Positions 1 through 62,624 of a stretch of 62,624 nucleotides of DNA are shown one piece after another. Below the pieces are notes generated by a model. The model was given only the letters and a program-made list of their open reading frames with translations, was not told the origin of the DNA and searched no databases. Within the stretch, counting starts at the first letter, position 1, and each line of letters begins with the position of its first letter. The DNA is from Chamaesiphon sp. GL140_3_metabinner_129_sub (GTDB taxonomy: Bacteria; Cyanobacteriota; Cyanobacteriia; Cyanobacteriales; Chamaesiphonaceae): positions 1 through 62,624 of the forward strand of contig JANYIT010000406.1 of NCBI GenBank assembly GCA_025358725.1, read 5' to 3'. Both the position numbers and the translations under genes were made by a program.

Positions 1-390
1 ACTTGACTTTCTCTCTTCCTGGGGAGATTTTCTAGTGTCTTTCTTTTTGGCTACTCAAGCTCTTGTTTTTCTGTCTCTACTTTGTGTGCGATCCGACAAT
101 ACGGGTGTCATCACCCGCCAACCTCATTGTCGTCTAACAAGGGTTTTGAGGTCAGAAAAACTGACTTTTCAAACAGCCGCTAACATCCAAAATCCAAGAT
201 AATTCAAAAATATTTACAGTTGATCTAGATTACAGCTACTCTGATGGGCAAACTATAGGATATGTATCAAAGCAGCTAGTAACCTTAATTTTTAATCGCT
301 AAAAGCTTTATTAAACAGCGTTTTAGATCCTTTGCATTAAAATTTAACTCCTAGCCGTCTTCGATCTACTTGCACATTGAGGACTGGGAA
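1..390. other. Non-coding leader region
   Basis: No convincing gene, RNA or strong hairpin is visible. The stretch is AT-rich towards its right end and presumably holds the promoter of the large kinase gene that follows, but I cannot assign -35/-10 boxes with confidence. Confidence 0.4.
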
Positions 391-3300
391 ATGAATAAGA
401 TCGTGTGCGTACCAGGGTATAGAATCGGAGCAGAAATTTATACAGGTACTCGAACCTTAATCTATCGGGGAATCAGAGAGCAAGATGCTCCGGCTGGTAA
501 GGCAGAGGCTTTGCCCACAGAGCGGCTACGCCAAGGAGATCCAGTCACGATCAAGGTGCTCCGGAATCCATTTCCCAGCGTCAAGGAACTGATGCAATTT
601 TGCCATCAGTACGACATTAGTAAAGATTTAGACCTGCCCAATGTCATCAAAACTCTGGCACTAGAAACCTACCAAAACTCCTATGCACTAATCTCAGAGG
701 ATTGCGGTAGTATTTCATTAAAATCTTACTTAGATCAAGTGGGAGCTTTAGGAACGAATCCCCAAACATTAGCTACTTTTCTCCAGATTGCCATTCAAAT
801 TGCCGAAGCACTGGAAGGATTGTATCGTCATCGGGTGATTCACAAAGATATCAAACCTGCGAACATCATTATTAACCCAGAGACACAGCAAATCAAACTG
901 ATTGATTTCAGTATTTCTTCGCGATTGCCGAAAGAAACCCAAGAAATCAAAAATGCCAATATGTTGGAAGGGACACTGGCATATATTGCGCCTGAGCAAA
1001 CGGGACGGATGAATCGGGGCATTGACTACCGCAGTGATTTTTATGCTCTGGGTGTGACTTGCTATGAATTATTGACTGGACAATTACCGTTTATTTCCGA
1101 TGATCCGATGGAATTGGTACATTGTCATCTTGCCAAGCAGCCAGTTCCAGTCCGGCATCTCAACCCCAATATTCCGCTGATGCTCTCGCAGATTGTCAGT
1201 AAGTTGATGGCGAAAAATGCTGAAGATCGCTATCAAAATGCTTTGGGGTTGAAGCACGATCTCGAAATTTGTCTAGCTCAGTTGCAAGCGACGGGACAGA
1301 TCGGCTTATTTAGTTTGGGAGAGCAAGATCCGTGCGATCGTTTTCTGATCCCCGAAAAACTGTATGGTCGAGAGCCAGAAGTTGCGACCCTACTCAATGC
1401 CTTTGAACGAGTCAGCAAGGGCATCACTGAAATCATGCTGGTGGCTGGTTATTCGGGGATTGGTAAAACTGTTGTAATCCGAGAAATTCATAAACCAATT
1501 GTGCGGCAACGGGGCTACTTTATCAAAGGTAAGTATGACCAATTTCAGCGCAATATTCCGTTTTCAGCTTTTGTGCAAGCCTTCCGTGATTTGATGGGGC
1601 AATTGCTTTCTGAATCAGATTCGCAACTCCACATCTGGAAAACCGAGATTCTTACGGCTGTAGGTGAAAATGGGCAGGTATTGATTGATGTCATTCCCGA
1701 ACTAGAACGCATTATTGGGCAGCAACAGCCAGCTCCAGAATTGTCTGGTAGTGCTGCTCAGCAGAGATTCAATCTACTGATCCAGAAGTTTGTGCGATTG
1801 TTTACGACCGCAGCACATCCGCTGGTGTTGTTTTTAGATGATTTGCAGTGGGCAGATTTAGCATCGTTGAATTTACTGCAATTGTTGATGCAGGATGCGG
1901 GATATTTGCTGGTATTAGGAGCTTATCGAGATAACGAAGTCTCGCCAATTCATCCATCAATTTTAGCGATCGATCAGATCGAAAAAGCTGGGATAACTGT
2001 CAATACTATTACCCTAAAATCCCTGAATCAAGAGAATTTGAATCAGTTGGTGGCAGATACGTTAAATTGCGATCTAATCATTGCTCAACCTCTCGCTGAA
2101 TTGGTAGAACTCAAAACAAAAGGTAATCCCTTTTTTGCGACCCAATTCCTCAAGGTATTATATGAAGATGGACTGATTACTTTCGATCGGATCGGCGAGC
2201 ATCGAACTGTCGGCGGGTGGAGTTGCGATCTTGCCCAAATTAGAGCTTTGGCAATCACCGATGATGTCGTAGAGTTTATGGCGTTACAATTGCAAAAACT
2301 GCCAACTGAAACTCAATCGGTAATCGCTTTAGCCGCCTGTATCGGGTCACAATTTGATCTCAATACTTTAGCGATCGTGTTGGAGCGATCTCCAGCAGAT
2401 ACGGCGGCAGCCTTGTGGAGTGGATTGCAAGAAAATCTACTGATACCAACAACAGATGTATACAAATTTTTCACCCGATCCGATCGCCAATTGGGATCAA
2501 AGATAGAAGCTAATCCAGTTTATCGCTTTCTACACGATCGCGTTCAACAAGCAGCTTACTCGCTGATTCCTGAACACCACAAACAATCAACTCATTTCAA
2601 AATTGGTAAGTTACTCCATCAAAATTCCTCAGAGATTGTTAGAGCAGAAAAGCTGTTTGATATTGTTGGACATTTGAATGTCGCGAAATCATTAATTACT
2701 CAACCAAACCATCGAGCCTTTTTAGCCAAACTTAACCTCAGTGCGGGTAAAAAAGCCAGAAATTCTACTGCCTATGCTGCGGCAAATATTTATTTACAAA
2801 CAGGGATCGAATTTCTCGCCGACACCTGTTGGGAAACCCAGTATCAGTTGACTTTAGATCTCTATGTTGCTGCTGCTGAAGCTGCCTATTTGCATAGCGA
2901 TTTCGAGGACATGGAACAAATCGCGATCGTCGTCTTGAGATCGGCTCAGACGATTTTGGACAAAGTTGAGATTTACAGAATCCAAATCGCCGCACTGACA
3001 GCTAATGGCAAGATGATCGAGGCGATCTCTGTCGGTAGAGATGCATTAGCCCAATTAGGGCGTGAATTCCCCACGACACCTGACGAAGCCAATATTGGTA
3101 GAGCATTACAGACTGTTGCTAGTCAACTCCAAGGTAAGCAAATTGAAGATCTGCTGGATCTGCCAGTGATGAGCGATCCTCAAGCACAGGCAACTATTAA
3201 ACTATTAGCAGATTTAGGTAAAACGATTGTCCTGGGGATGCCTGGTTTGTTGCCAATCCTGAGTGCGACGATGGTGAGTTTATCTGTTGATTTTGGAAAT

Positions 3301-5769
3301 GCGCCTGCATCACTAGCCGGATATGTTTATCACGGGATGGTACTGAGTGCCTTTTTTGATGAGGTGGAAACTGGTTTTGGTTTTGGTAAATTGGCAATCA
3401 ATTTACTAGATCGACTTAAGGTAACAGAATTTAATAACACAGCTTTATTTCTATTTGCGGCCTGGATTCAGCATCGCCGAGAAGCTATTCGCTCCTGTCT
3501 GCCGACATTAAAAAATTGCTATACAACTTTCATGGAAGCTGGGGACTTTCTCAGTGCTGGCTATAGCATTGCTATTTACTTTGAGTCAGCATTTCTCACT
3601 GGGGTGGAGCTAAAAACTTGGAATCTGGAAATATCAGACTATAGTATTGCCTTAGCGAAGGTGAAACAATATTCGGCTCAGACTTTTTTGGATGTCAAGC
3701 GTCAAGTGGCGCAGAACTTGATCGAAGGCGTGAGTCAGCCAGATTGCCTGATTGGAACTGCCTACGATGAAACAATTAGACTTTCCAAACACCAGCAGAA
3801 CAATGAATTCAGTGCAATCGCTGCTGTGTATGGCTATAAACAGATACTTGCCTATTTGTTTGAGAATTATCAAGCTGCCGTAGATTACACAGCCCAAGCA
3901 CAGCCATATTTACTGGGAGTAGCCGGAATGGTGACTATTCCTACATTCCATTTTTTCGCAGCTCTGGCGCATTTAGCCCTGTTTGAGGAGCAGTCAGGAT
4001 CAGAGCAGGCTGAAACCCTCTCCCAAGTGGATATTCATCAAGCAACGATCGACAAATGGGCACAAGATGCGCCGATGAATTATCTCCATAAATGGCAGTT
4101 GATTGAAGCCGAAAAGCAACGGGTACTGGGCAACAGAGCCACCGCGCTTGAATATTACGATCGAGCAATTGCTGGTGCTAAAGAACATCAATTCATCCAT
4201 GAAGAAGCACTAGCAAACGAACTCGCCGCCAAATTTTATCTGCACTGGGGCAAAGAAAAAATAGCGCGGGTTTACATGCTGGAGGCATATTATTGTTATG
4301 GTCGTTGGGGTGCAACAGCGAAAGTAGAACATTTAGTCAGACTCTATCCTCAACTGCTCACGTCGATCTTTAATTCAGATCCCGTTGCTGTCTCTGGTGT
4401 GGAAATAACTGACATGACTAATTCGGTGGCTCGTAACTCCACATTTTTAGATTTTACGACCCTACTCAAAGCTTCACAAACTATTTCTGGAGAGATTAAA
4501 CTCGATCGCACAATCGCCAATCTGTTGGAGATTATCATTACCAATGCTGGTGCAGATAAGTGTGTTTTACTCCTGAATGAAGCAACAAACTTGCAGGTAG
4601 TCGCTAGAGTGAAATTGGATCAGCAGCCGCAGTTATTACCGCCAATTCCCTTCAATTTGAGTACTGATGTGGCAATTAGTCTGGTAAACAAGGTAAAGCG
4701 TACTTGGGAGCCAATTCTCCTCTCCAGCCCGAACCAATCAATTGAGTTTGCTGGAGATGCTTATCTTCAGCAACATCAACCCAAAAGCGTTCTATGTAGT
4801 CCGATTTTAAATAAAGGTGATTTAATTGGCATCTTGTATCTAGAGAATCAGGTTACGGCTGGTGCCTTTACTCACGATCGAATTGAGACACTCCAAATAC
4901 TCGTCGCTCAAGCCGCCATCAGCATCGAAAATGCGAGACTTTATACCGAACTTCAAGCATCATTCACAATTCTCGAGCACAAAGTTGCAGAACGAACCAT
5001 CGAACTAAAAGCTGCTAAAGAATTAGCCGAATCAGCTAATCAGTCCAAGACTACTTTCGTCAACAACATGAGTCATGAACTTCGCACACCGCTCAACGCC
5101 ATCTTGGGGATGTCGGAGGGATTAGAAGAACTAGTATATGGCTCCCTCAACGAGCAACAAATCCGCTGTACCCAAGTGATCCACAGCAGTGGGACTCATC
5201 TGCTATCGTTGATTGACGATAGTCTCGATTTGGCAAAAATAGAAGCTGGAATGCTAGAACTATATTGCACTCCTACCAATATCGGTCAGCTCTGCGATGC
5301 CAGTTTATTAATTGTCAAACCACTGTCTGTCAAAAAACGGATTCAAATCGCAGTGCAGCTCGCGCCCAATCTGCCCGATCTGTCCATTGATGAACGCCGG
5401 ATTCGCCAAGTTTTGATTAACTTACTTACCAATGCTGTCAAATTCACCCCAGCAGATGGTCATGTTCGCTTGGAAGTGACACATCAAAGTGCGGGAAATA
5501 ACGCTTGGATTCAAATCGCGGTAAGTGATACAGGGATTGGGATCGCCCCAGAAAATATCGATCGATTATTTAAGCCTTTTGTCCAAATTGATAGTGCTGT
5601 CAGCCGCAAAGTTCAGGGGACAGGGTTGGGGCTGAACCTAGTTAGGGAGATCGTCGAGTTGCATGGTGGGAGAGTAGGTGTCAGCAGCGAAATCGATGTT
5701 GGCAGTCGGTTTACTGTTGATTTACCCTGTGCAGATCTGCCGTTTGTCTTTCCGTTAGCTAAACTTTAG
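391..5769 (+). CDS. Multidomain Ser/Thr protein kinase - AAA-type ATPase - GAF - sensor histidine kinase
   Basis: A signalling protein of about 1790 residues joining a eukaryotic-type protein kinase and a two-component histidine kinase. In order: a kinase domain (about 1-280; catalytic loop VIHKDIKPANI near 149, then IDFSIS in the DFG position and APEQTGRMNRGIDYRSDFYALG), a P-loop ATPase (GYSGIGKT near 352; LFLDDLQWAD as Walker B), a long helical, probably TPR-like middle, a GAF domain (about 1360-1530), and a histidine kinase (H-box MSHELRTPLNAI near 1560; DTGIGI and GTGLGLN ATP-binding motifs). This architecture is typical of filamentous and complex cyanobacteria. An upstream TTG at 370 keeps the frame open, but ATG 391 has a GAGG about 10 nt upstream and matches the family N-terminus (VCVPGYRI). 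A repeat-derived stretch of about 18 residues interrupts the kinase N-lobe near residues 33-50. Input signal unknown. Confidence 0.9.
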   Translation: MNKIVCVPGYRIGAEIYTGTRTLIYRGIREQDAPAGKAEALPTERLRQGDPVTIKVLRNPFPSVKELMQFCHQYDISKDLDLPNVIKTLALETYQNSYALISEDCGSISLKSYLDQVGALGTNPQTLATFLQIAIQIAEALEGLYRHRVIHKDIKPANIIINPETQQIKLIDFSISSRLPKETQEIKNANMLEGTLAYIAPEQTGRMNRGIDYRSDFYALGVTCYELLTGQLPFISDDPMELVHCHLAKQPVPVRHLNPNIPLMLSQIVSKLMAKNAEDRYQNALGLKHDLEICLAQLQATGQIGLFSLGEQDPCDRFLIPEKLYGREPEVATLLNAFERVSKGITEIMLVAGYSGIGKTVVIREIHKPIVRQRGYFIKGKYDQFQRNIPFSAFVQAFRDLMGQLLSESDSQLHIWKTEILTAVGENGQVLIDVIPELERIIGQQQPAPELSGSAAQQRFNLLIQKFVRLFTTAAHPLVLFLDDLQWADLASLNLLQLLMQDAGYLLVLGAYRDNEVSPIHPSILAIDQIEKAGITVNTITLKSLNQENLNQLVADTLNCDLIIAQPLAELVELKTKGNPFFATQFLKVLYEDGLITFDRIGEHRTVGGWSCDLAQIRALAITDDVVEFMALQLQKLPTETQSVIALAACIGSQFDLNTLAIVLERSPADTAAALWSGLQENLLIPTTDVYKFFTRSDRQLGSKIEANPVYRFLHDRVQQAAYSLIPEHHKQSTHFKIGKLLHQNSSEIVRAEKLFDIVGHLNVAKSLITQPNHRAFLAKLNLSAGKKARNSTAYAAANIYLQTGIEFLADTCWETQYQLTLDLYVAAAEAAYLHSDFEDMEQIAIVVLRSAQTILDKVEIYRIQIAALTANGKMIEAISVGRDALAQLGREFPTTPDEANIGRALQTVASQLQGKQIEDLLDLPVMSDPQAQATIKLLADLGKTIVLGMPGLLPILSATMVSLSVDFGNAPASLAGYVYHGMVLSAFFDEVETGFGFGKLAINLLDRLKVTEFNNTALFLFAAWIQHRREAIRSCLPTLKNCYTTFMEAGDFLSAGYSIAIYFESAFLTGVELKTWNLEISDYSIALAKVKQYSAQTFLDVKRQVAQNLIEGVSQPDCLIGTAYDETIRLSKHQQNNEFSAIAAVYGYKQILAYLFENYQAAVDYTAQAQPYLLGVAGMVTIPTFHFFAALAHLALFEEQSGSEQAETLSQVDIHQATIDKWAQDAPMNYLHKWQLIEAEKQRVLGNRATALEYYDRAIAGAKEHQFIHEEALANELAAKFYLHWGKEKIARVYMLEAYYCYGRWGATAKVEHLVRLYPQLLTSIFNSDPVAVSGVEITDMTNSVARNSTFLDFTTLLKASQTISGEIKLDRTIANLLEIIITNAGADKCVLLLNEATNLQVVARVKLDQQPQLLPPIPFNLSTDVAISLVNKVKRTWEPILLSSPNQSIEFAGDAYLQQHQPKSVLCSPILNKGDLIGILYLENQVTAGAFTHDRIETLQILVAQAAISIENARLYTELQASFTILEHKVAERTIELKAAKELAESANQSKTTFVNNMSHELRTPLNAILGMSEGLEELVYGSLNEQQIRCTQVIHSSGTHLLSLIDDSLDLAKIEAGMLELYCTPTNIGQLCDASLLIVKPLSVKKRIQIAVQLAPNLPDLSIDERRIRQVLINLLTNAVKFTPADGHVRLEVTHQSAGNNAWIQIAVSDTGIGIAPENIDRLFKPFVQIDSAVSRKVQGTGLGLNLVREIVELHGGRVGVSSEIDVGSRFTVDLPCADLPFVFPLAKL
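500..535 (+). repeat. CGGCTACGCCAAG-type interspersed repeat inside the kinase gene
   Basis: The run ggcagaggctttgcc followed by gcggctacgccaagg is the same text that recurs near 11630, 14690, 22310, 60020 and 60375. Here it is read in frame and adds EALPTERLRQ to the kinase N-lobe. Confidence 0.65.
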
Positions 5770-5804
5770 CTAAACTTAAGATATTAAATGGGTTCTAGTT
5801 AACT

Positions 5805-7058
5805 ATGTCTGCTGAAGTAATCTGTGTCGGTACCGAATTATTGCTCGGTGATATTCTCAATAGTAACTCTCAATATCTAGCCAAAGAACTAGCCGCACTG
5901 GGCGTACCGCACTTCTATCAAACCGTAGTAGGCGATAATATCGATCGAGTCCATCAAGCGATCGAGACAGCTTGTGGTCGATCGAGTATCTTGATTTTTA
6001 CTGGTGGTTTAGGGCCAACTCCAGATGATCTCACAACAGAATCGATCTCCAGTTATTTTAATATTCCCCTCATCGGGCATCCCGAAGTGATCGCCGATAT
6101 CGAGCGCAAATATGCCCAACGCGGACGAGTGATGACCGCCAGCAACCGTAAACAGGCACTCCAACCCGAAGGCGCAGCGATTTTACCCAATCCGCTCGGT
6201 ACTGCCCCAGGCATGATCTGGCAGCCACGGCAGGGACTAACGATCTTTACTTTCCCTGGTGTCCCGCGAGAAATGTACCGGATGTGGCGGGATACAGCCG
6301 TTCCATTTTTAAAAACTCAAGGTTACGGACAAGATCCGATTTATAGTCGCAGTCTCCGCTTTTTTGGCATTCCTGAATCAGCTCTCGCCGAGAAAGTAAA
6401 TCATCTGTTTGACTCTACCAATCCAACTGTTGCGCCCTATGCCGGAAAGGGACAAGTCCGATTACGAATTTCGGCTAAAGCCGCCAGTGCAGCGGCAGCC
6501 GAGCTACTCATCGAGCCAATTGCCCACGAAATTAAACAAATTGCTGGGACAGATTATTTCGGTAGTGATGATGATACCTTAGGCAGTGTCGTCGGTAAAT
6601 TATTGGTAGCTAAAGGTCAAACTCTAGCTGTAGCTGAATCCTGCACAGGCGGCGGCTTAGGCCAAATGTTAACGGATACACCTGGAAGTTCTAGTTATTT
6701 TGTGGGTGGCATCATTTCCTATGCCGATCGGATCAAAATCGATTTGTTGGGTATTAATGCCGAGGATTTAGCCGCAGCGGGGGCTGTAAGCGCGGTGGTG
6801 GCCAGTCAGATGGCTGTAGGGGTTAGAACGAAGCTAGGCACTGATTGGGGGGTCAGCATTACCGGAATTGCGGGACCGGATGGCGGCACCGCCACCAAGC
6901 CTGTCGGATTAGTTTATATCGGGATTGCTCACCCAGATGGTAGTGTCGAAGCGATCGAGTATCAGTTGGGAATTCAACAGGAGCGGGGGTTGATTCGACA
7001 GATGTCAGCCGCTCAGGGGTTGGATTTATTAAGACGGCGGTTGCAAGTAATAGCCTAG
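5805..7058 (+). CDS. cinA: CinA family protein (competence/damage-inducible protein A; NMN amidase)
   Basis: Full-length CinA of 417 residues. The N-terminal molybdopterin-binding-like domain shows ICVGTELLLGDILNSN at the start and FTGGLGPTPDDLT near residue 65. The C-terminal domain carries AESCTGGGLG and SITGIAGPDGG, the signature of nicotinamide-mononucleotide amidase activity. In the family, the C-terminal domain deamidates NMN to NaMN in pyridine nucleotide recycling, and the N-terminal domain acts as an ADP-ribose pyrophosphatase in some members. ATG 5805 lies 35 nt after the kinase stop, so cotranscription is possible. A strong inverted repeat follows at 7075-7115. Confidence 0.93.
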   Translation: MSAEVICVGTELLLGDILNSNSQYLAKELAALGVPHFYQTVVGDNIDRVHQAIETACGRSSILIFTGGLGPTPDDLTTESISSYFNIPLIGHPEVIADIERKYAQRGRVMTASNRKQALQPEGAAILPNPLGTAPGMIWQPRQGLTIFTFPGVPREMYRMWRDTAVPFLKTQGYGQDPIYSRSLRFFGIPESALAEKVNHLFDSTNPTVAPYAGKGQVRLRISAKAASAAAAELLIEPIAHEIKQIAGTDYFGSDDDTLGSVVGKLLVAKGQTLAVAESCTGGGLGQMLTDTPGSSSYFVGGIISYADRIKIDLLGINAEDLAAAGAVSAVVASQMAVGVRTKLGTDWGVSITGIAGPDGGTATKPVGLVYIGIAHPDGSVEAIEYQLGIQQERGLIRQMSAAQGLDLLRRRLQVIA

Positions 7059-7074
7059 ATCTTTGGGTACAAAT

Positions 7075-7115
7075 AAAGGGCAACCCTACACAATTAACCT
7101 GTAGGGCTGCCCTTT
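7075..7115. terminator. Bidirectional terminator-like hairpin between cinA and xisI
   Basis: Arms AAAGGGCAACCCTACA (7075-7090) and TGTAGGGCTGCCCTTT (7100-7115) pair almost perfectly around a 9-nt loop. It follows the cinA stop and overlaps the last codons of the convergent xisI gene, whose C-terminus is therefore encoded by this repeat. Confidence 0.6.
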
Positions 7116-7519
7116 CCTTTTGCCAATTTTCGATCAACAAGATCGAATCGATCGCGGTGATTGCTCGATGCGATCTTTTGTTTGACAATGCTGGTACGGA
7201 TATTTTTGGCATCGATACCTGCGGCAATCAATGCAGAAGTTAGTCCCTCCTCAAAATTATCCTCCTCAATAATCACCTCTCGATTCTCTTTCAGAGAGGC
7301 TGCGCCTAACGGCAGGCTATCCCCAACGACTAAGTGAGCATGAAATAAAATCGTATTAATCCACCGTTGTTTATCCCATCCAGTCGCAAGAATTAAAAAG
7401 TGACCAGAATCTCGATCGCATACAGGATAAAGCTGAATTGACTGGATTCGGGGCTGATATTTTGTTGCCTCTTGGAGCGTATTTTGGATGATATCTGCGT
7501 AGCTTAGTGAGTTATCCAT
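7094..7519 (-). CDS. xisI: XisI family protein (element excision controlling factor-like)
   Basis: A 141-residue member of the XisI family, originally named from the Nostoc/Anabaena fdxN element but widespread in cyanobacteria next to xisH. Recognisable parts are YADIIQNTLQEA at the N-terminus, DRDSGHFLILATGWD, the internal IIEEDNFEEGLTSALI, and AAGIDAKNI. It is longer than the usual 110-115 residues for two visible reasons: a repeat-derived insertion (DSLPLGAASLKENRE, DNA 7291-7328) before the EEDNFEEG motif, and a C-terminal tail that runs into the hairpin at 7075-7115. It overlaps the end of xisH by 16 nt, so translation is probably coupled. Whether the protein still folds is uncertain. 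Confidence 0.8.
   Translation of the reverse strand: MDNSLSYADIIQNTLQEATKYQPRIQSIQLYPVCDRDSGHFLILATGWDKQRWINTILFHAHLVVGDSLPLGAASLKENREVIIEEDNFEEGLTSALIAAGIDAKNIRTSIVKQKIASSNHRDRFDLVDRKLAKGKGSPTG
7291..7328 (-). repeat. Interspersed repeat inserted in frame in xisI
   Basis: The text gagaggctgcgcctaacg followed by gcaggctatccccaacg is a divergent copy of the CGGCTACGCCAACG-type repeat. It accounts for the extra residues between the xisI beta-strand and the EEDNFEEG motif. Confidence 0.5.
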
Positions 7520-7863
7520 TGAAGAATCACCTCTTGTTCTGGTTCGTAGACTAATAAGTTAATTTTATTGCGATCAATTACGAGTTGGAAAATTGGTTTT
7601 TGAAAATGTTTGAGATAAATAGTTTGGGTAACTGCTAAAAACAACTGGCGTTCTGGCTCTTGATTTTCCAGTGCCCACTGATAAAGCTGAAGTTGCCCCA
7701 TTGTTTTTTCTAGTTCACTAATAACAGATGGTGTATCAAAGTCTTTGATTTCAATAGCAATTTTTTGATCTTCCTTTTCAGCAGCAAAAAACTTTTCAGC
7801 ACCTAAGTCTGCTTTCAGAAGAGTTTGTTCTAGTATTAAAATTAATGGATCGTCTGTAATCAT
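7504..7863 (-). CDS. xisH: XisH family protein, N-terminally truncated
   Basis: Clear XisH similarity from WMITDDPLILI onwards: DLGAEKFFAAEK, IAIEIKDF, MGQLQLYQWAL, ERQLFLAV and EVILQW. XisH belongs to the PD-(D/E)XK nuclease-like fold, and the Asp...Glu-x-Lys residues (DLGAEK...EIK) are still present. The family normally has about 18-20 further residues before KDGW. Here the codons for KDGW are present upstream of ATG 7863 but are preceded directly by the TAG stop of the neighbouring membrane-protein gene in the same frame, so the true XisH start has been lost. It may initiate at ATG 7863 through coupling. Function in modern cyanobacteria is unclear. Confidence 0.75.
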   Translation of the reverse strand: MITDDPLILILEQTLLKADLGAEKFFAAEKEDQKIAIEIKDFDTPSVISELEKTMGQLQLYQWALENQEPERQLFLAVTQTIYLKHFQKPIFQLVIDRNKINLLVYEPEQEVILQWITH

Positions 7864-7875
7864 CCATCCATCTTT

Positions 7876-8427
7876 CTAATTGTCTTTTAGTTTAATCTTA
7901 GCTGTAGATTCTCGCTTGAATTGTTGCTTGCGGAGACTTTCGATTCGATCATTAACTTGTTTTTGCAACTCGATTCGATCGACTCGCTTGCTATATATTT
8001 TTAAATACTTGATTGCATCATCTGTATTGCCGTCACTTTCTTTGACTCTGGCTAAAACAAGATAGTCTGGCGTGGCAACCATTGGGGCAATATCATGATA
8101 GCTTTTGATTAATTGAGGTATCGCCACAGTTGCCAAGAAAACCAAAAATATAAATGATATTTTAGCTTCTGCTTTAGTTGATTCGACTAGGTACATCGTC
8201 AACGCAAACAATGACAGCATCACTAATAATATAAATAGCAAATGTGGATCTTGTAATAGTAAACTAGATACCTGTTCTGCTTCAGCCTTGTTTCTCCCAA
8301 TTGTAAATCCTATTAAGGCAGTCGTAGTAGGTAGTGTAAATTGCCGTAGAGCCGAACCTTTGCCACTGAGATGAAAGATCAGCGACGCAATACTGGCGAT
8401 ACTTACACCGATGTTCCAGAAATTCAT
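7876..8427 (-). CDS. Hypothetical membrane protein
   Basis: 183 residues with about three hydrophobic segments (around 5-22, 62-82 and 90-108), followed by a soluble C-terminal half (ATPDYLVLARVKESDGNTDDAIKYLKIY) that resembles a single TPR-like helical pair, and a basic tail. I do not recognise the family. Its last codons (KIKLKDN, stop) run in the same frame into remnants of the xisH 5' end, so the C-terminus may have been created by the rearrangement that truncated xisH. It stands alone upstream, with an AT-rich gap of about 160 nt before the ABC gene. Confidence 0.6.
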   Translation of the reverse strand: MNFWNIGVSIASIASLIFHLSGKGSALRQFTLPTTTALIGFTIGRNKAEAEQVSSLLLQDPHLLFILLVMLSLFALTMYLVESTKAEAKISFIFLVFLATVAIPQLIKSYHDIAPMVATPDYLVLARVKESDGNTDDAIKYLKIYSKRVDRIELQKQVNDRIESLRKQQFKRESTAKIKLKDN

Positions 8428-8585
8428 AATTTACACTCAGTTTTTTGTTAACTGTTAATTAACGATTGACAGTTAATATTTATTCGTTCACAGCGCATTT
8501 TGGAACGAGAATCGATATCGCGAGCAATAGTAACATGTATTGGCAGATAATTTCTGTCAAAAATATGATCTTCAACAAAAATCTC

Positions 8586-10244
8586 TTATCTTTGTTTCGC
8601 CAATAGTGGAGCCGCAGCAAGTAGCTCTTGAGTATATGGCTGTTGAGGATTGCTAAAAATCTGTTGAGTGTCACCCATTTCCACGATCTTGCCTTGATTC
8701 ATCACGGCGATGCGATCGCATAAGAATCTTGCCAACCATAGATCGTGAGTAATAAATAGATAAGTCAGATTGTCTTCACGCTTGAGTTCGAGCATCAGGT
8801 CTAAAACTTCTGATTGAATGGTAGCATCCAACATGCTCACTGGTTCATCACAAATCACTAGTTTGGGCTTGGTAATCAGCGCGCGGGCAATGCCTACCCG
8901 TTGCTGTTGCCCGCCGGATAGTTGATTGGGATATCTGTTGTAATATTCTGAAGCTGGAGTTAATCCCACTCGTTCTAGCATTGCTAGCACTTGCGCTCTA
9001 GTCTCCGCAGGTGTGGCGTTAATTGCGTGGATGTTCAAAGGATCGGCGATACTTTCGCCGATAGTCATCATCGGGTTGAGAGCCGCGCTTGGATCTTGGA
9101 AGATCATTTGCATTTCCCGTCGCTTGGAGCGGATTTCAGCAGGAGATAATTGGGTGAGTTCTTCACCACAAAATGTGACTGTGCCACCAGTGGCGGGAAT
9201 CAGTTGGAGAATTGTGCGGGAGAGGGTACTTTTCCCACAACCAGACTCGCCGACTAATCCAAAGATTTCGCCTTCGTAGAGTTCGAGCTGGATATCATCA
9301 ACGGCTTTAATAATTTCTGTCTTGGCGTTGGTAAATAGGCGTTGCAGGAAGCTGGTTTCGATCGTGTAATGTTTCTGAAGCCCGTCGAGTGTGAGGATCG
9401 GTTTTTGCTGTGAAAGTGCGGCTGATGTCAGGTGCGCAACTTGATCGTTAGCCTGAATATGTAAGGCTGATTTTAGTAAGATTTGGGTATATTCAGCCTG
9501 AGGATTGCCAAAAATCTGTTCGACAGTTCCTTCCTCTTCCTTTCTTCCTTGATTCATCACGACGATGCGATCGCAATAGGTCGCGATCGTGGCAAGATCG
9601 TGAGAAATCAACAATAGTCCCATCTGACGTTCTTCACACAGCCGCATCAATTCCCGTAATATTTCTGCCGACACCCGCACATCCAAGCTCGTCGTCGGTT
9701 CATCGGCAATAATCAGCTTGGGATTGAGTAACAAAGCTAACGCGATTGCCACTCGCTGGCGCATTCCACCGCTAAATTCATGGGGATACTGGTTCCACCG
9801 CTCTGCGGGGATTTTGACGGCTGCTAGGGTGGCTAGGGCGCGTTGTTTTGCTTGTGGTTTGGTTAGATTTGGTTCGTGTGCTTGGAGTGTCTCTAGACAG
9901 TGATTGCCGATTGTCATCAGCGGATCTAGTCGTGTCATCGGATCTTGGAAGATCAATCCGACAACTTCACCCCGAAAGCGGCGGATGGTTTCAGCATCCA
10001 TCTCCGGCACCGATTTTCCCTCGAACAAGATTTTGCCTTCGATCCGAGAATTCTCTGGCAATAACCGCATAATTGCTTTGCCCAAGGTGGATTTACCACA
10101 TCCAGATTCACCGACAAAACCAATCTTTTCGCCAGCAGCCAATTGAAAAGAGACATCCTCGATCGCATTTGTCACTTGTTGACTCGATTCCGGTTGGGGA
10201 TAAGTCACCCACAGATTTTGGACACTTAGTAATGGCTGGGGCAT
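8586..10244 (-). CDS. ABC transporter, two fused ATP-binding domains (dipeptide/oligopeptide/nickel type)
   Basis: About 552 residues with two complete nucleotide-binding domains in tandem, like a DppD-DppF or YejF/GsiA-type fusion. Domain 1 has GESGCGKSTLGKAI, the signature FSGGMRQRVAIA and LIIADEPTTSLD. Domain 2 has GESGCGKSTLSRTI, LSGGQQQRVGIARA and VICDEPVSMLDA. It would energise peptide-type uptake at the inner membrane, but no permease or binding protein lies nearby. I place the start at ATG 10244 (MPQPLLSVQNLWVTYP). The open frame extends 39 codons further only because four 18-bp tandem repeats happen to be translatable (FPNSPHFPNSSHFP). Confidence 0.9.
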   Translation of the reverse strand: MPQPLLSVQNLWVTYPQPESSQQVTNAIEDVSFQLAAGEKIGFVGESGCGKSTLGKAIMRLLPENSRIEGKILFEGKSVPEMDAETIRRFRGEVVGLIFQDPMTRLDPLMTIGNHCLETLQAHEPNLTKPQAKQRALATLAAVKIPAERWNQYPHEFSGGMRQRVAIALALLLNPKLIIADEPTTSLDVRVSAEILRELMRLCEERQMGLLLISHDLATIATYCDRIVVMNQGRKEEEGTVEQIFGNPQAEYTQILLKSALHIQANDQVAHLTSAALSQQKPILTLDGLQKHYTIETSFLQRLFTNAKTEIIKAVDDIQLELYEGEIFGLVGESGCGKSTLSRTILQLIPATGGTVTFCGEELTQLSPAEIRSKRREMQMIFQDPSAALNPMMTIGESIADPLNIHAINATPAETRAQVLAMLERVGLTPASEYYNRYPNQLSGGQQQRVGIARALITKPKLVICDEPVSMLDATIQSEVLDLMLELKREDNLTYLFITHDLWLARFLCDRIAVMNQGKIVEMGDTQQIFSNPQQPYTQELLAAAPLLAKQR

Positions 10245-10249
10245 AGGGA

Positions 10250-10323
10250 AATGTGGAGAGTTTGGAAAATGTGAGGAGTTTGGAAAATGTGAGGAGTTTG
10301 GGAAATGTGGAGAGTTTGGGAAG
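10250..10323. repeat. 18-bp tandem repeat, about four copies
   Basis: The unit is close to aatgtgaggagtttggaa, repeated four times with small changes between the ABC ATPase start and position 10323. It keeps the upstream frame open but is not likely to be coding. Confidence 0.75.
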
Positions 10324-10381
10324 AAAGAAGGATACTTGTGTCCTAACTCCAACACTTTCAACTTTCAACTTTCAACTTCCC

Positions 10382-10948
10382 CTATCCTTTCTCTCCCTTG
10401 CATCGTTGCATTAGATAAGCCGCAGCAAAATCAGCATTGGGGTGTTGAGCAAGAATATCAGCTAGATCGAAAACTCGCTGTGCCATTTCGATCCCCACCT
10501 TATCAATTACCGCTTGACGTTCGAGTTCATGTAGATGACTAGCACGGACTTGCGCTTGCCAAGCACCTGAGAAAATCTGAGCGATATTCGTGTGGAGCTT
10601 TAATTTTTCCAGCATTTCCCATTCACCTCGATCGCACCAAACTCCCCCGCAAGTGAGACAATGTTCGAGATAAAATGGCTGCTTTAAGGTTATTTTACCT
10701 CTAGCCATCATCATGCCACAGTCAGGACAAGCTGCTGTTTTGGCATCCAATGGACTAGGAGTATATGGGAGATGATAGTTTTGGGCTAAAACATCGGGAT
10801 TAGGTGCAATATCTGCACGTTCGGATCTCCAGCTTTGATAGTTACGTCCAGAAATCCACTCACCCGAACATTGTTGACAATGCTTGGTCAACAGCATATC
10901 ACTGAGAATCCCATTGACTAGCGCGGATCTACATTTAGGACAATCCAT
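10382..10948 (-). CDS. TFIIB-type zinc-ribbon protein
   Basis: 188 residues with two zinc-ribbon modules. The first has CPKC near residue 3 and CQQCSGEW near 25. The second has CPDCGMMMARG near 74 and CLTCGGVWCDRGEWE near 98. This is the pattern of the zf-TFIIB family of small bacterial proteins of unknown role. The C-terminal half is helical (VRASHLHELERQAVIDKV). It lies between the ABC ATPase and the PatD-like gene on the same strand. Specific function cannot be deduced. Confidence 0.75.
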   Translation of the reverse strand: MDCPKCRSALVNGILSDMLLTKHCQQCSGEWISGRNYQSWRSERADIAPNPDVLAQNYHLPYTPSPLDAKTAACPDCGMMMARGKITLKQPFYLEHCLTCGGVWCDRGEWEMLEKLKLHTNIAQIFSGAWQAQVRASHLHELERQAVIDKVGIEMAQRVFDLADILAQHPNADFAAAYLMQRCKGEKG

Positions 10949-10985
10949 CTTTATTAGTTGAAAGTTGAAAGTGGAAAGTGGAAAG

Positions 10986-11327
10986 CTATGCTTTGATTAC
11001 GGCTTGGCAATATTGAAGCAACAGATCTAGTTTAGCTTGATAAGCTTGACGGCGTTGCTGGACAGTTGCGGGATTGCGAGCGGCGGCGATAAACATTAGA
11101 TCGATCGGTAGTAATCGCAACAGCCGATGACTTTCGGTTAAATATGATCGTATTTTACCAGCGATGGGAGCTGGTAGCCGATCGATATCTTGGGAGAGGA
11201 TTTCAGTTTCAAAAAACTCAATCGTGTTATTGAGACTAGCTTTCAGGCTAGGAATGGAGTGATTCGGCAAATTTGAGAGGAGCGTAAATAATTGTTGCCA
11301 CATTAAAATCTGTTCTGTTGGCAACAT
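10986..11327 (-). CDS. patD: PatD-like protein (heterocyst frequency control family)
   Basis: A 113-residue, almost wholly helical protein (EQILMWQQLFTLLSNL, FFETEILSQDID, YLTESHRLLRLLPIDLMFIAAAR, LLLQYCQAVIKA). The LLRLLPIDLMFI core and overall size resemble the cyanobacterial PatD family, which in Anabaena influences heterocyst frequency but is also found in species without heterocysts. I assign it from pattern memory only. It is transcribed divergently from the relA/spoT gene. Confidence 0.5.
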   Translation of the reverse strand: MLPTEQILMWQQLFTLLSNLPNHSIPSLKASLNNTIEFFETEILSQDIDRLPAPIAGKIRSYLTESHRLLRLLPIDLMFIAAARNPATVQQRRQAYQAKLDLLLQYCQAVIKA

Positions 11328-11455
11328 GGATAACTTAGTTAGAATAGAATTATGATGTAAATAATCTTACACTTCTATTGATCGATCGCTACATCTGCTC
11401 GGATTATTTGTATTTAAAGTCATTTGGTATTGTATCTACCCTAATCTCTTCAGCC

Positions 11456-13801
11456 ATGACTACTCCCCTCTCTATTCCTGCTAACGAGGTCAAAAATGCT
11501 GCTGAGATGACTGCACCTGTCGCAGCTACCGACAGTAGTAATTTGACATATAATTGCGATATTCCAGACTGGTTGCAACAGTGTTTGGATGGAGACCAAA
11601 ATCCCGATCCAGCAATGGATCTCGATGCTCCTGCTGAGCGGCTACGCCAACGACAGTTGATTAAAAATGCCTTTCAATTTGCCTACGATTTACATGGCGA
11701 ACAAAAGCGGAAATCAGGCGAACCATACATTTGTCATCCGGTTGCGGTTGCTGGATTGCTACGAGATTTAGGTGGTGGTGCGGCGATGATTGCGGCGGGA
11801 TTTTTACATGATATTGTTGAAGACACCGATATCACAATTGATGAAATTGAGTCGAGATTTGGTCAAGAGACGGCGCATTTAGTTGAAGGTGTAACCAAGC
11901 TTTCTAAGTTTGAATTTTCTAGTAAGAAAGAGCAGCAAGCTGAGAATTTTCGTCGGATGTTTATCGCGATGGCGCAGGACATTCGGGTGATTGTAGTCAA
12001 GCTAGCAGATAGATTGCATAATATGCGAACGCTCGATCATTTACGCGTCGAGCGACAGCAAGCAATCTCCCAAGAAACTCGCGATATTTTTGCCCCATTA
12101 GCCGACAGATTAGGCTTGGGGAGAATTAAGTGGGAATTAGAAGATTTATCCTTCAAATATATCGAAGCGGAAGATTATCGCCGTATCCAAGATTTAGTCG
12201 CCGAGAAGCGAACGGCAAGAGAGGCAAGGATTGCCAACGTGACAGAGATGATTCGCCATCGACTCGATCGAGCTAATATTAAGTATGTAGATATCAGCGG
12301 TAGACCAAAACATCTGTACAGTATTTATCAGAAGATGCGGTATCAGAAAAAAGAATTTAGCGAGATTTACGATCTCACCGCAATTAGAATTATTGTCGAA
12401 TCAAATCATGAGTGTTATCTAGCATTAGCAGAAATTCATGATGCCTTTAAACCCATTCCAGGTAGATTCAAAGATTATATTGGCTTGCCCAAAAACAACC
12501 GCTATCAGTCGCTACATACCACCGTCGTCGGATTCACAGGTACACCATTAGAAGTCCAGATTCGCACCCTAGAAATGCACAACGTCGCTGAATACGGAAT
12601 TGCAGCGCATTGGAAATATAAAGAAGCCGCTAAATCAGACATAGCTAAACCAGAAGCAGGCAAAGAAACAACCATCACTAGACGCACTGAAGTTGATGAA
12701 AAATTTGCCTGGTTGCGACAACTATTAGAATGGCAAAATGATGTCAAAGATGCGATCGAATTTGACGATCATCTCAAAGATCATCTCCTCGAACGTGATG
12801 TCTATGTCTTCACACCAAAAGGCGAAGTTGTCTCCCTCCGCCAAGGTTCCACCGCCATCGATTTTGCCTACCGAATTCATACCGAAGTCGGCAATCACTG
12901 TGCCGGAGCCAAAGTTAACGATCGAATTGTGCCCCTCTCTCGTACCCTCCTCAATGGCGATATCGTCGAGATTATCACCCGTGAAAATAGTCATCCTAGC
13001 CTCGATTGGCTGAACTTCGTCGTCAGCCCTGGCGCACGCAACCGGATTACCCAATGGTATAAACGATCGAATCGGGATGAAAATGTTGCCAGAGGGCGAG
13101 AATTACTCGAACGAGAACTGGGCAAAAGTGGCCTAGAAGCTCTGTTAAAATCGGAACCGATGCTCGCAGTCGCCCAGCGGTGTAACTACGTCACTGTCGA
13201 GGATTTACTCGCAGGTTTGGGTTATGGCGAAATCACCCAGAAAATGGTCGTCAATCGTCTGCGCGAGATGGTGAAAGATCGTGAAACTCCCACGCTGGAG
13301 CTACCGCCAACCACAGCACCAAAACAAAACTCTCCCCAAAATAGCGATTTCCCGATCTTGGGAATTGAGGGCTTATTACATCACTTAGCAGGTTGTTGTA
13401 GCCCGATTCCCGGTGAACCGATTATCGGTTTAGTAACGCGCAATAGTGGGATTTCGATTCACCGTCAAGGCTGCGTAAATATCGAACAAATGGATGGAAA
13501 TCGGTTATTACCTGTAAGCTGGAATACCCAAGTCGCCAAAGAGAAGCCGCGTACTTATCCTGTGAGTATTCAGTTAGAAGTCCTCGATCGAGTCGGCGTA
13601 CTCAAGGATGTACTTTCCCGTTTAACCGATAATAAAATCAATGTGCGATCGGCTAACGTGATTACCCACTATGCTAAACCAGCAATCATCGATCTGTCGA
13701 TCGAGGTTAGTGATAAATTACAATTAGAACGCTGCTTTGCTCAAATCAAACAGATAAGTGATGTGTTGAATATTCGGCGTTTAGCTCAAACTGAGAATTA
13801 G
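11456..13801 (+). CDS. spoT: Bifunctional (p)ppGpp synthetase/hydrolase (RelA/SpoT family)
   Basis: A long RSH enzyme of about 781 residues, the stringent-response alarmone enzyme. In order: HD hydrolase (GEPYICHPVAVAGLL, FLHDIVEDT, KLADRLHNMRTLDHL), synthetase (YDLTAIRIIVES, YQSLHTTVVG, LEVQIRT, AEYGIAAHWKYKE), TGS (VYVFTPKGEVVSLRQGSTAIDFAYRIHT), a zinc-finger-like region (LAGCCSPIPGEPIIG, HRQGC) and a C-terminal ACT domain (DRVGVLKDVLSRL). The HD residues and synthetase motifs look intact, so both activities are expected. ATG 11456 gives a normal start; the open frame continues to a TTG at 11378. The N-terminal AERLRQRQ is encoded by an interspersed repeat. Confidence 0.93.
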   Translation: MTTPLSIPANEVKNAAEMTAPVAATDSSNLTYNCDIPDWLQQCLDGDQNPDPAMDLDAPAERLRQRQLIKNAFQFAYDLHGEQKRKSGEPYICHPVAVAGLLRDLGGGAAMIAAGFLHDIVEDTDITIDEIESRFGQETAHLVEGVTKLSKFEFSSKKEQQAENFRRMFIAMAQDIRVIVVKLADRLHNMRTLDHLRVERQQAISQETRDIFAPLADRLGLGRIKWELEDLSFKYIEAEDYRRIQDLVAEKRTAREARIANVTEMIRHRLDRANIKYVDISGRPKHLYSIYQKMRYQKKEFSEIYDLTAIRIIVESNHECYLALAEIHDAFKPIPGRFKDYIGLPKNNRYQSLHTTVVGFTGTPLEVQIRTLEMHNVAEYGIAAHWKYKEAAKSDIAKPEAGKETTITRRTEVDEKFAWLRQLLEWQNDVKDAIEFDDHLKDHLLERDVYVFTPKGEVVSLRQGSTAIDFAYRIHTEVGNHCAGAKVNDRIVPLSRTLLNGDIVEIITRENSHPSLDWLNFVVSPGARNRITQWYKRSNRDENVARGRELLERELGKSGLEALLKSEPMLAVAQRCNYVTVEDLLAGLGYGEITQKMVVNRLREMVKDRETPTLELPPTTAPKQNSPQNSDFPILGIEGLLHHLAGCCSPIPGEPIIGLVTRNSGISIHRQGCVNIEQMDGNRLLPVSWNTQVAKEKPRTYPVSIQLEVLDRVGVLKDVLSRLTDNKINVRSANVITHYAKPAIIDLSIEVSDKLQLERCFAQIKQISDVLNIRRLAQTEN
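11626..11653 (+). repeat. CGGCTACGCCAACG repeat copy within relA/spoT
   Basis: The text ctgctgagcggctacgccaacg matches the copies at 500-535 and 60016-60034 and encodes PAERLRQR in the variable N-terminal region, where an insertion should be tolerated. Confidence 0.5.
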
Positions 13802-13868
13802 TTGGGAGATGGGAGTTGGGAGTTCTGAAGAGTTTTAATGTGTACCTTATTTTTTGGAGAAAAGCTTT

Positions 13869-13979
13869 ATGGTTGTAGATGAATCAATGCAAAATGTGAT
13901 CGCTGGTGGGCTAGCAATTGCCATTTCGCTCGGTGCGATGTTAATGATGTTTAGTAATGTTTGGACTACTAAAAAGTAG
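13869..13979 (+). CDS. 36-residue single-pass membrane microprotein
   Basis: ATG 13869 to TAG 13979. The translation begins MVVDESMQNVIAGG and continues with one hydrophobic span (LAIAISLGAMLMMF), then SNVWTTKK. The gene has a good Shine-Dalgarno (GGAGAA) about 9 nt before ATG. The size and layout (short N-terminus, one helix, basic end) resemble the small subunits of photosynthetic complexes, but I do not recognise it as any Psa, Psb, Pet or Ndh subunit. It lies 67 nt after the relA/spoT stop on the same strand. Confidence 0.55.
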   Translation: MVVDESMQNVIAGGLAIAISLGAMLMMFSNVWTTKK

Positions 13980-14045
13980 CTCCAACTCTGGCTTGTTGTC
14001 GATCGTAATTGCAATTAGCCAGCAGATGAAATTAGATACTTGCTG

Positions 14046-14321
14046 TTATTCCTGAGTGCTGATTTTTGATTGTTGACTGCTACTATATTCGCTCCGGTAG
14101 CCATCTGGAGACTGCGCCAAAGATTCTGTGCGTGGAGTGATCGTGCCGATCGCTTCAAGATCGCGGAGAATATAATTTAGCTGATTAGCGATCGAACTAA
14201 TCGAAACTGATGATTGGCTATCAACTTGACGGGTAGCTTGCAAAAAGTGTAACCGCATTTGCCAGGTAGTATGGCTAGGATGCTTATTGAGATATTCTAA
14301 TACTGCTTGACGATTAATCAT
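14046..14321 (-). CDS. Small hypothetical protein, possible winged-helix fold
   Basis: About 91 residues from ATG 14321 (MINRQAVLEYLNKHPSHTTW). The helical pattern RQAVLEYLNKHP...MRLHFLQATRQ, then ISSIANQLNYILRDLEAIGTIT, resembles a small winged-helix DNA-binding domain, with a Ser/Gln-rich tail. A TTG 12 nt upstream is an alternative start. No family recognised. It lies downstream of, and on the same strand as, the OmpR-type regulator, with a gap of about 100 nt. Confidence 0.5.
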   Translation of the reverse strand: MINRQAVLEYLNKHPSHTTWQMRLHFLQATRQVDSQSSVSISSIANQLNYILRDLEAIGTITPRTESLAQSPDGYRSEYSSSQQSKISTQE

Positions 14322-14425
14322 TTCTACTGCCAAGAATTTTACTTACTCGTATTATCTCGCGATCGTTAACGATTGTGTAGATATCTTAACATTTTTGTCG
14401 CTATTCTAATAATTCAGCCGATATT

Positions 14426-15154
14426 CTAATAATTTAGCCGATATCCCACCTTGCGGACAGTCTCGATTGCTGGCGCAGACGGCAAGCCGTTCGGATCTGG
14501 ATGTCCGAGTTTTTTTCGGAGTGAGAGGACGTGACTATCTACCGTCCGAGGATTGTCAATATCAACATCCCAAGCGCGTTTGAGTAGTTCGCTCCGATGA
14601 ACTGGACGACCATTAGCTTGCGCTAGAACATAGATTAAACTAAACTCCTGGGGACTAAGATCGATTCTCGTTTCGAGCGGCTGCTGCTGAGGCAGAGGCT
14701 TTGCCAACGCCAACGATCTATCTCTTAGATAAATACAACGACGCACCAAATCGATGCGTAAATCTCCATAAGTCATCTCTGTCGGAATTGTCGTCATTGC
14801 CCGACTGCGCCGGAGCAATGCCGCCACTCGTGCCAAAAATTCGGGCATTCCAAACGGTTTCTTCAGATAGTCATCAACCCCAGCCTGAAGTGCGCTGACT
14901 AGATCGATTTCGCGAATTCGTGCGGATAACATCAAGATTAAAGAATTAGCCTGGGGATATAATTGACAAAATTCGATCCCTTCTCCGTCGGGTAAATCTG
15001 AATCTAAAATTACCAGTGTTGGTAGTTCTTGCTCACAACGTTGATAAGCTTGTGCTAATGTTGATGATTGTTGCACCTGATAGCCAGCTTGCTGAAGATG
15101 CCAAGCTAAGAGCGATCGTAAGTTGTGATTGCCTTCGATAATGTGAATCTGCAC
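14426..15154 (-). CDS. OmpR/PhoB-family response regulator
   Basis: A 242-residue two-component regulator. Receiver domain (1-115) has the phospho-acceptor Asp in LVILDSDLPDGEG near residue 51, the LMLSAR switch residue and DDYLKKPFG with the conserved Lys. The winged-helix effector (about 128-242) ends with LSPQEFSLIYVLAQANGR, SELLKRAWDVD, PRTVDSHVLSLRKKLG and ETVRKVGYRL. Between the first strands of the effector is an extra Leu/Pro/Gln-rich stretch (ALAKPLPQQQPLETR) encoded by an interspersed repeat. No cognate kinase is adjacent; the target genes are unknown. Confidence 0.88.
   Translation of the reverse strand: MQIHIIEGNHNLRSLLAWHLQQAGYQVQQSSTLAQAYQRCEQELPTLVILDSDLPDGEGIEFCQLYPQANSLILMLSARIREIDLVSALQAGVDDYLKKPFGMPEFLARVAALLRRSRAMTTIPTEMTYGDLRIDLVRRCIYLRDRSLALAKPLPQQQPLETRIDLSPQEFSLIYVLAQANGRPVHRSELLKRAWDVDIDNPRTVDSHVLSLRKKLGHPDPNGLPSAPAIETVRKVGYRLNY
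14676..14716 (-). repeat. Interspersed repeat within the response regulator gene
   Basis: The run gaggcagaggctttgcc, also present at 500-516, is followed by aacgccaacg. On the coding strand it is read in frame and adds about 15 residues to the DNA-binding domain. Confidence 0.55.
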
Positions 15155-15500
15155 ACTTTTTCAGAATATATTCAGGATATAATTTTTGATTTTTACTTAA
15201 TAGTAAACAACAAATCGCCTTGAGAAAATAGTCGCTACAACTACTTCTTGTCAAAATAGCGTGTAGAATAATTAAAATATCCCCAAAGATGGAACATAAG
15301 ACAATCACCTAGCGGTCTAAATTCTATCTACCTAGCTAAAATAGCAACTGCAGATCTCTGTGAACGTAATTACTTTCTCTACACTACGTAAATGTGTGAT
15401 TTCAACACCTTAGGTTCGTAAATATTTAGAGTAAAGTATATTTATGTCAAATCGGGCGATTTTAATATATCCTACTTAGTATGTCGAGGGATTTTAAGTC
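15155..15500. other. Divergent intergenic region with AT-rich promoters
   Basis: 346 nt between the divergent regulator and DUF6761-like genes. I see AT-rich stretches such as agtatatttatg near 15436 that could serve as a -10 region for the rightward gene, but no tRNA, strong hairpin or coding frame I would defend. Confidence 0.3.
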
Positions 15501-15749
15501 ATGCTGCAAACTACCGAAACGATCGGATACTATCAAAAAATCACTGATGCCTTAGTTGAAATGTGGCATCGAGGCTACCGTTTTGACGATTTGCGGTTAT
15601 ATCTTGATGGATACTTAGCAGCGTTGAGGAGTACCAAAGCTCTGGAAGTTTATCAAATCAATCGAGTTGAGGAGGAAGTGATGCGTTATATCTACGATCC
15701 TTCCAATTTTGAACTACTCGAACTTCAACGTGAACCAGATTATCGTTAA
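15501..15749 (+). CDS. Conserved cyanobacterial protein (DUF6761-like)
   Basis: An 82-residue protein (YYQKITDALVEMWHRGYRFDD, LRLYLDGYLAALR, INRVEEEVMRYIYDPSNFE) that matches my memory of a small family found across cyanobacteria and labelled DUF6761. GAGGGA lies about 11 nt before ATG 15501. Function unknown; the protein looks soluble and helical. Confidence 0.7.
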   Translation: MLQTTETIGYYQKITDALVEMWHRGYRFDDLRLYLDGYLAALRSTKALEVYQINRVEEEVMRYIYDPSNFELLELQREPDYR

Positions 15750-15935
15750 ATTAGTGGCAAGTTATTAGCATAGTTCCGCTGGTGGTAAAGCGGTTGCTAC
15801 ATCAGTATGAAAATCCTAGCTACCAACTAAATCATCGATCGATTAATTTAGATTTGCACAGGTATCCATAACGTAAGTAATGCCTAAAATCCGGTGGGTG
15901 GTTAGTTCCACCCTCCTACTAACTTAAGTTAACTT

Positions 15936-16259
15936 TTAACTAGCCAGAGCGACTTCAACCATTTGTTGAAGTTCACCTTTTTGGTAGAGTTCGGTCATTA
16001 CATCAGAACCACCAACAAATTCACCATTGATATACACTTGGGGAATTGTTGGCCAATTAGAGTGTTCTTTCACACCTTGGCGAATATCTTGATCGGCTAA
16101 AACATCTACTGTTTCATAGGGTACGCCCAGAATATTTAAAATCTGTACGACTTGGTTGGAAAATCCACATTGGGGCATTAGTTTATTGCCCTTCATGAAG
16201 ACCATAATTTTATTTTCTTTAATCAGACTATCGATTTTTTCTGTTGCTGGGGTAGTCAT
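15936..16259 (-). CDS. grxD: Monothiol glutaredoxin (Grx4/GrxD family)
   Basis: 107 residues with the monothiol active site MPQCGFSNQVVQIL near 29-42, VYINGEFVGGSDVMTELYQKGEL for glutathione/cluster binding, and the N-terminal IDSLIKENKIMVFMKG. Members bind a bridging [2Fe-2S] cluster with glutathione and deliver it or act in iron sensing, usually with BolA. The bolA gene lies 76 nt upstream on the same strand, supporting a BolA-Grx4 pair. Confidence 0.93.
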   Translation of the reverse strand: MTTPATEKIDSLIKENKIMVFMKGNKLMPQCGFSNQVVQILNILGVPYETVDVLADQDIRQGVKEHSNWPTIPQVYINGEFVGGSDVMTELYQKGELQQMVEVALAS

Positions 16260-16335
16260 AATTTTTAACTAAAAGTTGCAGGTGAATATCTTTAGTTTAC
16301 TCGAACCAATTCTGAATCGGTGTTAGGTGTGGTGC

Positions 16336-16593
16336 TTAATTAGCGGCTTGCCATGTCTCCGGGGTATAAGTTTTGAGTGCGAGAGCATGAATTGCGCCAC
16401 TAGCCATCGCTTCGCTCACAGCACCATATACCAATTGATGTTGTTGAATCAGTGATTTACCTTCAAATTGGGTAGACACTACTACAGCTTGATAATGATC
16501 GCCGCCACCTGTCAAATCGGTGATTTGGACGATGGCTTCAGGGATACCCGCTTCGATCTGGGATTTAACTTGACTGGGAGTAATCGCGCTCAT
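16336..16593 (-). CDS. bolA: BolA family protein
   Basis: 85 residues of the BolA/YrbA type: [29 protein letters not shown] at the N-terminus with the conserved GGGDHY, then [12 protein letters not shown] and [14 protein letters not shown]. BolA proteins pair with monothiol glutaredoxins to hold a [2Fe-2S] cluster; grxD follows directly, so they are likely cotranscribed. Confidence 0.9.
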
Positions 16594-16759
16594 GCTTTAT
16601 TCGGCTTTAGGTTTTAGGCGTTAGATTTTTCTTGAATGGGGATTTCAACCCTCGATCTTAACCTGGTTCTTCAGATTGCTGAGATTGTAACTGCGGAGTT
16701 TTCAACAAGACTAGATTAGGAATTGGCGATGATTATTTTGTTGTTCCAGTTTTAGATGT

Positions 16760-17206
16760 CTAGCTCAAGGAAGCTAGTTGTACCCAGCTAAACTGTCGAT
16801 CTCCACCTAATTCAACGATGACTTTGACTCTGGGATCAATTTTGGGTAACTCGGCTAGATAAGCTAATTCTTGACTAGATAATACCTGCCCATCGATCAA
16901 CCACAATACTAAGCCCTTCGATGTGGGTAGTAGGTGAGCAAGATAAGTATCCAGCATGGGGGGGATATAATAAGTCCGAATTTCTTTTTTGCCGACGTGG
17001 GCGGGGCGTACGCCATGTACTCCGGTGAGATAGGTACTGAGATCGCCCAAACCTCTTGCTGATAGGCGCATACTCTCATATCCAGTAGCACGGAGTCGCC
17101 GTTGATATCGACCTTCATAGCCACCTTCTAGAGGGGCATATACTCCTAATGCTCCAGCTTGTTCTAGATCGCGGATAAATGGCTTACCAGTAGTAATTAG
17201 GGGCAC
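16760..17206 (-). CDS. ndhN: NAD(P)H-quinone oxidoreductase subunit N
   Basis: 148 residues matching the cyanobacterial/chloroplast NdhN subunit of the NDH-1 complex, which drives cyclic electron flow and respiration in the thylakoid membrane: DLEQAGALGVYAPLEGGYEGRY near the start, SARGLGDLSTYLTGVHGVRP, KGLVLWLIDGQVLSSQEL, and PKIDPRVKVIVELGG near the end. No other ndh genes are nearby, as is usual for this scattered subunit. Confidence 0.93.
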   Translation of the reverse strand: MPLITTGKPFIRDLEQAGALGVYAPLEGGYEGRYQRRLRATGYESMRLSARGLGDLSTYLTGVHGVRPAHVGKKEIRTYYIPPMLDTYLAHLLPTSKGLVLWLIDGQVLSSQELAYLAELPKIDPRVKVIVELGGDRQFSWVQLASLS

Positions 17207-17402
17207 AGTCTCGACATCCTTGTGACAGTGATTGGGGATTTACAATTTCAGTTATCGGCAATCGAAAATCGTCATCAGGGATCGTAAATCTCTGGCTACG
17301 TGTTTGTCGATCGATCGCTGTTTACTAGTTTGAGTAAATCTAGTGGGATGAGTTTATTCCCTCTCTAATTATGCCACGGGTCGGGGGCTGACGAACCAAA
17401 AT

Positions 17403-18158
17403 TTAGTCGAGGATATTGACTCCATCATAGACGAGGGAGAGTAATTCACCCCGATCGCTAAATACGGTGGCAGATGGTTTGGGAGTGAGAATTGTGATAT
17501 TTTCAAATGCCCAGCAGCAACCACAAGATTGTGCTAGATCGACAAGAAGCTGGATTTGAGGCATGTCGATGCCAATTTGGTGAAAATAATCAAAATAACT
17601 TAAATAAGCAATGCGATGATCTTGCATCGCGGCTGGTAGCAATAATGGATCCATCTGGGGATAACGCTGTTGGATTTCGGAAATAGAAACTTGGTTTAAA
17701 AAATCTCCGAGTGGATCGAACGCAATATTTTGCTGTTCGCCAATGATTTGAGCACGAGGATTGGCATAAGCTTTAACAACATCAATAAATTCTGGTTCAA
17801 TTTGGCGTTCGATTTCTTGATTACAGCTATCCCAAATTTGTTGTAAAATCCTACTCCCTACATCGACTAAATCTGGACGATTGATCAGAATCGTCATCGC
17901 AGTTAGGGGATTTTCTGTCCACAAAATGCGTGATTTCTCTAAACCAGCATAGCTATAACAAGCATCAATCGCACTTTCTGCTCGATCGCGATCGGTGGTC
18001 CGATCTGCAAGAATTTCATCCCATTTTGTGCGAATTTGGGGAATAAAATCTATTTCTAATTTAACTAGCTTTCGACATTTATTTGGCATTTTTGCTAGAT
18101 ATTTTGTCAGAGATTCACTTGCTGCTGATTCTGTGTGACGATCGGTAAACAATGACAT
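17403..18158 (-). CDS. Hypothetical protein, paralogue of its upstream neighbour (DUF6745-like)
   Basis: 251 residues. Recognisable blocks shared with the next gene upstream: ESAIDACYSYAGLEKSRILW, LINRPDLVDV, LSYFDYFHQIGIDMPQIQ, DLAQSCGCCWAFENITILTPKPS. The last block resembles the C-terminal part of DUF6745-type proteins of cyanobacteria, but I am not certain of that link. It starts 35 nt downstream of the stop of its paralogue, so the two form an operon and arose by tandem duplication. Confidence 0.6.
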   Translation of the reverse strand: MSLFTDRHTESAASESLTKYLAKMPNKCRKLVKLEIDFIPQIRTKWDEILADRTTDRDRAESAIDACYSYAGLEKSRILWTENPLTAMTILINRPDLVDVGSRILQQIWDSCNQEIERQIEPEFIDVVKAYANPRAQIIGEQQNIAFDPLGDFLNQVSISEIQQRYPQMDPLLLPAAMQDHRIAYLSYFDYFHQIGIDMPQIQLLVDLAQSCGCCWAFENITILTPKPSATVFSDRGELLSLVYDGVNILD

Positions 18159-18193
18159 ATTAATTTTAATTAAGTTAATCGATATTTTGATAA

Positions 18194-18952
18194 CTAGGAG
18201 TTACTCAAGATATTTATATCATTATAAATAATACCGATAATCTTCCCCTGGTGATCGATTTTTACTTTTGAAGGTTTGGGAGTAAGGATCGCCAGTCTTT
18301 CAAACGTCCAACACCAACCGCAGGATTTGGCTAGATCGATCGCCGGTTGGATCTGGGGGATATCCAGACCGATCTGCAAGAAATAGTCAAAATAGCCGAG
18401 ATCGCCAATGTGATAATCTTGGAGTGGGGTGGGAATAGTCCGTTCGGTCAGATCGTAGTAAAAATCGTTGACCTCACTCATGACTAGTTCGTTCAATTTA
18501 TCAGTTATTGGGGCAATTTGACGCATCCCAATTGGTGTTTTGATAATATGTTTGGGATTGATCTGTTTTAATACATACGCGGCAGATTTAGGATCGATCG
18601 ATTGCTGAATCTTTAACTCACTTTGCCAAATTTCATTCAGGATAATGCCTGAGACATCCACGAGATCTGGACGATTAATTAAAGTTTTAATTACATTCAG
18701 CGGATGATCTGCCCAAATAATATTGGGGAGATTTAGACCAGCATAGCGATAACAGTCGTTGATACTACTTTCGGCCTGAGGGCGATCGGTAACGGTACTC
18801 CCTAAGATAGTCTGCCAATCAGCTTGAACTTGCTCGATCAAATCGAGTTCTAACTTAACTAATTCACGCTTTTTACTTGCAAATAAATTGTTGAAATAGC
18901 TGTGAGCAGATCCACTAGTATTAGTCTTGCCTTGAGGCTTGAGAAATAACAT
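18194..18952 (-). CDS. Hypothetical protein, tandem paralogue (DUF6745-like)
   Basis: 252 residues with the same blocks in the same order as the downstream gene: ESSINDCYRYAGLNLPNIIW, LINRPDLVDVS, LGYFDYFLQIGLDIPQIQP, DLAKSCGWCWTFERLAILTPKPS. The two copies are well diverged over most of their length, so the duplication is old. No signal peptide or membrane span. Function unknown. Confidence 0.6.
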   Translation of the reverse strand: MLFLKPQGKTNTSGSAHSYFNNLFASKKRELVKLELDLIEQVQADWQTILGSTVTDRPQAESSINDCYRYAGLNLPNIIWADHPLNVIKTLINRPDLVDVSGIILNEIWQSELKIQQSIDPKSAAYVLKQINPKHIIKTPIGMRQIAPITDKLNELVMSEVNDFYYDLTERTIPTPLQDYHIGDLGYFDYFLQIGLDIPQIQPAIDLAKSCGWCWTFERLAILTPKPSKVKIDHQGKIIGIIYNDINILSNS

Positions 18953-19044
18953 ATATAATAGAGAGGTTGATGCCTGAATTTTAGCTAAAAATTGAGTCGA
19001 TCGGCATGGTCAATTTGGCTGATTATAATTGGTAAATAGAATAG

Positions 19045-19614
19045 TTGAGCATTGAGATCGTGAACCAGCACAAGCATACTTTGCGCCGTCAATTTAGCCA
19101 ACAGCGACAGGCGTTGCCAGTAGAAGTCTGGCGATCTCAGAGCGATCTCATCTGTCATCATCTCTCAAACTGTTCCCAATTTATGGGAGCGCAGACAATT
19201 CTTGCCTATCAAAGCTGTAACCAAGAGCCGAGTCTTGACTATTTATTTACTCATACTAACAAGCAATGGGGATTACCTCGCTGTGTCGGTAAAGATCTGC
19301 TGTGGCACTGCTGGCAGCCTTCTGAACCGCTGGTAATTGGAGCTTATGGTATTTTAGAACCCCCGCCAGAATTACCTCAGCTAGAACCAAATAATGTCGA
19401 TCTGATTTTGGTTCCGGCGGTGGCGATCGATGCGGGTGGTTATCGATTGGGCTATGGGGGTGGTTATTACGATCGGTTACGCGCCGATCCATTGTGGCGC
19501 AAGATTCCGACGATCGGGATTGTCTTTGATTTTGCCTATGTGGAGACACTCCCGCTCGAGCCTTGGGATCTCAAGTTAGATATGATTTGTACAGAGTTAG
19601 GTTTTAGGCTTTAG
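19045..19614 (+). CDS. 5-formyltetrahydrofolate cyclo-ligase
   Basis: 189 residues of the 5-FTHF cyclo-ligase (methenyl-THF synthetase) family, which returns 5-formyl-THF to the folate pool using ATP. Seen: LRRQFSQQRQALP at the N-terminus, ILAYQSCNQEP, GILEPP, DLILVPAVAIDAGGYRLGYG and GGGYYDRLRAD, the hallmark folate/ATP-binding region, near residues 131-143. The start is TTG 19045 or GTG 19060; both are weak and neither has a strong ribosome-binding site. Confidence 0.9.
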   Translation: MSIEIVNQHKHTLRRQFSQQRQALPVEVWRSQSDLICHHLSNCSQFMGAQTILAYQSCNQEPSLDYLFTHTNKQWGLPRCVGKDLLWHCWQPSEPLVIGAYGILEPPPELPQLEPNNVDLILVPAVAIDAGGYRLGYGGGYYDRLRADPLWRKIPTIGIVFDFAYVETLPLEPWDLKLDMICTELGFRL

Positions 19615-19666
19615 GTTTCTATTAAATTACTCTTCCCAGTTAAAATGGCTTGGAAACTTAGTGAAT

Positions 19667-20743
19667 CTAACGAATACCTGTCTCTGAAAATGTAAAGAAT
19701 CGACGCTGTAGCCAGAAGGAGACATTAACCAGACCAATTAACAATGGTACTTCCACTAGGGGGCCAACGACAGCGGCAAATGCCACCCCAGAGTTGATAC
19801 CAAACACGGCAATTGCGACAGCAATCGCTAATTCAAAATTGTTGCCCGCAGAGGTAAATGCCACACTAGCGGCTCTAGAGTAGTCAGTCTTAATTCGCCA
19901 CGCCATATAAAAACTCACCAAAAACATCACGACGAAGTAAATAATCATCGGGACAGCAATTCTCACCACATCCAGGGGAATCTGGACGATCAGATTTCCT
20001 TTTAAGCTGAACATGATGACGATCGTCAGTAACAGGGCAATCAAGGTAATTGGGCTAATTTTGGGGATAAATATTTCGTGGTACCACTGTTTCCCCTTCG
20101 CCTTTACCAAGAAAAACCGCGTGAAAAATCCTGCCAAAAAAGGAATGCCCAAATAAATCATCACACTCTGAGCAATTTCTGCAATGCTGACATTTACCAC
20201 ACTGCTCTTTAGTCCAAACAGGGGCGGTAATACAGTCAAAAAGAACCAGGCATAGGGACTGTAGAAAATCACCTGAAAGATACTATTAAAAGCCACTAAT
20301 CCGGCTGTATACTCAGTATTTCCCCGTGCGAGGTCGCTCCAGACCACCACCATCGCAATACACCGCGCTAACCCAATCAGAATCAATCCCACCATATATT
20401 CGGGATAGTCTCGTAAGAAGACGATCGCCAGGAGAAACATCAAAATTGGGCCAATAATCCAGTTCTGAACTAGAGAGATCGCCAAAACATTACCATTACG
20501 AAAAACATCGTTTAGTTCCTCATAACGCACTTTCGCCAACGGTGGATACATCATCAAAATTAGACCGATCGCGATCGGAATATTGGTAGTACCAACCTGA
20601 AATTGATTAATCACTGCATCGACAGATGGAAAGAAGTAGCCAATTCCCACGCCGATTGCCATTGCGAGAAAAATCCACAGCGTCAGGAATCGGTCTAGAA
20701 ATGAGAGCTTTTTCCGAGGTATTGGCACAGAATTAGGAGTCAT
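19667..20743 (-). CDS. arsB: Arsenite efflux transporter, ACR3 family
   Basis: About 358 residues with around ten membrane spans: [64 protein letters not shown] with the conserved Cys, and [21 protein letters not shown]. These are ACR3 hallmarks. It exports As(III) produced by the reductase of the same cluster. ATG 20743 follows the arsH stop after 2 nt; a TTG overlapping that stop is the alternative start. Last gene of the arsC-arsH-acr3 operon. Confidence 0.94.
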
Positions 20744-20745
20744 GA

Positions 20746-21384
20746 TCAAACCTGTTGAGATTGAATTTCTAGGGCACGGGCAGCGGCTTTGCGTTCGCTA
20801 TATTGATCGGTCAAATCGTCTACTCGATCGCGCAATAAGAGCGTAAACTTGTACAATTCTTCCATCACATCGACGACTCGATCTCGATAGTCAGAATCTT
20901 TCATCGTTCCATCTTCATGAAACTCCTGATAAGCCTTGGCTACCGATGACTGATTGGGAATCGTAAACATCCGCATCCATCGCCCTAACAGCCGCATGGT
21001 GTTGACAGCATTAAAAGACTGCGAACCCCCACTTACCTGCATTACAGCTAATGTGCGACCTTGTGTCGGTCTGACAGCTCCAATTGACAGGGGAATCCAA
21101 TCGATCTGATTTTTGAGAATGCCCGTAATTTGTCCGTGCATTTCTGGACTAGACCAAACTTGCCCTTCTGACCACAGGCTTAATTCGCGCAATTCTTGTA
21201 CTTTTGGATGAGTATCGGGCACGCTACCATAGAGTGGCAATTCACGCGGATCGAAAAACTTTACCTCTGCGCCAAACTCTTGAATAATTCGGGCGGCTTC
21301 TTCGGCAACTAGGCGACTGTAGGAACGTTCTCGGAGTGAGCCGTATAAAAATAATATTCTGGGTGGATGAGTCGATTTAGGCAT
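20746..21384 (-). CDS. arsH: ArsH, NADPH-dependent FMN reductase/organoarsenical oxidase
   Basis: 212 residues. FMN phosphate loop [20 protein letters not shown] near 10-30, then [21 protein letters not shown] and [20 protein letters not shown], typical of ArsH. The family is a flavoprotein that oxidises trivalent organoarsenicals or reduces other substrates. Middle gene of the operon, nearly touching acr3. A composite palindromic repeat lies between arsH and arsC. Confidence 0.93.
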
Positions 21385-21402
21385 AGATTATTTGTTGGTG
21401 CA

Positions 21403-21476
21403 TATCCCCGACTTCTCGAAGAAGCGGCTCGCGCCCGCCCTAGTTTCCCGACGGTTTAGCGAGACAGTCGGGGATA
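21403..21476. repeat. Composite palindromic repeat between arsC and arsH
   Basis: Starts tatccccgacttctcgaag and ends cagtcggggata, so the outer arms pair, with an inner GC-rich stretch (gcggctcgcgcccgccc). It is a longer relative of the 33-nt REP-like palindrome found at 41231, 42278 and elsewhere. Confidence 0.55.
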
Positions 21477-21497
21477 TAACGTCTCCATTTACCTGAG

Positions 21498-21887
21498 TTA
21501 AACTGATTCAATTAATTTAGTCACTCGTTCACGAATTTCTTCTCGGACTCTGGGAAAGATTTCGGGTTGTTCAGCAGGATCGTCGAGTTGCCAATCTTGA
21601 AATACCTCGCGTGTCACCCATGCTGGTGGCAAATTCACACCACAGCCACACAGCGAAATTACCACATCAAAATCTTCGGCTTTAAATTCGCTCAAAGCTT
21701 TCGAGGTTTGACTGGTAATATCAATACCAGCATCTTTCATCGTGGCGATCGCTTCTGGACGTACTTGACTAGCCTCTAAACCAGAACTGGTAACTTCAAT
21801 CTTGCCTGTGCCTAAATGCTGCGCGAAACCTTCAGCCATCTGAGATCGAGCTGAATTCTTTTTGCAAACAAACATTACTCGTTTCAT
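21498..21887 (-). CDS. arsC: Arsenate reductase ArsC, low-molecular-weight phosphatase fold
   Basis: About 129 residues. The P-loop-like VMFVCKKNSARSQMAEGF near residues 4-21 has the catalytic Cys, followed by redox-type cysteines in VISLCGCGVNLPPAW and the acid motif FQDWQLDDPAEQ. It reduces As(V) to As(III) for export by ACR3. The start is ATG 21887 (MKRVMF); the open frame reads on through the operator region but that is unlikely to be translated. First gene of the operon, divergent from arsR. Confidence 0.93.
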   Translation of the reverse strand: MKRVMFVCKKNSARSQMAEGFAQHLGTGKIEVTSSGLEASQVRPEAIATMKDAGIDITSQTSKALSEFKAEDFDVVISLCGCGVNLPPAWVTREVFQDWQLDDPAEQPEIFPRVREEIRERVTKLIESV

Positions 21888-21965
21888 AGTTATATTGATG
21901 CAAGTCGATATTGATGAATGTCGATATTTTATCAACCAACATTGATTTATGTCAATATAGAATTT
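21888..21965. promoter_or_regulatory. Divergent arsC/arsR promoter with three ArsR operator-like dyads
   Basis: Three 20-bp imperfect dyads of the form ATATTGA-N6-TCRATAT: 21892-21911, 21908-21927 (overlapping the first by 4 bp) and 21939-21958. They fill the space between the two start codons and fit ArsR/SmtB-type autoregulated divergent control. Confidence 0.65.
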
Positions 21966-22295
21966 ATGAAATCTTTAAATTTGCCGATTGCTTGTTGCCC
22001 ACCGCTATTGGCTGGTCGCCTGACTGGTTCAGAAGCTGCTAGTGTAGCGGCTCTATTCCGAGTCTTGGGCGAACCAGCACGGCTCCAGTTGCTGAGTTTA
22101 ATCGCTGCCCAGCCGAGCGGGGAGGTCTGTGCCTGCGAATTGGTAGAATCTTTAGGACTTTCTCAGCCAACAGTGAGCCATCACCTCAAGGTGATGTATG
22201 AGGCAGGTTTATTGACGAAGCAGCGACGGGGTACTTGGATCTATTATCGAATTGTCCAGGAACAATTGCTGTGCATTCGCGATGTTCTAGGTTAG
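21966..22295 (+). CDS. arsR: ArsR-family arsenic-responsive repressor
   Basis: 109 residues from ATG 21966. Winged-helix core: AALFRVLGEPARLQLLSLIA, CACELVESLGLSQPTVSHHLKVMYEAGLLTKQRRGTWIYYRI. The ELxxxxxLSxxxVSxHL pattern with CAC in the recognition helix region is typical of arsenite-sensing ArsR. An extra Cys pair (IACCPP) lies near the N-terminus. It should repress both itself and the arsC-arsH-acr3 operon through the dyads upstream. Confidence 0.93.
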   Translation: MKSLNLPIACCPPLLAGRLTGSEAASVAALFRVLGEPARLQLLSLIAAQPSGEVCACELVESLGLSQPTVSHHLKVMYEAGLLTKQRRGTWIYYRIVQEQLLCIRDVLG

Positions 22296-22852
22296 TTGGA
22301 TCGTTGGCGTAGCCTCTCCTGCGGAGAATCGATCGATATATATCTCCGTCATCATCGGGAGATTAAGTGTCTACATTTATATTGATAACACTCTATATTT
22401 GCATGTATCGATATATCTGGAGATCTTAGCTGAAGTCGATTCTCTTGCTCCAGAGGCTACACCAACGAGTGTGTGAAGTGATCGACTGCGCCTAATATAC
22501 TATCTGAACTATGATTTATCTGATTAATAGATAGATTATGATTGTCGGCTAGCAGTTCATCAAAGTTCATCATTCAATCATTCTAATCACAGTTCAGATA
22601 ATGTTATGGCGTTTATATGTATATCGATAGTGGTCTATATTCGCTTATCTAGATATTGATCGTCATCGATATAGATCGAGATCGTGGTTGAGATTGATCG
22701 AGCGTGCCCGATGCTAAACAGCTCCTATATACGTCCAAATTGCCACAATATATTCGCCACGATCGAGATTAATATTCAGTGTCTACACTTATATCGATAG
22801 TGATTTATATTCATTTTACTTAAATATTGACCACTATCGATATAGATCGAGA
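22296..22852. other. Repeat-rich intergenic region with decayed copies of the gatA 3' end
   Basis: 557 nt without a defensible gene. A repeat copy (gttggcgtagcctctcctg, 22303-22326) and its inverted partner (ccagaggctacaccaacga, near 22449-22468) bracket about 165 bp. Two tandem blocks, about 22608-22740 and 22780-22900, align over more than 110 bp; the second is the end of gatA plus a long hairpin (tatcgatagtg ... cactatcgata). Confidence 0.55.
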
Positions 22853-24301
22853 TCATAGTTGAGGCGATCGAGTGTGCCAGGTAGTAGACTGCTCATAAAC
22901 ATGGGCAACTTGGAGCAAGAGATCTTCACGCAGTACATTACTAATTAGTTGCAATCCGATCGGCATTCCTTTGTCGTCAAAACCGCAGGGGATACTAATT
23001 CCAGGTAATCCAGCCAGGTTAACGGGAATCGTCATCAAGTCAGAAAGATACATGCTCAACGGATCGGCAGTTTTTTCACCAGCTTTAAAGGCAGTCGTCG
23101 GCGCAGTTGGGGTAATCAGAATATCTACCTGACTAAAAGCCGCTTCAAAATCTTGTTTGATCAACGTCCGTACCTTTTGAGCCTTGAGATAATATGCGTC
23201 GTAATAACCCGCCGAAAGTGCGTAAGTACCGAGCATAATTCGGCGTTTGACTTCCGCACCAAATCCGGCGGCTCTAGTCTTGGTATACATCGACATCAGA
23301 TTGTCAGCCTCTGCCCGAAATCCATATTTTACACCATCATAACGGGCTAAATTAGCCGATGCTTCGGAAGGAGCAATGACGTAATAAGTAGGTAAACCAT
23401 AGCGAAAACGGGGACAGGAAATTTCTTGAATTTCTGCACCGAGCGATCGGAAATGCTTGATCGATTGGCGGACTGATTCAGCGACTTGGGGATCTAAACC
23501 TTCACCAAAAGTTTCGGTAATAATCCCGATTTTCAAACCTTTGGGTAAGTCTGGGGTGAGCAATTGGGAGTATTTGGGAGTCTCGACTTTGAGACTAGTA
23601 GAATCTTTGGGATCGTAACCGACGATCGCTTCTAATAAGATTGCAGCATCTTCAACTGTCCGCGCAAATGGGCCGATTTGATCCAAGGAAGACGCATAAG
23701 CAACCAATCCGAATCTAGACACCAATCCATAGGTCGGTTTTAGCCCCACCACACCACAAAAAGAAGCTGGTTGACGAATCGAGCCACCAGTGTCAGAACC
23801 GAGCGATACAACGCATTCTGACCCCGCTACCGCAGCAGCCGAACCACCGGAAGATCCGCCTGGTACGCGCTCTAAATCCCAGGGATTGGCGGTGACTTGA
23901 TAAGCAGAATTTTCGGTGGAACTGCCCATCGCAAATTCGTCGAGGTTAGTTTTACCGAGGGATACTGCGCCTAGATCTTTGAGCTTTTGGGTGACGGTGG
24001 ATTCGTAGGGTGGGACAAAGCCTTCTAAGATCTTGGAACCACAGGTAGTCGCAATCCCCTGGGTACACATATTCTCTTTGAGCGCGATCGGAATCCCAGC
24101 TAAGAGTCCAATTTCCTCTCCTGCGGCAATTTTGGCATCTACTAATCTTGCCTGTTCGAGGGCTTGAGTGGGTGTGGTACAGAGGAAACTACGAAGTTTG
24201 GGTTCGAGCTGCTCGACACGATCGATCGCTGCTGTGGCGATTTCTACTGCTGATCGTTGTTTGGTGACAAGCTGATGGTGCAACTCGCGAATAGATGCCA
24301 T
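22853..24301 (-). CDS. gatA: Asp-tRNA(Asn)/Glu-tRNA(Gln) amidotransferase subunit A
   Basis: 482 residues, full-length GatA. The amidase Ser-cisSer-Lys triad region is visible: [14 protein letters not shown] (Lys), [38 protein letters not shown]. It releases ammonia from glutamine for transamidation of mischarged tRNAs in the GatCAB complex. gatB and gatC are not adjacent, as is common in cyanobacteria. The final codons (HTRSPQL) fall inside a block that is duplicated downstream. Confidence 0.96.
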
Positions 24302-24452
24302 GTGAATTAGGGGTGAGGGATGAGGTGTTAGATGTTAGGTGTTAGAAAATTTAAAGATGAAGCTTTAGAGTCTTTTGACTGGTAAGGATGCAAACGCAAT
24401 CAAGCCTAACATTTAAAGCCTAACATTTAAAGTAAAGCCTAAAGCCTAACAT

Positions 24453-25298
24453 CTAACTTGCGACTAAATTAAACACCGAAATTTCGGGACGACAGTTAAA
24501 TCGAGCGTGGATTTTGATCATCCCAATCCCTCGGTTAGTATATTGAATCATCTTCCCAACTTGATAGCGTCCGAGGGGATATTTTATCGCGTAATTGGGT
24601 AGATATCCGTTATAAAAAGGGATCCGGATCTGTCCACCGTGAGAGTGTCCAGATAACTGTAGCCCAAATCGTCCAGTTGCCGCAGTGTCATCAGCAAAAT
24701 CTGGCTCATGGGCGAGCATAATTGCCGCCCCAGTCGGCGGTAATTGGGCAAGTACACGATCTAGTCTGGCTTGTTGAGCAAAAACATCGCCAACGCCAGC
24801 AATATGTAATGTTGCATTATTCCGGTTCAGGGTGTAAACGGTATTTTCGAGGAGCGTAATCCCTGCTTGCTTTAAAGCTGTACGGATGGGGGTTGGATCG
24901 TTGTAGACATCATGATTACCTAATACAGATATAGTTCGATCGCGTGGATGCAATTTGGCTAGCGTATCTAATAATTCGATATGCTGTCTGGGTAATCGAC
25001 TGATATGATCTCCGGTGATGACTACCAAATCTGGATTTTGGGCATTGACAGCCTCGACAACTCTTTCTAACTGGGATCGATCTGTCCCATCACCAGCGTG
25101 GAGATCGGTGATTTGGACAATTCGATAACCATCAAATGCTCGATCTAATTTAGGTAAATTGATCTCGATTTGCTTGACTTCAAACCAAATTGGTTCAATT
25201 TTATGAGCGTAAATACTGCCTAGAAAGATCAGCGCACAGCCTATCAACAGGACTTTGATTACTTTGACTAAGACTGATCTGAATTTAGGTATACGCAC
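24453..25298 (-). CDS. Membrane-anchored metallophosphoesterase (YaeI-like)
   Basis: 281 residues. One N-terminal membrane span (VLLIGCALIFLGSIYA), then calcineurin-type metal-binding motifs: VQITDLHAGDG (Asp, His), VVITGDHISR (GD), VLGNHDVYND (GNHD), MLAHEPDFADD and LSGHSHGGQIRIP (GHxH). The order and spacing match YaeI/YkuE-type phosphodiesterases, some of which act on UDP-diacylglucosamine or other envelope substrates. It starts 7 nt after the stop of nothing on this strand but lies 7 nt downstream of the kinase-like gene end, so both may share a transcript. Confidence 0.88.
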   Translation of the reverse strand: MRIPKFRSVLVKVIKVLLIGCALIFLGSIYAHKIEPIWFEVKQIEINLPKLDRAFDGYRIVQITDLHAGDGTDRSQLERVVEAVNAQNPDLVVITGDHISRLPRQHIELLDTLAKLHPRDRTISVLGNHDVYNDPTPIRTALKQAGITLLENTVYTLNRNNATLHIAGVGDVFAQQARLDRVLAQLPPTGAAIMLAHEPDFADDTAATGRFGLQLSGHSHGGQIRIPFYNGYLPNYAIKYPLGRYQVGKMIQYTNRGIGMIKIHARFNCRPEISVFNLVAS

Positions 25299-25305
25299 GA
25301 TTGAA

Positions 25306-26028
25306 TTAGGCTTTAGGCTTTAAGTTAGTTGGTAATAGTACTCGAAACTTCGATCCAACACCGACTTGACTGGTAACTGAGATCGAGCCACCACAACGCA
25401 CGAGGATATTTTGGACAACCGTCAAACCTAATCCTGCGCCACGATCGTTTGGTAAACTGCGGACGCGATAAAATCGATTAAAAATCTTGGGAATTTCTGC
25501 TGGCGGAATTCCGATCCCTGTATCTCGAAACTCTAATTGAATAAATTCACCTTGTGTAGAAGCTTGTACAAAAACTTGCCCGCCATCAGGGGTATATTTA
25601 ATCCCATTGTGCAACAGATCGATCGCCAGTTGCCGCAACCACGTCTCAATACAGATAATTGGGGGTAAATTGTCGGGAACAGTATAGCCCAATCTAACCC
25701 CTTTTTCTTCGGCCAATGGTTGATAGGTGCTGACAATCCCTGGAATAATTTGGGAGAGTTGGATTGGTACTATTTCAGATGGATCTGGGGTCCGATTGAT
25801 TGCCAGCAGTCTAGTTACACCACTAATTAATAAGTTTTGGCGATCGCATTCACCCCGAATTAGTCCCAGGTATCTTTGTCGTTGCGCTTGTTTAAGCACG
25901 GGAGATTCGAGTAATTTGAGTGCCGTTTTAATATTAGTTAATGGTGTACACAACTCTTGCATCAAATGCGCGATCGGCTCATCTTTGAATTCACCTAAGT
26001 TTAAGTCTGGAAGCGCAGTTTTTTCCAT
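25306..26028 (-). CDS. Histidine-kinase-like protein lacking the canonical phospho-acceptor His
   Basis: About 240 residues from ATG 26028. The DHp-like helix reads LMQELCTPLTNIKTALKLLES: the usual SHELRTPL His is replaced by Gln. The ATPase domain is intact: LRQLAIDLLHNGIKYTPDGG (N-box), LEFRDTGIGIPP (G1), NRFYRVRS, and DRGAGLGLTVVQNIL (G2). No sensor domain or membrane span. It may be a pseudokinase, a phosphatase or a partner of another kinase. The open frame extends 21 codons upstream through heptad repeats (NLPITHYPLPITHYP), which I exclude. It ends 7 nt before the phosphoesterase start. Confidence 0.75.
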   Translation of the reverse strand: MEKTALPDLNLGEFKDEPIAHLMQELCTPLTNIKTALKLLESPVLKQAQRQRYLGLIRGECDRQNLLISGVTRLLAINRTPDPSEIVPIQLSQIIPGIVSTYQPLAEEKGVRLGYTVPDNLPPIICIETWLRQLAIDLLHNGIKYTPDGGQVFVQASTQGEFIQLEFRDTGIGIPPAEIPKIFNRFYRVRSLPNDRGAGLGLTVVQNILVRCGGSISVTSQVGVGSKFRVLLPTNLKPKA

Positions 26029-26041
26029 CAACGGGGAAGTT

Positions 26042-26083
26042 GGGTAATGGGTAATGGGTAATGGGTAATGGGTAATGGGTAAA
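26042..26083. repeat. Heptanucleotide tandem repeat (gggtaat)
   Basis: About six direct copies of gggtaat in a row. Short tandemly repeated heptamers of this kind are known in cyanobacterial genomes and often create spurious PITHYP-type translations. Confidence 0.9.
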
Positions 26084-26123
26084 TTTACCAACTCCCATTT
26101 CCCTAAAGCCTAAAGCCTAAAGC

Positions 26124-27608
26124 CTAAAACCTCTTGCCCAGAGCAGCACGAGCTTGTTCACGATCGTCAAAATGGATTTTTTCGGTACCGAGGATTTGAT
26201 AATCTTCGTGTCCTTTGCCAGCAATCAGGACTCCATCGCCAGATTGCGCGATCGAAATGGCGTGGGCAATGGCTTCAGCTCGATCGGCAATTACTTTTAC
26301 GCCGTCGGTACGGTTAATCCCTGCCACTACATCTTTGAGGATTTGGGCGGGATCTTCCGTGCGGGGATTGTCGGATGTTACTACCACAAAATCCGCCAGC
26401 TCAGCCGCAATTTTACCCATTTGGGGGCGTTTGGTGCGATCGCGATCGCCACCACAACCGAATACACAAATCACCTTACCATGAATAAATGGACGTGCAG
26501 CAGTAAGTAGACTTTCTAAGCTATCCGGCGTATGGGCATAATCGACGATCGTGGTGATATCTTGCTGGGGTGAAATCTGGACTCGTTCCATCCGTCCGGG
26601 TACACCTGGAAACTGCTCCATTGCTGCCACGATCGCTTCTAAGCTCATGCCAAGATGTAAACTCGTCCCCACCGCCGCTAAGAGGTTTTCGAGGTTGTAG
26701 TCGCCAACAAGGGGAGAATTGAAAGCAATTTCGCCGTGAGGTGTATGAAGATGACCTTTGACTCCAGTTTGTTGGTATTCCACTTCACTCGTCCACAGAT
26801 CCGCCGCTGAATCAGTAGTACTGTAGCTCCAAACTCGTGCCGAGGGGATCTGACTAATTAATTTTTTACCATACTCATCATCCAGATTGACGATCGCGCG
26901 TCCAGTCAAGTATTTATTGCTAAATAATAACGCCTTCGCCTGGAAATAATTTTCCATATTCTCATGATAATCCAAGTGATCCTGAGTGAGATTGGTAAAT
27001 ACGCCCACCTCAAACGGACAACCCATTACCCGCCCCTGATCCAGAGCATGAGAACTAACCTCCATCAGTGCTACCTGACTTCCAGCCATTAGAGCTAGAG
27101 CTAATTGCTGCTGGAGATCGACAGCAAATGGAGTCGTATGAGTAGCTGTTTTTTGATAGCCTTTCCAGCGGGTGTAGAGCGTACCAATTAAAGCTGTCGA
27201 GATATCTGCTTGCGCGAGTAAATATTCAATAATGTGGGTGGTGGTGGTTTTACCATTAGTACCAGTAACACCGACCATTTTGAGTGTATGAGCTGGACGG
27301 TTGTAGAAAGTCCCTGCGAGGGCTGCACAAGCCGCGATCATGTCTTCCGCGATCACTACACAATTAGCGGTATCAGCCGGATGTACGGCTGCGGCTGCGG
27401 GTGAAATTATTGCTCCAATTGCGCCTGAAGCGATCGATCCTTGCCAAAATTCACCCCCATCGACTCGCGTTCCGGGCATCCCGATGAATAAATCTCCCGC
27501 AGTACATGCGTGGGAATTGGTTTTTAAGCCTGTTACTTCTAAGTCTAAATTTGGATGGTTGCTGGAATAACTAATTTGGCTCTGAGACAGAAGTTCGCGT
27601 AGTTTCAT
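26124..27608 (-). CDS. murE: UDP-N-acetylmuramoyl-tripeptide synthetase MurE
   Basis: About 494 residues from ATG 27608 (MKLRELLSQ). Mur ligase features: GVTGTNGKTTTTHIIEYLL (ATP loop), THTTPFAVDLQ, EVSSHALDQGR, NLTQDHLDYHENMENY, CVFGCGGDRDRTKRP and TSDNPRTEDP. The DNPR motif points to meso-diaminopimelate as the added amino acid, as expected for a cyanobacterium. It acts in cytoplasmic peptidoglycan precursor synthesis. The frame is open for 23 more codons upstream because of an intergenic repeat (27651-27684). Confidence 0.95.
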   Translation of the reverse strand: MKLRELLSQSQISYSSNHPNLDLEVTGLKTNSHACTAGDLFIGMPGTRVDGGEFWQGSIASGAIGAIISPAAAAVHPADTANCVVIAEDMIAACAALAGTFYNRPAHTLKMVGVTGTNGKTTTTHIIEYLLAQADISTALIGTLYTRWKGYQKTATHTTPFAVDLQQQLALALMAGSQVALMEVSSHALDQGRVMGCPFEVGVFTNLTQDHLDYHENMENYFQAKALLFSNKYLTGRAIVNLDDEYGKKLISQIPSARVWSYSTTDSAADLWTSEVEYQQTGVKGHLHTPHGEIAFNSPLVGDYNLENLLAAVGTSLHLGMSLEAIVAAMEQFPGVPGRMERVQISPQQDITTIVDYAHTPDSLESLLTAARPFIHGKVICVFGCGGDRDRTKRPQMGKIAAELADFVVVTSDNPRTEDPAQILKDVVAGINRTDGVKVIADRAEAIAHAISIAQSGDGVLIAGKGHEDYQILGTEKIHFDDREQARAALGKRF

Positions 27609-27650
27609 AAGAGAGATAGGATCTGTGGGGGCGGGTTGATACTTGTGGGA

Positions 27651-27684
27651 TGGTGCGTTACGGCTATCGCCTAACACACCCTAC
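27651..27684. repeat. Interspersed repeat, inverted copy of 49129-49162
   Basis: The text tggtgcgttacggctatcgc followed by ctaacacaccctac is the reverse complement, with one or two changes, of the stretch at 49129-49162 upstream of the HD-Pnk gene. Confidence 0.75.
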
Positions 27685-27775
27685 TAACTAAAACGTAGCC
27701 AGCAATCTAGTTTAAACCCGCCCAACCTCACTCGCAGGGGTGAGAATGGTGGGGCGAATTTATAATACTTAATTT

Positions 27776-28042
27776 TTACCCGTTTTCACTTGAGAATTGC
27801 TGTAAAATTTGCTGCACATGGGATACCCCAGCGCGGGGTGAAAAGCGGGGAATAAGTCGTTCGACCCCATCAACTTGTAAATATAATACAGGGATTTCGT
27901 ATTGATATCGATCGAACCAATCGGGATTAGTCGTAATTTCTCTGATTTCTAGCTGAAGATCCAGCTCAGTAATTTGCTCTAACTTCTCTTGCAAGCCTTC
28001 GCACAAATGACAGCCTACCTTGCTATACAAAATTAAATGCAT
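27776..28042 (-). CDS. Small glutaredoxin-like protein
   Basis: 88 residues with a thioredoxin-fold N-terminus, LILYSKVGCHLCEGLQEKLEQI (CHLC redox motif near residues 11-14), then YEIPVLYLQVDG with the cis-Pro region. This is the DUF836/glutaredoxin-like type found in many cyanobacteria. It probably handles thiol-disulfide exchange; the substrate is unknown. Confidence 0.85.
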   Translation of the reverse strand: MHLILYSKVGCHLCEGLQEKLEQITELDLQLEIREITTNPDWFDRYQYEIPVLYLQVDGVERLIPRFSPRAGVSHVQQILQQFSSENG

Positions 28043-28355
28043 GGGATTTGAGCTAAACGATCGAGTTTATTAAGTACAATAACTGGTATTGGCTAATTTT
28101 GAGCAGTGACGGTAGGTTGGGTAGAAGAATCAAACCCAACATTTCTAGACTCACCACCGATATTAGATCTCTGCAAGTCTGTTTGAATTGCTGCGTAGAT
28201 CTTTACCCCACCCCAGCCCTCCCCTTGTAAAGGGGAGGGAGCCAAAGCCCCCCCTTTATAAGGGGGGGGTTGGGGGGTAACACCATCTCACCCTAAGTCT
28301 AATAGACTTGCTTATACACCCCCACACCCCTACTCCCCCACACAATCCCGCAACG
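28043..28355. other. Intergenic region built largely of repeats
   Basis: Holds a short inverted repeat (gttgggtagaagaatcaaac followed by ccaac, 28117-28141) and a C/G-rich repeat (28192-28286). No gene or clear promoter recognised. Confidence 0.5.
28192..28286. repeat. C/G-rich interspersed repeat, copy 1
   Basis: Starts gcgtagatctttaccccacc and contains two hairpins, ctccccttgtaaaggggag and ccccctttataaggggggg, ending ggtaacaccat. Nearly the same text occurs at 39343-39437, and inverted inside the NB-ARC gene at 45745-45937. Confidence 0.85.
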
Positions 28356-30461
28356 ATGGAAGAGCTGTTATATATCGAAATACCTACTCCAGAGATCGAT
28401 CGAGTTCGATCGTGGTTGCAGACAAAATGGCAGCCAGCAGTAGGTACAATAGTTATCACCCCTGATGGATTGAGATTGCAATTTCCAAATAACGCCACAA
28501 CTTCCACCCCAGAATTATCGGTATTTGTGTGGACGTTGCAGAGAACCACCTATCTGAAAGTCTTTCGCTGGGCAGATAAATTGATCGCTGGTGAAAGTCA
28601 AATCGTCAAAGAATTAACAGCTAAAATTCGCCAAGAATTTCCCGCTACACATCCCGCACCGCCAGAAATCGATCTTAGTAACCAGACGATTTTTGCCGCA
28701 CTTGAGCCTTACTATCCAACGACAGTTAAATACTTCCAAAAAATGCCCAATGGGGAAGCAGATCTTCAACGGGTATATTGGTGGGAAAAACGTTGGCGTG
28801 AAGGTGTCAAAAATCCCCAGCAACCAAAACAGGTATTATTTCGCGTCGATGATACGTCTCATTTAACAACACCTAATCAATCTAAATATGACCTAATTTA
28901 CATCGGTGGCGCATTGGGTGTGATCCATGCGGCGGTGATGGCACGATTGGGTTATCGAGTGCTATTGCTGGAACGTTTGCCGTTCGGCAGGATGAATCGG
29001 GAATGGAATATTTCTCGCGATGAATTACAGCGGTTGATAGACTTAGATTTATTCACCCCTGCGGAAATAGAAAGCGTAATTGCGCGGGAATATGTGGATG
29101 GATTTAGTAAATTTTTTGATGCTTATAATCCGCCCAATTGTAAGGCAAAAGTATTGTCTACACCCACGGTGTTAAATATCTGTCTGGATGCCGAGGCATT
29201 ATTGCGCGTCTGCGGTGACAAATTGCGCCAAGCAGGTGGAGAAATCTGGGATGAGACGGAATTTAGCCGCGCTGATGTTTCGGGGCTAGAAACGGTCGTT
29301 ACCAGCCAACATTTGCCCACAGGGGAAACGCGGATTGCGCGAGGAAGGCTACTGGTAGATGCAATGGGTACAGCTTCACCGATCGCATGGCAATTAAATG
29401 GTGTTCATGCTTTTGATAGTGTCTGTCCGACAGTGGGGGCTGCGATCGCCTCTGGGTTCGAGCCAGAGGTGTGGGATGCTCAATATGGGGATGTTTTATT
29501 TACTCACGGGGACATCTCGCGGGGACGACAATTAATCTGGGAATTATTTCCAGGTGCGGGGGAAGAAATCACTGTCTATCTATTCCACTACCATCAGGTA
29601 AACCCCGAAAATCCTGGCTCACTGCTAGAAATGTATGAGGATTTCTTTACGATTTTGCCAGAGTATCGTCGCTGCGACATGGATAAACTGGTGTGGCGGA
29701 AGCCAACATTTGGTTATATTCCTGGACATTTTACCGTCAGTAGTAGCGATCGAGTGGTAGCATTCGATCGATTGATTGCGATCGGTGATGCAGCCTCACT
29801 CCAATCGCCCCTGATTTTCACCGGATTTGGTTCCCTAGTTCGCAATCTTCCTCGTCTAACTCACTTACTAGATACCGCCCTCAAACACGATCTCTTAGAT
29901 ACCGACGCACTCAATCGCATTCGTGCCTATCAGAGCAATGTCGCCGTGACATGGCTATTTTCCAAAGGGATGATGGTACCGACGGGGATGGCGTTACCCC
30001 CCGAGCGAATTAATGCAACCCTAAATACCTTTTTCGGATTGCTAGCTAACGAACCGCCAGAAGTAGCCGATACATTCATTAAAGATCGGAGTGATTGGAT
30101 TACCTTCAATCGGCTTGCCCTCAAAGCTGCCAAACAGAATCCCGCCTTACTATGGTGGATCTGGAAAATTGCTGGTGCAAAAGATATTTTCCGGTGGTTG
30201 GGTAGTTATATCGTGTTTGGGCTAAATGCGATCGTCAATTTCCTATTTGCTGGTTGGATTCCAGCTTTGGCTACCCAGATCCAACCCTGGCTAGAAGCCA
30301 AGTCTCCACGCATGTGGCTGCGACTATTAGCGTTTAGTTATAGCCTCAGAAATAGCACTCAACCGCCACTATTTCCACCCAAGAACGATGCCACTTCTTT
30401 ATCTTCAACCACCATTAGAATTCGTAACGAGAAAAATCATGAATTGAATAAACCTGCTTAG
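28356..30461 (+). CDS. FAD-dependent oxidoreductase of the CruA/CruP lycopene cyclase family
   Basis: About 701 residues from ATG 28356. An N-terminal region of about 170 residues (LYIEIPTPEIDRVRSWLQTKW, FVWTLQRTTYLKVFRW) precedes a Rossmann FAD domain: YDLIYIGGALGVIHAAVMARLGYRVLLLERLPFGRMNREWNISRDEL. Later motifs are ARGRLLVDAMGTASPIAWQL and LIAIGDAASLQSPLIFTGFGS. The GRMNREWNISR block is characteristic of CruA/CruP proteins, which in cyanobacteria cyclise lycopene or protect carotenoid synthesis from oxidative stress. I cannot separate CruA from CruP by eye. Carotenoid substrates imply membrane association; the C-terminus has hydrophobic stretches (YIVFGLNAIVNFLFAGWIP). Confidence 0.7.
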   Translation: MEELLYIEIPTPEIDRVRSWLQTKWQPAVGTIVITPDGLRLQFPNNATTSTPELSVFVWTLQRTTYLKVFRWADKLIAGESQIVKELTAKIRQEFPATHPAPPEIDLSNQTIFAALEPYYPTTVKYFQKMPNGEADLQRVYWWEKRWREGVKNPQQPKQVLFRVDDTSHLTTPNQSKYDLIYIGGALGVIHAAVMARLGYRVLLLERLPFGRMNREWNISRDELQRLIDLDLFTPAEIESVIAREYVDGFSKFFDAYNPPNCKAKVLSTPTVLNICLDAEALLRVCGDKLRQAGGEIWDETEFSRADVSGLETVVTSQHLPTGETRIARGRLLVDAMGTASPIAWQLNGVHAFDSVCPTVGAAIASGFEPEVWDAQYGDVLFTHGDISRGRQLIWELFPGAGEEITVYLFHYHQVNPENPGSLLEMYEDFFTILPEYRRCDMDKLVWRKPTFGYIPGHFTVSSSDRVVAFDRLIAIGDAASLQSPLIFTGFGSLVRNLPRLTHLLDTALKHDLLDTDALNRIRAYQSNVAVTWLFSKGMMVPTGMALPPERINATLNTFFGLLANEPPEVADTFIKDRSDWITFNRLALKAAKQNPALLWWIWKIAGAKDIFRWLGSYIVFGLNAIVNFLFAGWIPALATQIQPWLEAKSPRMWLRLLAFSYSLRNSTQPPLFPPKNDATSLSSTTIRIRNEKNHELNKPA

Positions 30462-30531
30462 GCATGTAATTTTGGTGGTTTCATCTTTGTTGATGGGAAT
30501 ACTCTTAGATAACATCTCTATCTATTCAATC

Positions 30532-31755
30532 ATGGGTGCTATTATTACTGGACTATCTGGGAATGAAATTTATTGCTTAGAAAAGCAAGATTTAAGCCCA
30601 GGTGATATCGCGATCGGCAATAGTGTGATTTCTCTAGGTCTAATTGGTAGTGTTGTTTCAGGGTTTAAGACTTTGATCGGCGGTGAGGTTGAGCCAATTA
30701 CTCGGATCATTCATGAAGGAAGAGATCGTGCTTACAATCGAATTGTGAAAGATGCCACCAAGCGGGGTTGTGTGGGTATTACTGGAGTTACCAGTGAATT
30801 GATATTTCATGGTAGTAACGTCGAATTTCTATCGATCGGATCTTGTGTCTATCGAGATGAAAAGATGGGCGAACAATTAGAATTTAGTTCGTCCGGTGAT
30901 GGACAGTCTTTATACTGCTTAATTGATTGTGGATTTAAGCCAAAGCAATTTGTATTTGGTAATGTTGCTTATTCAATTGGGTTAGGTGGGGGTGTTCTGG
31001 GCAGCTTGAAAAGTTTAGCCAGAGGTGAAATTAAAGAATTCTCAGATATTTTCAATCAGACTCGACATTTAGCTTTGAGTAGAATTAAGTCGGAGGCAAG
31101 AAAAGCCGGAGCCAATGCCGTTCTGGGTATCAATACTTCGATTTTTCCTTTGGGTGGAGTGCAAGAAATGTTAATGATTGGCACTGCTGCATATCATCAG
31201 GATTTACCGAATGTTTATCGTCAATCTCCGCTTAGTAGCGATCTGACATTGGAAGAGACTTGGAATTTAATTAATCAGGGATATATGCCCGTGCAGTTAG
31301 TACTAGGGGCTTCTGTTTATTCACTTGGGTTAGTTGGCAATATTACTTCCGCTTTTAAGTCTTTTTCTAGAGGAGAAATCTCAGAATTGACTTCGCTCAT
31401 CTACGAAGCTAGGGAGCAAGCTTTAAAATATATTGAAAAAGATGCTCGAAGTAGTGGTGCCGATCGGGTTGTTGGTGTTAAAACTTACGTTTATAATTTG
31501 GGCGGAGGGATGATTGAATTTCTAGCGATTGGAACTGCTGTCCGCAAGATGGATAATATTGGGACGACATCTACTCAGCTATTACCTCAAGCAATTATTC
31601 GCGATCGAGAAACTTTTATCAATACAGCTCAAGATAGTCCTAGTGTATCGCTTAATTCACCCACGAATAACTCCAGTGCCTTCGGCATTGTGGGTGGCTT
31701 GCTTAGTTCGATTTTTGTGGTTACGTATCTGTTAATTAAATTGTCTTTTCGATAG
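30532..31755 (+). CDS. YbjQ-like (DUF74-type) protein with three tandem repeats of the fold
   Basis: About 407 residues. The same unit occurs three times: QDLSPGDIAIGNSVISLGLIGS ... VTSELIFHGSNVEFLSIGS; KPKQFVFGNVAYSIGLGGG ... INTSIFPLGGVQEMLMIGTA; MPVQLVLGASVYSLGLVGN ... VKTYVYNLGGGMIEFLAIGTA. Each resembles the YbjQ/DUF74 family, a putative metal-binding fold that forms pentamers. A C-terminal membrane span (FGIVGGLLSSIFVVTYLLIKL) suggests a tail anchor. Start choice is uncertain: TTG 30472, ATG 30493 or ATG 30532; none has a good Shine-Dalgarno. It starts close to the upstream stop, so cotranscription is likely. Confidence 0.7.
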   Translation: MGAIITGLSGNEIYCLEKQDLSPGDIAIGNSVISLGLIGSVVSGFKTLIGGEVEPITRIIHEGRDRAYNRIVKDATKRGCVGITGVTSELIFHGSNVEFLSIGSCVYRDEKMGEQLEFSSSGDGQSLYCLIDCGFKPKQFVFGNVAYSIGLGGGVLGSLKSLARGEIKEFSDIFNQTRHLALSRIKSEARKAGANAVLGINTSIFPLGGVQEMLMIGTAAYHQDLPNVYRQSPLSSDLTLEETWNLINQGYMPVQLVLGASVYSLGLVGNITSAFKSFSRGEISELTSLIYEAREQALKYIEKDARSSGADRVVGVKTYVYNLGGGMIEFLAIGTAVRKMDNIGTTSTQLLPQAIIRDRETFINTAQDSPSVSLNSPTNNSSAFGIVGGLLSSIFVVTYLLIKLSFR

Positions 31756-31862
31756 GTCTGATGTAAATTTGGTTGAAGCATAAAACCCACCAGATCTAGA
31801 TCTTAGGAGGGTGTCACGTCATCAGGGTAAAATGTGCAAGTATCCCCCCTTGCCAAATCGAA

Positions 31863-33209
31863 ATGACCGAACGCAGCTTACCTCTGACTGTTGAAGATCC
31901 TACTAGACCGACGATCGATTGGTCAGCAGGGATGGGTTATCGACAACTAAAAGCAGCGGCGATCCTGGGCGGCTTGTGGTTGGGAGTTGCAGCTTTACAT
32001 CTGATTAGCTGGGGCTACATCATCGCCTGGGGAATTACTAGTATCTTTTGCTGGCGGGCACTGAGATTAGTTACCACCAAAGTAGCTTCAGTGCCAATAT
32101 TTACTCCGCCCCAGACTTATCCATTTATTTCCCTAGCGATTGCTGCCAAAAATGAAGCCGCAGTGATTACAAATTTAGTCGAGAGCCTGTGTAGTTTAAA
32201 TTATCCGATCGATCGATATGAAGTGTGGGCGATCGATGATAATAGTACCGATCAGACTCCAGAAATCTTAGATCATCTTGCCCAACAATACCCCCAACTC
32301 CAGGTACTCCACCGCACCGAACAAAACACTGGCGGTAAATCTGGTGCCCTCAATCAAGTGCTTGCGCTGATGCAGGGCGAAATTATCGGTGTCTTTGATG
32401 CCGATGCTCAAGTAACTCCCGATGTTCTCAATCAAGTATTAGCCTACTTCCAAACCGCAACCGTCGGCGCGATCCAACTCCGCAAATCGATCGTCAATAG
32501 TGAGACCAATTTTCTCACACGCGGACAGCGGGCAGAAATGGCGTTGGATGCCTATCTGCAACAGCAACGTTCAAATGGGGGCGGGATGGGAGAGCTGCGC
32601 GGTAACGGTCAATTTGTCCGGCGTACAGCCTTAGCTAGTTGTGATGGTTGGAATGAAGCAACGATCACTGACGATCTAGATCTGACGATTCGGCTAAATT
32701 TAACTGGGTGGGACATTGAATTAATGCCATACCCACCTGTTGGTGAAGAAGGTGTAACTACGCTCAAAGCCTTGTGGCACCAACGAAATCGCTGGGCAGA
32801 GGGCGGATTTCAACGCTATCTCGATTACTGGGAAATAATCGCCAGCAATCGAATGGGGACAAAAAAAACGATCGATCTGATCTCGTTCCTCATGATTCAA
32901 TATCTACTCCCACCCGCAGGTATTCCCGACTTCCTGATGGCATTTTGGCTCAAACATCCGCCGCTCTTGCTGCCAATGACAGCTTCTCTCGGTGTCGCTC
33001 TGCCATTGTGGGCAACTTGGGTGGGATTGAGACGCAGCTATCAACAAGCAGATCGAACTGTTGGTATCGCAACACTCGTTACCCAGACGGCGATCGGCTC
33101 TCTGTTTATCCTCCACTGGCTGGTGATTATGCCCTTGGCGATCGCTCGGATGGCAATTTTCCCCAAACGTCTAAAATGGGTCAAAACGCTGAGAGAAGCG
33201 GATCTTTAG
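31863..33209 (+). CDS. Family 2 glycosyltransferase, probable monoglucosyldiacylglycerol synthase
   Basis: 448 residues. Membrane spans near the N-terminus (LKAAAILGGLWLGVAALHLI, YIIAWGITSIF) and C-terminus (PLLLPMTASLGVALPLWATW, LFILHWLVIMPLAI). GT2 catalytic motifs: VWAIDDNSTDQTPE, GVFDADAQVTPDV, ITDDLDLTIRLNLTGW and LWHQRNRWAEGGFQRY (QxxRW). This layout matches the cyanobacterial enzyme (Synechocystis sll1377, MgdA) that makes monoglucosyldiacylglycerol, the precursor of galactolipids. Another processive GT2 is possible, but the fit is good. Confidence 0.7.
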   Translation: MTERSLPLTVEDPTRPTIDWSAGMGYRQLKAAAILGGLWLGVAALHLISWGYIIAWGITSIFCWRALRLVTTKVASVPIFTPPQTYPFISLAIAAKNEAAVITNLVESLCSLNYPIDRYEVWAIDDNSTDQTPEILDHLAQQYPQLQVLHRTEQNTGGKSGALNQVLALMQGEIIGVFDADAQVTPDVLNQVLAYFQTATVGAIQLRKSIVNSETNFLTRGQRAEMALDAYLQQQRSNGGGMGELRGNGQFVRRTALASCDGWNEATITDDLDLTIRLNLTGWDIELMPYPPVGEEGVTTLKALWHQRNRWAEGGFQRYLDYWEIIASNRMGTKKTIDLISFLMIQYLLPPAGIPDFLMAFWLKHPPLLLPMTASLGVALPLWATWVGLRRSYQQADRTVGIATLVTQTAIGSLFILHWLVIMPLAIARMAIFPKRLKWVKTLREADL

Positions 33210-33425
33210 GGTAATGGGTAAATTTCCCAACCCCCATCTCCCATCTCCCATCACAGCAGCTCCAAAAAATATTATCAATAGCCAACAATACCGCTATTTT
33301 TGGGCATACTTAGTATAAGTAGATAGTTCCTCACTTAGACCATTAACTGCGATCGAACAGTATGGCACAATAAGTAAGTGAGTAGACTTAGTATCTACAT
33401 CCGCTGCTCATCTGATAGATTACTC

Positions 33426-35402
33426 ATGCAGGATACCCGCGAAATTGATTATTTCGGACAACGCATTCTCCAGATCGTCCAACCGCTCGCGGCTGGTGAA
33501 GATCGAGGAGAAGTGCTAGCTCTCTTAGCTCAATCAGTAGCTAACAACTTCGCAGCAGATGGCTGCTGGGTACTGCAATACCTCTCGCCAGGTGTCGTGC
33601 GTGTTGCTGCGAGTGCCTGTGTTAGCCATCGGACTAGCGTGATCTCAACTGAATTACCCCATTTCACTATCCCCACCGCACCAACTCCAACTCAATGGAG
33701 AATGCCATTACTCCCTGATTATCAGGTAATGGTGGTAGAAACTCGCGATCGAGAGCAGGTAACTGGCTGCTTGATCGTGGCAACCAAAGGGGTGGAATGG
33801 TACCGCGAAACAAAATTAATATTTCAGATTGTTGCTGACTACGTTGGCACCGCCTTAATTGAAGAAGATCTTCGTGTTCAAGCTCAGATCTGCCAAATTT
33901 ATCCCAAGTTACACCATCATCTGACTCAGGCAATTGTCGAAAATCAGCCGATTGATCGGCTATTTGAAGTTGCTGTATCCGATATGGTAGAAGCATTGAA
34001 ACTAAAGCGGGGACTAATTTTGACCCTCAAATCTAGTGATTTGTCAAAACCGTCCCCCCGGACGATCGAAATGACTGCGGCAACTGAATCAACAGTAGAA
34101 ATCGCTAATTCTGGCATTACAGCACAGACAACTCGTCAACAGTCGGCAGCGGCTAAACCACCAATTGTCAGTCCGAACAGCAATATCAATGGATCGGGGC
34201 AAGCTGGGACTCAGGTTCAGGTGGTGACGACGATCGACGTTCGCACAGGCGATCTACCATCATTACCAGCATCCTTTCTGCTCGAAAATTCTTACTTGTG
34301 CCAAGCCGCACTAGCTAATGCGCCCAACCCCACGATCTTCAATGGTAACGAGCAAATTACATCGATCGATCGCCTGATTTTTCAAACCGATCTCCTCCCC
34401 AGTATTGCGATGATTCCCTTGATGGGATCTACATTACCCGATCGTGAACCCACTGGGGCTGTGTGGGGTTGGTTGGTACTCCAACACGATCGCTCTCGTC
34501 ATTGGCATCCGGTAGAATTAAAATTACTCCAGTGCCAGATTTATCAAATCGCGCTAGCTAGAATCCACAAACAAGCTCTCAAACAAGCTCGTACTGCTGT
34601 TGCTAACCGTACATCTCAAGTCCAAACTAGTCTGCAACTTCAGGCAAAGTTACATGATGTTGGCCGTAAACGGATGGAGAACTTGCGCCAAGCAAACGAA
34701 CTTAAAGATGAGTTTATTAATACGATCAGTCATGAGTTACGGACACCGCTAACCAGCATGTCTCTGGCGATCAAAATGTTGCGCCAAGCAGATGTCGATC
34801 CAGATCGTCGTGAGCAGTATCTAGATATCTTGGAAGATCAGTGTCAACGCGAAATCAAACTAGTTAACGATCTGCTCAAGCTCCAACAGTTGGAATCCAG
34901 ACAACTAGAATTTCGCCCCCAACAGATTGCCCTCAATCAATTTATCTCCGAACAGGCGACTTTTGTAGCCGATCGATGGCAACAGAGCAAATCGCTGGAA
35001 CTATCACTTCATCTGCCACAGGTACCACCGCAGATCGAAACTGATGCTGATAGTCTCAAGCATATTGTGGAAGAATTACTCGTAAATGCGGGTAAGTTTG
35101 CGATTCCACATACAATGGTGGAGGTTTGGCTGACTGTTGAACCAGAACAGATCGTCTTTCAGATTACCAATCTGAGTAAGCCAATTTCCAGCGAGGATCT
35201 CCCCAATCTATTTGAGAAGTTTCGTCGCGGTACAGGTGCTACTCAACAGGCGATCGCTGGTACTGGCTTAGGTTTAGCTCTAGTTAAATCTATGGTAGAA
35301 CACGTCCAGGGCAACATTACCGTCACGAGTCATCCGGTAGAACAATCGATCTCCAACACCTCTTTTACTGTTACCATTCCGACCATCCTCGAACGTCATT
35401 AG
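33426..35402 (+). CDS. GAF-domain sensor histidine kinase
   Basis: About 658 residues from ATG 33426 (MQDTREIDYFGQRIL). N-terminal GAF-like region (about 1-150), a second GAF-like region with a low-complexity Thr/Ser/Ala/Gln insert (AATESTVEIANSGITAQTTR) around 215-290, then a coiled segment and a kinase core: INTISHELRTPLTSMSLAIKML (H-box), VEELLVNAGKFAIP (N-box), LFEKFRRGTG and AGTGLGLALVKSMVE (G2). No membrane span, so the protein is soluble. It abuts the UbiB-like gene. Confidence 0.85.
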   Translation: MQDTREIDYFGQRILQIVQPLAAGEDRGEVLALLAQSVANNFAADGCWVLQYLSPGVVRVAASACVSHRTSVISTELPHFTIPTAPTPTQWRMPLLPDYQVMVVETRDREQVTGCLIVATKGVEWYRETKLIFQIVADYVGTALIEEDLRVQAQICQIYPKLHHHLTQAIVENQPIDRLFEVAVSDMVEALKLKRGLILTLKSSDLSKPSPRTIEMTAATESTVEIANSGITAQTTRQQSAAAKPPIVSPNSNINGSGQAGTQVQVVTTIDVRTGDLPSLPASFLLENSYLCQAALANAPNPTIFNGNEQITSIDRLIFQTDLLPSIAMIPLMGSTLPDREPTGAVWGWLVLQHDRSRHWHPVELKLLQCQIYQIALARIHKQALKQARTAVANRTSQVQTSLQLQAKLHDVGRKRMENLRQANELKDEFINTISHELRTPLTSMSLAIKMLRQADVDPDRREQYLDILEDQCQREIKLVNDLLKLQQLESRQLEFRPQQIALNQFISEQATFVADRWQQSKSLELSLHLPQVPPQIETDADSLKHIVEELLVNAGKFAIPHTMVEVWLTVEPEQIVFQITNLSKPISSEDLPNLFEKFRRGTGATQQAIAGTGLGLALVKSMVEHVQGNITVTSHPVEQSISNTSFTVTIPTILERH

Positions 35403-35421
35403 CTTGAGAAAGCCATCCGCT

Positions 35422-37140
35422 ATGTGGAGATTCGGAGCGCGACTGCCAACACCCCCAGTCTTGCCCAAATTAGCTGTCGCTACCAGTCAGATTCAACCTG
35501 ACCTCAAATTTCGGTGGCAACGCGCTAAATATTCGCCTCAAGCTAGACAGTTTGATATCTTTACAGCGGCAATGGCTCTGGGGTTCGCTCTGCTGCGAGA
35601 TGTGGTCTTACCAACCCACAATGAGCGATATCATCGTCGTCGCGCTCAAAAGTTCGTTAATACGGCAATCGGCTTAGGGCCGACTTTCATTAAGATTGGT
35701 CAATCTTTATCGACAAGAGTTGACTTTTTCCCGCCGATTTATACTGAAGCTCTCAGTCAATTACAAGATCGGGTGCCTGCTTTTGGGGTTGAAACAGCCA
35801 TTGAGATCATTGAAACAGAACTTGGCGCGAACATTGACACATTATTTGCCGAATTTGACCAAATTCCGATTGCGGCTGCTAGCTTAGGACAAGTACATAG
35901 AGCTAAATTACGGACAGGTACATCCGTTGTGATTAAAGTTCAGCGTCCAGGTTTACAGCGATTATTTGAACTCGACTTCAAGGTAATTGAGAAATTATTA
36001 TGGTGGATCGATCGATTATTACCAAAAAAACGCTCGATCGAACTTAGAGCTATTTATCAAGAATTTTTTATTCTCCTATTTCAGGAAATAGACTATACCA
36101 AAGAGGGTCAAAATGCCGATCGATTTCGAGCAAATTTCAAAGCGAATAAACTAGTCATTGCTCCAGAGATTTACTGGAAATATACGACAGGCAAAGTATT
36201 AACAATGAGTTATTTGCCAGGGATTAAAATCGACGATCGAGTCACCTTAGAAGCTTGCGGTTTCAATCCCAAACAAATTAATCAACTAGGAATCTGTTGT
36301 TATCTCAAACAACTATTAGTAGATGGATTTTTTCAAGCCGATCCGCATCCTGGGAATATGGCAATTATGGCTGATGGCAAGCTAGTCGTCTATGATTTTG
36401 GGATGATGGCAGAGTTAAAGCATATCTCTACCGATCGAATGATTGAGACTTTCTGGGCAGTGATGAAGAAAGATGGTAGTGCTGTTACCAATAACTTAAT
36501 CGAGCTAGGATTGATCGAGCAGGTTGAAGATATGCGACCGATTAAACGGGTAATTGAATTCATGCTCGAACGCTTTACAGATCGACCAGTTGATATCAAA
36601 GAATTCAATCGAATCAAGAGTGAAGTCACCACACTTTTTGTCCAGCAACCATTTCAGATGTCACCAGAAATGAGCTTTATTCTCAAAGCTTTATCTACAC
36701 TCGATGGCATTGCCCGTACATTAGATCCAAACTATAATTTAGTCGTCGCAGCGCAACCTTTTATCCGAAGTGTCGCAATTGCCGAACGCGGTAATATCGT
36801 CGGAAAACTTGGCAAACAAGCAACTAGTTATCTTAAACATAAACTAACACAACCTAGTGCTAATCAACTATTAATTAAACGATTAGAACAACGATTAGAG
36901 CAAAACGAACTCGAAATATTAGCACAGTCACAAAGAAACGATCGATTAATTAAACGAGTTTATTTAGTGATTTATAATCTGGGGTACCTTTGCCTAACTG
37001 GATTTAGTTCGATCTTAGCTATTCTACTAACTTCAACCTATCCAACTTTGTCTTTATATCTATTTGTACTAGCTGGTTTAGGCGGATTTATTTGGTTAAT
37101 GTCTTTGTTGAATTTAGCAATTAAATCTAGAAAAACATAG
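35422..37140 (+). CDS. UbiB/ABC1/AarF-family atypical kinase
   Basis: About 572 residues. Signature motifs of the ADCK/UbiB family: GPTFIKIGQSLSTR (KxGQ), SLGQVHRAKLR, VVIKVQRPGL (ATP Lys), LLFQEIDYTKEGQNADRF (ExD), FFQADPHPGNMAIM and LVVYDFGMMAEL. The C-terminus has two membrane spans (YLCLTGFSSILAILLTSTYP, LYLFVLAGLGGFIWLMSLLN). The family supports quinone or lipid metabolism and, in plastids, plastoglobule function (ABC1K). Start: ATG 35422; TTG 35404 is the alternative. The start lies 19 nt after the preceding kinase stop. Confidence 0.9.
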   Translation: MWRFGARLPTPPVLPKLAVATSQIQPDLKFRWQRAKYSPQARQFDIFTAAMALGFALLRDVVLPTHNERYHRRRAQKFVNTAIGLGPTFIKIGQSLSTRVDFFPPIYTEALSQLQDRVPAFGVETAIEIIETELGANIDTLFAEFDQIPIAAASLGQVHRAKLRTGTSVVIKVQRPGLQRLFELDFKVIEKLLWWIDRLLPKKRSIELRAIYQEFFILLFQEIDYTKEGQNADRFRANFKANKLVIAPEIYWKYTTGKVLTMSYLPGIKIDDRVTLEACGFNPKQINQLGICCYLKQLLVDGFFQADPHPGNMAIMADGKLVVYDFGMMAELKHISTDRMIETFWAVMKKDGSAVTNNLIELGLIEQVEDMRPIKRVIEFMLERFTDRPVDIKEFNRIKSEVTTLFVQQPFQMSPEMSFILKALSTLDGIARTLDPNYNLVVAAQPFIRSVAIAERGNIVGKLGKQATSYLKHKLTQPSANQLLIKRLEQRLEQNELEILAQSQRNDRLIKRVYLVIYNLGYLCLTGFSSILAILLTSTYPTLSLYLFVLAGLGGFIWLMSLLNLAIKSRKT

Positions 37141-37146
37141 ACTTTT

Positions 37147-37410
37147 GTGATACATAGGCTATTAATTGGATTGCTATTACCTTTTTCTATCGATCTTTTC
37201 TCTTGCTATCTTGCATTGCAAAGAAACCGCAACAAAAAAGGTGCTTCAGGCTTTCCATTAATAACTATGTTCTTGTATGGATTGCTTGTATTCAATTATC
37301 GGTCAGGCATATATTTTAAGTTATTATTATTTGCCTTAACATTTTTAGTTCATTGGGTATTATTATATTTAATTCCAAGTCTGCATAGCCAATATTTGGA
37401 GAAACGATAG
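37147..37410 (+). CDS. Small hypothetical membrane protein
   Basis: 87 residues from GTG 37147, 6 nt after the UbiB-like stop. Hydrophobic segments LLIGLLLPFSIDLFSCYLAL and LLLFALTFLVHWVLLYLI flank a basic loop (QRNRNKKGASGFP). Family not recognised. Tight spacing suggests cotranscription with the UbiB-like gene. Confidence 0.55.
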   Translation: MIHRLLIGLLLPFSIDLFSCYLALQRNRNKKGASGFPLITMFLYGLLVFNYRSGIYFKLLLFALTFLVHWVLLYLIPSLHSQYLEKR

Positions 37411-37478
37411 AAACCTCGAAAAATGGTCGGTTGGATTGCGCGAAGCAAAACCCAACTCACGCGCCAATATTCTAGAGA

Positions 37479-37510
37479 CGTTGGGTTGAAGAATGAAACC
37501 CAACCTACCC
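37479..37510. repeat. Short inverted repeat, related to 28117-28141
   Basis: Arms gttgggtt and aacccaac around gaagaatga. A similar hairpin precedes the C/G-rich repeat at 28117-28141. Confidence 0.6.
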
Positions 37511-37514
37511 TAAA

Positions 37515-37651
37515 CTGTAGGGGTGGTGCTGTCTTGTCGTTTTTTTATTCTGGGGGAACCCCATAAAAACGCCGCTTCATGCCCGCTCTCTAGGGATTAC
37601 GCTCCCATTCAAGGGTTACTATTACTGCCACAATTAAGGGTACCCCTACAG
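37515..37651. mobile_element. MITE-like element with nested hairpin
   Basis: Terminal inverted repeats CTGTAGGGG (37515-37523) and CCCCTACAG (37643-37651). The interior matches the element at 58057-58167 (ggtggtgct ... cttcatgcccg) but is interrupted at 37531-37574 by a hairpin that also sits inside the GH3 gene. No transposase inside. Confidence 0.6.
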
Positions 37652-37666
37652 GTTAATTGTACTAAT

Positions 37667-39304
37667 TTAATTCCCAAATAACTTGCCCAGCGCGATCGAT
37701 TGAGCCGCCGCCATTTGTCCATAACAGAAAACACAAGGCACTTCCGGCGGTAAAAGTGGCGCGAAATCTGCCATTAAATAAGGACTACCGTAAATCACTA
37801 ATCCCTGTAATTGTCCATTAGCTAATAATTGTTCGAGCAATTTTTTCGCCACGGATGTAATTCCCAGTCCGCCAGAAAATGGACTAGTCCGAATAAAGAG
37901 TTGCAGAATAACTGACTCTTCCGGCGCAATCGTAATTGTGGGGCTATGGCGGTTAATTAATTGGAGTTGATAGCCGAGTTTGGTGGGGATGGTAATGGCT
38001 GGAGTACTACGACTGAGGAAGGTAGTATCGAGGATTTCTTCTAGGGCGATGATATTCTTTCCGGCAGTGTCTTGTCGTTTTTTTATTCGGGGAGAACCCC
38101 CGAATAAAAACGCCGCTGGTTTTAACGGCAAAGTGCCCTGTGTGACGATCGAGTCTTGTAGCATTCCAGCCGCAACAGCCCTCGATGCTGGTTGAGCGAG
38201 CGTCATCAATGCTGCGGGTTGACTATTAACTGGCGACTGAGTGAGTCTCACACCATCCCACTCCTGAAATAACTTCTGTTTCGATCGCCAAATTCGCCCC
38301 ACACTGGCTTTAATCCGCTCGGCACTAATTAGCCCCGACTCTACTGCATGACAGACAGCCTGAATCGCAATGGCTGGATCTACAGGCATCAAAATAATGT
38401 CCGAACCAGCCGATACAGCCATGACAGGCGCATCATCTGCCCCATATCGATCGGCAATCGCCCCCATTACCAACGCATCAGTACTAATCAATCCCTCAAA
38501 ACCCAAATTATGCCGCAATTCCTCAGTTAAAATCCGTGGGGATAGTGTCGCAGGCATTTCTGGATCGAGCGCGGGAATTAGTAAATGGGCACTCATCACA
38601 CTATCCACCCCCGCCTTAATTGCCGATCGGAATGGGGGAAACTCGATCGATTCCAATCGCGCTCGATCGTGGGGAATTACAGGCAATGCCCAGTGTGAAT
38701 CTACCCCCGTATCCCCATGACCAGGAAAGTGTTTAGCACAAGTTAACACCCGATATGCCGCTGCTCCTTGAATATAGGCAGTGGCTAACTGACTGACAAT
38801 TTCAGGAGTCTCGCCAAACGATCGAATATTAATCACCGGATTAGCGGGGTTATTATTGACATCGACTACTGGAGCCAAAATCCAATTTATCCCCACGGCT
38901 AGAGCTTCCTGGGCCGTAATCGCGCCCATTTTCCGAGCATACTCGATCGCTTTTGGTAAATCTGTTTGAGCGATCGCATTTAAAGCCATTGGCGGTGCAA
39001 ACCAGGTACCCCCAGTAAATCTTTGCCCTACCCCTTCCTCGATATCGGCGGCGATGAGCAGAGGATAAGTCGCCCAGGCTTGCAACTGTTGGATTCGCAA
39101 GCTTAATTCACCCGCATTCCCACCCCAGAAAATCACCCCCCCGACACCGAGATCGCTAATCCAATGTTTGAGCGTGGCTTGATCGCATTCCCCAAATTCA
39201 GGATACTGGATTTGATGGTCAAATAAATGGCTGGAAGCTCTCACCACCACCATTTGGGCTACTTGTTGGGCAAGCGTTAGTTTGTCTAAATCGGGGAATT
39301 GCAT
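37667..39304 (-). CDS. Glycoside hydrolase family 3 protein (beta-N-acetylhexosaminidase-like)
   Basis: About 545 residues from ATG 39304 (MQFPDLDKLTLAQQVAQMVVVRASSH). GH3 N-terminal domain: PLLIAADIEEGVGQRFTGGT, ITAQEALAVGINWILAPVVDVNNNPANPVINIRSFGE, CAKHFPGHGDTGVDSHWALP (KHFPGHGxT...DSH, the NagZ signature), and GFEGLISTDALVMGAI. It probably cleaves GlcNAc-anhydromuropeptides in wall recycling. The C-terminal domain (LFIRTSPFSGG ... LVIYGSPYLM) is extra relative to minimal NagZ. An inserted repeat adds LFGGSPRIKKRQDTAGKN near residue 400. The frame is open further upstream only because of the C/G-rich repeat. Confidence 0.88.
   Translation of the reverse strand: MQFPDLDKLTLAQQVAQMVVVRASSHLFDHQIQYPEFGECDQATLKHWISDLGVGGVIFWGGNAGELSLRIQQLQAWATYPLLIAADIEEGVGQRFTGGTWFAPPMALNAIAQTDLPKAIEYARKMGAITAQEALAVGINWILAPVVDVNNNPANPVINIRSFGETPEIVSQLATAYIQGAAAYRVLTCAKHFPGHGDTGVDSHWALPVIPHDRARLESIEFPPFRSAIKAGVDSVMSAHLLIPALDPEMPATLSPRILTEELRHNLGFEGLISTDALVMGAIADRYGADDAPVMAVSAGSDIILMPVDPAIAIQAVCHAVESGLISAERIKASVGRIWRSKQKLFQEWDGVRLTQSPVNSQPAALMTLAQPASRAVAAGMLQDSIVTQGTLPLKPAAFLFGGSPRIKKRQDTAGKNIIALEEILDTTFLSRSTPAITIPTKLGYQLQLINRHSPTITIAPEESVILQLFIRTSPFSGGLGITSVAKKLLEQLLANGQLQGLVIYGSPYLMADFAPLLPPEVPCVFCYGQMAAAQSIALGKLFGN
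38069..38115 (-). repeat. Hairpin repeat inserted in the GH3 gene
   Basis: Contains tttttattcggg and cccgaataaaaa as paired arms, flanked by gtcttgtcg and cgccg. The same sequence, with a few changes, occurs at 37531-37574. It is translated in frame on the minus strand. Confidence 0.75.
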
Positions 39305-39342
39305 GGGATCTTGTGAGGTAAAGAATATGTTTGTTGAGTTGC

Positions 39343-39437
39343 GGCGTAGATCTTTACCCCACCCCAGCCCTCCCCTTATAAAGGGGAGGGAGTAAAGCCC
39401 CTCCTTTATAAGGGGGGGGTTGGGGGGGTAACACCAT
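39343..39437. repeat. C/G-rich interspersed repeat, copy 2
   Basis: Same text as copy 1 at 28192-28286 (gcgtagatctttacccca ... ggtaacaccat) with small changes. It lies just upstream of the GH3 gene and keeps that frame artificially open. Confidence 0.85.
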
Positions 39438-39549
39438 TTCAACCGAAGTACAGTAAGTGGACACTACCTAGCATCTAAGTTTTAGGCTATTTTATCCTGC
39501 ACCACTTGGATAATTGTTAAAATATGAGTAATCTTGAGCTATTGACAAG

Positions 39550-40044
39550 ATGCAAAGACGAACTCTATTATCGGCGGCACTAGTACCAATTGGTGCGGCT
39601 AGCGGACTTTATTTTTTATCCTCAAAAACACCCCCAATGGCGAAGAAACAAGGCGAATTTGAAATTACTAAAACTGACGAAGAGTGGAAGGCAATCCTCA
39701 CACCTGAGCAGTTTAGTGTCTTGCGGAAACATGGCACCGAGCGGGCTGGCACCAGTATTTTAGACAAAGAGTATGGCAAAGGTCAATTTGTCTGTGCTGG
39801 CTGCGATTTACCACTATTTGTCTCCGAGACAAAGTTTAATAGTGGCACCGGATGGCCGAGTTTCAACGATCCGATTCCAGGTGCGATCGAAACTTCCGTC
39901 GATAAATCGTTATTTTCTACCCGTACCGAAGTCCATTGTCGTCGCTGCGGCGGACATTTAGGACATGTCTTTGAAGATGGCCCTAAACCAACTGGATTGC
40001 GCTACTGTATGAACGGCATCTCGATGAAGTTTATCGCCGCCTAA
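39550..40044 (+). CDS. msrB: Peptide-methionine (R)-S-oxide reductase MsrB, exported form
   Basis: 164 residues. N-terminal QRRTLLSAALVPIGAASG looks like a twin-arginine or lipoprotein-type signal/anchor, which is unusual relative to cytosolic MsrB. The domain follows: FVCAGCDLPLF and CRRCGGHLGHVFEDG (four zinc Cys), FNSGTGWPSF, and the catalytic Cys in RYCMNGISM (usual RYCINS). It would repair oxidised methionine in membrane-bound or periplasmic/lumenal proteins. Confidence 0.92.
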   Translation: MQRRTLLSAALVPIGAASGLYFLSSKTPPMAKKQGEFEITKTDEEWKAILTPEQFSVLRKHGTERAGTSILDKEYGKGQFVCAGCDLPLFVSETKFNSGTGWPSFNDPIPGAIETSVDKSLFSTRTEVHCRRCGGHLGHVFEDGPKPTGLRYCMNGISMKFIAA

Positions 40045-40074
40045 TTTAGGCTTTATGGCTCTTAATTTCAATCT

Positions 40075-40116
40075 TATTTATGGCTGGGGATGTTCGATCA
40101 TCTCTAGCCATAAATA
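40075..40116 (+). terminator. Inverted repeat after msrB
   Basis: Perfect 11-bp arms TATTTATGGCT (40075-40085) and AGCCATAAATA (40106-40116). It may end the msrB transcript, though no T-run follows. Confidence 0.4.
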
Positions 40117-40243
40117 GTAATTAAGATATTATAATATTTTGGCGTAATTATTATTCGATTAACTATAATAAATATATCGAAGATATTATTCGATCGCTTC
40201 AATCGAATTATCTAAATAATTATCTTTAACGACGAGGTAACTC

Positions 40244-40702
40244 ATGTCCCAAACTGTTGCTAGTTGGATGACTCGTGATGTTCTGACTGTTATACCTGCC
40301 ATGCCTCTGTCGGAAGCTGTTCAGCTTTTAGTCGATCGTCAAATCAGCGGCTTACCAGTAGTTAATGATACCGGAAAATTAGTAGGTGTACTCTCTGAAT
40401 CCGATCTGATGTGGCGAGAAAAAGGCCTTGATGAACCACCATATATGATATTTTTGGGTGGTGTAATTTTCTTTCAAAATCCAGCAACATACGATCGAAA
40501 TTTACACAAAACTTTAGGACAAACAGTCGGGGAAGTAATGACTCCTCATGTTGTTTCAATTGATGCTGATACCACGCTCCCAGAAGCAGCCAGAATCATG
40601 CATGATAAAAAAATTCACCGTTTACCAGTGGTAGATAAAAATCACCACCCGATCGGGATTATTACCCAAAGTGACATAGTTCGAGCGATCGCGGCTGTGT
40701 AA
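40244..40702 (+). CDS. CBS-domain protein
   Basis: 152 residues with two CBS motifs: MTRDVLTVIPAMPLSEAVQLLVDRQISGLPVVNDTG and MTPHVVSIDADTTLPEAARIMHDKKIHRLPVVDKN, ending PIGIITQSDIVRAIA. Such stand-alone CBS pairs bind adenine nucleotides and regulate partners; in cyanobacteria and plastids some affect thioredoxin. Good Shine-Dalgarno (GAGG) 7 nt before ATG 40244. Confidence 0.9.
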   Translation: MSQTVASWMTRDVLTVIPAMPLSEAVQLLVDRQISGLPVVNDTGKLVGVLSESDLMWREKGLDEPPYMIFLGGVIFFQNPATYDRNLHKTLGQTVGEVMTPHVVSIDADTTLPEAARIMHDKKIHRLPVVDKNHHPIGIITQSDIVRAIAAV

Positions 40703-40923
40703 ACTTAGCTAAGATCTACACGCGAAATCCTCAATTTCTGTAAGAAGTCGGGGATTTTGACTTGACAATTCTAGCTTCTTACTTACATCTTGCACCAGTA
40801 TGAAGGTATTAGTAATTAGCGTAGATCTTAGGGTACCCACGGGTTGCCGCAGCAATAGTATCTATTTACTTTTGTCATTGTTTCTTGGTAGATCGTGTTT
40901 TGGGAATCAGCAAGATTGCTAAA

Positions 40924-41193
40924 CTACATTTTTGTAGCGATGATAGTAAAACCTAAACGTGGTAATTCGATCTCTGGAATACAATCACCATTAACTACAC
41001 ATTTCTGATATATTTCTGGTGTGTTTACTACCTTGACAGAAATTCTATAACCCTGAAGATCTAGGCTTCCTTGTCCTGTCATCATGGATACAATTTGCTC
41101 CGTAGAAAGCTGCGTTCCTGTTTGAGAAGCAAAAGTTCCCATAAAAGTTAGTTCAGTTCTTAATCTTTCTTCAAGATGTAAAATTCTTGACAT
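40924..41193 (-). CDS. Hypothetical protein
   Basis: 89 residues (SRILHLEERLRTELTFMG, LSTEQIVSMMTGQGSLDLQG, NGDCIPEIELPRLGFTII). A helical N-terminal half and a beta-rich C-terminal half are suggested; two cysteines (KCVVNGDC) could form a disulfide. No family recognised. It stands alone between the CBS gene and the DUF4351 gene. Confidence 0.5.
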   Translation of the reverse strand: MSRILHLEERLRTELTFMGTFASQTGTQLSTEQIVSMMTGQGSLDLQGYRISVKVVNTPEIYQKCVVNGDCIPEIELPRLGFTIIATKM

Positions 41194-41230
41194 TTAGTCT
41201 ACTGGTGACGATCAATCATTGGTGTGCAGC

Positions 41231-41263
41231 AGAACCCCGACTTCTCCGAGAAGTCGGGGTTCT
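41231..41263. repeat. REP-like palindrome, 33 nt
   Basis: AGAACCCCGACTTCT and AGAAGTCGGGGTTCT arms with a 3-nt loop (ccg). Member of the family listed in the findings. Confidence 0.85.
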
Positions 41264-41321
41264 AGATTAGTAGCCTACGGTCGGTAATCGCGTATACTGA
41301 CCAGAGCAACAGTAGTGGAAT

Positions 41322-42239
41322 ATGTCTCAATTTCCCCACGACGAATTCGCCAAAAATTTATTTGAATTACTCCTCACGCCTTTTGGTGGTGTAGAGATCG
41401 AACGCGGCGTGCAGCCAGAAGCCAAAGCCGTAGATATTTATTTTCAGCCTTCTAAACCTCTTCCCCGCGACCACAATCTCGGTCTGCTCGCCCGCTGCAT
41501 CACTCAACCCGCCATCTTTGAACCTTTTCGCAATCCGGTGGGTGTAGCAGAGATCCAGATGTGTATCGCTAAGTTGTTTGAGATTCAACAAGAATTAACC
41601 AGAGAACGGAAACGACTCAAACAGCCAGATGTTGCTGAAGTTAAACCGCACTTATGGATTCTCACGCCGACATTAGCAGCCGCGACTTTAGCCGGATTTG
41701 GGGCGGTAAATCAGTTAGAAACTTGGGGACAGGGCGTATATTTATTACCCGCTCATTTCCAGACAGGAATTATCGTCATTCATCAGTTACCGCGCACGCC
41801 TGAGACGTTGTGGTTTCGGTTGATGGGGAAGGGAACGGTACAGGAAAATGCGATTAGTGAAGTCGCCGATTTACCAGCAAATAGTCCTTACAAAGGTAAT
41901 GCCTTAGATTTATTTTTATCGCTTAAACTAGAACTAGAGTCGAAACAAAGTATCGAGCCAGAGGAGCGAAATTTAGCCATGAGACTATCTGCACTGTATA
42001 TTGAGAAGATTCAAGAGGCTCAACAAGTTGGTCGAGCAGAGGGCCGTCAGGAGGGTCGTACAGAGGAAGGACAGGCTTTGATTCTGCGGCAATTGACTAG
42101 ACGAGTGGGAAATGTATCGATCGAGTCGGAAACTCAGGTTAAGGCTTTATCCCTGGCGCGATTGGAAGAGTTGGGCGAGGCTTTGTTGGATTTCACCCAG
42201 ATGGGTGATTTGTTGGCTTGGTTGAATTTGAATGAATAA
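41322..42239 (+). CDS. DUF4351-containing protein (Rpn/PD-(D/E)XK-like)
   Basis: 305 residues. The N-terminus (HDEFAKNLFELLLTPFGGVEI, AVDIYFQP) resembles Rpn/PDDEXK-type proteins common in cyanobacteria, and the C-terminal 55 residues (LILRQLTRRVGNVSIESETQVKALSL, LDFTQMGDLLAWL) match the DUF4351 helical domain. Between them is the usual charged linker VGRAEGRQEGRTEEGQ. The nuclease role of relatives is only partly understood. Flanked on both sides by REP-like palindromes. Confidence 0.75.
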   Translation: MSQFPHDEFAKNLFELLLTPFGGVEIERGVQPEAKAVDIYFQPSKPLPRDHNLGLLARCITQPAIFEPFRNPVGVAEIQMCIAKLFEIQQELTRERKRLKQPDVAEVKPHLWILTPTLAAATLAGFGAVNQLETWGQGVYLLPAHFQTGIIVIHQLPRTPETLWFRLMGKGTVQENAISEVADLPANSPYKGNALDLFLSLKLELESKQSIEPEERNLAMRLSALYIEKIQEAQQVGRAEGRQEGRTEEGQALILRQLTRRVGNVSIESETQVKALSLARLEELGEALLDFTQMGDLLAWLNLNE

Positions 42240-42277
42240 TTAGATCGATCGTGCAGGCGCAATTCTAGTGGGGTGCC

Positions 42278-42310
42278 AGATCCCCGACTTCTCCGAGAAG
42301 TCGGGGATCT
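42278..42310. repeat. REP-like palindrome, 33 nt
   Basis: AGATCCCCGACTTCT and AGAAGTCGGGGATCT arms, loop ccg. Compared with 41231-41263, the outer stem pair has changed on both sides together. Confidence 0.85.
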
Positions 42311-42354
42311 GAGGAGATCGATAATTTATGGTTTGTAAAAAAACTTATGCTAAT

Positions 42355-42687
42355 TCAGATCTGAAGTATTTCAACTATCTTATCGATCGCTTCCAATAAT
42401 TTGGTGGGAGTAATTGCTCCCGCTTTGTAAGCAATGATGGTTTGGGATGCTGTAAATATTCGGTTGGGTCTAATATTACTAGGTTGGTTTAAACCGTCGA
42501 TAGTAAAATCCTCATCTGAAATCGAGACTGCATATCGATCGGATATAGCCTGACTAGTAATTTGACAGAGAATTAGATCTTCACCTTGTAAATCGGCAAC
42601 CACCAATGCTGGACGGCGTTTTGTCTGTGTTAAGTCCGAAAATGGAAAAGGAACAACGACAACATCACCTGCTACAAATTTTGCCAT
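42355..42687 (-). CDS. MazF/PemK-family toxin (endoribonuclease)
   Basis: 110 residues: GDVVVVPFPFSDLTQTKRRPALVVAD at the N-terminus and QITSQ, NIRPNRIFTASQ further on, the typical PemK/MazF beta-barrel pattern. Family members cleave mRNA or tRNA and are blocked by an antitoxin. It overlaps the upstream antitoxin gene by 16 nt, the expected translational coupling. Confidence 0.88.
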   Translation of the reverse strand: MAKFVAGDVVVVPFPFSDLTQTKRRPALVVADLQGEDLILCQITSQAISDRYAVSISDEDFTIDGLNQPSNIRPNRIFTASQTIIAYKAGAITPTKLLEAIDKIVEILQI

Positions 42688-42866
42688 GCTGCATCCTCTT
42701 CAGGTTTGAGCCAGTCATTCTTGAGCACCAATTCACTGAGTAGCAGAGTTTCAGGAATTTCTCGTTGGTGTTTGACTTTTAGATATTGCAAATACTCCAA
42801 CACTTCAGACAGGATCGGATCGGCGGTATTTTCGGTTTCTCTCAGAATTTGCTCTCGAATACTCAT
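42672..42866 (-). CDS. Antitoxin partner of the MazF-type toxin
   Basis: 64 residues: REQILRETENTADPILSEVLEYLQYLK forms the N-terminal amphipathic helix typical of cyanobacterial antitoxins (DUF2281-like), and the acidic C-terminus (DWLKPEEDAAWQNL) is a likely toxin-binding tail. First gene of the pair. Confidence 0.75.
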   Translation of the reverse strand: MSIREQILRETENTADPILSEVLEYLQYLKVKHQREIPETLLLSELVLKNDWLKPEEDAAWQNL

Positions 42867-42947
42867 AAGGACAATTCAAGCTATCATCGATCGAATTAAT
42901 CTAAATATTTTATCATTTACTGACAGTGGTGGGGTGCTAGGGGTGCC

Positions 42948-42980
42948 AGATCCCCGACTTCTTCGAGAAGTCGGGGATCT
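42948..42980. repeat. REP-like palindrome, 33 nt, upstream of RAYT
   Basis: AGATCCCCGACTTCT and AGAAGTCGGGGATCT arms with loop tcg. It ends 38 nt before the RAYT start codon. Confidence 0.85.
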
Positions 42981-43018
42981 GAGGGAATACTAAGCTTAGT
43001 TGCTTAGATACCAATCCG

Positions 43019-43592
43019 ATGCAACGAAGACCGATGCCCCTGGAAGTTGGGAACTTTTATCATACTTACAATCGGGGAAATAATCGTCAGTTAATTTTCT
43101 TTGAACGTGATAACTATATTTATTTTCTTCAATTAGTTAGAAGATATCTAATCGCTAATTCAGTCGATATTGTTGCTTACTGTTTGATGCCAAATCATTA
43201 TCATTTTTTGGTATATCTGAGAGATGAGACTCTATCTGATGCGATGAAATTGCTCTCGCTGGCATACACAAAGGCAATTAATAAGCGGTTCAATCGTTCT
43301 GGTGTATTATTTCAGGGGCTGTTTCAAAGTATTCATGTCACGGAAACCGATTATCTGATTCATCTCTCCCGCTATATTCACCTCAATCCAGTCAAAGCAA
43401 AGCTGGTTCAACAACCGGAAGAATGGGAGTTTTCTAGCTATTCAGAATATGCACAGATTGCGATCGGGTACGCTACCTAAAACTGAATATATTAAGACAC
43501 AGATTCAAGATGAATTGGTTTATCAACAATTTCTGGCAGACCACAATCTACCTAATAGTACTGGTTTCAAAAGACTGCTGCTAGATGATTAG
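43019..43592 (+). pseudogene. REP-associated tyrosine transposase (RAYT/IS200-like Y1 family), frameshifted
   Basis: The first reading frame gives 153 residues: VGNFYHTYNRGNNRQLIFFERDNY, VDIVAYCLMPNHYHFLVYL (HxH metal motif NHYHF), AYTKAINKRFNRSGVLFQGLF, HLSRYIHLNPVKAKLVQQPEEWEFSSYSEY. It ends at a stop at 43480, but the +1 frame continues with SGTLPKTEYIKTQIQDELVY and DHNLPNSTGFKRLLLDD to a stop at 43590-43592, which is the normal C-terminus of this family. The frame changes near 43458-43466, so the gene carries a single small indel. The catalytic Tyr should lie in the first frame. Flanked by REP palindromes at 42948 and 43604. Confidence 0.85.
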
Positions 43593-43603
43593 CTTGCACA
43601 AAC

Positions 43604-43638
43604 AGATCCAAAGGCTTCTTTAAAGAAGTCGGAGATCT
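43604..43638. repeat. Degenerate REP-like palindrome downstream of RAYT
   Basis: agatccaaaggcttcttta followed by aagaagtcggagatct: the right arm is well kept, the left arm partly decayed. It starts 12 nt after the RAYT stop. Confidence 0.6.
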
Positions 43639-43735
43639 GGACTAATTATTAATAATAGATATGGTGGGCAAGTTTTAAATTGCTTTTCATTCAGTTTTTG
43701 CGATGTATTCGTCACACGACACTCTCCTCTAACAT

Positions 43736-44128
43736 CTACTCGGTAAGAGCAGTCAGTTGAACCCGAATGAGTCCCTGTTGTCTATTAGTTGCTCGCATTA
43801 CGAGTACCATCTCCCCATCATCTTTCAACTCAATTTTATAGCTAAATTTTCCTTCATCTCCGCAGTTATCAACACATCGCCAGGAAATTTTTTTAACACT
43901 ACCGCTGGGTTTCCAATTAATCGTTCTCCGAACCAAACCATCCGCTCTAAAAACATTATAGTCTTGGTCGTTCCCTTCAGCGGCACCATTGGAAGATAGA
44001 ATAATGTCCTGGGTTACCAAGTCGCTTGCTACCGCAGGATGGATCGAAAGCCCGAAGCTCAAGAAATTTGAGGAGAACACAAATGCAGCAACGAGGGATT
44101 TTATCGTTTTTTTGTTGATAAATAACAT
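43736..44128 (-). CDS. Secreted hypothetical protein
   Basis: 130 residues. A clear Sec signal peptide (KKTIKSLVAAFVFSSNFLSFG ... PAVASD) with cleavage expected after AVA near residue 35. The mature part is small, beta-rich and has one Cys pair (CVDNC) that probably forms a disulfide. Ends with IRVQLTALTE. Family not recognised. Confidence 0.6.
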   Translation of the reverse strand: MLFINKKTIKSLVAAFVFSSNFLSFGLSIHPAVASDLVTQDIILSSNGAAEGNDQDYNVFRADGLVRRTINWKPSGSVKKISWRCVDNCGDEGKFSYKIELKDDGEMVLVMRATNRQQGLIRVQLTALTE

Positions 44129-44248
44129 AGTATTTTTTTGCAGATTTCAACTTCATTTTAACGTTGCCCGAGTCGTCAGTACGAAGAAGTAACGAAAAGT
44201 AAGTAGTTGTCCTGTCAGAATATTAATGAATGTAAATGGTGACAGCAA

Positions 44249-44281
44249 AGATCCCCGACTTTTCGGAGAAGTCGGGGATCT
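44249..44281. repeat. REP-like palindrome, 33 nt, upstream of the NB-ARC gene
   Basis: AGATCCCCGACTTTT and AGAAGTCGGGGATCT arms, loop cgg. One stem position is a mismatch or wobble compared with other copies. Confidence 0.8.
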
Positions 44282-44345
44282 GGAGGGATCTGGAGGTTGC
44301 CCGATCGAGCTATACTACTTCTATCTCACTACCGATCGCCCCTAC

Positions 44346-47300
44346 ATGACCGGACAAGAAGCTCTCAGAATCATCGATCGATTGCTGGATCAACATCAAC
44401 GCGGATCGCTCAAAACGATTCAAGCAGCGATCGTGTCGCAAGTCTGGATTGGTGATTCCATAAAACGATCGCTAGAGAGCTAGGTTATGAGTCGGAATAT
44501 ATCAAGCAGGCTGCATCCCAGTTGTGGCAATTGCTCTCGCAGATTGTTGGGCAAAAAGTTTCTAAAAGTAACCTCTGTTCGATTCTCCAGCGTTACACAA
44601 CATCTTTGACGATTACCAATTGGGGTGATGCGATCGATGTATCCCATTTCTACGGTAGAGAAACCAATTTACAAACCTTGCATGATTGGATTGTCGATCG
44701 TCGGTGTCGGGTGGTGGGAATATTTGGCTGGGGTGGGATTGGTAAGACGGCTCTCTCGGTGAAACTGGCTCGACAGTTGGAGTCTCAGTTTGAATATGTG
44801 ATCTGGCGGAGTTTGCGACAGGCGATCGAGCCGAAAGATTTGCTGGATGAGATTTTACCGATTTTGGTTGGTGCTGAGGTACAGGAGAGTTCGATCGATC
44901 TATTGATGCAGCAGTTGCGCCAAAAACGCTGTCTACTGGTGTTTGATAATGTTGAGTCGATTTTGCAAGCTGGCGATCGCAATGGCTGCTATCTGGCGGG
45001 TTATGAGGGCTATGGAGAGATTTTTCAGCGCGTCAGTGACGAAAGCCATCAGAGTTGTCTGGTAATTACCAGTCGGGAAAAACCGAATGGTATGGCTGTG
45101 CGGGAAGGTACACATTTACCTGTCAGATCGTTGCAACTATCTGGACTCATTGCTGCTGATGCTCACAATATTTTAATCGATAAGGGTTTGGAATCTCCCG
45201 CGATCGATCGAGAAAATCTGATCGATTACGTTTTCGGTAATCCCCTCGCGCTCAAGCTAGTCGCGACAACAGTTCAAAACCTGTTTGGTGGGGATATTCA
45301 GGCATTTTTAGCTGCAGGCACGGGGGTATTTAGCAATCTCCAAGATTTGTTGACGCAACAGTTTGACAGGTTTTCACCGCTGCAACAGCAGGTGATGTAC
45401 TGGTTGGCGATTAATTGGGAAGGAGTGACTCCGGCGCGATTACAAGCGGAATTTTTGCCCGCGATAACTTTACCGACATTATTAGCAACTCTGGAAACAC
45501 TACACGATCGATCGTCGATCGAAACTACCGAGCGGGGTTTAACTCAGCAACCCGTGATTATGGAATATGTCACCCAACGGTTGATTCAGCAGATCGAGCG
45601 AGAAATTATTACAGGAGAATTGGAGCTATTTAACACCCATGCACTGATTGAAGCGCATACCCAAGATTACTTACGGGATGCCCAGATTCAACTGATTTTG
45701 CAGCCTTTAATCGATCGATTATTAACGCACTTTACACAAGCGGGAATGGTGTTACCCCCCCAACCCCCCTTAGAAAGGGGGGCTTTAGCTCCCTCCCCTT
45801 GTAAAGGGGAGGGCTGGGGTGGGGTAAAGATCTCCGCATTACCTCCAGCAGACTTATGTGTACACGGAATGGAAAGGCTTGCTCTTACTCCCTCCCCTTG
45901 GAAAGGGGAGGGCTGGGGTGGGGTAAAAATCTCCGCAACCACTCAACTAGAGCAGCACCTGTACAAAATCCTCACTAAATTACGCCAGCAACCCAACGAG
46001 ATCGCGGATTATGCGGCGGGAAATCTGCTGAATTTATTTTGTCAACTGAACACCAATCTCCAAGGCTACGATTTCTCGCACCTCTCGATTCGTCAAGCCT
46101 ACCTGCTGAATACTACTTTGCACGATGTCAATTTTACAGGGAGCAACATCAGTCAAACTGTCTTTGCGGAAACCTTTGGCGGTGTAGTAGGCATTGCTTT
46201 TAGTCCCGACGGTGAATATCTAGCAACTAGCGATACCAAGGGCGATATTCAGATTTGGGATGCTAAAACACTCACGAAACATGCCAATTGTCAAGGGCAT
46301 CAACACTGGACTTGGGCGATCGATTTTAGCCCCGATGGGCAACATCTCGTCAGTGGTAGCGACGATGGTACCGTGAAATTGTGGGATGTCGCAACGGGTG
46401 AATGTTTGCGGACATATACAGGACATACTTTTTCAGTTAATACTGTCGCATTTAGCCATGATGGAAAAATTATCGCTAGTTCCTCCCAAGACAGTACTAT
46501 TCGCCTCTGGCGGACGTTTCCTGATAGCTCAAATCCCGAAATTACCTTAGTTGGACATAATGGGCGGGTATGGTCGATCGCCTTTAGTCCCGACGATCGT
46601 ACCATAGTTAGCGGTGGCGAGGATCTGACCGTGCGGCTTTGGAATGTGGCGACGGGTGAATGTGTGGCTGTATGGGAAGCTCATGCAGGTTGGGTAAGGT
46701 ATGTAGCCTTTAATCCCGATGGTCGATCTGTTGCTACTGCTAGTTACGATCGATCGATTAAAATCTGGGATATCCGCAAAATCCCCGACTTCTCCGAGAA
46801 GTCGGGGATTTGTCTTCCCACATGTCTTCACACATTAATCGGACATCAACAGCCTGTTAGTTCGATCGCGTTTAGTCCAGATGGGCAACAATTCGTTAGT
46901 AGTAGTTTCGATAAAACTATCAAACTTTGGGACGTAAATAATGGCGAATGTGTGAAAACGCTGCTCGGACATAATAGCCGCATTTGGATGGTAGCTTTTC
47001 ATCCCAATAGTCAACAACTTGCCAGTGGTAGCGATGACAATAATACTAAAATTTGGGATTTAAAACAAGGACGCTGCATTAATACGATCGTCGGACATAC
47101 TAATGCAATTCTATCTCTCGATTTAAGTTCAGATGCTAATTATTTAGCCAGTGGTAATGAAGATAATACCATTAGAATATGGGATGTAAGACAGGGGACT
47201 ATCACCCAAACGTTACGCGGTCATACTAATCGAATTTGGTCGGTTAAATTCAGTCCTGACGATCGTTTATTCGTGAGTGGTAGTGCTGACTACACTATCA

Positions 47301-48094
47301 AATTATGGGATTGGAAAATAGGTAATTGCCTCCAAACCTTCCGAGGACATAAGAGCTGGGTGTGGCGGGTGGTATTTAGTCCTGATAGTCAAACATTAGC
47401 AAGTAGTAGTTACGATCAAACAGTGAAAATCTGGGATATCAAGACAGGAGCGTGTTTGAAAACATTCACAGGATATACTAGTCCAGTAATTTACACCGAT
47501 TTTAGCCCCGATGGTAAACTATTGGCAAGTTGTGATTTTGCTGGCATTATTAAACTCTGGAATTCTCAATCTGGCGAATGTTCTCATACTTTGCGCGATC
47601 ATACAAATAGTGTTTGGTCGGTTGTCTTTAGTTCAGATGGCAAGTGGCTAGTTAGTTCGAGTTATGATGAAACTATCAAACTTTGGTCGGTAGCAACAGG
47701 GGAATGTCTACAAACCTTTGTCGGACATCAAGGGCCAATTCTCAGCGCAAAATTTAGTGATGATAACCGATTTATTATCAGTGGTGGAGTCGATCGATCT
47801 CTCAAAGTATGGGATATTAAAAGTGGTCAATGTCTCCACAATCTGAGGGGTCATAGTGGTTTGATTTATACTCTCGATGTTGGTATTGTTAAATTGCCAG
47901 ACATGGAATCGTCTAAACTCGTTGCTTTTTCTGGTAGCTTAGATGAAACTATTAAAGTTTGGGATCTAGAAACAGGCGAATTTCTCGCCACTTGGAAATC
48001 GCTCTATCCCTACGAAGGAATGCAGATCGCCAAAATTAAAGGATTAACTAAAGCGCAGCAAGCAACTTTACAGGCTCTAGGAGCCACTTATTGA
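44346..48094 (+). CDS. NB-ARC STAND ATPase with two WD40 propellers, frameshifted near its N-terminus
   Basis: N-terminal HTH-like cap (MTGQEALRIIDRLLDQHQRG, TIQAAIVSQVWIGDS) in one frame; the rest is open from 44522 for 1190 codons in the next frame. The cap continues across the junction as KTIARELGYESEYIKQ, so adding one A to the AAAA tract at 44462-44465 restores the family sequence. Then: NB-ARC (GIFGWGGIGKTALSVKLA, LLVFDNVES, CLVITSR, GNPLALKLVA), a few pentapeptide-like repeats (YDFSHLSIRQAYLLNTTLHD), and 14 WD40 repeats, enough for two seven-bladed propellers. STAND proteins of this type act as ligand-triggered switches. Two repeat elements lie inside the coding frame. Nothing downstream of 44522 is broken, so a shorter product from TTG 44522 is possible. 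Confidence 0.82.
45745..45937 (+). repeat. C/G-rich interspersed repeat inside the NB-ARC gene
   Basis: A full inverted copy of the 28192/39343 repeat (45745-45838), followed by a second partial copy (about 45884-45937), both in frame. The encoded stretch is Pro/Gly-rich, with PSPCKGEGWGGVKIS and PSPWKGEGWGGVKIS as its two echoes. Confidence 0.85.
46779..46811 (+). repeat. REP-like palindrome inside the WD40 region
   Basis: AAATCCCCGACTTCT and AGAAGTCGGGGATTT arms, loop ccg, 33 nt = 11 codons. Read in frame as KIPDFSEKSGI between WD40 blades 5 and 6. Confidence 0.88.
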
Positions 48095-48321
48095 CATCCG
48101 ATAATTTATGGACTAGGTTAAAAGTACGCACGAGTTTTTTAGCGAGTTTGTCATGTAGTCCTCCGCCTCTCCACATTTAGCTAGTAATTAATAATTCTTT
48201 TGGGCAGTATTCAGCCTCAGCCACCATTAGTGGCATGTTTTGAGGCGAATTCCAAATCCCGAAGCAGAATATTAGTTACAAATTACGAATTATTCAATGT
48301 TGCCTGGAGAGGGGGACACAA

Positions 48322-49110
48322 ATGCTGATGCAAAAATATCCGCGAACGCCGCATATTGAAGGTTCGCGCCAACAGCCTGGGGACGAAGATTTAGATAGTG
48401 TGCCATTTAGTCTGATTGCCGATGAGTATGTAGTAATAGAAGAGAAAGTCGATGGTGCAAATGCTGCAATTAGCTTTGATGCTCAAGGGCAATTGTTATT
48501 GCAAAGTCGCGGACACTATTTAATTGGTGGCTCTCGCGAACGCCATTTTAATCTATTCAAACAGTGGGCAAATAGTCATTATGCTGCACTGTGGAATGTT
48601 TTGGGCGATCGATATATCCTGTATGGTGAGTGGCTTTATGCCAAGCATACGGTATTTTACGACAGGTTGCCTCACTATTTCTTAGAATACGATTTATTCG
48701 ATCGATCTACTGGTCAATTTCTCAGTACTGCGGCGCGACGAGAGTTATTAAAAGGATTGGCTATAGCTTCGGTACCTGTGTTGCTAGAGGGTAAATTACA
48801 GTCGCACAAACAGCTCATTAGTCTGCTCCAGCAGTCCCATTTTATTCAATCTGGACATATCGACAGATTGCGCGAGCTTTGTCTAGAACAGGGTTTAAAT
48901 GCAGATCTCGCAATTCAACAAACTAACCAAAGTTCGTTGATGGAAGGATTGTATATCAAAGTGGAAACACCAGAGTTGACTGTTGCTCGATATAAGTACG
49001 TTCGTGCAGACTTTTTGACAACAATTTTACAGTCTGAAAGTCACTGGTTAAATCGTCCGATTATTCCAAATAAATTACAGGCTGGTGTCGATTTATTTGG
49101 GATAAATTAG
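48322..49110 (+). CDS. RNA ligase family protein (Rnl-type nucleotidyltransferase)
   Basis: 262 residues with the nucleotidyltransferase motifs in order: VIEEKVDGANAAISF (motif I, KxDG, adenylated Lys near residue 42), YILYGEWLYAKHTVFY (motif III), HYFLEYDLFD (IIIa), LMEGLYIKVE (motif IV) and ARYKYVR (motif V). It should seal RNA 3'-OH/5'-phosphate ends using ATP. It is short, without an obvious extra C-terminal domain. The Shine-Dalgarno region is GAGAGGGGG upstream of ATG 48322. The HD-Pnk gene follows 66 nt downstream on the same strand and supplies the ends this ligase needs. Confidence 0.85.
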   Translation: MLMQKYPRTPHIEGSRQQPGDEDLDSVPFSLIADEYVVIEEKVDGANAAISFDAQGQLLLQSRGHYLIGGSRERHFNLFKQWANSHYAALWNVLGDRYILYGEWLYAKHTVFYDRLPHYFLEYDLFDRSTGQFLSTAARRELLKGLAIASVPVLLEGKLQSHKQLISLLQQSHFIQSGHIDRLRELCLEQGLNADLAIQQTNQSSLMEGLYIKVETPELTVARYKYVRADFLTTILQSESHWLNRPIIPNKLQAGVDLFGIN

Positions 49111-49128
49111 CTCATACTAACAGATTTT

Positions 49129-49162
49129 GTAGGGTGTGTTAGGCGATAGTCGTAACGCACCA
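49129..49162. repeat. Interspersed repeat, inverted copy of 27651-27684
   Basis: gtagggtgtgttaggcgata followed by gtcgtaacgcacca fills most of the gap between the RNA ligase and HD-Pnk genes. Confidence 0.75.
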
Positions 49163-49176
49163 ATCTTCTAAAAAAA

Positions 49177-50328
49177 ATGAATAATATAGCGATCAAGCAA
49201 GATTCACTCTGGACATTTCCTCACTGTCCGACTTCCCCAAATTCACAAATTAACTGGACAGAAATTCTAGCCCAATTCTCCTACTTACAATCTTTATCTA
49301 GCTGCGAACAAAATCCAATTTATCATGCAGAAGGAAATGTTTGGATACATACTCAATTAGTCTGTGAAGCCTTAGTTTCACTATCCACTTGGCAGGCGAT
49401 GAATCTACAGGATCGATCGATCTTATTTGCCGCTGCTTTATTCCATGATATCGCCAAGCCAATGGCGACACAAGTTGCTGAGGATGGCAAAATTACCGCC
49501 AAGGGACATGTAAATTTGGGTGCGAAGATGGTGCGGCGAATTTTACAAGATTTGCATACGCCATTTGCAATTCGTGAGACGATTGTAGCGATCGTTCGAT
49601 CTGAAAGTTTGCCGTTATGGTTTTGGGATAAACCACAACCATTACGATCGATTATTAAGGCTAGTCAATTGGTGCGCTGCGATTGGTTGGCTTTGATAGC
49701 GGAAGCAGATATACGGGGACGAATTTGTGCAGATCGAGAGAAACTATTAGAAACGATCGAGTTTTTTAGAGAATTTTGTCAGGAGCATCATTGTCTCGAT
49801 CGATCCTACCCTTTCGCTTCCGATCTTAGTCGGTTTATTTACTTCCACAAAGAAGATGCAGATCCAACTTATGCTGCTTTTGATGATACCCGCTTGGAAG
49901 TTATTTTAATGTGTGGTTTACCTGGTACGGGTAAGGATTATTGGATCGAACATAATCATCGAGAGTTACCAGTTGTATCGCTCGATAGATTGCGGCAAGA
50001 GATGGGGATTTCGCCCACAGACGCGCAGGGGGAAATTATCCAAGCAGGTAGAGATCTGGCTAAAGGATATCTGCAATCTGAGACACCATTTATTTGGAAT
50101 GCAACAAATATCGTCAAACCGATTCGATCAGGTCTAATTCGCCTATTTGCTAGCTATCGTGCGCGAATTCGGATTGTCTATCTGGAAGTTCCGATCGATC
50201 AAGTATTGCAGCAAAATCGCAATCGCAAAGCTCAAGTGCCTAATACAGTAATCCATCGTTATCGAGATCGATTAGAAATCCCCGATCTAACTGAAGCTCA
50301 TCAAATAGACTATTTTGTTGATGTCTAA
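49177..50328 (+). CDS. HD-Pnk: HD-domain phosphoesterase fused to polynucleotide kinase (RNA end healing)
   Basis: 383 residues. N-terminal HD domain (about 45-180): VWIHTQLVCEAL (His), LFAAALFHDIAKPMA (HD), KGHVNLGAKMVRRIL (His). C-terminal kinase: VILMCGLPGTGKDYWIEH (P-loop near 250), SLDRLRQEMGISP (DxxR, as in Pnkp), FIWNATNI, IVYLEVP, QNRNRKAQVP (lid Arg). The order HD then Pnk matches the Runella slithyformis HD-Pnk, in which the HD part removes 2',3'-cyclic phosphate or 3'-phosphate and the kinase phosphorylates 5'-OH ends. With the neighbouring ligase this makes a complete heal-and-seal pathway. Confidence 0.85.
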   Translation: MNNIAIKQDSLWTFPHCPTSPNSQINWTEILAQFSYLQSLSSCEQNPIYHAEGNVWIHTQLVCEALVSLSTWQAMNLQDRSILFAAALFHDIAKPMATQVAEDGKITAKGHVNLGAKMVRRILQDLHTPFAIRETIVAIVRSESLPLWFWDKPQPLRSIIKASQLVRCDWLALIAEADIRGRICADREKLLETIEFFREFCQEHHCLDRSYPFASDLSRFIYFHKEDADPTYAAFDDTRLEVILMCGLPGTGKDYWIEHNHRELPVVSLDRLRQEMGISPTDAQGEIIQAGRDLAKGYLQSETPFIWNATNIVKPIRSGLIRLFASYRARIRIVYLEVPIDQVLQQNRNRKAQVPNTVIHRYRDRLEIPDLTEAHQIDYFVDV

Positions 50329-50674
50329 CTCGAACAACTAGATATTTTTGTTTGACCAAATCCAAAGGTTGAGAAAAATCAAAATACGAAAGATCTTACA
50401 TTATTTCTAAAAATACCTGCCGATTGTGAAATCAGTGTGATCGATCGACTAACGCAGGATTTTATTAGTCAGTTGAATGGAGTTTGTACCAGCACTCAGA
50501 TAAACCTGTCTCTAAACAGGACAACATGATCAGCGGATAAAAATTATTGTTCGATCTGCTAACCTGAAGTTACTTGTTGATGATAAAATCGATTAAATGT
50601 AAAAGTTTTATCGATTTTATCGATCTGAACTTTTGTAATAAATATTTAAAATTTAATCAAAAATTATAGTTTAT
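50329..50674. other. AT-rich upstream region of the NblB-like gene
   Basis: 346 nt with no gene seen. It contains a strong inverted repeat at 50582-50621, listed separately. Confidence 0.4.
50582..50621. promoter_or_regulatory. 12-bp perfect inverted repeat upstream of the NblB-like gene
   Basis: Arms GATAAAATCGAT (50582-50593) and ATCGATTTTATC (50610-50621) with a 16-nt spacer, 53 nt before ATG. It could be a regulator-binding site or a leader hairpin. Confidence 0.4.
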
Positions 50675-51319
50675 ATGACCGAATCTATTGCGGCACTAAT
50701 TAAATCAGAAAATAAAGGCGATCGAATCACAGCATTGAACATGGTGAGAGCACTCGAACCTACTATTGCTTTTGGCTATATCAAGCAATTGGTAACAGAT
50801 AATAACACCCGTGTTCGATATGCCGCTGTAAGTCAATTGGCAACATTAGGATCTGTAGATCTGACTGAAAGTTTCACTATTTTACGTGATCGATTGATTA
50901 ACGATACCGAACCCGATGTTCAAGCCGCAGCCGCAGATGCCATCGGCGCACTCAAACTCACCGCTGCTTTTGACGATCTCCAGCATCTTTATGAAACTAC
51001 CCCGGAATGGTTGGTGCAATTTAGTATCATCGCCGCTTTAGGCGAATTAGGTGATCCACGCGGTTTAAAATTGTTGCAAACCGCCTTAACAAATGAAACC
51101 ACTCTCGTCCAAACTGCGGCGATTGGCTCTATTGGTGAATTAGGCGATCCAAATGGGGTGGAAAGTATCATCCCGTTTGTCACTCATCCTGACTGGCAAA
51201 TCCGCTATCAACTCGCTCGCGCTCTCCGCAATTTAGGCGGTGAATCAGCAGCAAAAAGTCTAGAAATTTTAGCGACTGATGATGTCGAACAAGTAGCTCT
51301 AGAAGCGCGAGGGAATTAG
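50675..51319 (+). CDS. nblB: HEAT-repeat protein, NblB-like (phycobilisome degradation/bilin lyase family)
   Basis: 214 residues of PBS-lyase-type HEAT repeats: DNNTRVRYAAVSQLATLG, DTEPDVQAAAADAIGALK, LVQFSIIAALGELGDPRGLKLL, LVQTAAIGSIGELGDPNG, DWQIRYQLARALRNLGG. The N-terminus (IAALIKSENKGDRITALNMVRAL) fits cyanobacterial NblB, which helps detach bilins and degrade phycobilisomes in nutrient stress. CpcE/CpcF-type lyases are related alternatives, but the full-length fit favours NblB. Confidence 0.72.
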   Translation: MTESIAALIKSENKGDRITALNMVRALEPTIAFGYIKQLVTDNNTRVRYAAVSQLATLGSVDLTESFTILRDRLINDTEPDVQAAAADAIGALKLTAAFDDLQHLYETTPEWLVQFSIIAALGELGDPRGLKLLQTALTNETTLVQTAAIGSIGELGDPNGVESIIPFVTHPDWQIRYQLARALRNLGGESAAKSLEILATDDVEQVALEARGN

Positions 51320-51339
51320 TTGATTTTTGCATTACTGCT

Positions 51340-51372
51340 ACATCCCCGACTTCTTCGAGAAGTCGGGGATGT
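51340..51372. repeat. REP-like palindrome, 33 nt
   Basis: ACATCCCCGACTTCT and AGAAGTCGGGGATGT arms, loop tcg; the outer stem pair differs from the other copies on both sides. It lies between the convergent HEAT-repeat genes and may act as a terminator. Confidence 0.85.
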
Positions 51373-51398
51373 GTCCTGTCCTCACCCTATTCACTATC

Positions 51399-52172
51399 CT
51401 AAAGATTTAACTCTAACTCTGATTCGAGATTTTCGATCGATTGAATCCCGCGTGGATCTCCGAGTTTGAGTAGAGCCGCTTTCGCATCGTCTCTGACACC
51501 GAGATCGCGATCTTCTTCTAGCACTTGAATCAGGGCATCAACAGCCGTAGCATAAATAACATTAGACGGCAATTCTCGACACAATCGACCAAGTGACCAG
51601 GCGCAATTACTGCGGACGGCAGCTAGAGGGTCATTAATTAAAGCTTCGATAATCGGGGGTACAGTGGCAATGACAGCCTCATAACTAAGATCGGCAGCCT
51701 GACCGAGGGCACTAGCAGACCAAAGCCTTACAGCCGAAATATCCACCTTGAGCGAACGTAATAGCGGCTTGAGTGCGCGGATATCTCGACAATTACCCAA
51801 TGCCCAAACGATACCCTTCCGAGCATAACCGTTCCAATCTCGATCGAGTTGGCTAATTAGAGGTTCGACGGCATCGGGACTGGGATTACGCCCTAGGGCG
51901 TAGGCAGCGGAAACTCTCACCAATGGGCAAGGATCGGCTAGGAGTCGGATTAAATGGGGAATTGCACGGTCATCTTGAATTTCACAGAAAGCTCGTGCAG
52001 CCAGCATTCGTTGGGCAGTAACGGCATCGGTGAGTAATGGCAACATCTCCTCTGGATCTGGTCTGACAGGTTCTGGATTGGCATCCAATACAGCCAAAGT
52101 ATCCAGATCGTCAACAGGACTATCTAGATCGGTATCATCCTCCAGGAAATTCAGATCTGCTTCGTAAACCAT
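51399..52172 (-). CDS. iaiH: HEAT-repeat protein, IaiH-like
   Basis: 257 residues. An acidic N-terminus (LEDDTDLDSPVDDLDTL) precedes five or more HEAT repeats: QRMLAARAFCEIQDDRAIPHLIRLL, PLVRVSAAYALGRNPSPDAVEPLI, RDWNGYARKGIVWALGNCRDIRALKPLL, VRLWSASALGQAA, VRSNCAWSLGRLC. This matches the cyanobacterial protein known from Synechocystis (slr1098) as IaiH, which binds and stabilises the IscA iron-sulfur protein. It is also similar to bilin lyases, so the assignment is moderate. Confidence 0.65.
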   Translation of the reverse strand: MVYEADLNFLEDDTDLDSPVDDLDTLAVLDANPEPVRPDPEEMLPLLTDAVTAQRMLAARAFCEIQDDRAIPHLIRLLADPCPLVRVSAAYALGRNPSPDAVEPLISQLDRDWNGYARKGIVWALGNCRDIRALKPLLRSLKVDISAVRLWSASALGQAADLSYEAVIATVPPIIEALINDPLAAVRSNCAWSLGRLCRELPSNVIYATAVDALIQVLEEDRDLGVRDDAKAALLKLGDPRGIQSIENLESELELNL

Positions 52173-52318
52173 AATAAATACTCTAACCTATGCCCATACC
52201 TAAAATCTAGTCCAAAGCTCTATCTCTATTGCTCATGGCATTATAGCAAAGTCAATGTAGCCAGAGTGATTTGAAGCTAATCTTAATGGTTGCTAGATAA
52301 AAAGCAGGGGCTAGATAA

Positions 52319-52352
52319 AAAGTAGGGGCAATTCATGAATTGCCCCTACTTT
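52319..52352. terminator. 34-bp perfect palindrome, terminator of the lipoprotein gene
   Basis: Centre TTCATGAA with arms AAAGTAGGGGCAATTCA and TGAATTGCCCCTACTTT. On the minus strand the stem is followed by a T-run (ttttt), which fits a rho-independent terminator for the gene ending at 52363. The same palindrome type is common between cyanobacterial genes. Confidence 0.75.
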
Positions 52353-52362
52353 CTAATCGAGA

Positions 52363-53037
52363 TTAATTTGGATCGAAATTAGACTTGAGTTTGAGTTGGA
52401 GATCGGTACCTTTTTTCAATACTACTTCACCACCAGGACTCGATAGGACAAATGCTGTCGCTGCGGCTGCACCTGCGAGTTTACCATGTTTGAATTTAGT
52501 TTTGTCGCCGATGAAGTTACCAGCGATCGTCCCACCTAAAATAATTCCCGCATTCTTGAGGAATTGCCCTTTAGTTTTCTTTTCAACTTGAGTATTAACT
52601 AATGTCGCATCTATTGCTACGAGATCGCCATTTTTGAGTTTGACATCATCAAAAAACAAATTCATTTGAGCTTTCTTGCCCTTGGCTGCTTTAGTTACCT
52701 TTTCTAAGTGTCCTTCAATGATGGCATCTTTTAAAGCTGGATATTTACCAACTGAACCATTTTTGACTTTAATGGTAAATTTTTCGTTGTTGCGATTTTT
52801 ACCACTAGAAAGTTCTTGTTGTAAATCAGTATTGATCGTCACTCCAGCCGGAACTATGGCTACAGCACCAGTAGTTGCTGGTTTATTATTGCCAGTAGTA
52901 GTCATTGCTCCAGTTGTAGCTGGTTTGATCGCTGATTTAACTGTATCGACAGGTCGCTCGGCAACCTTGCTACCGCAACTGGCTAAACTACCTAAAGATA
53001 GTGTTAATAGAACTAATGAAATGGATTGTTTGAACAT
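52363..53037 (-). CDS. Predicted lipoprotein
   Basis: About 224 residues from ATG 53037 with GGAG about 9 nt upstream. Signal peptide with lipobox: LVLLTLSLGSLASCGSK, lipidated Cys near residue 21. A Thr/Ala/Val-rich linker follows, then a beta-rich domain (AGVTINTDLQQELSSGKNRNNEKFTIKVKNG, EGHLEKV, GTDLQLKLKSNF). A glycine-rich stretch (NAGIILGGTIAGNFIG) resembles the glycine-zipper region of outer-membrane lipoproteins. Cell-envelope role likely, exact function unknown. Confidence 0.7.
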   Translation of the reverse strand: MFKQSISLVLLTLSLGSLASCGSKVAERPVDTVKSAIKPATTGAMTTTGNNKPATTGAVAIVPAGVTINTDLQQELSSGKNRNNEKFTIKVKNGSVGKYPALKDAIIEGHLEKVTKAAKGKKAQMNLFFDDVKLKNGDLVAIDATLVNTQVEKKTKGQFLKNAGIILGGTIAGNFIGDKTKFKHGKLAGAAAATAFVLSSPGGEVVLKKGTDLQLKLKSNFDPN

Positions 53038-53172
53038 TATCTTGGACTCCACACCTCAAACCACATCAAAATTGTATGTGATAGCAGTAGTTTAGCATTT
53101 GGAGATCGATCGCAGCATTGGCTATTTGTATGGAAAACCCATCTTGCAAATAGATGTACTTGACGATCGATC

Positions 53173-54405
53173 TTAGTGTAATTTACCAACAATTTCTCGA
53201 CCTAGCCATGCCGTATTGTGGGAGAGAGATTTGAGATTACTTGAAGTTACTGTCCAAGCTGTTTGGGTGTCAAAGAGGATGAGCTGATGGGGTGGCGATT
53301 GGTGTAAGCATTGAGCTGGATTGGTGCTGAGTGCTGCCCATAATTCGAGAGCTGATAATCTGTCGGTAGTGACTAAATTTTGCCAGAGTAAAGGTAATGC
53401 TAATTCTAACCCGATCGCCCCTGGAGGAGCTTCGCCAAAGGCAACAGTTTTTTCCTCGTAGGTATAAGGACTATGGTTGATCGCAATTGCATCTAATACT
53501 CCCGTTTTTATCCCCTCAATCAGGGCAATTTGGTCATCTGGAGTACCTAAAGGGGGATCGAGTTTGAAATTGGGGTTGTAAGTTGCGAGGTCGGTAGTAT
53601 TGGCAATGAGATGCAACCAGGTGGTGCTAGCCGTAATTGGGATATCTCGTTGTTTGGCAGCAGCGATTAAGTCTACACCCCGACGGGTGGAAATCCGCAT
53701 CAGATGGACGGGAGTGCCGACATCGGCGACGATTTCGATGATTGCTGCGAGAGCGGCGGTTTCACTACTGACAGGATCGACGGGTAAACCATATTTGAGC
53801 GCGGCTACTCCTGCTCTGGCGATGCCATTACCACGTAACGATCGATCGAGCGCGTATAATCCGATCGGACGGTTGAATGGTTTGAGATATTCGAGGAGAC
53901 GGCGAATCAGGGCGGGATTAGCGATCGATTGTCCATCTGCCCATCCGGTAATATTAGTAGTGGCAAGTTCTGCCAACTCAGTCATCGTTTTTCCGACAAC
54001 CCCTTCAGTCAGCGCACCCCAGTAGCCAAGTTGGGGACAATTGGGAATTTGGGCAGCAATTTGGTGATACTCTCGATCGAGACTGATGATGCTACTAGCT
54101 CGATCGAGTGCGGGCAAGGTATCGGGTAAGATATTGACATGGACAAATCCACCAGCTTTAGCGGCTAAAAGGAGAGATTCGATCGTTTCCCGTTCTTCGT
54201 GTCCAGGTGTGCCGCTATGACTATATAAATCGACTAATCCTGGGGCGAGAATGAGGTGTTCGCCAGGGGTAATCTCTAGATTGGCTGGAAGTTGAGTTGA
54301 TTCTGAGACTTCCTCAATGGTGCCGTCGATAACTAATACATCAGCTACTCGCTCTAATTGTGCGATCCGATCTAATACTCTAACCTGTTGGAATAATTGG
54401 TTCAT
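53173..54405 (-). CDS. Dihydroorotase-like protein lacking catalytic metal ligands
   Basis: 410 residues of the amidohydrolase/dihydroorotase family: HLILAPGLVDLYSHSGTPGHEERET, FVHVNILPDTLPALD, TPVHLMRISTRRGVDLI, DPPLGTPDDQIALIEGI, IAINHSPYTYEEK. The active enzyme has DxHxH near the start, but here it is DLYSH; the later His and Asp ligands also look changed (ASTTWLHLI, INHSPY for TDHAPH). Cyanobacteria commonly carry such a protein, and in other bacteria inactive homologues serve as structural partners of aspartate transcarbamoylase. Here that partner gene is not adjacent. Confidence 0.8.
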   Translation of the reverse strand: MNQLFQQVRVLDRIAQLERVADVLVIDGTIEEVSESTQLPANLEITPGEHLILAPGLVDLYSHSGTPGHEERETIESLLLAAKAGGFVHVNILPDTLPALDRASSIISLDREYHQIAAQIPNCPQLGYWGALTEGVVGKTMTELAELATTNITGWADGQSIANPALIRRLLEYLKPFNRPIGLYALDRSLRGNGIARAGVAALKYGLPVDPVSSETAALAAIIEIVADVGTPVHLMRISTRRGVDLIAAAKQRDIPITASTTWLHLIANTTDLATYNPNFKLDPPLGTPDDQIALIEGIKTGVLDAIAINHSPYTYEEKTVAFGEAPPGAIGLELALPLLWQNLVTTDRLSALELWAALSTNPAQCLHQSPPHQLILFDTQTAWTVTSSNLKSLSHNTAWLGREIVGKLH

Positions 54406-54479
54406 CGTTTCTTAATATACCAGTGCAGCAGAGGGATGATTTGGGGTCATGAAGGTTAAGCTCGATTCAAATAAATTTA

Positions 54480-54887
54480 CTAATCACCGATCGTCAATCG
54501 AGAATTAACACCATCAAATTCGATACAACATTGATTTAAAACATCCCGACCAATTAACACTCGATTTTCTAAACTTTTACTCACGCAACCATACACTCTT
54601 ACTGCCCGAATACATTTTTCACCTAACCAAATATTTGCGAAACAAGCATAACCATCGACACGACCGCCAGCAACGCCAGTAATTTCGACATGACTATCAA
54701 CGATCGCTAGCTCAAAGTTAGAAATAATTTCTAGTGGAATCAGTGTACAATCTGAACCTGTATCAAGGAAAGCCTCGATCAAATATTCGCCACTTTTATC
54801 GAGCCACTCTGGGGCTGTGACTTTGATGTTGATAATCGGTGCTAATGGTAAACCATCACCCACATTTACATAATTGAAGCTCTGCAC
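54480..54887 (-). CDS. Retropepsin-like aspartic protease family protein
   Basis: 135 residues starting with GTG directly after the upstream stop. One DTGSDCTLIP motif near residue 42 gives the single aspartate loop of retropepsin-like proteins, which act as dimers; RVLIGRDVLNQ near residue 110 matches the second hydrophobic-Gly element. Such proteins are common next to small DUF genes in cyanobacteria. Substrate unknown. Confidence 0.75.
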   Translation of the reverse strand: MQSFNYVNVGDGLPLAPIINIKVTAPEWLDKSGEYLIEAFLDTGSDCTLIPLEIISNFELAIVDSHVEITGVAGGRVDGYACFANIWLGEKCIRAVRVYGCVSKSLENRVLIGRDVLNQCCIEFDGVNSRLTIGD

Positions 54888-55166
54888 TTATTCTGACTTA
54901 ATTGATGAAAACATACCTGCTACGGATAAATGTGGCTCTTCTAACCAAACTTGTTTGATTAATAAATCTCGATAACCATAGTCTCGATAGACTCGTTCTA
55001 CTAAATTTCTTTCGTTGAGATCGTGGTCTAAAACTAGACCATCTTCAAAAGCAATAAATTCACCTAAATATTGATCGACTAATTCGGGCTTAACACTCTC
55101 ATATAAGTTCTTTTGCCGATCGAGATATTCGAGGCGAGATTGTTCTAGATGTGGTTTGGTATTCAT
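54888..55166 (-). CDS. Small hypothetical protein paired with the protease
   Basis: 92 residues (LEYLDRQKNLYESVKPELVDQYLGEFIAFEDG, VYRDYGYRDLLIKQVWLEEPHL). The YLGEFIAFEDG core resembles DUF5678-like partners of retropepsin-type genes. Stop and next start are adjacent (TAA then GTG), so the two genes form a tight operon. Confidence 0.65.
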   Translation of the reverse strand: MNTKPHLEQSRLEYLDRQKNLYESVKPELVDQYLGEFIAFEDGLVLDHDLNERNLVERVYRDYGYRDLLIKQVWLEEPHLSVAGMFSSIKSE

Positions 55167-55275
55167 AGTACTGTGTACTCTATATCCTCAATTATACCTG
55201 CCAAGATCGTGTTCAGCTTGATTCCTGAAAATCCCCTCCCAGGAGGGGTGCCCGTAGGGCGGGGTGGGTTCCAGC

Positions 55276-58029
55276 TCACTCCAACGCCTCATCCAAGATC
55301 GATCGCTCCTCACTCGCCAAACCCAACCACAGCCGCTCTTTCCGTTCTGGGTGTTGTTTGTAATCGATCGCTGTCTTCATCAGGCGGAAGGGTAGTTGCA
55401 TTTCAGGTCGATCTCCGAGCAGTTCTTGCCATAGTGCAAGCCACTGTTGAGCGGTATAATCGCTGATGTCGGGGGCGAGGATCTGTTTGAGGGTGCGAAC
55501 TAGGGCGGTACCGAGTTCGGTGAGGACTGAGGTTTGGATATAGGTTTGTACCAGTTCTGTCAACATGGTTTTGACGACTGGTTGAGTGAATTTAGGAATT
55601 AGGATTTCGATAAGTTCTTGGATTAATTCAGCGACATCATAAGGTCGATCTGTGAATTGATGGATGATGTTGAATGTTTGTTGCCAGGTAGTTAGCGCGG
55701 CTGAATAATTTCCGATTGAAAATTGGACAACTCCTTTATCATGCCAAGAATTGTATCTATCCAGCTTCATTTCAATTCTTCGATTATAGCAATCGATCGA
55801 CTCTAAATATTTACCCACTTTGAATAATGAATTGCCCTTATTATGCCAAGCTACATCGTTATCAGGTTTTAATTCAATCGCTCGATTGTAACTAGCTATC
55901 GCTTCCTCATATCGACCCAGTATCTCTAGAGACATACCTCGGCCATACCAAACTTCATAATAATCAGAATTAAATTCGATAGCTCGATCAAAATTAGCGA
56001 TTGCTTCCTCATATCGACCTAGTATATTTAAAGAAATACCTCGGTTATACCAAACTTCATAATAATCGGACTTAAATTCAATGGATCGATCGAAGCTGGC
56101 GATTGAGGCATCCTGTCTTCCCAAACGACGTAGTGAAATACCTCGATTATAAAAAGCCTGATAATAATCATACTTAAATTCAATTGCCCGCTCATAGCTA
56201 ACAATTGCTTCCTCATATTTTTTGAGATTAAATAGTGAATTACCTCGTTCATACCAAACTTGATGGTTGTTAAATTTATGTTTTAGGATATGGTCATAAC
56301 TGATTATTGCCTCCTGATGTTTACCTAGATTAGCTAGCGATATCGCTCTGTTAATCCAAATTTCATCGAAGTCAGAATTGAATTGAAGGACACGATCGTA
56401 ATTTATGATTGCTTCTTCATATCTACCTAATTCATCTAGCACATAGGCTTGAAGAGCCAAAATAAAAGTATTATCAATATCGATTGCCAAAGCTCGCTCG
56501 AATGCAAACAATGCTTCTGACCATTTATTGAAAAGACTTAATCTTACACCTTCTATAAACAATTCGTTAGAATTATTTGAATCAGCTTTTACAGCTTGAA
56601 ATAAAATTGCTCGAACTATATTAAATTTGCCAATATTAACCAATATACTAATCTGCTGGCATATCTCTGCACTAATTCCTCCAATTGCTTGCAACTCTGC
56701 CAACGTCTGTAAGCTTAAAGCAGTATCTTTCGATTCTAAAGAGTTTTGTAATTCCTGAATAACCACCAACAAAACCGGATCGACATCGCTCATCAATGCC
56801 AATTCTAAATGTTCATCAGATATTAACCCCCCCTTCCCTCGCAACATTGCCAACTTCTCTTGTCGCTCTGCTGGGCGATACCAAATCCGCAAAAAATCGA
56901 CAAACAACTCCACCCATTGCCCGCGATACTTCTTCACCTCCATACAGAGACGCATCAACACCTCCGTCAACTCATAAAAAGACTCCCGCCCATTCGCCCG
57001 CGCCACCACATAACCCTTATTTCGCAATTGCAGTAATTGCCCCGACACCACCCGTTGCTCAACGAAACATTGAGTCGCAATCTCCTTCACCATTACCGCT
57101 TCCCGCCTGTCTACCAAAAACTCAATAATCTTCCGCTGTTGATTGGACAATTCCTTCATTCGCGACTGATAATAAGGCGTAAGATCGTCCAGCATCTTCA
57201 TAAACGCCTGCACCAACTCATCAAGAGATTCCCGCGTAATGAATTGCGCGAACAAAGTATATACCCGTGGATTGCCACCTGCTAAATGATGTACCGCCCG
57301 AATCCGCGCTTTCCCCGCTGGAGTTTGCAGGAAATTGGCTAAATCCGCTTGCCCATCTAACTCAGCGATCTTTTGCAACATTACCGTCGCTTCTTCCCAA
57401 CTTAACGGCAATAGCGGAATCTGATTAAATAACTCAAAAAATGGCTCGTCGGGATCTTGCACCCCAGCAACTAAAGCTGGTGTCGTCGCCAAAATCGTGC
57501 AACACTGCCGCTCTTGCAAAAACGATCGAAACTTTTGTTGGCCTTTTTCTCCCAACCCCGCAAACATATCATCCAAATTCTCGACGATCAATAGCAGGGT
57601 TTTCTGCCCGATTAATTCAGTCAGTAATTGTGTCGCTAAGGTTTCCGCATCAGAGATCGATACCTGCTGAAGTTGCGCCAATAATCCCTTAGTATCGATC
57701 TTCGTCTCTTCTAACGATCGAAAAATCCGCACCACCAAATCCAACCAGGAATCAATCCCCCATTCATCTTCCCGCAACCACGCTACTATCAGCTTATCCT
57801 TCAATTCCTGATGCTGTTGGAGTCGATAGTATACCAGGGAAACTAAATGAGTTTTCCCCATCCCGCGCGCGCCAATTAGCAGGGAATGGTGTTTGGATGG
57901 AGTAGTCGCGCTGAGGATGATGCGATCGACCAAATCTTGGGCGATGTCTTCCCGTTGCACGAAAATTCGCTCTAATGTCTCAGGCGACATCAGGCTGGGT
58001 GTGAAGTTAGAGAGTAATGGTGTTGGCAT
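55276..58029 (-). CDS. P-loop ATPase with TPR repeats (STAND-like)
   Basis: About 917 residues from ATG 58029. N-terminal ATPase: SLLIGARGMGKTHLVSL (P-loop), LLLIVENLDDMF (Walker B), CTILATTPAL, then a winged-helix region (QQRKIIEFLVDRREAVMVKEIA). A TPR array follows with at least nine units, many of the form YEVWYNRGISLNILGRYEEAI or YEVWYGRGMSLEILGRYEEAI. The last 150 residues are helical. STAND-type proteins of this design are signal switches; several bacterial relatives are anti-phage sensors. No effector domain is recognised. Confidence 0.75.
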   Translation of the reverse strand: MPTPLLSNFTPSLMSPETLERIFVQREDIAQDLVDRIILSATTPSKHHSLLIGARGMGKTHLVSLVYYRLQQHQELKDKLIVAWLREDEWGIDSWLDLVVRIFRSLEETKIDTKGLLAQLQQVSISDAETLATQLLTELIGQKTLLLIVENLDDMFAGLGEKGQQKFRSFLQERQCCTILATTPALVAGVQDPDEPFFELFNQIPLLPLSWEEATVMLQKIAELDGQADLANFLQTPAGKARIRAVHHLAGGNPRVYTLFAQFITRESLDELVQAFMKMLDDLTPYYQSRMKELSNQQRKIIEFLVDRREAVMVKEIATQCFVEQRVVSGQLLQLRNKGYVVARANGRESFYELTEVLMRLCMEVKKYRGQWVELFVDFLRIWYRPAERQEKLAMLRGKGGLISDEHLELALMSDVDPVLLVVIQELQNSLESKDTALSLQTLAELQAIGGISAEICQQISILVNIGKFNIVRAILFQAVKADSNNSNELFIEGVRLSLFNKWSEALFAFERALAIDIDNTFILALQAYVLDELGRYEEAIINYDRVLQFNSDFDEIWINRAISLANLGKHQEAIISYDHILKHKFNNHQVWYERGNSLFNLKKYEEAIVSYERAIEFKYDYYQAFYNRGISLRRLGRQDASIASFDRSIEFKSDYYEVWYNRGISLNILGRYEEAIANFDRAIEFNSDYYEVWYGRGMSLEILGRYEEAIASYNRAIELKPDNDVAWHNKGNSLFKVGKYLESIDCYNRRIEMKLDRYNSWHDKGVVQFSIGNYSAALTTWQQTFNIIHQFTDRPYDVAELIQELIEILIPKFTQPVVKTMLTELVQTYIQTSVLTELGTALVRTLKQILAPDISDYTAQQWLALWQELLGDRPEMQLPFRLMKTAIDYKQHPERKERLWLGLASEERSILDEALE

Positions 58030-58056
58030 ATGCAAGAAGATCGAATGTAATCGGAG

Positions 58057-58167
58057 CTGTAGGGGCGGTGCTTCATGCCCGCCCTCTATCCACATCGATT
58101 GCACAAATCAACCAGATCGGTGCTATTTCCTAGATGGTGAGGGTACCCACAAGGGGCACCCCTACAG
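58057..58167. mobile_element. MITE-like element
   Basis: Terminal inverted repeats CTGTAGGGG (58057-58065) and CCCCTACAG (58159-58167); the interior starts cggtgcttcatgcccgccc. This is the unoccupied version of the element at 37515-37651. Confidence 0.6.
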
Positions 58168-58187
58168 ATTTATGGTTCATGCGTAAA

Positions 58188-58382
58188 TTAATTATGTTGA
58201 TCGAGGATATCGAAGATTCTGTTGAAGTCGATCGCAATGCCAAAATGCCAGCAGTACACAAAAAATACCACTACAACTATCACTACGCTAAAGCTAACCG
58301 TAATTGTGGTGATCGCGATTAAGGTGCGATCTCTGTCCACCACTTGATTTGGGGTAAGCTGTCCGTCTAGATTAGTTGGCAT
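58188..58382 (-). CDS. Small membrane protein
   Basis: About 64 residues from ATG 58382 (MPTNLDGQLTPNQVVDRDR) with one membrane span (LIAITTITVSFSVVIVVVVFFVYCW). Ribosome-binding site weak. No homologue recognised; could be real or spurious. Confidence 0.45.
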   Translation of the reverse strand: MPTNLDGQLTPNQVVDRDRTLIAITTITVSFSVVIVVVVFFVYCWHFGIAIDFNRIFDILDQHN

Positions 58383-58500
58383 GGAATTACTCAAATATTT
58401 TATACTTTGATTCTAGCATATAAAATATCTAAGCGCATTAAAATCATCGTATGCTTGTGAGCTGTCGATTTTGTCGATTGATAAAACAGCTAGATAAGAC

Positions 58501-58533
58501 AGAAACCCGACTTTTTCAAAAAGTTGGGTTTCT
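58501..58533. repeat. REP-like palindrome with A/T-shifted stem
   Basis: agaaacccgactttttcaaa followed by aagttgggtttct keeps the 33-nt architecture but several C-G pairs have become A-T or G-T. It lies downstream of the histidine phosphatase gene and could be its terminator. Confidence 0.65.
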
Positions 58534-58562
58534 TGCAGTAATAGTCTAAATCTTCTGAATCC

Positions 58563-59909
58563 CTACAGTGCGCCAGCGGCGGTTTTGTCAAGAATTCCTC
58601 CAGCAGAGAGATGACTGGTAAGATTCAGAGCTTGAATCACAGGCTGCCCCTCAATCCCATCTGGATAGTCAATGACAGTCACGGCACCATTACCCTGCTT
58701 GATCTTCCAGATATCTGCCAAACCCAACCCGAGTAGATTGCATAGCAACACCTTATTCGTCGCATCATGAGCAACGACAATTCCTGTTTGAGTTTGATTT
58801 CCTACCTGAGCGATGATTTTTTGCCAAGCAGCGGTTGCACGAATCCAGACATCTTGGAGGTTCTCGCCTTCAGGCATTTGGACGGATTCGGGGTGACTTT
58901 GCCAACGTTCTAGTTCGCCTGGATATTCAGCTTTGATTTCGGCTTCAAATTTGCCTTCCCACAGTCCATGTCCGATTTCGCGGAGATCTGCATCTTCGTT
59001 TAATACTAATTCTGTCCGATCTTGTAGGATAATCTGAGCAGTCTCTTTCGGGCGGGACATCGGACTGGTAAAAGCAAAGTCAATTTGGATGGTTTTTAAA
59101 AATTCTGCGGCTAGACTGGCTTGATTGCGTCCATTTTCGTTGAGTGGGACATCAATTTGACCTTGAAATTTGCCCGCACGATTCCAGTCGGTTTCGCCAT
59201 GACGGATGAGCAAGAAGCGGGGTCCTTGATTGGGAGGGCGGAATGTCGGTAATTTGTGGCCGAGATGACTGGTTTGATTGAGAGATTCCAACTGCACATT
59301 CTCACCCCAACCACCACTGAAATTGAGGACGGTGACACCGCAATTTGACTGCTGGATGCTGTGATACAGATGAGGTGGTATGCCCAAGGCGGTACTAATT
59401 AGAGCGCGATTAATGCCATTGTGAGCGACGATGAGTATCGTTTGGCCTTGATGCTGTGGGAGGATGCCCTGCCAGAAGGTCTTCGCTTGCTCATATAAAG
59501 CTAAAACTGGAAAAAATTCTTGCTGACTACCATCCGCTTGCGGGAGCAACATTTTCAGTTCGTGCGGACGTTCTTTCCAGGCGCGATATTCGTCTGCATA
59601 TTTTTCGCGAACTTCCTGATTTAGCATAGTTTCCCACAATGGGAGATCGATTTCTAATAATCGATCGTCTGTCTTGAGGCAATCCTGCTGTTCCAAACCA
59701 GCTAAAACTATTGTGGCGGTCTGATGCGCCCGTTGTAGGGGACTACAGTAGGCTGCGTCAAATTCTAAGCCTTGAAATGCTGTGCCCGTAGTGGTAGCAT
59801 CATCTCGACCTCGATCGGTCAGCACTGAAAAATCGCTGCGCCCTTGGATGCGCCCTTGACTGTTATAACTGCTCTGTCCGTGCCGTAAAATAATAACTCG
59901 CGTACTCAA
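58563..59909 (-). CDS. Two-domain histidine phosphatase family protein
   Basis: 448 residues with two complete phosphoglycerate-mutase-type domains: RVIILRHGQSSYNSQGRIQG at the start and RFLLIRHGETDWNRAGKFQG near residue 230. Each has a later catalytic His in a VAHN/VAHD motif (LIVAHNGINRALI, IVVAHDATNKVLL). In cyanobacteria, proteins with this duplicated layout have been reported as phosphatases of sugar phosphates or phosphoserine; I cannot choose. Soluble. Confidence 0.88.
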   Translation of the reverse strand: MSTRVIILRHGQSSYNSQGRIQGRSDFSVLTDRGRDDATTTGTAFQGLEFDAAYCSPLQRAHQTATIVLAGLEQQDCLKTDDRLLEIDLPLWETMLNQEVREKYADEYRAWKERPHELKMLLPQADGSQQEFFPVLALYEQAKTFWQGILPQHQGQTILIVAHNGINRALISTALGIPPHLYHSIQQSNCGVTVLNFSGGWGENVQLESLNQTSHLGHKLPTFRPPNQGPRFLLIRHGETDWNRAGKFQGQIDVPLNENGRNQASLAAEFLKTIQIDFAFTSPMSRPKETAQIILQDRTELVLNEDADLREIGHGLWEGKFEAEIKAEYPGELERWQSHPESVQMPEGENLQDVWIRATAAWQKIIAQVGNQTQTGIVVAHDATNKVLLCNLLGLGLADIWKIKQGNGAVTVIDYPDGIEGQPVIQALNLTSHLSAGGILDKTAAGAL

Positions 59910-59996
59910 AGGTCTTGTCCTCCAATGGCTGACTCATTTTATCAGGAGTTAGGCATTAGGGAGTAGGGAATAATAACAACAACAAACAGACAAGGC

Positions 59997-60077
59997 TTAA
60001 AGCTGATTCAGACCATTAGCGGCTACGCCAACGACAAAGTGGCTCCAGTTGAACGCAATCAATAATGATGTAAACAT
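59997..60077 (-). CDS. Possible 26-residue hydrophobic micro-ORF
   Basis: ATG 60077 to TAA 59997, with AGGA about 6 nt upstream of the start. Begins MFTSLLIAFNWSHFVVGV and ends NGLNQL. The second half overlaps the repeat at 60016-60034. Coding status is doubtful. Confidence 0.25.
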   Translation of the reverse strand: MFTSLLIAFNWSHFVVGVAANGLNQL

Positions 60078-60168
60078 GTGTATTCCTCGAAAACAATGTA
60101 AGTCAGACTAGACTGATAATTAGCTGATTGTGCTAGACAATGGGCTAAACTCCCTCGCGACTGAATAA

Positions 60169-60270
60169 CTATTTCGCTCCACCTTTAGTTTCTACTAGTG
60201 TTTTGGTAATTTCTCCGTGTTCATAGAACATTTTGAGTAAATCGATTCCAGTCCGTATTCTCAGCTTCAC
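60169..60270 (-). CDS. Possible 33-residue basic micro-ORF
   Basis: GTG 60270 to TAG 60169. Reads VKLRIRTGIDLLKMFYEHG and then EITKTLVETKGGAK. The start region overlaps the upstream side of the divergent kinase gene. An ATG at 60231 gives 20 residues. The sequence looks protein-like but has no clear ribosome-binding site. Confidence 0.25.
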   Translation of the reverse strand: MKLRIRTGIDLLKMFYEHGEITKTLVETKGGAK

Positions 60271-60272
60271 CA

Positions 60273-62624
60273 ATGTCTAATTTCACCTCAACTATCCAGG
60301 GTTATTACCCCCTGAGTACTTTTCAGGCTTTACGTGATTTGTGGCAGCAAATGACGACAATGATTCTCGATCCGAGCGGCTACGCCAATACTCAAGATGT
60401 GCAATTGGTGACAAATGCGGGACTCCTTACTACCCAAGAATTTGCACTAACGGCAGAATCTATTGATCTATTAGCTTTACCGCCAAATTTACCACAATTT
60501 TCACTACTACAATCTGACAAGTTTCAGGCATTACTAACTGGAAATATCGTTAATTTAGCTAATGGACAGCAAATAGCGATCGGCATTACCTTTATACCAA
60601 CAGAAATTAATCAGTTCATTCAGCCGCTCATTCCCTATTTGCCATCCACAGTACAGTTAATTGCCGACGTAAATTTTGTCAATGATAGCCATCTCCAAAG
60701 CCATTTTACTCAATTGTTATTGATGGCGATCTTGAGCGATCCTCTGGGTGTAAAGGTAGAGCCTGTGCTACCGGAACAGCTCTGTCAACGGGAACTTGAT
60801 TTACAACAACAGGTCGCTCAGGCTCAATTACTCAACTATATCGGTACCCAAATTCATCGAACATTGGACTTACCGATCATTCTGCAAACTGCCGTTGATC
60901 AGGTGCAAACATTCCTACATGCAGATCGACTAATTATCTATCAGTTTGAATTTGCCACAATTGATGGAAAAGTTAGTGATAAAAGTTTTGAAGATTATAG
61001 TAGTAGAGGGCGAGTTGCTTATGAATCGATTGGGTTGGCCAATCTTTCATCCGTTTTAGATATTACCGAGCATCAAGATTGTTTTGACGATCGACAATTG
61101 TGGAATAAGTATCAAGATGGGATGACTCGATCGATCGATCGAGTCGATCTAGAGTACGCTCAAAATCCATGCATCTTAAATTTGATGCACCAATCGCAAA
61201 TTCAGTCTAAATTAATAGTACCAATTATTGTCAACGCAGAATTGTGGGGGTTGTTAATCGCACATCAGTGTCAATCTCCACGTCAGTGGCAAGTCCAAGA
61301 AACTCAATTTCTGCAACAGATTGCCGAACATTTAGCCTTTGCGATTAATCAATCTGAGTTGTATACCGTTAGTCTATGGCATACTCAAAACTTAGAACAG
61401 CGAGTTAATGAGCGGACGAGAGAGTTACGCGATGCTGTAATTGTCGCGCAAACAGCAAATCAATCTAAAACTGAATTTCTCGCACTCTTGAGTCATGAAT
61501 TAAGAACGCCATTAACTAGTATTTTAGGGCTATCGGCGACGCTCCTCCGATTACCGCTGATCAACTTAACTGATCGACAACAAAAATACCTGCAAATTAT
61601 TCATAATAGTGGTGAACATTTGTCGGAGTTAGTTGATGATATTCTAGATTTTTACAAGCTAGAAGTTGGCAAAACTTTGCTTAAAATTAGTGAATTCTCT
61701 CTATCGAAACTAATCAAGCAAATAGTTGAAATCGTGAGGCCAAAAGTAGAGCATGGCAAAATCAAGCTTGAAGTGCAAATTATTAATAATGGTAATGATG
61801 TTTCGCAAGTTAGTGGTCGAGACTTACGTTTCCGTGGCGATACTAAACGAATTCGTCAAATATTATTAAATATTTTAATTAATGCGATTAAATTTACCCC
61901 CGAAGATGGAACAGTAGTGATCCGAACTTGGCTAGAAGATTGCGATGCCGTGTTTGAGATTGAAGACAGTGGAATTGGGATTGAAGCAGAACAAATTCCC
62001 CGTCTATTCAAGAAATTTCATCAACTCGATCGTAACTTCGATCGAGATTATGAAGGCATGGGTTTAGGACTCGCAATTACTCAGCAATTAGTTGAGCTGC
62101 ATGGTGGATCGATCGAGGTTGATTCGATTGTGGGTTCTGGTTCTACTTTTACAGTCCGCTTGGCTGCACAACCACTCAAATTACCAACGAATGATTGGGT
62201 GCAAATGGATCGTCAATTGGTATTTCGAGATCCCGAACTAAATCCAATTCCAACCCGAATTGTGTTGATCGAACAGGATGAAGATTTGGCTAACTTTATC
62301 TGTGATATTCTCACTGCTGCGCGGTATCAAGTGACTTGGTTATTATCTGCCGAATCCTCATTTAGACAGATATCGATGTTTGAACCAGATTTATTAATTG
62401 TCGATTTGACACAACATGCAGATATTGTCGATCGATTGATCGGCAATATCCGCAAGTCGAGTAAAATTAGCGAAATCAAAATTCTCGCGATCGCCATTAA
62501 AGAGGATACTATTAGTCCAATTAGCAAGCAATGTATAGATGACTATCTGTGGCTCCAAGTAAATCCCGAACAGTTGTTACGGAAAATTACTAAGTTACTC
62601 AGTTCAATCGGGGTGCGGGAATAG
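60273..62624 (+). CDS. GAF-domain histidine kinase with degenerate C-terminal receiver
   Basis: 783 residues. N-terminal unassigned region (1-180; contains an SGYANT stretch from an interspersed repeat), phytochrome-type GAF (about 195-365; HADRLIIYQFEF, SKLIVPIIVNAELWGLLIAHQC), kinase core (LALLSHELRTPLTSILGLS; ILLNILINAIKFTPEDG; IEDSGIGIEAEQIPRLFKKF; GMGLGLAITQQL), and a C-terminal receiver-like domain (IVLIEQDEDLANFICDIL, LLIVDLTQHADIV). The bilin-binding Cys-His motif of phytochromes is not clear in the GAF (CILNLMHQSQ), so bilin attachment is doubtful. The receiver lacks the conserved Lys (DDYLWLQVNP). The stop codon is the last codon of the window. Confidence 0.85.
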   Translation: MSNFTSTIQGYYPLSTFQALRDLWQQMTTMILDPSGYANTQDVQLVTNAGLLTTQEFALTAESIDLLALPPNLPQFSLLQSDKFQALLTGNIVNLANGQQIAIGITFIPTEINQFIQPLIPYLPSTVQLIADVNFVNDSHLQSHFTQLLLMAILSDPLGVKVEPVLPEQLCQRELDLQQQVAQAQLLNYIGTQIHRTLDLPIILQTAVDQVQTFLHADRLIIYQFEFATIDGKVSDKSFEDYSSRGRVAYESIGLANLSSVLDITEHQDCFDDRQLWNKYQDGMTRSIDRVDLEYAQNPCILNLMHQSQIQSKLIVPIIVNAELWGLLIAHQCQSPRQWQVQETQFLQQIAEHLAFAINQSELYTVSLWHTQNLEQRVNERTRELRDAVIVAQTANQSKTEFLALLSHELRTPLTSILGLSATLLRLPLINLTDRQQKYLQIIHNSGEHLSELVDDILDFYKLEVGKTLLKISEFSLSKLIKQIVEIVRPKVEHGKIKLEVQIINNGNDVSQVSGRDLRFRGDTKRIRQILLNILINAIKFTPEDGTVVIRTWLEDCDAVFEIEDSGIGIEAEQIPRLFKKFHQLDRNFDRDYEGMGLGLAITQQLVELHGGSIEVDSIVGSGSTFTVRLAAQPLKLPTNDWVQMDRQLVFRDPELNPIPTRIVLIEQDEDLANFICDILTAARYQVTWLLSAESSFRQISMFEPDLLIVDLTQHADIVDRLIGNIRKSSKISEIKILAIAIKEDTISPISKQCIDDYLWLQVNPEQLLRKITKLLSSIGVRE
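60371..60392 (+). repeat. CGGCTACGCCAA repeat copy within the last kinase gene
   Basis: gatccgagcggctacgccaa is read in frame near the N-terminus (SGYAN). A further copy lies 350 nt upstream at 60016-60034. Confidence 0.5.

Follow-up and report, generated by a model that had tools for sequence, protein, structure and literature searches.

A tiny repeat that occurs twice in a 62,624-nt stretch of Chamaesiphon sp. DNA (the window; part of contig C13 in an assembly of 4.39 Mb and 408 contigs) was found to be a real and precisely bounded element, GTCTTG-[hairpin]-CGCT, with a consensus of 49 nt and a size range of 45-52 nt. We lean towards the view that it is a non-autonomous, REP-like hairpin element that folds as a single strand and is moved in trans by a RAYT/TnpAREP-type Y1 HUH enzyme.

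An earlier sequence-only reading of the window had proposed both copies, and both were present at the places given when the window was re-read (Table 1). Their starts agreed with that reading, while their 3' ends lay slightly beyond its limits of 37574 and 38115, because the element ends in CGCCGCT and not in CGCCG. The strong central hairpin attributed to both held for copy 2 (-22.9 kcal/mol, z -3.7) but not for copy 1 (-10.9 kcal/mol, z -0.3), which did not fold clearly better than shuffled sequences; three bases of its right arm were lost, and its hairpin had decayed. The two copies were different sub-variants of the element. As regards the features of a classical MITE, the ends GTCTTG and CGCT did not form an inverted repeat, and comparison of filled and empty sites showed no target-site duplication beyond a possible single T.

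Table 1. Positions in the window of the two element copies, their hosts and related sites.
Feature	Position (nt)	Strand	Description
Element copy 1	37531-37576	+	46 nt, stem decayed, splits a MITE at GTGCT^TCATG
Element copy 2	38069-38117	+	49 nt, intact stem, within the GH3 gene (gene on the minus strand)
Host MITE interrupted by copy 1	37515-37651		Inverted ends CTGTAGGGGT...ACCCCTACAG
Uninterrupted MITE of the same type	58057-58167		Related empty site for copy 1, GTGCT^TCATG
Uninterrupted palindrome AGTAGGGGCAATTCATGAATTGCCCCTACT	52321-52350		Second host type
GH3-type enzyme ORF	37667-39442	-	591 aa, carries copy 2

The genome-wide search suggested by the sequence-only reading was carried out with a pattern derived from the two copies, allowing up to three mismatches. 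It returned 30 near-copies in the host genome (4.39 Mb) and none with the reversed pattern as control. A strict whole-element pattern was positive in all nine Chamaesiphon genomes (9/9) and in none of 51 cyanobacterial genomes of other genera, two of which belonged to the same family as Chamaesiphon. Among named genomes, the nearest to carry the repeat were Chamaesiphon MAGs and C. polymorphus CCALA 037. No match to the element was obtained in plasmids or viral contigs, and a literature search aimed at Chamaesiphon found no earlier description of such an element in the genus.

For the identification of empty sites, the flanks of each copy were joined and the uninterrupted text was sought in the available DNA. 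Related empty sites were found for about 40 host contexts, and nearly all showed GTCTTG...CGCT as the sole addition; in the few contexts with disagreeing counts the right flank was itself another element, and one context contained an ambiguous base. This comparison, also proposed earlier for defining target and duplication length, pointed to a single boundary. In the main family all 82 distinct contexts had T immediately 5' of the element, and in 63 of them the dinucleotide was CT (77%, against 21% expected); the unit itself ended in GCT. Insertion was exactly 3' of the T, with no target duplication or at most that single T, two cases that the terminal T of the element makes indistinguishable. 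About 28 unrelated host groups were distinguished among the contexts, and the dozens of insertion spots lay in other mobile elements, in relatives of the element itself and, in frame, in one gene (GH3), which was the only recognisable gene to carry a sampled copy. A rule of targeting to hairpin loops was rejected, as two scans gave only weak enrichment: the first (loop limit 5 per side) showed no excess except for the longest stems, and in the second (limit 8) stems of at least 7 bp were present in 4 of the 28 host groups, compared with 0.9% of T sites taken at random.

Copy 1 split a MITE as had been read from the sequence, and the uninterrupted MITE in the window was its relative. The palindrome of the second host type was found filled on other contigs, as GGGGCAAT[GTCTTG...CGCT]TCATGAATTGCCCC. 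In the congener G008, the orthologous MITE lay at the same place beside the GH3 gene and was free of the copy 1 element. A different small repeat, CTTGTACTGAGCCTGTCGAAG (L156:1380-1415), was observed in this G008 MITE a few bases from the copy 1 site.

Translation of copy 2 on the minus strand gave 16 extra in-frame residues, AAFLFGGSPRIKKRQD, in agreement with the sequence-only reading. The site was empty in seven congeners (proteins 86-93% identical), which read, for example, PLKP-[T/S/V][A/S/Q]GKN where the window protein reads PLKP-AAFLFGGSPRIKKRQD-TAGKN. Despite the 49-nt element, the net gain was 48 nt, with one T missing at the junction relative to the congeners, and the frame was therefore kept. 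In the predicted GH3 structure, which has a mean pLDDT of 81, the insert (approximately residues 399-415) coincided with a low-confidence stretch (402-415), and the remainder of the model was mostly well predicted. The conserved motifs KHFPGHGDT and TDALVMGAI were intact. The enzyme presumably still works with its insert, and the 48-nt insertion is best seen as a survivor of selection.

Further hairpins with the same ends were seen among the hosts and neighbours of the element. A pattern of the ends only, with any middle, gave 18-180 matches in each Chamaesiphon genome, whereas the reversed control gave 1-7; in none of 31 genomes of other genera did the counts rise above control level. Stem pairing was assessed in 76 unique sequences from the ends-only listing, which were selected by their ends and without a folding criterion. 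Watson-Crick pairs occupied 340 of 380 inner foot positions, compared with 187 (sd 9) when the arms were re-dealt, and 28 distinct left arms were present. The first foot position was an A-T pair (40 sequences) or a T-C mismatch (32), with 4 exceptions, which defined two foot classes; only the coupling is informative at this position, because the search pattern already limits it to A/T and C/T. The same ends enclose at least 28 differing stem arms with pairing kept, and constitute a genus-specific superfamily.

Nesting was observed, with elements inserted in their relatives at a T of the same kind, and also in MITEs and other palindromic repeats. Three related arrangements were recorded separately. 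A third level of nesting, a loop insert similar to GTTGGCGGAGCCTCTCCCCCAGGAGA, was present in element copies of L012, L017, L019, L045 and L133; at L026:664-770 an element carried a second copy in opposite orientation within its own stem; and several elements, e.g., G006:C1:486275-486333 and 1123705-1123763, had tandem GTCTT units (TGTCTTGTCTTGTCTTG...) at their 5' end, perhaps produced by slippage or by partial insertions that recurred. Among the matches listed, a strand run that seemed to be all plus was judged to be a listing artefact.

The sequence-only reading would have been abandoned had no further copies existed, or had the shared text come from a single duplication event. Neither was the case: copies were many, sub-variants differed, and the sites were empty in relatives. 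Local duplication of one window copy into the other was ruled out by the different sub-variants together with the element-free state of both sites elsewhere. From the copy number, the genus-wide spread, the empty sites, the superfamily with the same ends and the nesting, it follows that the two copies were separate insertions. The proposal of a tiny element that moves by itself was therefore upheld as to movement, on the evidence of copies, precise ends, empty sites, species-specific presence and nesting, but not as to independence: 45-52 nt encode no enzyme, so mobilisation must be in trans.

As to the mobilisation step itself, we infer that the single-stranded element would fold and that the foot of its hairpin would be recognised by a Y1 HUH (RAYT/TnpAREP kind) enzyme supplied in trans. 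The enzyme would cleave at CT on both sides of the element. The GH3 copy would be a tolerated added loop, its frame preserved by the 48-nt gain. Elements of the IS200/IS605 type enter 3' of a short target and do not duplicate it; the present element likewise lay always 3' of T with at most one T duplicated, although this target is shorter than the tetra- or pentanucleotide usual for IS200/IS605. Of the known chemistries, that of Y1 HUH enzymes fits best; the CT preference agrees with it, and the TnpAREP enzymes of E. coli and Stenotrophomonas cut single-stranded hairpins at CT 5' or 3' of the structure, on one strand (PMC8266576). RAYT-type genes were present in eight of the nine Chamaesiphon genomes. 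The search for a transposase family that matches the element, suggested in the earlier reading, did not link any Y1 gene of the genus to it: three elements adjoined the 28 Y1 loci, which is approximately the chance level, and they did not form symmetric flanks. The RAYT group also occurred in related genera that lack the element, which counts against a Y1 enzyme, and G008 (77% complete) had the element and no Y1 match. For a lagging-strand bias, no clear GC-skew axis was seen in the one complete genome, where the sampled 1.2 Mb held about 13 true copies.

A RAYT-like Y1 gene in the window (43058-43381; region 42270-44285) carried a hairpin repeat of its own, CAGATCCCCGACTTC...GAAGTCGGGGATCTG, on both sides, with 8 related copies of this hairpin between 40717 and 58537. 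The same hairpin stood upstream of a Y1 gene of G003 (L203) that was 90% identical to it. Separately, a repeat of six tandem units (102-nt period, 61-74% similarity between units) was found at 55825-56468 and is probably coding.

The same mobile element could have spread by way of an RNA intermediate or with an enzyme class other than Y1, which we regard as a possible but distinctly less probable course. Fixed ends and covarying stems suit RNA equally well, and the missing linkage at the 28 Y1 loci agrees with either variant. Elhai et al. reportedly suggested in 2008 an RNA route for part of the small dispersed repeats of cyanobacteria. A search of Rfam with the window region gave no credible family match, which speaks against RNA. 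In the widest reading, any hairpin between GTCTTG and CGCT would be mobile in Chamaesiphon, as a structure-recognised and sequence-agnostic class that is served by some mobilising enzyme or an RNA route and ranks among the smallest mobile DNAs known; we hold this to be tentative and rather unlikely. Many copies shared one position in a few MITE types, so that part of the copy number may be due to hitch-hiking. Spread solely as passengers of MITEs, or by local duplication or homologous recombination between repeats, is nevertheless very improbable, given the occurrence in about 28 unrelated host groups, in a protein gene and in other hairpin elements, always with the same two ends, and given the sub-variant difference between the window copies; as a full explanation, such spread is refuted by the empty GH3 site and the non-MITE insertions. 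Equally hard to believe is a selected functional hairpin (regulatory RNA, terminator or protein-binding site) that is not mobile DNA, since its maintenance of pairing by compensation is set against two examined sites that were element-free in congeners, a copy within a protein gene, mutual nesting, the lack of an Rfam match in the region searched, and the finding that at neither of the two sites checked did the hairpin keep a conserved place next to orthologous genes in the genus.

Among known repeats the element comes closest to the small dispersed repeats (SDRs) of cyanobacteria, to REPs and to Rickettsia palindromic elements (RPEs), and it works like an SDR or a REP. Elhai et al. in 2008 reportedly described several SDR families with common structure but without common sequence, lying in minitransposons and nesting in themselves, and the SDRs of Nostoc and its relatives are said to measure 21-27 nt. 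By this definition the element resembles SDRs, being a tiny cyanobacterial repeat with precise insertion and shared secondary structure that nests in minitransposons and in itself. It is set apart from the SDR descriptions by its length of 45-52 nt, by one fixed end pair (GTCTTG/CGCT) with many stems, by its target T (mostly CT), by its restriction to Chamaesiphon and by one in-frame gene insertion. PMC4390886 places the insertion of SDR5 precisely between bases 3 and 4 of HIP1, and the Nostoc SDR work (Elhai et al. 2008) is cited in PMC4390886 and PMC3116915.

With REPs and REPINs the element shared a hairpin with a short unpaired 5' tag and a high copy number. REPs also occur inside palindromes (PMC3733652), and in-frame REP insertions are known in tnpAREP genes of cyanobacterial subclass 2.4 (PMC6006769). 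In contrast to the GTAG superfamily, the tag was GTCTTG and not GTAG or GTGG, RAYT genes were not flanked (3 elements in 28 Y1 loci), and the unit had a defined 3' end, CGCT. The CGTC-tagged palindromic repeats are tagged hairpins without a linked transposase (PMC3733652); their stems are 8-9 bp long, the tag at the stem reads CGTC, TGTC or CCTC, and the tail is CCA. The ends and stems of the present element differ from these. RPEs, cited in PMC3733652, are palindromic repeats found in frame in protein genes; by that description the likeness lies in the in-frame insertion, seen here in one sampled copy in a recognisable gene.

Most tiny palindromic repeats are known merely as repeats. Here the unit, its ends, its target and the freedom of its stem could be read from empty and filled sites, which makes the question of the mover testable with one small substrate. 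The GH3 case shows how a single small insertion can lengthen a protein by 16 residues.
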